A stretch of 33,287 nt of DNA from Gemmatimonadota bacterium (GTDB taxonomy: Bacteria > Gemmatimonadota > Gemmatimonadetes > Longimicrobiales > Gaopeijiaceae), in contig JAQBXY010000033.1 in the NCBI GenBank assembly GCA_027623325.1, forward strand, positions 1 through 33,287, written 5' to 3'. Positions 1 to 33,287 of the stretch are shown piece by piece. How positions within the stretch are numbered: the first letter of the stretch is position 1; every line of letters begins with the position of its first letter. A model generated the notes under the pieces. The model saw only the letters and a list, made by a program, of their open reading frames with translations, ran no database searches and was not told the DNA's origin. The position numbers and the translations under genes are program-made.

Positions 1-2
1 AC

Positions 3-503
3 TTTACCGGCGAGAACAAGGAGTTCATCGCCAACAAGCTCAACGCGGCCAACTGGATGGTTCAGGCCATCGAGCAGCGGCGTCAAACGATGCTCAAGAC
101 CATGAGCTTCATCGTCGACCGACAGCGAGAGTTCTTCGAACGCGGTGTGCAGTACCTGCGTCCGTTGACGCTCCGCGAGGTCGCGGACCACATCGAGATG
201 CATGAGTCGACGGTCTCGCGCGTGACGAACAAGAAGTTTGTTCAGACGCCGCGCGGTGTGTTCTCCTTGAAATACTTCTTCTCGAGCGGCCTGTCGACGA
301 CGAGCGGAGAGGACATTTCGGCCCGAGGCGTCAGGGACAAGATCAAGACGATGGTCGCGGATGAGAACCCGAAGAAGCCGCTTACCGATCAGGTCATCGT
401 CGACGCGCTGAAGGCGGAGGGTGTTCAGATCGCTCGGCGGACGGTCGCGAAGTACCGCGACCAGTTGGGCATCATGCCCGCCCGGATGCGAAAGCGCGTC
501 TGA
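3..503 (+). CDS. rpoN: RNA polymerase sigma-54 factor, C-terminal part (5' end outside window)
   Basis: The reading frame is open from base 3, so the gene begins upstream of the window and only the last ~166 residues are present. These cover the core-binding end and the whole DNA-binding region of sigma-54. The helix-turn-helix segment (LTLREVADHIEMHESTVSRV) recognises the -12 element. The C-terminal RpoN box (ARRTVAKYRDQLGI, near-identical to the family signature) contacts the -24 GG. Sigma-54 directs core polymerase to -24/-12 promoters, which need an AAA+ activator. The stop TGA overlaps the ATG of the next gene (ATGA-type overlap at 501-505), so rpoN and the glycosyltransferase are likely cotranscribed. 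The family assignment is secure; the upstream half cannot be assessed. Confidence 0.96.
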   Translation, partial: FTGENKEFIANKLNAANWMVQAIEQRRQTMLKTMSFIVDRQREFFERGVQYLRPLTLREVADHIEMHESTVSRVTNKKFVQTPRGVFSLKYFFSSGLSTTSGEDISARGVRDKIKTMVADENPKKPLTDQVIVDALKAEGVQIARRTVAKYRDQLGIMPARMRKRV

Positions 504-1459
504 TGGAGTCGAACCAGAAGCGGAGCGACTTTACGGTGGTCGTGCCCGCCTTCAACGAGGCACCGGTCATCCCGGACCTGGTGCGCGAACTTCGCGCCTC
601 GTTCGAGCGTCATGGGCTGGCTGGGGAAGTCATCCTGGTCGATGATGGATCGGACGACGGCACCGCGGAGTTGGCCGAGCGCGAGGCGAATGGGTGGGAG
701 CGCTTCCGCGTCATTCGGCACACACGGAACCGGGGCAAGACCGAGGCGATGTTGACCGCTGCGGAGGCCGCCTCCGAAGATCTTCTCGTCTTGTTCGACG
801 CCGACCTGCAGCACTCGCCGGACGAAGTGCCCCGCTTTCTGGCTCGCCTCGACGAAGGCGCCGACATCGTCACCGGCCGAAAGATCGGCTCGTATAACAA
901 GCGCGCCGTATCGTCGGTGTACAATCGCCTTTCTCGGAAGATCTTCGCAGTTCCCGTGTCCGACCTGAATTCGATGAAGGCGTTCCGGAAGCACGTTCTC
1001 GACGGCATCCTGCTCCGCCACGACTGGCACCGATTCTTTGTCGTGCTGGCCCACGCCCGTGGAGCCATCGTGACCGAGATCGACATCGAGCTCCACCCAC
1101 GCCGGGCAGGGGTGGCCAAGTTTCAGGGCCCGTTCCGGATTCTGGTCGGGGTCATCGACTTGATCGCGGTTTGGTTCCTTCTCCTGTTCTCGCGAAAGCC
1201 TCTGCTACTCTTCGGGGGTAGCGGACTCGCGCTTGCTGGGCTCGGCCTACTGGTCGCTGGCGTAACCGTCTACCTCCGCTTCGTGCACCCGATGCTCGGA
1301 TTCGAGCCGTACATCCCGCCGATGGGGTACCGGCCCCTTCTGTACCTCACGATGCTTCTCGAGACGCTCGGCTTTCTGTTGTTCGGATTTGGCCTCGTGT
1401 CCGAGCAGATCGCCCAATTGCGTGACGAGCTCGAAGCGGCGCGCCGGAAAGGAAGCTGA
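503..1459 (+). CDS. Membrane-anchored family 2 glycosyltransferase (ArnC/GtrB/DPM1-like)
   Basis: 318 residues. The N-terminal GT-A domain starts with VVVPAFNEA and has VDDGSDDGT for nucleotide-sugar binding and a DAD metal-binding motif in LLVLFDADLQHSPDEV. The C-terminal third has two hydrophobic spans (about residues 215-260 and 285-305), the architecture of enzymes that move a sugar from a nucleotide sugar to undecaprenyl phosphate on the inner leaflet. ArnC (4-formamido-arabinose transfer) and GtrB (glucose transfer) share it; the sugar cannot be read from sequence. The ATG overlaps the rpoN stop, and the following 2-epimerase gene starts inside this gene's stop codon, so translation is probably coupled through all three. 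The ArnC resemblance matters because an ArnD-like enzyme and a formyltransferase lie 1-3 kb away. Confidence 0.9.
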   Translation: MESNQKRSDFTVVVPAFNEAPVIPDLVRELRASFERHGLAGEVILVDDGSDDGTAELAEREANGWERFRVIRHTRNRGKTEAMLTAAEAASEDLLVLFDADLQHSPDEVPRFLARLDEGADIVTGRKIGSYNKRAVSSVYNRLSRKIFAVPVSDLNSMKAFRKHVLDGILLRHDWHRFFVVLAHARGAIVTEIDIELHPRRAGVAKFQGPFRILVGVIDLIAVWFLLLFSRKPLLLFGGSGLALAGLGLLVAGVTVYLRFVHPMLGFEPYIPPMGYRPLLYLTMLLETLGFLLFGFGLVSEQIAQLRDELEAARRKGS

Positions 1460-2607
1460 TTCTGTCCGAGCACAAGATTCTGCTCGTCGTAGGTACGCGA
1501 CCCGAGGCGATCAAAATGGCGCCGGTCGCCTCAGCCCTTCGAGCCTACGCACCGCGTGTTGAAACACGGCTCGCGCTCACGGGCCAACACACGACGCTCG
1601 TCGATCAGGTTCTGACGGCCTTCGATGTCGAGCGGCACTACGACCTGGGCATCATGAAAGACGGTCAGACCCTGTACGACGTTGTACACGGGGCCATGGA
1701 CGGGCTCCGCGACGTCGTCCAGGATTTCCGGCCCGATGTCCTGCTCGTTCAAGGCGACACGGCGACGGTCTTCACGGCTTCGTTGGTGGGCTTCTTCGAG
1801 CGCGTACGCGTGGGACACGTGGAGGCAGGGCTGCGCAGCGGTGACAAGTACGCGCCCTTTCCGGAGGAGGTCCTCCGACGCTTGAGCGACGTCATCTCCG
1901 ACTACTACTTCGCGCCCACCGGACGTTCACGAGATCTGCTCCTCGCGGAGAACGTCCCGTCCGAGCAGATCCATGTGACGGGCAATACCGTCGTCGACGC
2001 ATTGCTCGAGGTCTCCGCCCAGGCACGGCCAGTGTCGAATGAGGTCCTCCGGACGGTCACCGAGGATCGCTCGCGTCGCCTCGTACTCCTGACGGCACAC
2101 CGGCGCGAGTCGTTTGGAGCCCCGATCCGAGAACTCTTCGGAGCCATTCGCACGATCGCCGACGAATTCGACGACATCGGCGTCGTCTATCCTGTGCATC
2201 CGAATCCGAACGTCATGGGGCCCGCGCAGGAGCTCCTCTCCGATCACCCACGGATCCACCTCACAGAGCCGCTGGACTACTTCGACCTCGTCAGCGCGCT
2301 TCAGTCTGCGAGTCTCGTCTTGACCGACTCGGGGGGGATCCAGGAAGAGGCTCCCACCTTCGGGGCGCCGGTGCTCGTGCTGCGTGAGGTTACGGAACGC
2401 CCGGAAGGGATCACCGCCGGTGTAGCCGAGCTGGTGGGGACGGACGCGACGCTCATCGTGGAGCGGGCCCGTGCGGCGCTTGCGTCGTCCGGCAGGGAAG
2501 GTCGTGCGAACCCGTATGGCGACGGTCGCGCCGGTGCGAGGATCGCCGATATCCTCGTGTCGGACCTAACGGGACAACCCCGCACAACAACGGACTGGGA
2601 CGGCTAA
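1456..2607 (+). CDS. wecB: UDP-N-acetylglucosamine 2-epimerase, non-hydrolysing (CTG or ATT start)
   Basis: Interconverts UDP-GlcNAc and UDP-ManNAc, supplying ManNAc-type sugars for surface glycans. Family signatures are all present: GTRPEAIKMAP at the N-terminus, QGDTATVF, GHVEAGLRSGDKYAPFPEE, HRRESFG and SGGIQEEAP. The first ATG (1516) would cut off the first beta strand and the GTRPEAIK motif. Upstream of it, back to the in-frame stop at 1423-1425, there is no ATG, GTG or TTG. The candidates are CTG 1456, ATT 1459 and CTG 1462. A GGAAAGG ribosome-binding site at 1446-1452 suits 1459 or 1462 by spacing, while CTG 1456 makes a CTGA overlap with the previous stop (1457-1459). I chose 1456, with a few codons of uncertainty. 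The stop overlaps the stop of the convergent formyltransferase gene. Confidence 0.93.
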   Translation: MILSEHKILLVVGTRPEAIKMAPVASALRAYAPRVETRLALTGQHTTLVDQVLTAFDVERHYDLGIMKDGQTLYDVVHGAMDGLRDVVQDFRPDVLLVQGDTATVFTASLVGFFERVRVGHVEAGLRSGDKYAPFPEEVLRRLSDVISDYYFAPTGRSRDLLLAENVPSEQIHVTGNTVVDALLEVSAQARPVSNEVLRTVTEDRSRRLVLLTAHRRESFGAPIRELFGAIRTIADEFDDIGVVYPVHPNPNVMGPAQELLSDHPRIHLTEPLDYFDLVSALQSASLVLTDSGGIQEEAPTFGAPVLVLREVTERPEGITAGVAELVGTDATLIVERARAALASSGREGRANPYGDGRAGARIADILVSDLTGQPRTTTDWDG

Positions 2608-3383
2608 GCGACCGAATCGTCGGCGCGCGGCGGCAGTCTCGTGTGAGACAGCCGCAGTAGGTCCCGGAACCCCGGCGTCCGGTAGAATCCGGCTTGGGTT
2701 GAATCCTGAGCCTCTCTCGGCAACGTGCCCGCTTCGTGTCGATCCAGGGCGTCGCAGATGAGGCGCGCGGAGAGTTCGACGTTGAGCCATCTCAAGGCCA
2801 AGAAGGTACGTGCTCCCTTGACCCGGCCCTGCAGCGCGATCGCGCCACGATCGATACCCTCGCCGAGGTGGAGGATCGAGGTGCCGACGTTGTCGAGATC
2901 GTCATCCAGCACCGCCCACACCTCCGAATGAACGTTCCGATACCGTGGAACGATCCCCCCGTGGATGTTCAAGGCGACCTCCTTCGGCACGTCGAGGATG
3001 GGAGGCCCGAGGATCGACGTTCCGAGCACCACCAGCACGTCGGGTTCAGCCTCCGTGAGGACACGCAGGCAGCCCGCGTCGTTCGCGTCCTCCACAACGT
3101 GCACCGGAATACCCACGGGGAAGCCCGCGAGGGCCGGATCAAGCTTCATCTCGGTTGCCACGTGACGAGCCCACAGCCGTCCGTAGGCGGCAAGGGCCAC
3201 GAGGTCGAGTGCGAAGAGTGGGGCCCTCCACCACGCCGTCCGAGCCCACTCCCTTTCTAGCTTCCGGCGCCGCGCTCCCCGTCCGCGTTCCACCACGATG
3301 ACATCCAGACGGCCGCGCGCGTGGAGCGCGTGGGCGATGTACCGCGCTACGGGTCCCTCCCGACAGAGGAACGCGACGCTCAT
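2604..3383 (-). CDS. Formyltransferase-family protein (sugar or amine N-formyltransferase)
   Basis: 259 residues with a formyl_trans_N fold, as in methionyl-tRNA formyltransferase, GART and sugar N-formyltransferases. The catalytic triad is visible: Asn139 and His141 in NIHGG, and Asp178 in GEGIDRGAI, spaced as in ArnA/Fmt. The usual C-terminal RNA-binding domain of Fmt is missing, so tRNA is an unlikely substrate; N10-formyl-THF-dependent formylation of an amino sugar is more likely, given the glycan cluster. Its ATG overlaps the stop of the ArnD-like gene upstream (ATGA at 3380-3383), implying translational coupling. A formyltransferase and a deformylase-type enzyme in one operon is the logic of the arn pathway. 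The exact substrate is not determinable. Confidence 0.8.
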   Translation of the reverse strand: MSVAFLCREGPVARYIAHALHARGRLDVIVVERGRGARRRKLEREWARTAWWRAPLFALDLVALAAYGRLWARHVATEMKLDPALAGFPVGIPVHVVEDANDAGCLRVLTEAEPDVLVVLGTSILGPPILDVPKEVALNIHGGIVPRYRNVHSEVWAVLDDDLDNVGTSILHLGEGIDRGAIALQGRVKGARTFLALRWLNVELSARLICDALDRHEAGTLPREAQDSTQAGFYRTPGFRDLLRLSHTRLPPRADDSVA

Positions 3384-4273
3384 GTCACACCGTCTCGGGC
3401 GACCTCGTGGAGCGGGACAACCTCGAATCCCGCGCTCCGGACGATCCCGACCATCCGCGCGATGACGGTCAGTTCCCGAAGCCCCGCATGGTAGGGGTGG
3501 TCGTACACGACCATGGCCCGCGCGCCCCCGTCGAGGTCGCTCTCGAATCGGCGAAGGATGTCGGCATCCGCGAAACCCCGGGCTCTCAGGTGCTCCAGGT
3601 AGGCCACACCTCCGGGCTCCCCGGTCAGTTGGGTCCGAACCCGGGGGAGCGCTAGCGCTGCGGGCGGATCGGGTCGCTCGGCGTCATGCGTTGGGCCGGA
3701 CTTCCCACTTCCGGGCTCGGGACCATGAAGGTCGGCGACATACCGAAAACCACGGGGTGCCAGCACCTCGTCGAGGGCCGGGGTCGACGTCCATCCGGGT
3801 GAGGCGAAGCCTTGCGGACAGGTGTCTCCCAGAGCACGGGAGAGGGTCGGGAGCACGGCATCGATCTCGGCAGCGACGCGCGCCGCGCCCCAGTCGCTCG
3901 CTTCCAGCTGCCACACCGCGTGATTCCTACCGCCGTGCAAACCGATCTCGTGCCCGGACTCGTGGGCCGCGCGGACGAGCCCGGTGGCCGCCCCTCCTAC
4001 GATGGGGTTCAAAGCAGCGGCCTTGAGGTAACCACCCCATCCCAACTTGGTGAGCGCGGACAACTTCGCAGCCTGAGGCCGCGACGGAGAAACCGGACTC
4101 GAGACACGCTCCCTCAAGAAGGCCCGCCGCGATACGGCACGGCCCATGTTGACGAAGAAGGTGAAGGGCACGTCGAGGCGGTTCCCGAGCCCGACAAGCG
4201 CGGGCATGCCCTCATGGACGCAGCAGTGCGTATCGACGTCGAAGCGAAAGCAGAACAGCTTGCCCACGGTCAA
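3380..4273 (-). CDS. Polysaccharide deacetylase-like protein resembling ArnD deformylase
   Basis: 297 residues, NodB-homology fold. The N-terminal motif FRFDVDTH (Asp12, Asp14) matches the RIDVDT signature of ArnD rather than the TFDDG of classic chitin deacetylases. The second motif GHEIGLHGGRNHAVW (His108, His113, His118) parallels ArnD's GHEVGxHAWxHxxW. ArnD removes the formyl group from undecaprenyl-phosphate-4-formamido-arabinose. Here the substrate could be another formylated or acetylated lipid-linked sugar. No ATG is available between the upstream in-frame stop and the motif; TTG 4273 or GTG 4267 are the possible starts. It is the first gene of a two-gene unit with the formyltransferase and diverges from the GT4 gene. 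Confidence 0.82.
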   Translation of the reverse strand: MTVGKLFCFRFDVDTHCCVHEGMPALVGLGNRLDVPFTFFVNMGRAVSRRAFLRERVSSPVSPSRPQAAKLSALTKLGWGGYLKAAALNPIVGGAATGLVRAAHESGHEIGLHGGRNHAVWQLEASDWGAARVAAEIDAVLPTLSRALGDTCPQGFASPGWTSTPALDEVLAPRGFRYVADLHGPEPGSGKSGPTHDAERPDPPAALALPRVRTQLTGEPGGVAYLEHLRARGFADADILRRFESDLDGGARAMVVYDHPYHAGLRELTVIARMVGIVRSAGFEVVPLHEVARDGVT

Positions 4274-4365
4274 CCGGAATAGGGTTCACGAAGTACCGAT
4301 CGCGGGTAACGTAGCACCAACGTACACCGGCAACACCGCCATATTCGTCGATCTGTTCGACGCCG

Positions 4366-4394
4366 TTGTTATGGCCTCGGGTGCCCCCTACACT
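4366..4394 (+). promoter_or_regulatory. Candidate sigma-70-type promoter for the GT4-YfhO unit
   Basis: TTGTTA (4366-4371), a 17-base spacer, then TACACT (4389-4394). This lies in the 154-base gap between the divergent deacetylase and GT4 genes. The predicted transcription start (~4401) falls upstream of the ATG at 4428 and downstream of an earlier in-frame ATG at 4371, so it favours 4428 as the gene start. The gap also carries three GTGCCCCC copies (4381, 4402, 4411). Motif match only; no experimental support. Confidence 0.4.
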
Positions 4395-4427
4395 AGCACC
4401 CGTGCCCCCAGTGCCCCCCGCCCATAC

Positions 4428-5564
4428 ATGCTGGACCGCCCCACTTTGAAGATCCTCATGCACTGCGTCTATTACCCGCCGGAGGTGGGCGGCCTCGAGA
4501 GCCACGTGCACTACCTCTGCCGTGCACTGGTCGAGATGGGTCACGAGGTCGACGTCGTCACGTCGCGTTCCTTGCCCGACACGCCGGTTCACGAGATTCG
4601 CGACGGCGTCCGTGTGTGGCGAACGTGGTTCCCCGGGAAGTCGACCGTGGGGTGGGCGGCTCACGCGGTCGGCTCCGTCCCCCGCGTGCTCGATAGGAGT
4701 AGGGGTGTGGACGTCCTCCACGCCCAGGCGTTCGCTTCGATTCCTCCTCTCCAGATCGCTCGTGCGGTGCGGCGGCTTCCTCTCGTGGCCACCTGGCACA
4801 CATCTCACTTCCTCAGGCTTGCCGCTCGGCCGGGCTGGAGGACGCTCCTCGGCCGACTCGTCGACAGCGTCGACCACAATCTGGCCGCGAGTCGCGAGAT
4901 CGCCGGGGTAGCAGAGGGACTCGCGCGGGGAGCGAGAGTTGAGCCTCTCACGAACGGTGTGGAGACCTCGGTCTTTAGGCCCGTAGCGCCCACGCTCTCT
5001 CCGCCCCCACAGGGTCGCCGTCGCGTGGTCATCCCGCGGCGTCTCTTTCAGAAGAACGGGGTGGAGTTCTTCATTCGCGCCGTGCCCGCGATCGCCAAAG
5101 AGGTCGACATCGAGGCGGTATTCGTCGGAGATGGTCCCGAACGCTCCCGACTGGAACGGCTCGGAGAAGAACTCGGCGTCTCCGACCGCCTCCACTTTCT
5201 GGGCGCCCAACCCCACGAGGCGATGCCCGGCCTCCTCTCCTCCGCGGAGGTGGCGATCTTTCCCTCTCTCATGGAGGCGACGTCCGTCGCAGCGCTCGAG
5301 TGCATGGCGTGTGGGATACCCGTCGCCGCCTCAAGGGTCGGAGGGCTACCGGAGATCGTGGATGAGACGGTGGGCACCCTCTTCGAGCCGGCGGACCCGG
5401 AGGACCTCGCCCGCCGTGTGACTGTACTCCTACGGCGTGACGGTCTGACCGAGATGGGTCGAGTGGCCCGGCAGCGAGTCGTCGATCGGTGGAGCAACGT
5501 TCGCCTCGCCGAACGTCACGTCGAGATCTACCAGAAAGTCATCCAGGATCGGCGAGCGGACTGA
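4428..5564 (+). CDS. Glycosyltransferase family 4 (group 1)
   Basis: About 378 residues, GT-B fold. The N-terminal domain opens with KILMHCVYYPPEVGGLESHVHYL, whose glycine-rich loop is typical of GT4 enzymes. The C-terminal domain has RRLFQKNGVEFFIRA, FVGDGPER and the retaining-enzyme signature EATSVAALECMACGIPVAAS(R)VGGLPEIV, in which the E-x7-E glutamates bind the nucleotide sugar. It transfers a hexose from a nucleotide sugar during assembly of a surface polysaccharide or lipid-linked glycan; donor and acceptor are unknown. The frame is open upstream to 4146, but that stretch has no homology and overlaps the deacetylase gene, so ATG 4428 is preferred; ATG 4371 is the alternative. No convincing ribosome-binding site is seen. 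The next gene starts 7 bases after the stop. Confidence 0.92.
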   Translation: MLDRPTLKILMHCVYYPPEVGGLESHVHYLCRALVEMGHEVDVVTSRSLPDTPVHEIRDGVRVWRTWFPGKSTVGWAAHAVGSVPRVLDRSRGVDVLHAQAFASIPPLQIARAVRRLPLVATWHTSHFLRLAARPGWRTLLGRLVDSVDHNLAASREIAGVAEGLARGARVEPLTNGVETSVFRPVAPTLSPPPQGRRRVVIPRRLFQKNGVEFFIRAVPAIAKEVDIEAVFVGDGPERSRLERLGEELGVSDRLHFLGAQPHEAMPGLLSSAEVAIFPSLMEATSVAALECMACGIPVAASRVGGLPEIVDETVGTLFEPADPEDLARRVTVLLRRDGLTEMGRVARQRVVDRWSNVRLAERHVEIYQKVIQDRRAD

Positions 5565-5570
5565 ACAGTT

Positions 5571-8105
5571 ATGGCGAAGAAGCGCACGAACGACCGAAAG
5601 CCGGTGCGAATCGAAGTTGAGGCGCAAACGCCGTCGGGCGATCCGCTCGCCCTTCCGCTTTGGCTTCCGCCGATCGTCTTTGCGCTGCTGACCGCCTTCC
5701 TCTTTCGCGACTTCATCTTCAGCGACCAGATGCTAGCGGGCTCCGACACCCAGGGCATGGGCTACGTCGTCCGACAGCTCTTCGCCGAGGCACTGCGCGA
5801 GTTGGGAGCGATCCCGGGCTGGGCACCCCACATTCTCGGGGGAACGCCGTTTCTCGAAGCGTTGTCGGCGGGGGACTCGCTCTACCCCCCCTCGTTGCTC
5901 CTCCTGATGCTCATGGAGCCGTACCGGGCGTTGGGCTGGAAACTCGTCCTGCACTTCTTCTTGGCTGGCCTCTTCATGTTCGGGTGGATCCGAACGATCG
6001 GTGGCTCCCGTCCTGCCGCCCTTCTGGCGGGCGTCGCCTACTTGATGGCTCCCTTCTTCGTGAGCTTCGTGGCTCCGGGACACGATGGGAAGATTTTTGT
6101 CATCGCTCTCACGCCCCTCCTGTTCTGGGCGGTAGAACGTCACTTCCTGCGACCCGGACTCGCCTCCGTGGCTTCGATCGGGCTCGTGGTGGCGTTCATT
6201 CTCTACACGACCCACTTCCAGATGGCGTACTTCCTCTTCGGAGGAGTGGGGCTCTACGCCGGGTTCCGGGCCATCCAGATCACTCGGGGCTCCAACCAGA
6301 CCGGTCCGCCGCGACCGCGGGCTGGGGCATCCCGTTTCGCGATCTTCCTGGCGGCTGCAGTGCTGGGCGCGGGAGGGGCGGCGTACCAGTTCTTCCCGGC
6401 CGCCGATTACGTGATGAAGTACTCTCGGCGGATCCAAACAACTCAAGAGGCCTCGGGTCAGTCCGGCCGTGAGTGGTCCAGCTCCTATTCGATGAACCCC
6501 GAAGAAGTCATGTCGCTGATCGTCCCGGAGTTTCCGGGGAACGGGGCAGGGGGCTCGGAGTGGACGAACCGTACCTACTGGGGGCGGAACGGACTCAAGA
6601 ACAACCACGAGTACGTCGGACTCGTCGTGCTACTGCTTGCCGCCGTTTCCTTCCTCGGTGCAGCGCGACGTGGACTGCGATGGTTTTTCGTCGGGCTGGG
6701 TCTCCTCTCACTCGGGTTCGCATTGGGGGCCAACACACCGGTCTGGGGGCTGTTCTACCAGTTCCTTCCCGGCATCAGGCTATTCCGGGCGCCTGGCATG
6801 GCTGTCTTCCTGTTCGGGTTCGGGGTGATCACGCTCGCCGCTCTCGGCCTCGACCGAATCCTCCACCTCGTTCGTGAACGAAACGCCGAGGAGCTTCAAC
6901 GCATCCAGCGCGTGCTCTGGGTGGGAACCGGTCTGGTGGCCCTCCTCACCCTCCTCGTCTCATCGGGGGTGTTCACGTCGCTGTGGACGAGCGCGGTATA
7001 CCCGTCGATCGACGCGAGGCGGCTCCAAGTCCTACAGGCGCACCTCCCGAATATCATTCGTGGGGCCTCCTTCGCCCTCCTGGTCGCCGCTGCGACCTCC
7101 TTGGTCGTGTGGGGCCTCGGGAAAGGGCGCATCTCGCCGAGAATTGCGCTCGCCGGCCTTCTGATGCTCGTCGCCGTGGATGCAGCTCGGATCGACGGAT
7201 CGTTCATCCAGACGATCGATTTCAACCGATGGGCTGCAGTGGATCCGAACCTTAGTGCGCTACTCGCCCGCGAGGAGGGCCGCACCGAGCCGTACCGACT
7301 CCTCTCGCTCGCTCAGCAAGGCCAGGACGTCATACCCGCCATGCACGGCATCGAACTCGCTGCCGGGCACCACCCCAACGACCTCTCGCGCTATCGAGAA
7401 CTCATCGGCATGGTCGGATCGGGCCTCCCCCGAAACCTCCTCAACACCAACGTCCGCAACCTCCTGAACGTCGACTACATCCTGTGGCCCGACATCGAAC
7501 TCGGCGCGGCACCGCAGGGGCCGATCGTATCGAGGACTCAATACGGTCAGGGTCAGATCTACCACACCCTGCTGGCCGACAAGGGGCTGCCGAGGGCACG
7601 GCTGGTCGCGGAGGCAGTCGTGAAGGCCGACGCGGAGGCGGTCTCGTACATTCTCAGTGGGGTGCACGACCCGGCGCGAGAGGTTGTGCTCTCCGAGCCC
7701 CCTGCGGCGCCTCTGGGGGGCGGAGAGGCAATGGGATCGGTCACCTGGGAGGAACGCACCTCCGATGTCCTTCGGTGGCACGTGGAGTCCGACCGGGCCG
7801 CCATGCTGGTCGTCTCCGATAATTGGTTTCCGGCGTGGCGGGCCACCGTGAACGGTGAGGAGACGGAGGTCCTCCGGGCGTACCATTCCCTCCGTGCCGT
7901 CGCCATCCCCGCCGGCTCGAGCTCCGTCGAAATGCGCTACGAATCGACGCTCCTGGAGCAGAGCTTTCTCCTCAGCGCGGCGATCCTCTTGCTCCTCTTC
8001 GCAGCGGGCCTCCTCGGCATCTGGCGGGAGAGGACCGGCCCGACCCGGCGGGAAGACCAAGACGCCACCCTGGGTGCGCCCGACCCGACGGGGGCGAACC
8101 CCTGA
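5571..8105 (+). CDS. YfhO-family multi-spanning membrane protein
   Basis: 844 residues with about a dozen hydrophobic spans in the first two thirds, then a soluble C-terminal region. Features typical of the YfhO family (GT-C-like superfamily) are the early luminal stretch ILGGTPFLEALSAGDSLYPP, PGIRLFRAPGMAVF in the middle, and the terminal VVSDNWFPAWRATVNGEETEVLRAYHSLRAV. The protein ends with one more transmembrane helix. YfhO proteins are implicated in attaching sugars to envelope polymers such as lipoteichoic acid in Firmicutes; in Gram-negative phyla the substrate is unknown. It sits inside the glycan cluster, so a lipid-linked sugar donor is likely. No strong ribosome-binding site precedes ATG 5571. 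The stop overlaps the proposed CTG start of the next gene. Confidence 0.85.
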   Translation: MAKKRTNDRKPVRIEVEAQTPSGDPLALPLWLPPIVFALLTAFLFRDFIFSDQMLAGSDTQGMGYVVRQLFAEALRELGAIPGWAPHILGGTPFLEALSAGDSLYPPSLLLLMLMEPYRALGWKLVLHFFLAGLFMFGWIRTIGGSRPAALLAGVAYLMAPFFVSFVAPGHDGKIFVIALTPLLFWAVERHFLRPGLASVASIGLVVAFILYTTHFQMAYFLFGGVGLYAGFRAIQITRGSNQTGPPRPRAGASRFAIFLAAAVLGAGGAAYQFFPAADYVMKYSRRIQTTQEASGQSGREWSSSYSMNPEEVMSLIVPEFPGNGAGGSEWTNRTYWGRNGLKNNHEYVGLVVLLLAAVSFLGAARRGLRWFFVGLGLLSLGFALGANTPVWGLFYQFLPGIRLFRAPGMAVFLFGFGVITLAALGLDRILHLVRERNAEELQRIQRVLWVGTGLVALLTLLVSSGVFTSLWTSAVYPSIDARRLQVLQAHLPNIIRGASFALLVAAATSLVVWGLGKGRISPRIALAGLLMLVAVDAARIDGSFIQTIDFNRWAAVDPNLSALLAREEGRTEPYRLLSLAQQGQDVIPAMHGIELAAGHHPNDLSRYRELIGMVGSGLPRNLLNTNVRNLLNVDYILWPDIELGAAPQGPIVSRTQYGQGQIYHTLLADKGLPRARLVAEAVVKADAEAVSYILSGVHDPAREVVLSEPPAAPLGGGEAMGSVTWEERTSDVLRWHVESDRAAMLVVSDNWFPAWRATVNGEETEVLRAYHSLRAVAIPAGSSSVEMRYESTLLEQSFLLSAAILLLLFAAGLLGIWRERTGPTRREDQDATLGAPDPTGANP

Positions 8106-9031
8106 AGACTCTCCTCGTCCGGACGGCACAATTCGTCGCCACGGTGCTGGTGACGTGGTTCGTAGCGTCTCGCGCCGGCCTCGGAATGACGGAATTTCGG
8201 GCGCTGGAGCTCGGCGGCTGGACGCCGAACTGGCTCCTCATCGCACTGAGTGCCGTACTGCTGCTCTCCGGCTATTTTTCCACTGGGTACCTGTGGAGTC
8301 GCATCGTCAGAGACCTGGGCGGGGCCCCACTGCCGCTCTTCTTGAGTGTGCGCCTCTTCATGATCGCGAACCTGGGGCGGTACGTCCCAGGCAAGGTCTG
8401 GCAGATCGCCGGGCTCGCGATGTTGGCTCGGGAGGTCGGCGTCGGCGCCAGTACGGCCACCGCGGCCGCGATTCTGGGGCAGGGGATCGCACTGGTTGCG
8501 GCCACCTTGATCGGATTGGGTGCCGTCTGGACCCTCGCCGAGGGAACGATCTGGCAGTGGTTGGTGCCCATCGTCTTGTTCGGCGCGGTCCTGACCGGGC
8601 TGGTACCGCCCGTCTTTCGGTCGGTTTCGGCCCTCTGGTTCCGCCTTGCACGGACGGAGGCGCCCCCAGGCCTGAGTCCCTCCACTGCGGTTCAGTGGCT
8701 CGGCATCGGCATCGGCAGCTGGTTGATCTACTCCGGCGCCTTCTGGGTGCTGGTCAGGGGACTCGGCTTCGAGGTGCCCCTAATCTCGACCGCGTCGTCC
8801 TTCGGTGCCGCCTATGTTCTGGGATACATTATGATCTTCGCGCCAGCCGGAATCGGGGTCCGCGAAGGTTTCCTGGTGGCGCTCATGTCTCCGCAGTTGG
8901 GGCCTGGAGCCGCAGGTGCGGTCGCCGTCATCGCGCGGATCTGGACGACGGTGATCGAAGTGGTTCCCGCCGCTGCCTTTTGGACACGCCACCTGACGAG
9001 AGCCGACGGAGCTGATACCCACGGTGAATGA
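8102..9031 (+). CDS. LPG-synthase transmembrane-region protein (UPF0104/AglD2-like), probable CTG start
   Basis: About 309 residues with seven or eight membrane spans. The family pattern (lysylphosphatidylglycerol synthase TM region, PF03706) is seen in RLFMIANLGRYVPGKVWQIAG and in the GYIMIFAPAGIGVREGFLVAL segment near the C-terminus. Members without the aminoacyl-transferase domain are thought to act as lipid or glycolipid flippases. The first ordinary start is GTG 8144, which splits the first helix. Codons from CTG 8102 encode KTLLVRTAQFVATVLVTWF, a natural first helix, and no ATG, GTG or TTG occurs between. CTG 8102 forms a CTGA overlap with the YfhO stop (8103-8105), and GGGGG at 8090-8094 may serve as a weak ribosome site. 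GTG 8144 remains possible. Confidence 0.85.
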   Translation: MKTLLVRTAQFVATVLVTWFVASRAGLGMTEFRALELGGWTPNWLLIALSAVLLLSGYFSTGYLWSRIVRDLGGAPLPLFLSVRLFMIANLGRYVPGKVWQIAGLAMLAREVGVGASTATAAAILGQGIALVAATLIGLGAVWTLAEGTIWQWLVPIVLFGAVLTGLVPPVFRSVSALWFRLARTEAPPGLSPSTAVQWLGIGIGSWLIYSGAFWVLVRGLGFEVPLISTASSFGAAYVLGYIMIFAPAGIGVREGFLVALMSPQLGPGAAGAVAVIARIWTTVIEVVPAAAFWTRHLTRADGADTHGE

Positions 9032-9749
9032 CGAGCGCATCCTGGTCATCATCCCCACGTACGACGAAGCGGAGAACCTGCCTCGCATCGTCCCACGCGT
9101 ACTAGAGCAGGACGCACGAGTGGACGTCCTCGTCGTGGACGACGCGTCCCCGGACGGAACGGGCGCGATCGCGGATCGTCTGTGCGCCGAAAACCCGAGG
9201 GTGAAGGTCCTCCACCGAGCCGGGAAGGGAGGGCTCGGTAAGGCATATCTGGCGGGCTTCGCGTACGGTCTCGAACACGGCTACGACATCCTCTTCGAGA
9301 TGGATGCGGATTTCTCGCATCCTCCCTCGGCGCTCCCCGCGCTCATCGCCAGACTCGACGCCGCCGACGTGGTCATCGGCTCTCGTTACGTGGACGGGAG
9401 AGTCACCGTCGCGAACTGGCCCATGAGCCGACTGCTCATCAGCTATTTCGGCAGCCGATACGCGCGAATTATCACCGGAATGCCGGTCCGCGACGGTACC
9501 GGTGGCTTCAACGGGTGGAAACGCGCCGTGCTCGAGAAGGTGAAGCTCGATCGTGTTCAGTCGAACGGCTACGCGTTCCAGATCGAGTTGAAGTTTCGGG
9601 CTTGGCGCGCCGGCTTCACCCTGGTCGAATCCCCGATCCTCTTCACGGAACGCGATACCGGCGAGTCCAAGATGTCGAAGCGTATCGTGCGAGAAGCGGT
9701 GTGGAGGGTGTGGTGGCTGCGCCTCCAGGACATCTTCGGACGACTCTGA
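9024..9749 (+). CDS. Polyprenol-phosphate mannosyltransferase-like GT2 (DPM1 family)
   Basis: 241 residues without membrane spans, as in single-domain Dpm1/Ppm synthases. Motifs are IIPTYDEAENL at the start, VVDDASPDGTG, EMDADFSHPPSALP (DAD metal site), GSRYVDG and the conserved GGFNGWKRAVL. It makes polyprenyl-phosphate-mannose (or a related sugar) from GDP-sugar, which GT-C enzymes use on the outer face of the membrane. The YfhO-like protein two genes upstream is a plausible user. The start is GTG 9024, which overlaps the preceding stop by 8 bases; the nearby ATG 9028 is out of frame. The methyltransferase starts 4 bases after this stop. Confidence 0.92.
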   Translation: MNDERILVIIPTYDEAENLPRIVPRVLEQDARVDVLVVDDASPDGTGAIADRLCAENPRVKVLHRAGKGGLGKAYLAGFAYGLEHGYDILFEMDADFSHPPSALPALIARLDAADVVIGSRYVDGRVTVANWPMSRLLISYFGSRYARIITGMPVRDGTGGFNGWKRAVLEKVKLDRVQSNGYAFQIELKFRAWRAGFTLVESPILFTERDTGESKMSKRIVREAVWRVWWLRLQDIFGRL

Positions 9750-9752
9750 CCG

Positions 9753-10466
9753 GTGAGTGAGCCCCGCAAGATCGACAAGGAGTTCTATGACTCGAGTGAC
9801 TACTTCGAGAATCGTGGAAACGCCCACCTCCATGACCACAACAGCCCCTTCCAACAGTACCGGATCACGAAGGTGCTTCAGATCCATACGCCCGCGCGGA
9901 CGGACCGCGTCGTCGACTTGGGCTGTGGCTGGGGGACGTTCGGATTCGCGCTCGCCGATCGTGTCGCCGAACTCCTGGGCGTCGACTTCAGCGAGCGCTC
10001 GATCGAGATCTGCGAGCAGCGCTTGCAGGGCTCGCCGCGAAAGGCGCTCCGGTTCCTTTGTGCGGACGCGGGAGCTACGGGCCTCGCGGCGGACGCGTAC
10101 GATGTCGTGCTCGCGGCGGACTTGTTCGAACATCTCTATCCGGACGACTCGGAGCGCGTGACGCGTGAGGCCTTTCGAATCCTGGCACCAGGCGGTCGCT
10201 TCGTTACGTGGACGCCCCATCGTGGGCACATCCTGGAAGTCCTGAAGAACCGTGATATCATCCTCAGGCGAGACATCAGTCACGTGGACTACAAGTCGAT
10301 GAGCGTCATGGAAGGTCTCCTGTCACGGGCGGGCTTCGAAATCGAAAAGGCGTACTATGCCGAGTCGCACGTGCCCGGTCTCCGGGTCGCCGAACGGCTC
10401 CTGCAGGGCGTCGTCCCGCTCCTGAGGCGTCGGATCGCGGTCCTCGGCCGCAAGCCAGGAGGGTAG
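9753..10466 (+). CDS. Class I SAM-dependent methyltransferase
   Basis: 237 residues. The SAM-binding motif I is VVDLGCGWGTFGFAL, followed by an acidic strand end (LLGVDFSERSI) and the motif IV-like VVLAADLFEHLYPDD. The last 70 residues contain SRAGFEIEKAYYAESHVPG, resembling Methyltransf_11/UbiE-type small-molecule or sugar methyltransferases. It probably methylates a sugar or lipid intermediate of the cluster, given its position directly behind the DPM1-like gene (GTG start, 3 bases between). The substrate is unknown. Confidence 0.88.
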   Translation: MSEPRKIDKEFYDSSDYFENRGNAHLHDHNSPFQQYRITKVLQIHTPARTDRVVDLGCGWGTFGFALADRVAELLGVDFSERSIEICEQRLQGSPRKALRFLCADAGATGLAADAYDVVLAADLFEHLYPDDSERVTREAFRILAPGGRFVTWTPHRGHILEVLKNRDIILRRDISHVDYKSMSVMEGLLSRAGFEIEKAYYAESHVPGLRVAERLLQGVVPLLRRRIAVLGRKPGG

Positions 10467-10472
10467 GGAGAC

Positions 10473-10991
10473 ATGGGATGGGAGATCGAACGTCGCTTCC
10501 TCGTGCGGGTAGGTGACACAGTCTGGTTCCAGCTCGGCGAGGGATACCACCTTAGGCAGGGATATGTGCAAAACGGCGAGCCGTCGGTGCGAATACGGCT
10601 CGGGGAACCGCGAGGTGCTGTCCTCACCTGCAAGAGCGGGACGGGGATCCGCAGGAGCGAAGTGGAAACCGTCGTTCCCGACGAGGTGGCGCAGCAGCTC
10701 TTTCTGGCCGCCGAGAATCGAATCATCGAAAAGATGCGGTGGAAGATCGGCCCGTGGGAGTTGGATCGTTTTCTCGGAGCGCTCGACGGACTCGCCCTCC
10801 TTGAGATCGAGTTGGAACACGAAAACGACCCGATCCCGGAAGCGCCCGCCGGCGTGCAGGTGCTACGCGAGGTAACCGATGATAAGAGATTTGTTAGTGG
10901 CCACTTAGCACGTACGCCCGACAAGAAGAAACGGAAACTGGTGAAGAAGGCCTACAAGGAGGTCAAGGGATGGAAAGGGCTAAGCGGCTGA
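10473..10991 (+). CDS. CYTH-domain protein (triphosphate tunnel metalloenzyme)
   Basis: 172 residues. It opens with EIERRFLV, the E-x-E-x-(R/K) signature of the CYTH domain, then has the alternating charged strands SVRIRL, LTCKSGTG, VETVV and LLEIELE that line the triphosphate tunnel. Bacterial members act as inorganic triphosphatases or class IV adenylate cyclases, and many are uncharacterised. AGGAGG a few bases before ATG 10473 is a good ribosome site. The lysine-rich tail (KKKRKLVKKAYKEVKG) is encoded across the start of the next gene, with a 22-base overlap. It is placed directly behind the glycan cluster but no link to it is evident. Confidence 0.85.
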   Translation: MGWEIERRFLVRVGDTVWFQLGEGYHLRQGYVQNGEPSVRIRLGEPRGAVLTCKSGTGIRRSEVETVVPDEVAQQLFLAAENRIIEKMRWKIGPWELDRFLGALDGLALLEIELEHENDPIPEAPAGVQVLREVTDDKRFVSGHLARTPDKKKRKLVKKAYKEVKGWKGLSG

Positions 10992-11509
10992 TCCTGGTGG
11001 CTGCCATTGTGGCGGTCCCGTCGTGCACGATGATCGGGTCGGCATCGCTCGAGAACCCGCCACCTCCTCCTGAGACGTTCCCGGACCGGACTCCACCGTC
11101 GGACGAGCTTCCCAGCCGCGGCGGCAACATGGCCGAGTACGAGCAGAGCGGGAAGACGTACCGAGTGCGGGATAGCTCGTACGGGTACGACGAAACTGGG
11201 ATCGCGTCTTGGTATGGCGAGCAGTTCCAGGGACGCCCGACGAGCAGCGGCGAGCCGTTCGACATGAATCAGCTCAGCGCCGCCCACAGGACGCTGCCGC
11301 TGCCGTCGTGGGTTCGGGTCACGAATCTGTCGAATGGACGGAGCGTCCTGCTCAGGATCAATGATCGCGGGCCTTTCGCGGATCCGGATCGGCGAATCAT
11401 CGACGTCTCCTACGCAGCGGCCGTTCGCCTCGGGATGGTCGAGAGCGGTACGGCTTCAGTACGGGTCCAGGCGGTCGAGCCCTGGCAGTACAGAGTGCGG
11501 GAGCCGTAG
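10970..11509 (+). CDS. rlpA: RlpA-like lipoprotein (double-psi beta-barrel, septal lytic transglycosylase family)
   Basis: 179 residues. The N-terminal hydrophobic stretch ends in a lipobox (VPSC, Cys19), so it is probably an outer-membrane lipoprotein. The mature part has a proline-rich linker followed by the RlpA barrel: GIASWYGEQFQGRPTSSGEPFD, the Asn/His region AAHRTLPLPSWVRVTN, and RINDRGPF with the catalytic-type Asp, ending VDVSYAAA-like. RlpA cleaves peptidoglycan strands lacking stem peptides at division sites. There is no SPOR domain, so it is a short version. GGAGG at about 10958 is a suitably spaced ribosome site inside the CYTH gene. Confidence 0.9.
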   Translation: MERAKRLILVAAIVAVPSCTMIGSASLENPPPPPETFPDRTPPSDELPSRGGNMAEYEQSGKTYRVRDSSYGYDETGIASWYGEQFQGRPTSSGEPFDMNQLSAAHRTLPLPSWVRVTNLSNGRSVLLRINDRGPFADPDRRIIDVSYAAAVRLGMVESGTASVRVQAVEPWQYRVREP

Positions 11510-11610
11510 GGGAAGAAGAACGCCGCGACTCAAGGAGAAGGGGTCTAGTGGGGACGCTGACCGTGGCGTTGGGTGTTGCGGCGACTTACCTCAATGAATC
11601 GCAACCTAAC

Positions 11611-11624
11611 ATAATATATATTAT
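11611..11624. repeat. 14-base perfect AT palindrome
   Basis: ATAATATATATTAT reads the same on both strands. It is striking in a GC-rich genome and may be a regulator-binding site or simply a DNA-melting element. The bases just right of it (TATACGAAGT) also match ten bases of a loxP arm, but no second arm is present. Confidence 0.5.
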
Positions 11625-11706
11625 ACGAAGTAACGTGAGCTACAGATGGCCACCCAACGGTACGGTACGGATCTCCCGGCTGGTTCCCTGGCGATTCAAG
11701 CAAATC

Positions 11707-11744
11707 GGCCCCTAAACGGGCGGTTGTGACCCGCTCTTAGGGCC
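11707..11744. terminator. Putative bidirectional terminator hairpin
   Basis: GGCC-C-CTAA and CGGG on the left pair with CCCG, TTAG and GGCC on the right around a 9-base loop. A second small hairpin follows, GGGGC-TCA-GCCCC (11750-11762), whose loop is the stop codon of the minus-strand gene. There is no T tract, so intrinsic termination is uncertain, but the position between convergent genes is right for it. Confidence 0.4.
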
Positions 11745-11754
11745 CCGGGGGGGC

Positions 11755-12453
11755 TCAGCCCCGGGTGGCGCTCCGGATTTCCTCGATGCGCATCTCGTAC
11801 TGCCCGCGCTCAACGGCATTCTCGTCGAGTTCGCTCAGGACGCGCTCATAGAGCTGGATCGCACCGGCCGCATCGCCCTGCGCGCCGCGAATCCGTGCAG
11901 CCGACGCCAACGCAGCGCGAACCTGGAAGTCGAGCTCCGATCGGTTCGCGATCACCAAATACGTGTCTTCGGCGTCGTCCCAACGTCCTTCCTGCTCATA
12001 CGCAACGCCCAGAAGCGCCGCTCCCTGAAACTCGATGGGCGAGCGCGGCGAGGTTCCGAGGGGTCGGAGCACCGCGAGGGCCTGCTGAGGGCTTCCGTTC
12101 TCGAGATAGAGTTCACCCAGCATCATCCTTGCCTCACCTTCGAACGGCGTTCCCCCAAACCGGTCGAGGAACGTCACCAACTCGATCCGAGCGCCCTCCG
12201 TGTCACGGATGGAGATCGACTGATGAATCACCTCCAACTGCTCAGCCGCCTGTTCCCCCATACGACCGCGATAGTTGCCATAGTAGATCAACCCCGCGAT
12301 CGCGATGGCCGCGATCACGCCGGCAACGGTCAGCGCCTGCTGGTTGGCCTGCGCCCAGTTGCCCGCATCGAGAACATTGGCGACGAAAACGTCGTCCGCG
12401 TCACTCGAATCCGACTTGTTCGTTCGGCGGGCCCCTGGATGGCGCTGCGACAT
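11755..12453 (-). CDS. YfgM-like tetratricopeptide repeat membrane protein
   Basis: 232 residues: a charged cytoplasmic N-terminus, one transmembrane helix at about residues 40-60 (LTVAGVIAAIAIAGLIYYG), and a periplasmic region of TPR-like helices (RMMLGELYLENGSPQQALAVL and the following helices). The layout matches YfgM/TPR_21 proteins, which accompany the SecYEG translocon and periplasmic chaperones. The gene lies 95 bases downstream of the Crp-like regulator on the same strand. Similarity to the family is by architecture rather than strict motifs. Confidence 0.75.
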   Translation of the reverse strand: MSQRHPGARRTNKSDSSDADDVFVANVLDAGNWAQANQQALTVAGVIAAIAIAGLIYYGNYRGRMGEQAAEQLEVIHQSISIRDTEGARIELVTFLDRFGGTPFEGEARMMLGELYLENGSPQQALAVLRPLGTSPRSPIEFQGAALLGVAYEQEGRWDDAEDTYLVIANRSELDFQVRAALASAARIRGAQGDAAGAIQLYERVLSELDENAVERGQYEMRIEEIRSATRG

Positions 12454-12548
12454 AATGGATGTGTTCTAGGGTGATATGCGACCGTTCGCCGCATCGTCGA
12501 AAAGCGCCGAAACCTAGGCGCGCCACGTACTTCGGTCAACGCACCGTC

Positions 12549-13241
12549 CTACCTGGCTGGCAGCTCCGTCGGCGGGTGATACCCTGCGAGAATCCAAAGA
12601 TCCCCGGGCCTCTTGAGCGCGAGTCGGTTGTCCGGGGTCGCGCCGAGGATGCCCTCGTACAACCAGTCGTTGAGCAGTGTCGTAACGGTCGCACGGTGCG
12701 CTCCCGATAGATCGGCCAACACTTGATGGGTCAGCTTCTCGGACAGGACCGTGCCACGTCCCGAGGGCTCGCCACAACGCGCGCCCATCTCGATGAGGAC
12801 CTCCGCCAGTCGCTGGGCCGCAGTCGGACCGTGAGAGCCCCCTTGAGCGTGTCGTAGCCGATGCAACTCGCGCTCCTGGCCTTCCAGGTACGCATCGAGA
12901 CTGCTCCGAGCCGTTTTCAGGCCTGCCAAGACCGCCCCTTTCGGCAACGCGTTCACACTACACGTAGAGCCGGCCACGGCTCCGTACCGCCGATGGCCCT
13001 CGGTGAGGGCTTCATCGCCGAACATCTCCCAAGGCAGCGCAACCGCGACCGTTCGTTCGGGTCGAGCCCGCTCCATGCCAGGAAGTACGAGGCGGACGAA
13101 TCCGGAGCGGACGAGGTATACGTCTTTGGCGGGGTCGCCGGCGGCATAGAGTGAGCGTCCCTTCACGAGCGAAAGCGTCTCCGCCTTCTTCACGAGCCGA
13201 AAGAGCTTTCGGTCGCGAGGCGGCACCAAGTGAAAGGGCAC
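12549..13241 (-). CDS. Crp/Fnr-family transcriptional regulator
   Basis: 230 residues. The N-terminal cyclic-nucleotide-binding-type beta barrel (KGRSLYAAGDPAKDVYLVRSG) is followed by the long dimer helix and a winged HTH (SEKLTHQVLADLSGAHRATVTTLLNDWLYEG). The usual Fnr cysteines are absent from the N-terminus, and the phosphate-binding cassette of true CRP is not clear, so the signal is unknown. It starts with GTG three bases after the MFS stop, so the two are likely cotranscribed and the regulator may control the transporter. Confidence 0.88.
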   Translation of the reverse strand: MPFHLVPPRDRKLFRLVKKAETLSLVKGRSLYAAGDPAKDVYLVRSGFVRLVLPGMERARPERTVAVALPWEMFGDEALTEGHRRYGAVAGSTCSVNALPKGAVLAGLKTARSSLDAYLEGQERELHRLRHAQGGSHGPTAAQRLAEVLIEMGARCGEPSGRGTVLSEKLTHQVLADLSGAHRATVTTLLNDWLYEGILGATPDNRLALKRPGDLWILAGYHPPTELPAR

Positions 13242-13244
13242 GTC

Positions 13245-14444
13245 CTAATCGCCCCCTGCGAACGCCGAGGCGCTGTCCCGGCCGTTGTCCCCGCGCCCAC
13301 CCTTCGACGGAGCGAGCCGCAACGCGAATCCGACGGCCAGGAGCGCAACAGGCATCGACGCCAGCGTCGCCCCTTGGGGTCCGATCACATCGGCCAACGC
13401 GCCGGTCACCAGTACTCCGAGGGCCCCGACCGCCCACGCGAGCCCCATCACGATTCCGGAGCCGACGGCCGTGCCGGTCGGGAGTAGCTCCTGCGCCATC
13501 ACGACCACCGGAGGCAGTGTCGCCATGCCCAGCAGGCCCGCGAACATCACCGCGGTCAGGCCCCACCACCCGTCCGGGCCGATCCAGACGGCCAGAAGGT
13601 GTGCAGGTATCGCCCAGAAGCACAGGTGGGCCAGAAGGAGACGTCGATCGACCTTGTCGGCGAGGAGGCCGCCCGCCACGGTGCCGACCGCCTGGGCGCT
13701 CAGATAGAGCGTCAGCGCGACCGCTCCGAGCGTTTCCGACCCACCGGACTGCGAAACGATAATCGGCTCCATCGTCAGGAACGTCCTCTGAACGAAGGCC
13801 ATCGTAGCGCTGATGCCAAAAATGAGCCCCAGAGGCCCCACCAGGAGGCGCAGCACCACGCGGGGATGAGGCGGTGGGGGCCGGGACGCCAGTCGAGTCT
13901 CGTGGCGCCCGCTCGGCAGGCCGAGATAGACCAGCGGGGCGATCGCGAGCACGGGTATCATCGCGACCCAGAGCCCGTCCATCCCACGAGTCTGGACCAG
14001 ACCCACCGCGATGAGGGGGCCGAGCGCGAAGCCGACGGAACCACCGAACGCGAAGATCGAATAGCGAGTGCCACTCCCCTTCCCTTCGCCTACCCGCACG
14101 GCGTAGGAAGCCCCGGGAGGGTGAAACGCAGCGCTCCCGATGCCGGCCATCGTCAGGAGAAGTACGAGGCTCCAGAAGGTGGATGCCCACCCGATCGAAG
14201 CGATGAACACACCGGTGACCACGGGTCCTACTACGGCGAAGAATCTCCGCCCGTGGCGGTCTGCGAGGTAGCCGAAAAGAGGCTGTGGGAGTGCCGACGC
14301 GATCGAAAACGCCACAGCCAGCGTCGCGGCGAGAGCGATCGAGAGGCCCATGTCGTTCATGATCCGCGGCAGGAGCGGCGGAACGAACGAGGCGTACGCG
14401 TCGTTCAGGCCGTGTGCGGCCGCGATCACGAGCGCGAGGCGCAT
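13245..14444 (-). CDS. Major facilitator superfamily transporter
   Basis: About 400 residues with twelve hydrophobic spans. The loop 2-3 signature is present as FGYLADRHGRRFFAVVG, and a second copy after span 8 as LLADKVDRRLLLA, which defines the two six-helix halves. The start HGLNDAYASFVPPLLPRIMNDMGL resembles the fosmidomycin-resistance/FsrA-like group. The substrate is unknown. The frame is open further up to 14735; ATG 14444 begins just before the first span and is preferred, with ATG 14537 as an alternative giving a 31-residue tail. Divergent from the gamma-glutamyltransferase gene. Confidence 0.88.
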   Translation of the reverse strand: MRLALVIAAAHGLNDAYASFVPPLLPRIMNDMGLSIALAATLAVAFSIASALPQPLFGYLADRHGRRFFAVVGPVVTGVFIASIGWASTFWSLVLLLTMAGIGSAAFHPPGASYAVRVGEGKGSGTRYSIFAFGGSVGFALGPLIAVGLVQTRGMDGLWVAMIPVLAIAPLVYLGLPSGRHETRLASRPPPPHPRVVLRLLVGPLGLIFGISATMAFVQRTFLTMEPIIVSQSGGSETLGAVALTLYLSAQAVGTVAGGLLADKVDRRLLLAHLCFWAIPAHLLAVWIGPDGWWGLTAVMFAGLLGMATLPPVVVMAQELLPTGTAVGSGIVMGLAWAVGALGVLVTGALADVIGPQGATLASMPVALLAVGFALRLAPSKGGRGDNGRDSASAFAGGD

Positions 14445-14637
14445 CGGTGAGTTTCGCTTTACGGCGAAATCGGCTGGCGGCGACGCGACGTGCACGGAGG
14501 TGGGCTCAGAGGCCTTGTCGAGAGGAGGCCGTACCATAACCCTCGGTCCAGCGGGCGACCACTGGCACTGGCGCCGCCGCGACCCGCAGCGCAACGTGAG
14601 CCAAACCCCGATCGCCATCCCCAAAAGGGCCCTTGAG

Positions 14638-16362
14638 ATGCACCGTTTCCGCACCAGCGTTTTCCTCAGTGCGATCGCCGCGATCGCCACGGCGTGCGCC
14701 TCTCCCGACGCACCACTCGATGAATCGCCCACCATGACGACCTACGCCTCTCAGAATCGACCCGATGTAGCCGGCACGAAGGCGGCGGTATCCGCCGACC
14801 ACCCCCTCGCGGCCCAAGTCGGGATGGCGGTGCTTCAGAACGGCGGGAATGCCACCGATGCGATCATCGCGATGGCCGGAGTCCTCGCCGTAGTGCGGCC
14901 GCACATGAACGGTGTCGGAGGTGATGCCTTCGGGATCTTCTATGACGGCGCCAGCCGAGAAGTCACTGCGCTCAATGCGAGCGGTCGGTCGGGTGCGCTC
15001 GCCACGCCATCCTTCTTCGCCGAGGCGGGCGTGGATGCCGTCCCCCAGGTCGGAGCGCTCAGCGTCAGTGTACCGGGGGCTGTGGCGGGGTGGGTTGATG
15101 CCCACGAGCGTTTCGGTACCCAACCCTTCGCCCAACTCCTCGAGCCTGCCATTCAATTCGCCCGGGACGGATTCGCGGTGTCGACTCGGCTTGCGCTCGA
15201 CTTTCAGGACCAGGGTGGCGATCTCAATGAGGCGGGTCGAGCACTCTACCTGCCGGGCGGATCCCCGCCTCCGGTGGGGTCATTGCTGAAGAACCCCGAA
15301 CTCGCACGCACGCTGGAGTCGATCGCTCGACGCGGAAAAGAGGGCTACTACACCGGGCAGGTCGCTCAGAAACTGGCGGCGTTCATCGAGGCGGAGGGCG
15401 GTCACCTGCGCGCGGGCGACTTCGCGCGTCACACGTCGACGTGGGTGGAGCCACTTCGCGGCGACTACCTCGACCACACCTTCATCGTGATGCCACCGAA
15501 TACGCAGGGCCCAGCACAATTGGCCCTCTTCGAGATGTCGAAGGCCTTCCCCATCGCAGAATTAGGACACAACTCCACCGAATACCTGCACACGTTGATC
15601 GAGTTGAAGAAGCTCGCGTTCGCCGATCGAGACCGATGGATCGCGGACCCGGAGCACGCCGATGTTCCCATCGCTCGGTTACTGGACCCTGACTACCTGA
15701 GGACCCGTGCGGGACTGGTTGATCCAACCCGGGCGGCCGACCACGTGGAGCCCGGCTTCGGGGATGACCACCTCGGTACCGATGACGACATGGACGACTC
15801 GGGCGACACGGTGTACCTGACCGCCGTCGACCAGTGGGGGAACGCGGTGAGCTGGATTCAGAGCAACTTCGCCGGATTCGGATCGGGGCTGCTCGAGCCG
15901 GAGACGGGTGTCTTGCTGCACAACCGCGGAGCCCTCTACACGCTCGAGCCCGGACATCCCAACGAGGTCGCTCCCGGCAAGCGTCCCTACCACACGCTGT
16001 CGCCCATGATGGCGCTCGACGCGGGCGGCCGTTTCGCGTTCACACTCGGAACGCCCGGCGGCGACAGCCAGCCGCAATCTCTCCTTCAGATCGTGCACAA
16101 TGTTCTCGTCTTCGGGATGACACCCCAGGAGGCGATCGAAGCGCCGCGGTTCCGATCCATGGGCGGGCTCGCGGTGTCGATCGAAGACCGCGTTTCGCCT
16201 GATGCATTCCGAGGCCTCGAGGCGCTGGGCCACCGTATGACCGCCATAACCGGGTGGACCGCAACGTTTGGGGGAGCTCAGATGATCATCTACAATCCTG
16301 CGACGGGAGTATTGACCGCAGCAGCGGACCCGCGGCGCGAAGCGTACGCCCTGGCCCACTAA
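14638..16362 (+). CDS. ggt: Gamma-glutamyltransferase (gamma-glutamyltranspeptidase)
   Basis: 574 residues. It begins with a lipoprotein-type signal (IATAC lipobox, Cys21), so it is probably anchored in the envelope. The Ggt proenzyme cleaves itself before a catalytic threonine: the motif here is SGDTVYLTAVD with Thr391, followed by GNAVSWIQSNF. Upstream are GNATDAIIAM and NGVGGDAFGI; downstream are NEVAPGKRPYHTLSPMM and TPGGDSQPQ, all family hallmarks. It hydrolyses or transfers gamma-glutamyl groups, e.g. from glutathione. The frame is open back to 14350, but the 14638 ATG gives the signal peptide at once. Confidence 0.95.
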   Translation: MHRFRTSVFLSAIAAIATACASPDAPLDESPTMTTYASQNRPDVAGTKAAVSADHPLAAQVGMAVLQNGGNATDAIIAMAGVLAVVRPHMNGVGGDAFGIFYDGASREVTALNASGRSGALATPSFFAEAGVDAVPQVGALSVSVPGAVAGWVDAHERFGTQPFAQLLEPAIQFARDGFAVSTRLALDFQDQGGDLNEAGRALYLPGGSPPPVGSLLKNPELARTLESIARRGKEGYYTGQVAQKLAAFIEAEGGHLRAGDFARHTSTWVEPLRGDYLDHTFIVMPPNTQGPAQLALFEMSKAFPIAELGHNSTEYLHTLIELKKLAFADRDRWIADPEHADVPIARLLDPDYLRTRAGLVDPTRAADHVEPGFGDDHLGTDDDMDDSGDTVYLTAVDQWGNAVSWIQSNFAGFGSGLLEPETGVLLHNRGALYTLEPGHPNEVAPGKRPYHTLSPMMALDAGGRFAFTLGTPGGDSQPQSLLQIVHNVLVFGMTPQEAIEAPRFRSMGGLAVSIEDRVSPDAFRGLEALGHRMTAITGWTATFGGAQMIIYNPATGVLTAAADPRREAYALAH

Positions 16363-16375
16363 CCCGAGTCTGCCG

Positions 16376-16741
16376 ATGAAGCTCTTCTTTGCGTTGGGGG
16401 CCGCGTTCGCGGCGACCGCGGTACTCTTCGGTGCGTTCGGGGCGCACACGTTGCGTGCGACGCTCCCTCCGGCGGACCTCGCGACGTTCGAGATCGGGGT
16501 TCGGTACCAGATGTACCACGCGCTCGGTCTTATGGCTGTGGCCTGGGCGTCCACACAGTGGGACTCGCCCGCCATCCCGGCGGCCGGATGGGCCTTCGTG
16601 GTGGGGATCAGCGTGTTTTCCGGCAGCTTATATGCGCTGGTCCTGAGCGGTCAACGCTGGCTGGGGGCGGTCACGCCCCTGGGAGGCATCGCATTGATCG
16701 CAGGGTGGGCACTCTTGATGTGGGCGGCGCTACGCGCGTGA
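16376..16741 (+). CDS. DUF423 (YgdD-like) membrane protein
   Basis: 121 residues with four transmembrane helices. It carries the DUF423 pattern ALGAAFAATAVLFGAFGAHTL at the start, FEIGVRYQMYHALGL, then FSGSLYALVLSGQRWLG and TPLGGIALIAGW. Function is unknown; it is a widespread small inner-membrane protein. It sits 13 bases after the Ggt stop, possibly cotranscribed. Its end overlaps a sirtuin remnant. Confidence 0.92.
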   Translation: MKLFFALGAAFAATAVLFGAFGAHTLRATLPPADLATFEIGVRYQMYHALGLMAVAWASTQWDSPAIPAAGWAFVVGISVFSGSLYALVLSGQRWLGAVTPLGGIALIAGWALLMWAALRA

Positions 16742-16971
16742 ACGAGGACGTCGCGCACGGCGCCTCGATCGCCGCCGCCCGCAAGGCGGACGTGTGCATC
16801 GTGGTCGGCACCAGCGCTCTGGTGTATCCGGCGGCGGCACTTCCCGACGTGGCGATCCAGGCCGGTGGCCGGGTCATCGAGGTAAATTCGGAGGCGACAC
16901 CGTTGTCGACTCGGGCGACGAGCAGCCTCCGCGGTACCGCTGGGAAACTGGTGCCGGAGTTGGTTGGTTAG
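16738..16971 (+). pseudogene. C-terminal remnant of a Sir2-family NAD-dependent deacetylase (sirtuin)
   Basis: The 77 codons from GTG 16738 encode ARKADVCIVVGTSALVYPAA, then GGRVIEVNSEATPLS and SLRGTAGKLVPELV, the last third of a bacterial CobB-type sirtuin (the Rossmann-fold GTS motif and the C-terminal strand). The NAD-binding GAGxS, the catalytic GxH and the four zinc cysteines, all expected upstream, are missing, and the DUF423 gene occupies that place. It cannot make a working sirtuin, so it is a decayed or recombined leftover. The frame is clean, which suggests a recent event. Confidence 0.75.
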
Positions 16972-17016
16972 GCATGTTGGAAGGGTCGGCCAGCAACGAC
17001 TTCTGGCCACTCGACG

Positions 17017-17022
17017 TATAGT
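17017..17022 (+). promoter_or_regulatory. Possible -10 element of the metalloprotease gene
   Basis: TATAGT, five of six bases of the -10 consensus, sits 39 bases before ATG 17061. No good -35 box is found at the right distance, so it may be an extended or activator-dependent promoter, or chance. Confidence 0.25.
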
Positions 17023-17060
17023 CTCTCCGTCAGACCTCGAACTAACGCCCGGAACGCCTC

Positions 17061-19130
17061 ATGAAGATCCGTCGCTTGTGCCTCCTGATCCCTGTTCTGG
17101 CGTTCTCCGCGTGTGGTGACACGGGTACGACCGTGGACACGATCGCATCGATCACCCTGACCCCACCGAGTCCGTCGATCGATGTGGGGCTGAGTGTCCA
17201 GTTCGAGGCGCAGGCTCGTGACGCCGGCGGTATCGTCGTCCCGAACGCGACCTTCACCTGGGCCACGAGCAACTCGAGCGTGGCTTCGATCACGACCGAT
17301 GGGCTGGCCACGGCGCTCACCGTGGGAACCGCGGCGATCACGGCCAGTGCCGGGGGCGCCTCGGCGTCTGAGGTGCTTATCGTGGAGCCGAGTCAGTGTG
17401 CGGGACGCGTCGACGTAATCTTGAGCGCGGGCCAATTCCAGTCGTATGCGGGCGACACGTGCCTCTTCCTTCCGTCGGGTCTAAACGGCGACCGCTATCG
17501 GGTTGCCGTGTCCCGCCCGACGCTGATCTCAGACCCCGACGACGTCCCCGCCGTGGCCCTCGAGATCAACCCGATCTTCTCGACTGCGCAGGTCGCGGGG
17601 GTGGAGCCCGTGCCGGCCCTCGCCGAACCGTTGTCGTATTCGGACGGGCCCGCGTTTGCGGAGGGCATGCAGCTTCTCGATGGCACCCGCTTCCTCGAGG
17701 ATGCTGCTGTTAAGGAACGGACTCGTCGGTTCCATATGGAACTGCGGGAGCGGGAGGAGGCACTTGGTCTCCGGACGAGCGGTGTACTGCCAAGCCGACC
17801 CTTCCTCGCATCGGGCCCCGTGCTCGCCGATCCCCCCGCGCGGGCGGATCTCTTCCTCGGCCTCACGTGTGACCAGGTGGCCACGAGCCCTGTAGCGCTC
17901 GTGGCGTTCAACGATGACCTGGTCATCTACCAGGACAGCGTGCAGGGCATGACGGCCGCGGTGAGCCCTGCCTCGTCGGCCCGCATGCTCGCATTCTATA
18001 GTGACTACGTCCGCGATCTGATGCCTCAGTACTGGGGCGACACACCCGATACGGACGGAAACGGGCGCATCATTCTGACGACGTCGCCCCTCCTTCCCGA
18101 TTCTGCCGCCGCCGGTGTGTTCAGCGGCGACTTCCGGAGCACGGCCAACTGCGCCGGTTCGAACCAGGGAGAGGTGATGTACTTCGACAACGAGGTCATC
18201 AACAACATGGATGACCCGACCGATCCCAGCTTCCTTGCGTTGAGCGTCATGGCGCATGAGCTGAAGCACATTACGTCGCTCTACCACAGCGTCCGCCGGG
18301 CGCCGCCTCAGTTCCACAACCTCTGGATCGAAGAGGGCACCGCCGAGATCGCGCAGACGATGGCCTCGCGCGTTGCCTGGGCGGCGATCGGAGGGCCTGC
18401 GGTAGGATCGGTGCTCGACGCTGCGGACATCAGCGACTGGAACACCGCGAACCAGGGCATCGCCCCGGAAATGTGGGGAATCGTCGGGCAGATCGCGGAC
18501 GTGATCGTGGCGCTGTCGACGCAGCCGAACAGCCTCATTACCAATCCCGCGGGTGCCAGCTCATTCCATACGTTCTACGCCAGTTCCTGGCACTGGCACC
18601 GGTTCATCGGTGACGCGTACGGGAACGCTTCGACGCCGCTCGCAGACGGCCAACTCTTCAAGGAGATGACCGACTCGCTGACGCCGTCGGGACCAGCGGC
18701 TCTCGCTCAGGTGACGGGCCGAACCTTCGATCAGTTGTACGAAGATCTGATCGTAGCCATGAGCCTTCATCGTACTTCGCAGCCGGAGCCCACGAGGGCG
18801 TTCAGCACCTGGGACCTCGTGGACGTCACCGCGATCTTCGCGAACCCACCGGATGTCGCGCCGCCGCACAGCTACCCGTGGCCGATCACGACGAACCTGG
18901 CAGGTAGCTCAACGGTAGGCTTCACGGCGGCGGTCTATTCGTGTCCGCTCAAGCTCGTGGGGACCGGAGACGCGCGGGCGTATCAACCCCCCGCCGCTAC
19001 GGATCGGTGCGGGATCGGCCCGTCCGGAGTCCGCTTCCACGACTTCGTTTCGAGCGGTGCGGGTGCTGGTGCTCAGATCGTCGTGACAGGCGCGCCGACA
19101 GGCCGTATCACGGTCACGCGGCTGCGGTAG
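17061..19130 (+). CDS. Secreted lipoprotein with Big_2 domain and M30-like zinc metalloprotease domain
   Basis: 689 residues. The signal peptide ends FSAC (lipobox, Cys19). Residues ~30-110 form a bacterial Ig-like group 2 domain (TWATSNSSVASITTDGLATALTVGTAAITA). The catalytic region has HELKH (His399, Glu400, His403), followed about 22 residues later by IEEGTAE, whose glutamate is the likely third zinc ligand. That is the gluzincin layout of M30 hyicolysin-type peptidases, as is the nearby PDTDGNGRIILTTSPL. A C-terminal beta-sandwich follows. It likely digests proteins outside the cell or in the outer membrane. The last 17 bases overlap the convergent dehydratase gene. Confidence 0.82.
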   Translation: MKIRRLCLLIPVLAFSACGDTGTTVDTIASITLTPPSPSIDVGLSVQFEAQARDAGGIVVPNATFTWATSNSSVASITTDGLATALTVGTAAITASAGGASASEVLIVEPSQCAGRVDVILSAGQFQSYAGDTCLFLPSGLNGDRYRVAVSRPTLISDPDDVPAVALEINPIFSTAQVAGVEPVPALAEPLSYSDGPAFAEGMQLLDGTRFLEDAAVKERTRRFHMELREREEALGLRTSGVLPSRPFLASGPVLADPPARADLFLGLTCDQVATSPVALVAFNDDLVIYQDSVQGMTAAVSPASSARMLAFYSDYVRDLMPQYWGDTPDTDGNGRIILTTSPLLPDSAAAGVFSGDFRSTANCAGSNQGEVMYFDNEVINNMDDPTDPSFLALSVMAHELKHITSLYHSVRRAPPQFHNLWIEEGTAEIAQTMASRVAWAAIGGPAVGSVLDAADISDWNTANQGIAPEMWGIVGQIADVIVALSTQPNSLITNPAGASSFHTFYASSWHWHRFIGDAYGNASTPLADGQLFKEMTDSLTPSGPAALAQVTGRTFDQLYEDLIVAMSLHRTSQPEPTRAFSTWDLVDVTAIFANPPDVAPPHSYPWPITTNLAGSSTVGFTAAVYSCPLKLVGTGDARAYQPPAATDRCGIGPSGVRFHDFVSSGAGAGAQIVVTGAPTGRITVTRLR

Positions 19131-20097
19131 CCGAGCCTTCGAGAACACGGCGTAAGGTGTCGGGGGCCACGTTGCCCCCACTGAGGACCATGACCAGCGG
19201 CCCGTCGGCGATGCCGACGGGCCGCCAGGCGCCCGACAGGAGCGCGGCGAGTCCGACAGCTCCCCCGCCCTCGACCACGAGCCGGAGCCGCTCCACGGCG
19301 TAGCACATCGCCCCCGCGATGTCGGCTTCTCCAACGGTCGCGTATTCATCGACCAGTTCCTGTACCAACCGAAAGGAATGTTGGTTGTCGAGGCCGATCC
19401 CTCCGGCAAGGGCGTTCGCCAGGGTCTCTTGCTCCGGAATCTCGACGGGCCGCCCCGCTCGCACGCTCGCGAGCATGACCGCGGCGTTCTTGGCCGAGAC
19501 GGCGATGTGCCGCGGAGCCGAAGAGCCGAGAAGCTCGGCAAAGGCCGCCGCGATCCCGCCGACGAGCCCGCCGCCCGAGAGCGGTACGATCACGGCAGAA
19601 GGCACCTCCCCGAGCTGTTCCAGGACCTCCCCCGCGATCGTCCCCTGCCCCGCGATGACCTCGGCGTCGTCGTAGGCTGAGATGTACGTCATCCCCGTGG
19701 TCGTGGCCCTCTCGCGCGCGAGCGCCTCCGACTCGTCGAACGTCTTCCCAGCCAGTTCGGGCCGTGCGCCGGAGCTTCGGATCCCCTCGAGCTTCACCGC
19801 ATCGACCCACTCCGGGACAAATACTGTCGCGGGCACACCAAGGCGCTCGGCGACGAAGGCCACCGCGCGCCCGTGGTTTCCGCTCGAACAGGTCACGATC
19901 CCTCGCTGACGCTCCTGAGGCGTCAGCGCCGAGATTCGTGCCGCTGCTCCGCGCACCTTGAACGAACCGGTGCGCTGCAAACACTCGGCCTTGAGCCAGA
20001 CCGGGCGGCCGAGCCGCTCTGAAAGCTCGACCGCGGGCAAGAGCGGCGTTACCCGCGCGTGTTCGGCGACCGCCCGTCGCGCCGCCTCGAAGTCCAC
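19114..20097 (-). CDS. Threonine/serine dehydratase-like PLP-dependent enzyme
   Basis: 327 residues, fold type II PLP family. TGSFKVRGA holds the PLP lysine (Lys47); SSGNHGRAVAFVAERLG and the glycine-rich phosphate loop PLSGGGLVGGIA follow, with the terminal VLSGGNV. This is the pattern of biosynthetic or catabolic threonine ammonia-lyase (short form without ACT domain) and of related serine racemase or hydroxyaspartate dehydratase. It would release ammonia and 2-oxobutanoate from threonine. The absence of a regulatory domain suggests a catabolic form. Thirteen bases separate it from the LVIVD gene upstream on the same strand. Confidence 0.88.
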   Translation of the reverse strand: MDFEAARRAVAEHARVTPLLPAVELSERLGRPVWLKAECLQRTGSFKVRGAAARISALTPQERQRGIVTCSSGNHGRAVAFVAERLGVPATVFVPEWVDAVKLEGIRSSGARPELAGKTFDESEALARERATTTGMTYISAYDDAEVIAGQGTIAGEVLEQLGEVPSAVIVPLSGGGLVGGIAAAFAELLGSSAPRHIAVSAKNAAVMLASVRAGRPVEIPEQETLANALAGGIGLDNQHSFRLVQELVDEYATVGEADIAGAMCYAVERLRLVVEGGGAVGLAALLSGAWRPVGIADGPLVMVLSGGNVAPDTLRRVLEGSATAAA

Positions 20098-20110
20098 GAG
20101 TGACGCCGGA

Positions 20111-22018
20111 CTAGAACACGACTCGCGGCCGCTCCTTGAGCTCGGTGATCCACAGTCCCGAGTTCAGGTCCGAGGAGAAGATCCGACCCTTGTGGATCTG
20201 GGCGCCCCAGGCCATCGGCCAATTGGGCGTCGTCGTCTGGTCGTCCGTCGTAAGGATCACGGCGATCTCTCGCCCCTGTTCGTAGAGATCACCGCGGAGG
20301 TCTCCGGAAATGTCGAGGACGCGCAGCCCTGCCTGATAGTACCCGACGTACAGTCGGTCGTCCTCCGCCCAGATGTTGTGCACTCCGGCTTCCGGCACTT
20401 CGTACTTGGCGACCTCGACGGGGTTTTCCATGTCGGTCATGTCGAGCACATGGATATAGCCACGGGCGTGAATCGCCTTGTCGGGGTCCCATCCCGCCGG
20501 AAAGATCTCGTCGCCGACGAAGAGGTACTTTCCGTGGCGCCAGGCAACGTGCGTGTTTCCGATCGGGTACTTGTACTGGCTCACGAAGGTCGGCGTGGTC
20601 GGTGTGCCGCCGTGTGTACCTGCTCCGACGTCCAGCACGACCGCCCCGTCGTCCCAATACGAGACGTAGGCATAGCCCTCCTGAACGATGATGTCATGCA
20701 GGGAGCGCTGCTGATTGTCGATTCCCCAGCGCCCGACCTCGTGTGGAGCCTCGGGATTCGAGATGTCGATGACGTGCACAGCCCTAGTGCCGTTGTGCAC
20801 GGCGTACACGAGATCGTGCTCACCCGAGATCCAAACATTGTGCACCCCGCCCGTGAGCGTTTCCGTGTATTCGGACAGGATCGTCGGGTGCGCGGGCTGC
20901 GTCAGATCGAGAAGGACCATGCCATTGCGGCGACTCGACGCTCCCTCCCGCGTAACGATGCCGATGCGATTGTTCGGGTGGATCTTCACGTCGTTGATCC
21001 GACGCGCGTCGAGCTGCAACGAGTCCGTGAGCACCGGGTTCGACGCATCGGTCACGTCCCAGACCTTCATCCAATCCCACATGTAGGTCCCGATGTAGGC
21101 GTAGTCACGCCCATCCAATCCTTCGAAGACCCACACGTCGCCCGAGTGATGCTCCGATGCACCCCCTCGCCCGATTTGGACCAGCTCCGCGTCGGCGCCA
21201 CGCGGCTCGACGCGCACGACGCCACTCACTACAGCGTTCTCCCCCATTCGCGCGGTTACGCGATACGTGCCCGGTTCCTCGGCGACAAACACCCCCTGGC
21301 CACGCTCGTCTTCGACCTGGGCACCGGTCCCGCTGATCGACCACTCAGGGAACGCTGCTACCGCCTCGCCACCCGAACGCTCGGCGGTCGCGGTAAAGCG
21401 CACGACATCACCGGTGCGGACCCTCGCCTCGAGAGGCTCGAGCGAGTAACTAACCCCCGGATCGGCGCGGACCGTCAGCGTCGTCGACGTCGTGACACCG
21501 GCTCCACTGACACTGATCGTGGCGCTCCCGGTACCCCGAGCGAAGATCAGGCCGGCGCCATCGACGGCCGCGACCTCAGGGCGGCTACTCCGATACTCGA
21601 GCGTGGGATCGGGCACCGGCTCACCCAACCGATTGAACGCACGCACGCGCATCGGTACCACCTGGCCGGCGTACGGCTCGCCACTCCCTACCTCGGCGCG
21701 CAGTTCCGAGGGCGGTAGCGCACGGATCACGACTGATGCAGTCGTCGGACGCCCTCCCACAACCGCCGTGATCCGCGCCATTCCTGCGTTAAGTGCTGTG
21801 ACACGCCCAGTCTCGTCGACCGTGGCGAGTTCCGGAGTCGACGCAATCCAACGGATGTCCAACCCCTCCAAGAGGCGTCCCGCTCCATCCGTGGCCCGAA
21901 CTGCGAGCTGCGCGGTCTCCGCGACCTCGATCTCGGCCCGTTCGGGTGTGATCTGCACTTGAGCGGGGGCGACTTGAAACGTCGCGACCATGAAGAGGGC
22001 TGCGATGCCTTGCGTCAT
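20111..22018 (-). CDS. Secreted protein with Ig-like (Big_2) domains and LVIVD-repeat beta-propeller
   Basis: 635 residues. After a short signal peptide (cleavage near APAQ) come three Ig-like domains (e.g. TPELATVDETGRVTALNAGMARI, RPEVAAVDGAGLIFARGTGSA). From about residue 275 there is a repeated pattern of LVIVD/propeller blades: VWDVTDASNPVL, LLDLTQPAHPTIL, VIDISNPEAPHEVG, VLDMTDMENPVEV, VLDISGDLRG. Such proteins are exported and thought to bind ligands or act as surface adhesins; no enzyme activity is indicated. The ATG at 22018 follows a short leader without an obvious promoter. Confidence 0.85.
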   Translation of the reverse strand: MTQGIAALFMVATFQVAPAQVQITPERAEIEVAETAQLAVRATDGAGRLLEGLDIRWIASTPELATVDETGRVTALNAGMARITAVVGGRPTTASVVIRALPPSELRAEVGSGEPYAGQVVPMRVRAFNRLGEPVPDPTLEYRSSRPEVAAVDGAGLIFARGTGSATISVSGAGVTTSTTLTVRADPGVSYSLEPLEARVRTGDVVRFTATAERSGGEAVAAFPEWSISGTGAQVEDERGQGVFVAEEPGTYRVTARMGENAVVSGVVRVEPRGADAELVQIGRGGASEHHSGDVWVFEGLDGRDYAYIGTYMWDWMKVWDVTDASNPVLTDSLQLDARRINDVKIHPNNRIGIVTREGASSRRNGMVLLDLTQPAHPTILSEYTETLTGGVHNVWISGEHDLVYAVHNGTRAVHVIDISNPEAPHEVGRWGIDNQQRSLHDIIVQEGYAYVSYWDDGAVVLDVGAGTHGGTPTTPTFVSQYKYPIGNTHVAWRHGKYLFVGDEIFPAGWDPDKAIHARGYIHVLDMTDMENPVEVAKYEVPEAGVHNIWAEDDRLYVGYYQAGLRVLDISGDLRGDLYEQGREIAVILTTDDQTTTPNWPMAWGAQIHKGRIFSSDLNSGLWITELKERPRVVF

Positions 22019-22057
22019 GCTGATTCTCCGTTGGGATTTCGTCGACTACACCGCGCA

Positions 22058-22591
22058 CTAATTCCTTGGAATCAGGTCGTATCCTGGAGGCGTCGCGCCA
22101 TTGAGCCTCAGGTATGGAACCGTGGCTCCGAGCGTCCAGACGCCGTGTTCGTAGGCGGTCCGGATGAGCTGCCACTTCTGCACCGTCGCCTGACCGAAGA
22201 GCTGGGTCTCGGCAGAAAGATCCTGAGCCGACATTCCGGTCACCATCTCGTGCACGAGGTCGTAGCCCACATTGACGAAACGAATCAGCTCTGCCTTCGA
22301 GTTCAGGTAGACCTCGGGACTCATTTCCGGCACGTCGACCGGCCGATCGAAGCCCGACCGGATAATGCCCAGGTTGCCCTGCACGACGTGTTCGATCTGC
22401 TGAGCGAAGTCGCGGACACCGTCGCTGGGTGACGAGCGAAGGCCGGTTTCCGGCATCGCCTCGACCATGCCGATCACGTTGGCGCGCTGCCTCCTGAAGT
22501 CATCCGCCAGCGCCGCCGTCATGTCCTGTGCGACAAGGGGCGCCGCGAGCAGCACAAGCATCGCGGCACTCGAAAGAGCGTTCTTCCACAT
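22058..22591 (-). CDS. Exported DinB-like (YfiT/DinB_2) protein
   Basis: 177 residues. A cleavable signal (LSSAAMLVLLAAPLVAQ) leads into a four-helix bundle with the DinB-like pattern: FAQQIEHVVQGNLG on helix 2 and a C-terminal helix with WQLIRTAYEHGVWTLG. The histidines (IEHV, LVHEM, YEHG) are where the family holds its divalent metal. DinB proteins are metal-dependent thiol-transferase or hydrolase-like enzymes of mostly unknown role. ATG 22591 is chosen for its GGGAGA ribosome site and signal peptide; the frame stays open to 22633. Confidence 0.8.
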   Translation of the reverse strand: MWKNALSSAAMLVLLAAPLVAQDMTAALADDFRRQRANVIGMVEAMPETGLRSSPSDGVRDFAQQIEHVVQGNLGIIRSGFDRPVDVPEMSPEVYLNSKAELIRFVNVGYDLVHEMVTGMSAQDLSAETQLFGQATVQKWQLIRTAYEHGVWTLGATVPYLRLNGATPPGYDLIPRN

Positions 22592-22604
22592 CGTCGTTCT
22601 CCCA

Positions 22605-22636
22605 TTGAGCGAATCAAAAATTGAGCGAATCAAAAA
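22605..22636. repeat. Perfect 16-base tandem duplication
   Basis: The 16 bases TTGAGCGAATCAAAAA occur twice back to back (22605-22620 and 22621-22636), between the DinB-like gene and the TPR gene. It may be a recent slippage duplication or a paired binding site. It lies in the leader or promoter region of the DinB-like gene. Confidence 0.8.
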
Positions 22637-22646
22637 CCACCATGCG

Positions 22647-23633
22647 TTATCGATCGGCGCTCATGCGGGCCACCTCAGCTTCCGCAGCGATGTAACCGAA
22701 GGCGGACCACTGGTTCCGTCCGGTCAGGATGCGTTCCCAAATGGCGCGCGCGTCCTCCGGGCGGTCGTTTAGAAGATGATAGACCCCTGCCCCATATGCG
22801 GTTGTGGTGCTCTGAAGCGTCGCATCGCTCCCGGATGGTCCCACCAAATCCTCGAGCGTGCGCTGTCCCTTGAACAGAAGAAGCAGGTCGAGGTAGGCCG
22901 TCGACTCGATAATCGCCATTTCCTCGGAGATGTCGTCGAGCAGCGCCGAGGCCTCGGCATCCATTCCTAGACGCCGGAGCGTCATGTACAGCCAGTAGGA
23001 TGTCGCCACAACCGAATCGGGGTGGGCCGACACCGCGAGGCACGACCGTTGAGCCGCGAGCGCCTCTTCGAAGTCACCCTTTACATAGTGCGCGAGGGCC
23101 AAGTGATACCAGATGTTGAACTGAAGCGTGCTGGTCGGGATGTTCATCGCGTTCGGGAGACCGTCCGGCTCGACCACGTCAGGCAGGCCTGCCGTCAGCG
23201 CCACCGCCCGCTCGAAGTCGGCGATGGCGTTGTCTGGCTCTCGCACGCTCAGATACCGGTGACCGCGGTGCCTGTAGAGACGGGCGTCATCCGGGTGGAG
23301 CGTCATCGCATGACCGTAGATGTCCAAAGCCGCACGGTATCGGCCTAGATACGCGGTTCGTCGGCCCATCCACACGAGGGCGTCGGCATCTTCCGGCCTG
23401 GCCACCAGAGCGTCTTCCGCCTCTCGGAACCGCTCGAGATAAACGGCCCGAACAGCCTCGGGCTGTTCCGGCGCCGACAAGGGTTCGCCGAGGAAGGAGA
23501 TCGCTTCCACACCCGGAGGCAGGGCCGAGGACGGGGAGTCGGACACCGCCTCGCCCGAGTCGTCACCCCACCCGCACCCCGCGAAGGCCAGAGTGAACAG
23601 CAAGACAGAGCGTGAATACAGGGCGCCGTGCAT
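22647..23633 (-). CDS. TPR-repeat lipoprotein of unknown function
   Basis: 328 residues. A lipobox (FAGC, Cys20) follows the signal peptide. The rest is tetratricopeptide-type helices: DALVWMGRRTAYLGRYRAALDIYGHAM, ARLYRHRGHRYLSVREPDNAIADFERAV and later FNIWYHLALAHYVKGDFEEALAAQ. It probably scaffolds a complex at the periplasmic face of the outer membrane. GAGGAGA five bases before the ATG is an excellent ribosome site. The exosortase gene ends 115 bases upstream on the same strand, so they may be cotranscribed. Confidence 0.85.
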   Translation of the reverse strand: MHGALYSRSVLLFTLAFAGCGWGDDSGEAVSDSPSSALPPGVEAISFLGEPLSAPEQPEAVRAVYLERFREAEDALVARPEDADALVWMGRRTAYLGRYRAALDIYGHAMTLHPDDARLYRHRGHRYLSVREPDNAIADFERAVALTAGLPDVVEPDGLPNAMNIPTSTLQFNIWYHLALAHYVKGDFEEALAAQRSCLAVSAHPDSVVATSYWLYMTLRRLGMDAEASALLDDISEEMAIIESTAYLDLLLLFKGQRTLEDLVGPSGSDATLQSTTTAYGAGVYHLLNDRPEDARAIWERILTGRNQWSAFGYIAAEAEVARMSADR

Positions 23634-23748
23634 GGACGTCTCCTCAGGGTTCGCAACACAGGAGCCGCAATAGAGCGATCGGTGTGGCCCGCAGCAACGA
23701 TGCCGAGCCGCGGGCGCGGGGAGAGAGCCTCTGGACGAGGGAGACTCC

Positions 23749-25230
23749 TTAGGGGAGTGCCCCGCCCTCCGGGCCGGCGACAGCCCGCAAGGCAGCAGCA
23801 GCCCCCGTGCAGTCTTCCGCCGCGCACGCAGCGCTCAGCGTGATCAACTCGGACGCTGATGTACGCTGAAAGAAGGCCACGATCTCGAGGAGCTTCGCCT
23901 TACTCGGAAATGGTGTATCCCGACGCGCAACCCGATACCAATACCACACCACTCGTGGGCCATCCTCCGAGCGCACGATCGCCTCGCGAACGATGCGCCG
24001 CGCCGTCCCGACCGGCCCGACGAACCGCTCGGAGAGAAGCTCGGGACCCGGAGCGATCGCGTTCGCCCACTGAACGAGTTCCTCGTCCTGCCTCTGGTCG
24101 ACGAAGTAGTGGCGCGTCAGTTCGACTCGTTCTCCACCGTCGGTCTCGAGCGTCCACGTAAGACTCTCGTCGATACCACGGAACGCGGGAGTCCAGCCGG
24201 AGGGGTCCGCCTGGGCACGAACCGCAGCGTCCCAAGCGTCGGAGAACTGAACGTCCGCAAGGTCTCGGTCGAGGTCATCGCTTCGGGGGATCGCCCCAAA
24301 TCCCATGAACAAGACGGGACCGACGACGCCCGCGAGGGCCGCCACAATCGCCCGGCGCGCACGCAGGGGATCGACGCCGGCAGTGGTCACCGCGGGAGAC
24401 GCCGCGCCGCCGGGCTTTCCCGCATCCCGCACTTCGATTCGGCGAATGACGAAATGCGTGGGGATCATGAGCAAGGTGAAGATCAACCAACCCTGCCAGA
24501 GGTGATCCCCGAGCAGGCTCGACTGCATCGCCGTCGCTTCACCGATGAAGATCAGTACGGAAACCCTGATCCAGTTCCCGACGATCGATACAGCAGCGAC
24601 GATCGCGACGATCTTGAGCTGCGTCTGCCAGCGCGCGACGAAGAAGTGAGCGTAGAACGCACCGAGAACGAGGGCGCCCATGAGGTAGTTCATCCCGGCG
24701 CACCCCGCCTCGACCAGGAAGGTCCCGGTCGTCAGGGAGATGTAGTCGTAGCCGATCTCGGCCGAGATCCCCGCCAATCGTGTCGCACCGCCGCTCATGA
24801 TCACCGTTGCGCGTTGCAGCACGGGCGTGAGCCCCCCCCAAAGCGGGACCGCGAGCCAGAACGTGAGGCCGATGGCCAGAATCGTTCGACGGGCCTGCCA
24901 GCCGAAGGTCGCGAATGCCCAGCCGACAACGACCACCGTCAGCAGTCCCTCGTGGACCGACGTGAGGTTCATCGCCACAGCGAACATCCATCCCACGGAC
25001 AGAAAGGCGAGGACGGGAATCAGATCGCCGATGCCCGGCCCGGACGTCCGGAACAGCACGTCCCGGTCTCGCCAAATGAGCCAGGCGGTCAGCGCGGCCA
25101 CGAAGTACCCGTGTCCGTTGTTCGCCCACGTGCCTGGCAAGTTGATCAGGGTCGGCCAGGCCGCGAGCAGAATCGCGAAAAACGCTACCCCGAGGACCGC
25201 GCGCTCCCGACGTTCCTCGCTCAGCGCCAT
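23749..25230 (-). CDS. Exosortase fused to an EpsI domain
   Basis: 493 residues. The first ~280 residues are an eight-helix membrane protein with the exosortase catalytic set: Cys177 in VEAGCAGMNYLMGALVLG, Arg222 in NWIRVSVLI and His243 in GDHLWQGW. Exosortases cleave PEP-CTERM-type sorting signals and are usually encoded with exopolysaccharide genes. The remaining ~200 residues resemble the EpsI domain (WTPAFRGIDESLTW, RHYFVDQRQDEELVQWANAI, VVWYWYRVA). EpsI follows or is fused to exosortase in type A/D systems. No protein in the window ends in an obvious PEP-CTERM signal. Note that rpoN and glycan genes lie 15-25 kb away; PEP-CTERM regulons are often sigma-54 controlled. Confidence 0.9.
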   Translation of the reverse strand: MALSEERRERAVLGVAFFAILLAAWPTLINLPGTWANNGHGYFVAALTAWLIWRDRDVLFRTSGPGIGDLIPVLAFLSVGWMFAVAMNLTSVHEGLLTVVVVGWAFATFGWQARRTILAIGLTFWLAVPLWGGLTPVLQRATVIMSGGATRLAGISAEIGYDYISLTTGTFLVEAGCAGMNYLMGALVLGAFYAHFFVARWQTQLKIVAIVAAVSIVGNWIRVSVLIFIGEATAMQSSLLGDHLWQGWLIFTLLMIPTHFVIRRIEVRDAGKPGGAASPAVTTAGVDPLRARRAIVAALAGVVGPVLFMGFGAIPRSDDLDRDLADVQFSDAWDAAVRAQADPSGWTPAFRGIDESLTWTLETDGGERVELTRHYFVDQRQDEELVQWANAIAPGPELLSERFVGPVGTARRIVREAIVRSEDGPRVVWYWYRVARRDTPFPSKAKLLEIVAFFQRTSASELITLSAACAAEDCTGAAAALRAVAGPEGGALP

Positions 25231-25341
25231 TGCGCTCCTATGCGCGCCAACGCCACAGGCAGCGACGGGGTACTACAAGAGGTCGTACCGACGTACATGG
25301 TCTGTCCGGTTGGTCGGAGCGTATGCACAATCGTACTCGCA

Positions 25342-25360
25342 GTTGCAGCGCCCCTGCAAC
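25342..25360. terminator. Small hairpin between exosortase and downstream gene
   Basis: GTTGCAG-CGCCC-CTGCAAC forms a 7-base stem in the 164-base gap between the two minus-strand genes. There is no T tract in either direction, so it may be only a weak terminator. Nothing else is recognised in this gap. Confidence 0.3.
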
Positions 25361-25394
25361 GAACAAAAAGTACTACGATGACTCCGGGCCGAGA

Positions 25395-25982
25395 TCAGTC
25401 GTTCAAATAGTCGTTCAGAAGTTCGATCACCTGCGCTGCGAAATCTTGCAGGACGCGACCATCCGAACCCTCGATCGTGAGGATCTGTCCGCCGGTCATG
25501 GTGACCACGAGGCTGTAGTCGTCCGAGGAGCGCTCCTCGAGTTGACCTGTATTCCGCCCGATTCGGACCTGTTCGATGCCCGGCTGCCGGACTCCGAGCG
25601 CGCCCGCTAGGCCAGCGAGCGCTCCGAGGCCAGACATCGCCTCGCCGACCCCGCTCGAGAAGCTCGTGGCGATTTCGCTGGTGCCGTTCGAGTGGGTAAT
25701 CTCGATCGTGCTGAAGCCCATGACCGCTTCAGCCGTCCCTTCTCCGGGTTGATAGCCGAGGATGGGCGTCTCGAGAATCTCGAGGATTCTCTTGAAATGC
25801 AGATCGGTGATGCCACGCTCGCACCAGTTCAACTCCTCCAGAGCTTCGACATAACTACCGGCCGCGACCAACCCCTCGATCTTGTCGCAGCCTTCCAGGG
25901 CCTGCGCCCGTGCGGAACTGGGCGCGAGGAGCCCGCCGAGGCAGAGGTTCAGCGTAAGGAAGACGGGAACGGATGAACGCAT
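25395..25982 (-). CDS. Secreted protein of unknown function
   Basis: 195 residues. A signal peptide (RSSVPVFLTLNLCLGGLLAP...ARA) is followed by a helical stretch with two cysteines (GCDKIEGL, LNWCERG) that could form a disulfide, then a glycine- and alanine-rich hinge (VGEAMSGLGALAGLAGALG) and a C-terminal region of alternating strands. I do not recognise a family. The start at 25982 is firm: AAGGAGG precedes the ATG at a good distance, although the frame is open 200 bases further up. It points towards the exosortase gene. Confidence 0.7.
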   Translation of the reverse strand: MRSSVPVFLTLNLCLGGLLAPSSARAQALEGCDKIEGLVAAGSYVEALEELNWCERGITDLHFKRILEILETPILGYQPGEGTAEAVMGFSTIEITHSNGTSEIATSFSSGVGEAMSGLGALAGLAGALGVRQPGIEQVRIGRNTGQLEERSSDDYSLVVTMTGGQILTIEGSDGRVLQDFAAQVIELLNDYLND

Positions 25983-26006
25983 GGGGGGCCTCCTTCCAAG
26001 GTGCGG

Positions 26007-26030
26007 CACGTGCCAACGTGGAGACACGTG
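26007..26030. promoter_or_regulatory. Two CACGTG palindromes upstream of the secreted-protein gene
   Basis: CACGTG occurs at 26007-26012 and 26025-26030, 18 bases apart centre to centre, just before the ribosome site of the gene starting at 25982. It may be an operator pair. No regulator is identified. Confidence 0.25.
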
Positions 26031-26194
26031 GTATGTGAAATCCAGCGAGCCTCGTCGATCGTGGGGCTCGAGAGTCATCGTACAATCTGGGGTCGCGGCG
26101 GGATGTTTGAACGCGCGAGTCGCGAGGCCGGGAAAAATGGTCTCGATCCGGGACTCAATTGGGATGCGAACACTGCTCATGCCCGAGAATGCAC

Positions 26195-26230
26195 CAAGAC
26201 CCGCAACGCCATGAGGCGTTACGGGTCTTG
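26195..26230 (-). terminator. Strong hairpin terminator downstream of the tRNA-Arg remnant
   Basis: A 16-base stem with a single mismatch (CAAGACCCG-c-AACGCC against GGCGTT-a-CGGGTCTTG) closes on the loop ATGA. On the minus strand it lies 12 bases after the tRNA 3' end, exactly where a tRNA terminator belongs. This shows that the sequence left of the tRNA fragment is the original chromosomal downstream flank. No long T run follows. Confidence 0.65.
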
Positions 26231-26242
26231 ACCTTCCATCGA

Positions 26243-26290
<48 letters not shown>

Positions 26291-26416
26291 GTGTCTAGGT
26301 AGCCACCCCCTTACCACTGTACTCCCATACCCTATCAATAGTGCTGTAGATACTGGATTATATGACCCTACCCACTACCTTTGGGGTATCACCATCATAT
26401 CAGGATAGATCACCTA

Positions 26417-26437
26417 ATGGTAGACTTATGGTAGACT
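26417..26437. repeat. Direct repeat, possible integrase arm-binding sites
   Basis: ATGGTAGACT occurs at 26417-26426 and 26428-26437, with an 11-base period (one helical turn), between the tRNA core site and the integrase gene. Arm-type sites of tyrosine integrases have this size and position. The surrounding 120 bases are AT-rich. No confident promoter is assigned here. Confidence 0.45.
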
Positions 26438-26452
26438 CAAAGGAAGATTCAG

Positions 26453-27754
26453 ATGCCAGAGCCTAAACCCCAGGCCAGGCACATCCCCTTCACATCCAGC
26501 CGCATCCAAAGCATGAAGTGGGATGGACGCAGGAGTGACATCCGATACGACTCCCACCCCAAGGCACCTGGGAGTGGCTTCGGGATCAGGATCTACCCAA
26601 CAGGACGTAAGAGCTACGTCCTCCAGTATCGTGCCAAGGAACGTGTAGGCGGCTCTGGCGTCCTCCTCAAGACCGTGCGAAGCAAGGTCCACCTGAAGGT
26701 GCTGGGCAATGTCGAAACCATGAGCCTGTCCACTGCCAGAGAGATCGGGCTGAAGCTCATCCAAGAAGTTGAGATCGGTATTGATCCTTCTGAGGATCGG
26801 TCCCTAGAGGGAATCACGCTCAGTGAATTCCTGCCGATCTACCTAGAGGTAAAGCGACAGGAAGGGTGGACGAAAAAATATCTGTACGATCTTCAGAGGC
26901 GGGTGGTGAACTACCTGCTCCCCTTGTTTGGAGATCGTCCCCTCACAGCCATCAAGAGAAGCCAGTACCACCAGGTCTACCTGGGGATCTCGTCGGGAGA
27001 GAAGTCCATCAGTGGTCGCCCTGCCCCTGTTGAGGCGAACAGGCTCCATGCCAACCTTGGCAATATCTTCAAGGTTGCTGAGATCAAGGGGGCAATTCCA
27101 GAGGGTTACTCCTACCCTACCAGGCTCGTCAAGAAGAAGCGTGAGAACCCCCGCAAGCGATACCTGTCTGATCCAGAACTGAAACGCTTATACCGCGCCC
27201 TCGAGGACGAGCCACAGAGCCACGCACTGAGCATCGTCCAGATCCTCTGCCATCAAGGGATGCGGAAGCGTGAACTTCTAGAGTTAAGCTGGCCTGACGT
27301 TCACCTAGACCGAGTGTCAGGACGCGAGTGTGAGCCACCTCATATCTTCGTGGGCACGACAAAAAACGGAGACAAGATGTTCTCCGTATTGAGTCCTCAA
27401 ACCATCCAAATCTTCCAGCACCTAGCCAGCCAGAGAACCTCTGATGAAGTAGTCTTCCCTTCCCCCGTCATCAAGGGAGAGAGCGTCAAGGACATCCGCC
27501 CTCAATGGAAACGTATCCGTGCGGAAGCTGACCTTGGAGACTTCACTCTCCACGACTTGAGGCACTGTGTTGGGACATGGCTGGGTCGGCTGGAGAAGAC
27601 CGAGTTAGTGATTAGCCGGACTTTGAACCACAGAGTGAAATCCGTCACGGAGCAGTACAGCTTGATCCCGAATGAAACCAAGGAAGAAGCCATCAAGGAG
27701 TTGGCCGATTGGCTCCAGGCGCAGGTTGGTCCACCCATACTGATCGGCATGTGA
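26453..27754 (+). CDS. int: Tyrosine-type site-specific integrase
   Basis: 433 residues in the usual three parts. The N-terminal arm-binding domain has GFGIRIYPTGRKSYVLQYR, as in P4/DUF4102-like integrases; a SAM-like core-binding domain spans about residues 120-220; the catalytic domain follows. The active-site residues are all present: Arg271 (QGMRKREL), Lys304 (TTKNG), His367-x-x-Arg370 (HDLRH), His393 (LNHRVKS) and Tyr402 (EQYSL). It should catalyse element integration and excision at the tRNA-Arg site 150 bases away. AAAGGAAG lies six bases before the ATG. Codon and base use are clearly less GC-rich than in the chromosomal genes to the left. Confidence 0.96.
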   Translation: MPEPKPQARHIPFTSSRIQSMKWDGRRSDIRYDSHPKAPGSGFGIRIYPTGRKSYVLQYRAKERVGGSGVLLKTVRSKVHLKVLGNVETMSLSTAREIGLKLIQEVEIGIDPSEDRSLEGITLSEFLPIYLEVKRQEGWTKKYLYDLQRRVVNYLLPLFGDRPLTAIKRSQYHQVYLGISSGEKSISGRPAPVEANRLHANLGNIFKVAEIKGAIPEGYSYPTRLVKKKRENPRKRYLSDPELKRLYRALEDEPQSHALSIVQILCHQGMRKRELLELSWPDVHLDRVSGRECEPPHIFVGTTKNGDKMFSVLSPQTIQIFQHLASQRTSDEVVFPSPVIKGESVKDIRPQWKRIRAEADLGDFTLHDLRHCVGTWLGRLEKTELVISRTLNHRVKSVTEQYSLIPNETKEEAIKELADWLQAQVGPPILIGM

Positions 27755-27761
27755 TATCACC

Positions 27762-27791
27762 TTGACCCATCAGAGGCGTAACGTTTAGAAT
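27762..27791 (+). promoter_or_regulatory. Candidate promoter of the element's early genes
   Basis: TTGACC (27762-27767), an 18-base spacer and TAGAAT (27786-27791) match the -35/-10 consensus at five of six positions each. It lies just after the integrase stop and would give a ~205-base leader before the HTH gene. That leader contains hairpins and may be regulated. Confidence 0.45.
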
Positions 27792-27959
27792 CAATAACAA
27801 GCGACATTCTTAGCCCGGAGTGTCGGACGGTATCGCGACCTAATCGCGCAAAAAAGAAGCAGGAACGAGAAGCACGGTTGCTTGGGGCACCAGAGAGATG
27901 CTCATCTCTGCCAGGCGTCCAACCAGTGTGAGAGAGGGGTGGGGACTTCCCACGCCCTC

Positions 27960-27977
27960 CAGGGGGTCTGCCCCCTG
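27960..27977 (+). terminator. GC-rich hairpin in the leader of the HTH gene
   Basis: CAGGGGG-TCTG-CCCCCTG, a perfect 7-base stem, lies 28 bases before ATG 28006. A smaller inverted repeat, AGAGAT-GCTC-ATCTCT, lies near 27893. With no U tract, attenuation is only a possibility. The rest of the 250-base gap (27755-28005) holds no gene I can support. Confidence 0.35.
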
Positions 27978-28005
27978 TAATGCACACTGAGTTAAGGACG
28001 TTCTC

Positions 28006-28245
28006 ATGGCAGCACCAACCGCAGCCGAACTAGCCCCCCCGATCTACAAGTTAGAAGACCAGCCCACAGGCGAGCCTTGGCCTTGGTGCTACGTCCCCGA
28101 AGCCTGTGAGATTCTGGGCAAGTCCCCAATCACCCTGCAAAGGTGGCGGACGAACCAGTACGGACCCCCGTCCTCCCGGAACGGAAACCGAGTCGTATAC
28201 AAGAGGTCCGATCTTTACGATTGGATGCTAGGGAGGACCGATTAA
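28006..28245 (+). CDS. HTH DNA-binding protein, excisionase/MerR-like (HTH_17 type)
   Basis: 79 residues. After a loose N-terminus, YVPEACEILGKSPITLQRWRTNQYGPP is a helix-turn-helix with the trailing wing motif VVYKRSDLYDWML, the pattern of small excisionase (Xis)-like and HTH_17 proteins. It could direct excision with the integrase or repress element genes. AAGGA lies seven bases before the ATG. A second ATG (28245) overlaps its stop and has a strong GGGAGGA site, but its frame runs only 40 codons. Confidence 0.8.
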   Translation: MAAPTAAELAPPIYKLEDQPTGEPWPWCYVPEACEILGKSPITLQRWRTNQYGPPSSRNGNRVVYKRSDLYDWMLGRTD

Positions 28246-28288
28246 TGCCCACGGTTCGGCTGGCTCAAAGAGATCATCTGCCCGCACG

Positions 28289-28708
28289 GTGGTGGTTGCC
28301 AAGTCGGAGATTACCCCTGATGACAGCCCTGGCATGTGGCATGTGCATGGGGAACTGCCAGAACTAAAATTTGAATGGTTGCCTCAGAAGATGGCTTCCA
28401 TGGCAAGGACTCTTTCAGAGTCTCAGCAAGTGCAGCCAGCCATGGCGATCATGGGGTGTATAGCTGCGGCTTCTGCCTGTGTGGTTGGGAAGTACCGCAT
28501 TGCTGACATCACAGTGAATTGGGTGGAAGAGTGGTCTTCGCTCTTCGTGATGTTGATTGCCCCGTCAGGGGGCAGAAAGTCCTCCATCTTCTCCAAGCTC
28601 CTCAAGCCTATTGAGCTTTGGCAGAGGTACCGAAGGAATGACCTCGAAGAATGGGTCGGCGAGCGAGTCAGGAACTCGACCTCTGACGCGCTGGACGCTG
28701 GCGAATGA
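28289..28708 (+). pseudogene. Truncated DUF3987-family protein (N-terminal part only)
   Basis: 139 codons at most. KMASMARTLSESQQVQPAM, MGCIAAASACVVGKYRI and WSSLFVMLIAPSGGRKSSIF match the start of DUF3987 proteins, phage/plasmid helicase-primase-like ATPases of 500-800 residues, including the GxRKS phosphate-loop-like turn. After about residue 120 the match ends, codon use turns sharply GC-rich and the protein stops, overlapping the replicase ATG (ATGA). The start is unclear: the well-spaced ribosome site at 28231 serves ATG 28245 in another frame, so a frameshift near 28250-28290 is possible. I read this as a gene cut by recombination. Confidence 0.6.
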
Positions 28709-30558
28709 CGACCGCGACCGCCGAGCATTTCGAGGGAGCCGCCGAGGGCTACCAGGACTTGGGCTGGCCGGTGTTCCCGGTGCGCGGCAAAATCCCGGCG
28801 ACGAAGAACGGGTGCCTGGACGCGACCACGGAGCCGTGGCGGGCCTGGCCCCGCAGTGCCACCGGCGTAGGATTCGCCACGGGCACCGTGAGCGGGATAT
28901 GGGTGCTCGACCTGGACTCCGAGGAAGCCGAGCGTCGGTGGGAGACGATGCAGGACGAGCACGGCGAGCGCATCGCCACCGTGACCGCAAAGACCGGCAA
29001 GGGCTTTCACGTCTACTTCAAGATGCCGCCTGGTCGGGATATCCGAAATTCAGCGGGCAAGGTCGGCCCAGGCATCGACGTGCGCGGTACAGGCGGTTAC
29101 GTAGTTTTGCCTCCGAGCGCGCACCCGGACGGCGGCGTGTACGAGTGGGTTCGGGACAGGTCGCCTGACGACTTCCCGGTGGCCGTGACCCCACGCTGGC
29201 TGGTGGATCTGGTATGCGGTCGAGCGGATACACGCACGAACGCGCCGGCGCTAGGCGAGGTGATCGGTGAAGGCGGACGCAACGCAACGCTCACGAGCTT
29301 GGCAGGCACGCTCAGGCGGCGCGGGATGAGCGAGGAAGCGATAGCAGCCGCGCTGCACGTCGAGAACCGAGGCCGGTGCGTCCCGCCCCTACCTGCTGTC
29401 GAGGTGGACGCCATCGCGTCGTCTGTGGCCCGCTACGTGCCGTCAGCGGGCAGCACTCCCGACGGCACGCCGCGATTCGGCGGCGCGTCCTATGAGTTGC
29501 TCAATGTCGGGCAGTTGGAGGACCGCCCGGTTGCCGAATCGCTAATCACGGGCCTCTTCCCAGAGGGAGCGCTAATCAGCCTCTTCGGAGCGCCAGGGTC
29601 AGGGAAGTCCTTCGCTGCACTCGACTGGGGGATGTGCGTTGCGGGGGGGGAGCCGTGGGCTGGGCGTGCGGTGGGGCAAGGCGGCGTCGTGTACGTGTCT
29701 GGCGAGGGCTCAGGTGGACTCGGCCAGCGTATCCGTGCGTGGCGCGACTGCCATCCGATGGCCGAGGTGTCGGACATTTATTTCCTGCTGGACGCGGTTC
29801 CCTTAATGGACCATCAGGCCGTTCTTCGTTTCGTGGCCACGATACGTGACCGCGTGCCGAACCCGAAGCTGGTCGTGTTCGACACGCTCGCCCGCTGCAC
29901 ACTCGGTGCCGACGAGAACTCAGCGCGGGACATGGGGCTCGCCATTCATGGCGCGGATATCGTGCGCAGAGAGTTGGGGTGTGCTGTCTTGCTCATCCAT
30001 CACACCAACGCATCCGGTGATCGTGAGAGGGGCTCTACGGCACTCCGTGGCGCGGTGGACGTGCTGATGTCCCTGCGAACCGATGAACGCGGCATCACAC
30101 TCAAGTGTGAGAAGTCGAAGGACTCAGAGCCGTTCGATGACATCCGCCTGAAACTGTCAAAGCGTCTGGATTCGGCTGTTCTTACTCCAGATTTCGACGT
30201 TGGAGTAAGGGGGGACTTTTTGACCGCCCGGCAGGTCGAAACTCTAAGGTCACTCCATATCTCGGCACTAGACGACGGGCTCACGGTTTCAACGTGGCTT
30301 GAGGTGTCGGGGCAGAAGTCCTCGTCCTTCTACGGGCATCGAAAGTCCTTAGTGGATAAGGGTTTTGTGAGGCAGCATAGAGAAGGAAGGGGTGCGCGGT
30401 ACACCGTAACTGCGAAGGGTGAAGCCGCCCTTACTCCACTTACTCCAAGTCACTCCAACGGCACTCTGGAGTTAGCTGGCACTTCACTTCCTCCACTCCC
30501 CCCCCTCTTAGGAGGGGGAGAGTGTGGAGTAAAAGTGGGAAAGGATGAAGAGAGATGA
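28705..30558 (+). CDS. PrimPol-PriCT-RepA-type replicase (primase/polymerase-helicase)
   Basis: 617 residues in one chain. Residues 1-165 are a bifunctional primase-polymerase domain: metal-binding Asp69 and Asp71 (VLDLDSEE), TGKGFHVYF with His102 and GIDVRGTGGYVVLPPS with Asp125. Residues ~185-245 resemble PriCT_1 (GEGGRNATLTSLAGTLRRRGMSEEAI). Residues ~275-470 are a RepA/AAA_25 helicase: Walker A GAPGSGKS (295-302), Walker B KLVVFDT and LLIHHTN. The last part has a winged-helix-like segment and a proline-rich tail encoded by repeated DNA. It can probably prime and unwind the element's own origin. The first ~1.5 kb are markedly GC-richer than the integrase gene. Confidence 0.9.
   Translation: MTTATAEHFEGAAEGYQDLGWPVFPVRGKIPATKNGCLDATTEPWRAWPRSATGVGFATGTVSGIWVLDLDSEEAERRWETMQDEHGERIATVTAKTGKGFHVYFKMPPGRDIRNSAGKVGPGIDVRGTGGYVVLPPSAHPDGGVYEWVRDRSPDDFPVAVTPRWLVDLVCGRADTRTNAPALGEVIGEGGRNATLTSLAGTLRRRGMSEEAIAAALHVENRGRCVPPLPAVEVDAIASSVARYVPSAGSTPDGTPRFGGASYELLNVGQLEDRPVAESLITGLFPEGALISLFGAPGSGKSFAALDWGMCVAGGEPWAGRAVGQGGVVYVSGEGSGGLGQRIRAWRDCHPMAEVSDIYFLLDAVPLMDHQAVLRFVATIRDRVPNPKLVVFDTLARCTLGADENSARDMGLAIHGADIVRRELGCAVLLIHHTNASGDRERGSTALRGAVDVLMSLRTDERGITLKCEKSKDSEPFDDIRLKLSKRLDSAVLTPDFDVGVRGDFLTARQVETLRSLHISALDDGLTVSTWLEVSGQKSSSFYGHRKSLVDKGFVRQHREGRGARYTVTAKGEAALTPLTPSHSNGTLELAGTSLPPLPPLLGGGECGVKVGKDEER
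30181..30533. repeat. Iteron-like 9-base repeats, candidate replication origin
   Basis: CTTACTCCA is found at 30181, 30430 and 30439 (the last two directly in tandem), its exact complement TGGAGTAAG at 30201, the variant GTCACTCCA at 30249 and 30449, and complement variants TGGAGTTAG (30467) and TGGAGTAAA (30525). A composite hairpin lies at 30491-30529 (core CCCCCTC-TTAG-GAGGGGG). All are inside the 3' third of the replicase gene, where the protein is low-complexity (LTPLTPSHS, LPPLPPLLGGG). Binding sites for a replication initiator, next to its own gene, are the likely reading. Confidence 0.55.
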
Positions 30559-30740
30559 CCGGCAATTACCTACGAACTCTGGCAGAACACATCCGTACGA
30601 CCCAGTTCAAGCCTGGAGTCCATCACGTTGAGGTCCGCCACGATGACGACTGCGGGATGCTTCGAGGTCGCGATTGCGATTGCTCACCCACCATCGAGTC
30701 GGGCGTGCGCGTCCAAAGGAAGCACAACGATGAAAGCTGA
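30555..30740 (+). CDS. Small cysteine-containing protein, unknown
   Basis: 61 residues starting in an ATGA overlap with the replicase stop. The centre has DDDCGMLRGRDCDCSPTI, three cysteines in a C-x8-C-x-C pattern, which could bind a metal. No family is recognised with confidence; short proteins of this kind are common behind phage-type replicases. Confidence 0.55.
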   Translation: MTGNYLRTLAEHIRTTQFKPGVHHVEVRHDDDCGMLRGRDCDCSPTIESGVRVQRKHNDES

Positions 30741-30990
30741 CATCCCCGGCATGACTGCACGTACCGAAGTCCATGAAATCATCGACCTGCCGTGCGGCGG
30801 GTCCACGTTGCGGCTCGCGCTCATTCGAGACGGATCGGATGGCCGCCTCTTAATCGCGCACGGCTTCGATAGCGGCTCCGCCTTCCACCGTCCGGCCTGG
30901 TGCACCGCACCGCTCACAATACCGGCGACGGCAATTCCCGAGCTACGCGCCGCGCTGGATGTCCTGGCAATTCCGAGCGAACAAGCATGA
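30730..30990 (+). CDS. Small hypothetical protein
   Basis: 86 residues from ATG 30730, which lies inside the end of the preceding gene (11-base overlap). The sequence alternates beta-like stretches (GSTLRLALIRDG, GRLLIAHGF) and ends with a helix (ATAIPELRAALDVLA). It is probably a compact alpha-beta fold. Function unknown; overlap coupling supports that it is translated. Confidence 0.55.
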   Translation: MKADIPGMTARTEVHEIIDLPCGGSTLRLALIRDGSDGRLLIAHGFDSGSAFHRPAWCTAPLTIPATAIPELRAALDVLAIPSEQA

Positions 30991-31109
30991 AACGCTCTCG
31001 ACTCGGTGGGGAGCATAAGCCGCTGAAGGCTCCACTGACGAAAGATGAAGACGGCCTCTCCTGTAGTGACTGCAAGGTGTTCATCGAGTTCTCGGTGTTC
31101 CCTGAATGA
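30987..31109 (+). CDS. Very small hypothetical protein (40 aa)
   Basis: ATG 30987 overlaps the previous stop (ATGA) and its own stop overlaps the next ATG (ATGA at 31106). It is basic at the start (KRSRLGGEHKP) and has a C-x2-C pair (LSCSDCKVF). The two-sided ATGA coupling is the main evidence that it is a gene. Function unknown. Confidence 0.5.
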   Translation: MKRSRLGGEHKPLKAPLTKDEDGLSCSDCKVFIEFSVFPE

Positions 31110-31522
31110 GCAAGAGTGATGGTCTGAACAACGGGAAAGACAGCGGGGTGGTGCCGCTCGTCCCACAGGCACATGGCGGTGCGTTGAAAGCTGGTGGCAC
31201 GCCCGGCAATAGGGGCAACGTGAACAGTCCGGGTCGGCCACGCACACGAATCCGCACAGCTTCGGCACTCGCCTACGAAGAACGCATACCCGTACTGACC
31301 GACATCGCGGACGACAAGAACGAGAAGGCTGGTGATCGAATCCGCGCTCTCGATGTGCTTGGTCGGATCGGGCTCTCAGACGATGGCGACAAGGTCAACG
31401 AAGACCTCGTGCGCGAGATGGCAGGCGTCGTGAGAGGGGTGCTACAGTCTGCGCCTGACGGCGACAAACTGCTCGAGGCGATCTACGAGGGCTGGAAGCC
31501 CGTTATCGCGAAGCGGCTCTGA
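31106..31522 (+). CDS. Hypothetical protein, possibly terminase-small-subunit-like
   Basis: 138 residues. A flexible glycine- and asparagine-rich N-terminus contains HGGALKAGGTPGNRGNVNSPGRPR, a basic DNA-binding-like tail seen before the HTH of some phage small terminases. A mostly helical region follows (KNEKAGDRIRALDVLGRIGL, EDLVREMAGVVRGVL). I cannot confirm the family from sequence alone, and no large terminase gene is visible in the window. ATGA-coupled to the preceding gene. Confidence 0.55.
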   Translation: MSKSDGLNNGKDSGVVPLVPQAHGGALKAGGTPGNRGNVNSPGRPRTRIRTASALAYEERIPVLTDIADDKNEKAGDRIRALDVLGRIGLSDDGDKVNEDLVREMAGVVRGVLQSAPDGDKLLEAIYEGWKPVIAKRL

Positions 31523-31791
31523 TGGACGCTCGGACTCACGATCTCAGCTTCGTTTGGACAAGAGAGCACTTGGGGGGCTTCTCGCGCCCGGTCATTGAAG
31601 AGTACCCAGCCTTGGACGTGCGTTGGCTCGCACGGACGGGCTTACTAGGCGGCTCACAGAGCCTAGAATGGAGCGACGGCAGCATCCTCGCACCAAACAG
31701 AAGTAATCGAACGAACGTGAACAAGGGCTGGGACATGCCACATGACATGCGGCATACCCTGACCCATACAAATATCTGGAGACAATCATGA
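31522..31791 (+). CDS. Hypothetical protein, apparently truncated or chimeric
   Basis: 89 residues; ATG 31522 overlaps the previous stop. The centre LDVRWLARTGLLGGSQSLEWSDGS resembles the start of a small domain found in proteins of many environmental bacteria (DVRxLARxGxL...LSWSxG), but it ends abruptly. The tail (residues ~60-89, rich in His, Asn and Thr) matches nothing and has the lower GC of the following genes. This may be the right-hand edge of a swapped module. Its stop overlaps the next ATG (ATGA). Confidence 0.45.
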   Translation: MDARTHDLSFVWTREHLGGFSRPVIEEYPALDVRWLARTGLLGGSQSLEWSDGSILAPNRSNRTNVNKGWDMPHDMRHTLTHTNIWRQS

Positions 31792-32127
31792 CAGTTGCAA
31801 CTACGACTCGTAAGCGAAGAGGAAGCTCAAACGCCTGGGAGAGGCAAGTTGCCCGTGCCCGTTCTATTCCAATTCAAAAGATGTGCGAACGGCTAGATGT
31901 CGAACTCGTACAGCATGATGACGACAAGGAAGGTGAGTCCTGGTGCGGCACCTGCCCGATCTGTGAGGACCTAGCCCCAGGCTTCCATGTCAGCCCTCAG
32001 AAAGCTGGGGGGCGTGGGCCTCTACTTCTGCCGCACCTGCGGAAGTGGAGGCGACAGCTTGAGCCTCTTCATGGCTGTCCGTAAGACGAGCTTCCCTGAA
32101 ACCGTGAGGGAGTTGTCTGATGGCTAG
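31788..32127 (+). pseudogene. DnaG-type CHC2 zinc-finger protein, frameshifted in a G6 run
   Basis: From ATG 31788 the frame reads IPIQKMCERLDVEL and WCGTCPICEDLAPGFHVSPQKAGG, the first half of a CHC2 primase zinc finger (Cys56, Cys59). At the six Gs of 32007-32012 the frame is lost. Removing one G restores GVGLYFCRTCGSGGDSLSLFMAV and SFPETVRELSDG, the second Cys pair and the standard CHC2 tail, ending at TAG 32125-32127. The restored gene overlaps the next ATG by 8 bases, as neighbours do here. As written, translation runs into another frame and stops at 32082-32084. Mutation, sequencing error and slippage are all possible. Confidence 0.72.
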
Positions 32128-32473
32128 TCGAAAGATTAGACGGGAACGGTTTGAACTACTGGACGAGATCGGTTTCGGGATGCTCTGCAAATTTTATATC
32201 GAAGGCTCGTCCGTGAAGGAACTTTGCCGGTTCCTGTTCGACTGGAGCAAGCACGGGAAACCCGGAGTGAATCTTCTTTACCAGTGGATAGACCAAAGGG
32301 GCCACCGCCCTGCCTGGGACTACACGGTCCGCTTCAAGCGGAAGCTCCATGAGGAGGCACTCAGCAAAGTCGAACTAGAGGTCCCCCAGGTTGATTGGGA
32401 TAGGTGGGAGGAGGAGTGCGCCCTTGCCCTTGGAACCCCCCGCAAGGGTCCTGAGACTGATGAGGAGGATTGA
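32120..32473 (+). CDS. Hypothetical protein
   Basis: 117 residues. A mixed-charge helical N-terminus (KIRRERFELLDEIGFGML) is followed by a possible HTH (SSVKELCRFLFDWSKHGKPGVNLLYQWI) and a strongly acidic tail (PETDEED). GAGGGAG lies 7 bases before the ATG, within the end of the CHC2 gene. No family is recognised. DNA binding is conceivable, but only a guess. Confidence 0.6.
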   Translation: MASRKIRRERFELLDEIGFGMLCKFYIEGSSVKELCRFLFDWSKHGKPGVNLLYQWIDQRGHRPAWDYTVRFKRKLHEEALSKVELEVPQVDWDRWEEECALALGTPRKGPETDEED

Positions 32474-32474
32474 G

Positions 32475-32945
32475 ATGGGCACCAAGCTAGGTATCAGAAG
32501 TCTCCGAACGGGAACGTCAGATTCCCACGCCCGCGCATTAGGCTCCCGCGCACGCGAGGAGGCCCGCCCGCCCTCTCCCTCCTATGTTGGTGCCATGAAT
32601 GACGAGCACGATCCGACAGAGCCAGGCATCCCTGATATACATGTGCTGCCAAATGAAGATGGGAGTGCAGATATCTATATGACGTACCTCCAGGAGGAGG
32701 ACGGCACCTGGCTGGACAGGGACCTAGAGGCTTACAAGAAACGGCTTCGGCATGATGACCCCATGCGGGCTAAGGTTCTTAGACGCTTGAGGGGACAGAA
32801 GCTACTGAAGCGGCTTGGAGTTTTGGTTAAGCCCGTGCGTAGGGACGGAAGAATATTTTGGCAGTTCACAGGGCCAAGCCAAGAAGCGATGGAGGAGGCT
32901 CTCCAGTGGTACAAGGACCATGACTACTTCACGAATCTTGAATGA
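32475..32945 (+). CDS. Hypothetical protein
   Basis: 156 residues from ATG 32475, which has a strong AGGAGG site (32463-32468). The first 40 codons pass through GC-rich, low-complexity DNA (HARALGSRAREEARPPSPS). The rest, from ATG 32595, looks like a folded domain: PDIHVLPNEDGSADIYMTYL and KVLRRLRGQKLLKRLGVLV, ending with helix SQEAMEEALQWYKDH. ATG 32595 lacks a ribosome site, so 32475 is preferred. Family unknown. Confidence 0.6.
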   Translation: MGTKLGIRSLRTGTSDSHARALGSRAREEARPPSPSYVGAMNDEHDPTEPGIPDIHVLPNEDGSADIYMTYLQEEDGTWLDRDLEAYKKRLRHDDPMRAKVLRRLRGQKLLKRLGVLVKPVRRDGRIFWQFTGPSQEAMEEALQWYKDHDYFTNLE

Positions 32946-33009
32946 CCTGGGCACACCACAGCTTACCGCACCCACACCTCCCTCAACACCTCTGCGCTGA
33001 ACTCCTCGC

Positions 33010-33225
33010 CTACCAAACACGCTGGGTTCGGTCGCGGTCGTGAAAGGAGACGAAAGCCTCACCCACCTTGAAGGCCAGAACCGCATCCAATCGCCGCAGT
33101 CTATCTCGGAAGCGGCGAGACACGGCTTCGGTCTCAGGGGGCTGTGAGAGCGCCTTCAACGGTGTCCGCACAGCGGTCTTGCCGTTCGCGGATTGGTATG
33201 GCTGCCATGCGTAGCATCGGGGCAC
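33010..33225 (-). CDS. Possible small gene on the opposite strand
   Basis: A 71-codon frame from GTG 33225 gives a reasonably balanced protein (VSRRFRDRLRRLDAVLAFKVGEAFVSF). It is the only minus-strand candidate in the element. There is no good ribosome site and no known family, so it may be chance. Bases 32946-33287 otherwise hold nothing I can support; a new forward gene could begin at ATG 33267, cut by the window edge. Confidence 0.28.
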   Translation of the reverse strand: MPRCYAWQPYQSANGKTAVRTPLKALSQPPETEAVSRRFRDRLRRLDAVLAFKVGEAFVSFHDRDRTQRVW

Positions 33226-33287
33226 TGGGGGCGCTCCGTACTTTGGGGGTCGGTGACCCTACTAGGATGGCCTTGATCGCGACAGAG

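Follow-up and report, generated by a model that had tools for sequence, protein, structure and literature searches.

The 3′ end of a replicase gene in a Gemmatimonadota genome carries short repeats (iterons) on both strands and a GC hairpin, and this stretch (positions 30181–30558) is probably the replication origin of the element to which the gene belongs, read by the element's own initiator through its predicted winged helix. The window, i.e. the whole stretch of DNA that was analysed (33,287 nt), corresponds to a complete contig (G000:C25); the genome has 3.35 Mb. The relevant features, in window positions, are as follows.

26243..26289, minus strand: attL-like site marking the left boundary of the integrated element, 47 bp that repeat the 3′ half of tRNA-Arg(CCT) (100% identity to the end of contig C10)
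26453..27754, plus strand: tyrosine integrase (PF00589 2.9e-15, phrog_1 1e-45)
28006..28245, plus strand: excisionase-like HTH protein (PF12728 9.9e-9, phrog_66 6.9e-7)
28705..30558, plus strand: putative initiator-replicase gene (domain search, RSF1010 RepA homology, structure model)
30181..30209, both strands: inverted iteron pair CTTACTCCA-N11-TGGAGTAAG, coding for the linker between helicase and winged helix
30226..30408, plus strand: predicted winged helix (AF2 pLDDT about 93 in context, 92 alone)
30249..30257, plus strand: single iteron core GTCACTCCA within the winged-helix stretch, kept in L109
30430..30475, both strands: left half of the main array, with two copies of CTTACTCCA, one GTCACTCCA and an inverted TGGAGTTAG
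30439..30555, plus strand: low-complexity coding tail across the array (aa 579–617), predicted disordered (pLDDT 35–41)
30487..30495, plus strand: iteron CTTCCTCCA, left of the hairpin
30501..30518: GC hairpin CCCCCTC-TTAG-GAGGGGG, centre of the inverted iterons; relatives have CCCTTTAGGG-like equivalents
30525..30533, minus strand: inverted iteron TTTACTCCA, right of the hairpin

The element starts at 26243 with the tRNA copy, which is followed by the integrase, the excisionase-like protein and the replicase. ARAGORN located an intact tRNA-Arg(CCT) at the very end of contig C10 (51483–51555); we conclude that the element is integrated in tRNA-Arg(CCT) and that its right end lies beyond the window, so that at least 7 kb of it are visible. 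An N-terminal fragment of a DUF3987 helicase-like protein (28289–28708; 139 aa, 72 of 364 profile positions matched), whose end overlaps the PrimPol start (ATGA), looks like a replaced replication gene. Two further ORFs follow the replicase gene. One (31106–31522; 138 aa) has no Pfam, PHROGs or NCBIfam match, and we take its helical middle part to be reminiscent of phage terminase small subunits; the other (31788–32084) is short, matches a CHC2 zinc ribbon (DnaG-type) weakly and is perhaps a primase remnant.

The replicase consists of a PrimPol domain (aa 16–158), a PriCT-1 domain (aa 185–246) and an AAA_25 RecA-fold helicase domain (aa 274–437) homologous to the hexameric helicase RepA of RSF1010 (phmmer 2.5e-4; profile 4e-13 to 1g8y), with 1olo as the top Foldseek match of the helicase domain (TMt 0.73). 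At the C-terminus, AlphaFold predicted a winged helix (aa 508–568) and then a disordered tail, which agrees with the low-complexity protein end and the winged-helix-like C-terminal part described in the initial annotation. Modelled in isolation, the winged helix matched MarR-type folds (VIA Z 10.5–12.5) and also the centromere-binding folds of TubR and pNOB8 AspA. P4 alpha, its C-terminal structure and RSF1010 RepC were absent among the fold matches listed, which excludes nothing.

A motif scan of the window placed exact copies of CTTACTCCA at 30181+, 30201−, 30430+ and 30439+, and copies with one mismatch at 30467−, 30487+ and 30525−. The seven copies (at most one mismatch) within 30181–30558 compare with an expectation of 2.9 for the whole 33-kb window. 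The core ACTCCA occurs eight times in this region. The initial annotation had counted eight exact or near copies on both strands: both orientations were found, and the number eight holds for the core but not for CTTACTCCA at up to one mismatch. When 30181–30558 was shuffled by synonymous codons with the protein kept, none of 5000 shuffles reached eight ACTCCA (mean 1.7). With any 6-mer allowed, and thus no preselected motif, a count of eight was reached in 5 of 5000 shuffles with codons from within the region and in 3 of 5000 with whole-gene codons; outside 30181–30558, no 378-nt segment of the contig had a 6-mer count of eight. Genome-wide (3.35 Mb), four of the six occurrences of CTTACTCCA lie inside 30181–30558 (reversed control word: 22 occurrences), and no second copy of the array was found elsewhere in the genome.

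The repeats are thus real, but what had been taken for a single iteron region is bipartite: the inverted pair (30181–30209) and the main array (30430–30533) are separated by the winged-helix coding stretch (nt 30226–30408), and an extra core lies at 30249–30257. The GC hairpin was confirmed (stem 30501–30507/30512–30518), and the 121-nt array, taken as single-stranded DNA, folded more stably than shuffled versions (z = −2.8). No perfect DnaA box was present in the window, and an Rfam search of the window gave no match. Between 30100 and 30800 there was neither a sigma-70-like promoter nor a same-strand terminator; the one terminator-like site, a weak one, lay on the opposite strand, and the scan detected no T-tract 3′ of the hairpin.

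We compared this region with the nearest relatives carrying the gene, both MAGs: L109 (Gemmatimonadota, same genus) and L111 (Gemmatimonadales, same family). The locus of L109 (L002/L109) is about 50% identical to the window across the C-terminal half. It has ACTCCA iterons and a CCCCCCCTCTTTAGAGGGGGG hairpin, with the stop codon upstream of most of the array, and the counterpart of the window's coding tail is largely non-coding. The locus of L111 (L003/L111) follows the same plan with the iteron GGTCCA. The inverted iteron pair in the helicase-to-winged-helix linker is kept with its 11-nt gap in all three, i.e. the window, L002/L109 (ACTCCA) and L003/L111 (GGTCCA). As array and hairpin of L109 lie mostly beyond the stop codon, it is the DNA that is conserved and not the protein tail, in line with the earlier proposal that selection acts on the DNA rather than on the protein. 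The opposite pattern, conserved protein tails lacking repeats, was not seen in close relatives. In the window the reading frame runs through the array, so that the candidate origin is encoded inside the gene's 3′ end, whereas in the nearest relative it is mostly outside. The gene of L109 (3476–4933) has window-like iterons, helicase and winged helix, but its N-terminal domain is DnaB-type where the window has PrimPol, suggesting that the primase module is exchangeable.

As the initial annotation had proposed, 3′ gene ends were compared across the helicase family, and repeats of a similar kind, but differing in sequence between lineages, were found. Alignment scans with distant sequences gave too few conserved stretches, and closer sets were used instead. 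The loci (80 from IMG/VR, 80 from genomes, plus phage records) were chosen for similarity of the helicase, and phages from metagenomes make up a disproportionate share of them. An array was scored when at least 5 copies of a 6-mer occurred within −120..+150 of the stop codon, and 2,417 other ORF ends from the same loci served as controls. Arrays were present at 49.7% of 165 RepA-type helicase genes and at 2.6% of the 2,417 controls; with at least 6 copies the values were 34% and 0.4%. Clustering at 60% identity left 81 clusters, of which 42% had at least 5 copies. About half of the family thus has no array at the stop codon. The signal was confined to about −100..+200 of the stop codon.

The region of the window could also be chance or low-complexity sequence, and its encoded tail is indeed of low complexity. 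The codon shuffles, the genome-wide rarity of CTTACTCCA, the array's conservation in L109 and the excess of arrays across the family are all contrary to this explanation, to which we attach practically no probability; a chance origin of the repeats is refuted by the last two.

Among 56 distinct arrays, 48 different 6-mers were used, and both orientations occurred in 55. Array size ranged from 5 to 16 copies, often around a CCCTTTAGGG-like hairpin, and iterons of the same orientation were most often 9 nt apart (8–11 nt), close to one helical turn. The array lies mainly within the coding sequence in 10 of the 56 and mostly 3′ of it in the remainder. Perfect DnaA boxes (TTATCCACA) occurred beside or among iterons only in L053 (5044–5200), L034 (after 5056) and L023 (after 4375) and, judged from these sequences, are not a general feature of the arrays. 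A CCC-TWW-GGG hairpin core was found in 22 of 81 clusters and at 27 of 1267 control ends (p = 1e-15). Array carriers had PrimPol, DnaB-N, Toprim or no recognised module at the N-terminus, and the conserved-core hairpin occurs both with PrimPol (window) and with DnaB-N (L109). Because the N-terminal part varies, the origin appears to be tied to the RepA-type helicase and the winged helix and not to PrimPol.

Hairpins near stop codons are commonly terminators, and hairpin and repeats might act as RNA, terminating the rep transcript or stabilizing its 3′ end. This commonness speaks for such a function; no tool result did so here. The lack of a T-tract and of an Rfam match in the window, the occurrence of iterons in both orientations and with changing sequence, and the rarity of CCC-TWW-GGG cores at control gene ends make it highly improbable.

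Iteron motif identity follows the winged helix and not the helicase domain. In a logistic model of iteron sharing between pairs of loci, the standardised coefficient was 1.28 for winged-helix identity and −0.04 for helicase identity. Within 60% clusters, after dereplication, the partial r was 0.47 for the winged helix (0 of 2000 permutations) and 0.09 for the helicase (312 of 2000 permutations). Pairs with helicases at least 60% identical and winged helices less than 40% identical had a motif in common in 1 of 171 cases. These pair statistics share ancestry.

An exchange can be seen in the DNA itself. Between the loci L054/L061/L066 and L069/L078, DNA is 89–93% identical up to −255 of the rep stop codon, unrelated from there to +94/+81, and again 90–96% identical in the 3′ flank over 1.4–3 kb. 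Judged from this alignment, winged helix, iterons and hairpin were swapped as one block of ~350 bp. The swap, a double crossover, is essentially one event, and the tracking of domain and array could partly reflect physical linkage. A single swap could be due to linkage, which accounts less readily for discordant pairs being almost absent over 13 cluster combinations.

A winged helix reading short repeats may serve purposes other than replication. The iterons could be operator or attenuator sites used by the winged helix to repress the operon that encodes it, with no origin function; the resemblance of the domain to MarR-type repressors and the operator-like look of the inverted pair in the linker would fit. 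Yet the arrays occupy the gene's 3′ end and consist of 5–16 iterons in both orientations around a hairpin, and the window has no sigma-70-like promoter or same-strand terminator there. We therefore consider pure autoregulation unlikely, while autoregulation and origin function could coexist. Still less probable, in our view, is a partition centromere or another maintenance or packaging site bound by the C-terminal domain. The TubR and pNOB8 AspA folds match the winged helix, but its fusion partner is a replicative helicase, often with a primase, and not a ParA/TubZ ATPase, and the array keeps its place beside the rep gene although the elements differ widely in gene content.

We favour an origin, although the missing array in about half of the family and the lack of perfect DnaA boxes in the window speak against it, and from the sequences we infer iteron binding, melting and priming by the following route. 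The winged helix would bind the ACTCCA iterons on both sides of the hairpin and thereby gather at least two helicase subunits or rings at the central GC hairpin. A helicase ring would then be positioned and loaded where the hairpin extrudes or melts. Synthesis would be started by PrimPol in the window, or by an attached or separate primase in relatives, and extended by the host polymerase. Because the hairpin core is conserved and the iterons change, the data suggest a step common to the lineages (melting, loading or priming) as the task of the hairpin, and origin identity as that of the iterons.

Sequenced phages of the family have such arrays, with 15 GTGACA in Rhizobium phage 16-3, 11 GGTACA in Idiomarinaceae phage 1N2-2 and 10 GTATAA in Roseobacter phage CRP-821. 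The arrays of the Rhizobium phages 16-3 and RHph_X2_25 (L189 4605–5010, L024 4620–5000; 15–16 GTGACA across ~380 nt) were the largest seen and have a terminal CCTTTAGG hairpin. No array was present at the stop codon in mycobacteriophages, ReqiPine5, Caulobacter phage RW and ctyzp037 (L025, L028, L191, L192, L194). Knocker has its own DNA polymerase I gene and may use a different initiation route. No DNA polymerase is among the listed genes of 1N2-2, CRP-821 and ct3Oc712, so the host polymerase would extend in these phages. In three complete phage genomes, extremes of GC/AT skew lay mostly at transcription divergences; only in 1N2-2 was one within ~2 kb of the array.

Single features of this system are known from other replicons. 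In lambda O and lambdoid origins, the iterons lie inside the initiator's own coding sequence, as in the window, but O is neither helicase nor primase and its iterons are not at the 3′ end of a helicase gene. The alpha protein of phage P4 unites a Toprim-type primase, an SF3 helicase and a winged-helix origin-binding domain, and the phage has type I iterons at ori1/crr. With primase, helicase and winged helix in one protein and short iterons, it resembles the present system in the way it works; it differs in the types of helicase and primase and in the location of the array. The initiator helicases SaPI Rep and SCCmec Cch2 have their iterons immediately 3′ of their own genes; the C-terminal domain of Cch2 was shown to bind the iterons, which the helicase requires (PMC7581432). 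The family studied here likewise has its iterons where the helicase gene ends or right behind it, but its helicase is of the AAA_25/RSF1010 RepA type and not of the SaPI Rep/Cch family, and its arrays have a central hairpin and lineage-variable iterons and may lie in the coding end. In this family, the predicted winged-helix fold and the iteron tracking point only indirectly to a C-terminal domain that may bind the iterons as that of Cch2 does.

ORF904 of pRN1 is a PrimPol-SF3-winged-helix protein with a stem-loop origin just downstream of the gene; the stem-loop (~100 nt, without iterons) is necessary and, together with the rep operon, sufficient, specific binding was not detected, and stem-loops of a similar kind were recognised by the authors in a few phages (PMC4234260). 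The protein of the window is also a PrimPol-helicase-winged-helix protein with a hairpin at the equivalent place, but its helicase is RecA-fold and not SF3, and its hairpin is short and accompanied by an iteron array. According to the summary in PMC4234260, RSF1010 (IncQ) has a helicase of the same family, RepC and RepB′ as separate proteins, and hairpins at its origin. The likeness extends from the homologous hexameric RepA helicase (1g8y/1nlf/1olo) to the combination of iterons and hairpin, which in RSF1010 are the oriV iterons and the primase-recognised hairpins ssiA and ssiB. However, RSF1010 uses three proteins, whereas here helicase, candidate iteron binder and often primase form a single polypeptide whose gene adjoins the array. 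Family scans of neighbouring ORFs met no separate RepC/RepB′ of the RSF1010 type; PrimPol and winged helix are fused to the helicase. The system studied here therefore combines known features on a helicase family other than that of SaPI, SCCmec, pRN1 or P4. New relative to these is the lineage-specific exchangeable cassette, carried by a helicase of RSF1010-RepA type whose N-terminal modules vary. In the open-access literature (subscription journals being outside the scope), searches gave SaPI/SCCmec, pRN1 and PLE as precedents but no description of such an array on RSF1010-RepA-type phage helicases.

We tentatively propose, at somewhat below even confidence, that phages and integrative elements of several phyla have one modular, self-contained replicon in common: an RSF1010-RepA-type helicase with interchangeable N-terminal modules and an exchangeable cassette of winged helix and iterons around a hairpin of conserved core (CCCTTTAGGG/CCCTATAGGG), at which melting or priming would commonly begin. 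If this is true, a cassette swap would change origin identity, and with it compatibility with co-resident elements, in one recombination step. The origin reading itself predicts, from sequence alone, origin and reader for a large group of phages and integrated elements annotated just as 'DNA primase' or 'RepA', and the ~350-bp swap is a natural exchange in which reader and putative origin moved jointly. Iterons and a CCCTWWAGGG hairpin at the rep stop codon would be a simple DNA signature for finding origins in metagenomes, and with dozens of winged helices, each naturally paired with a short DNA motif, the recognition code becomes testable.
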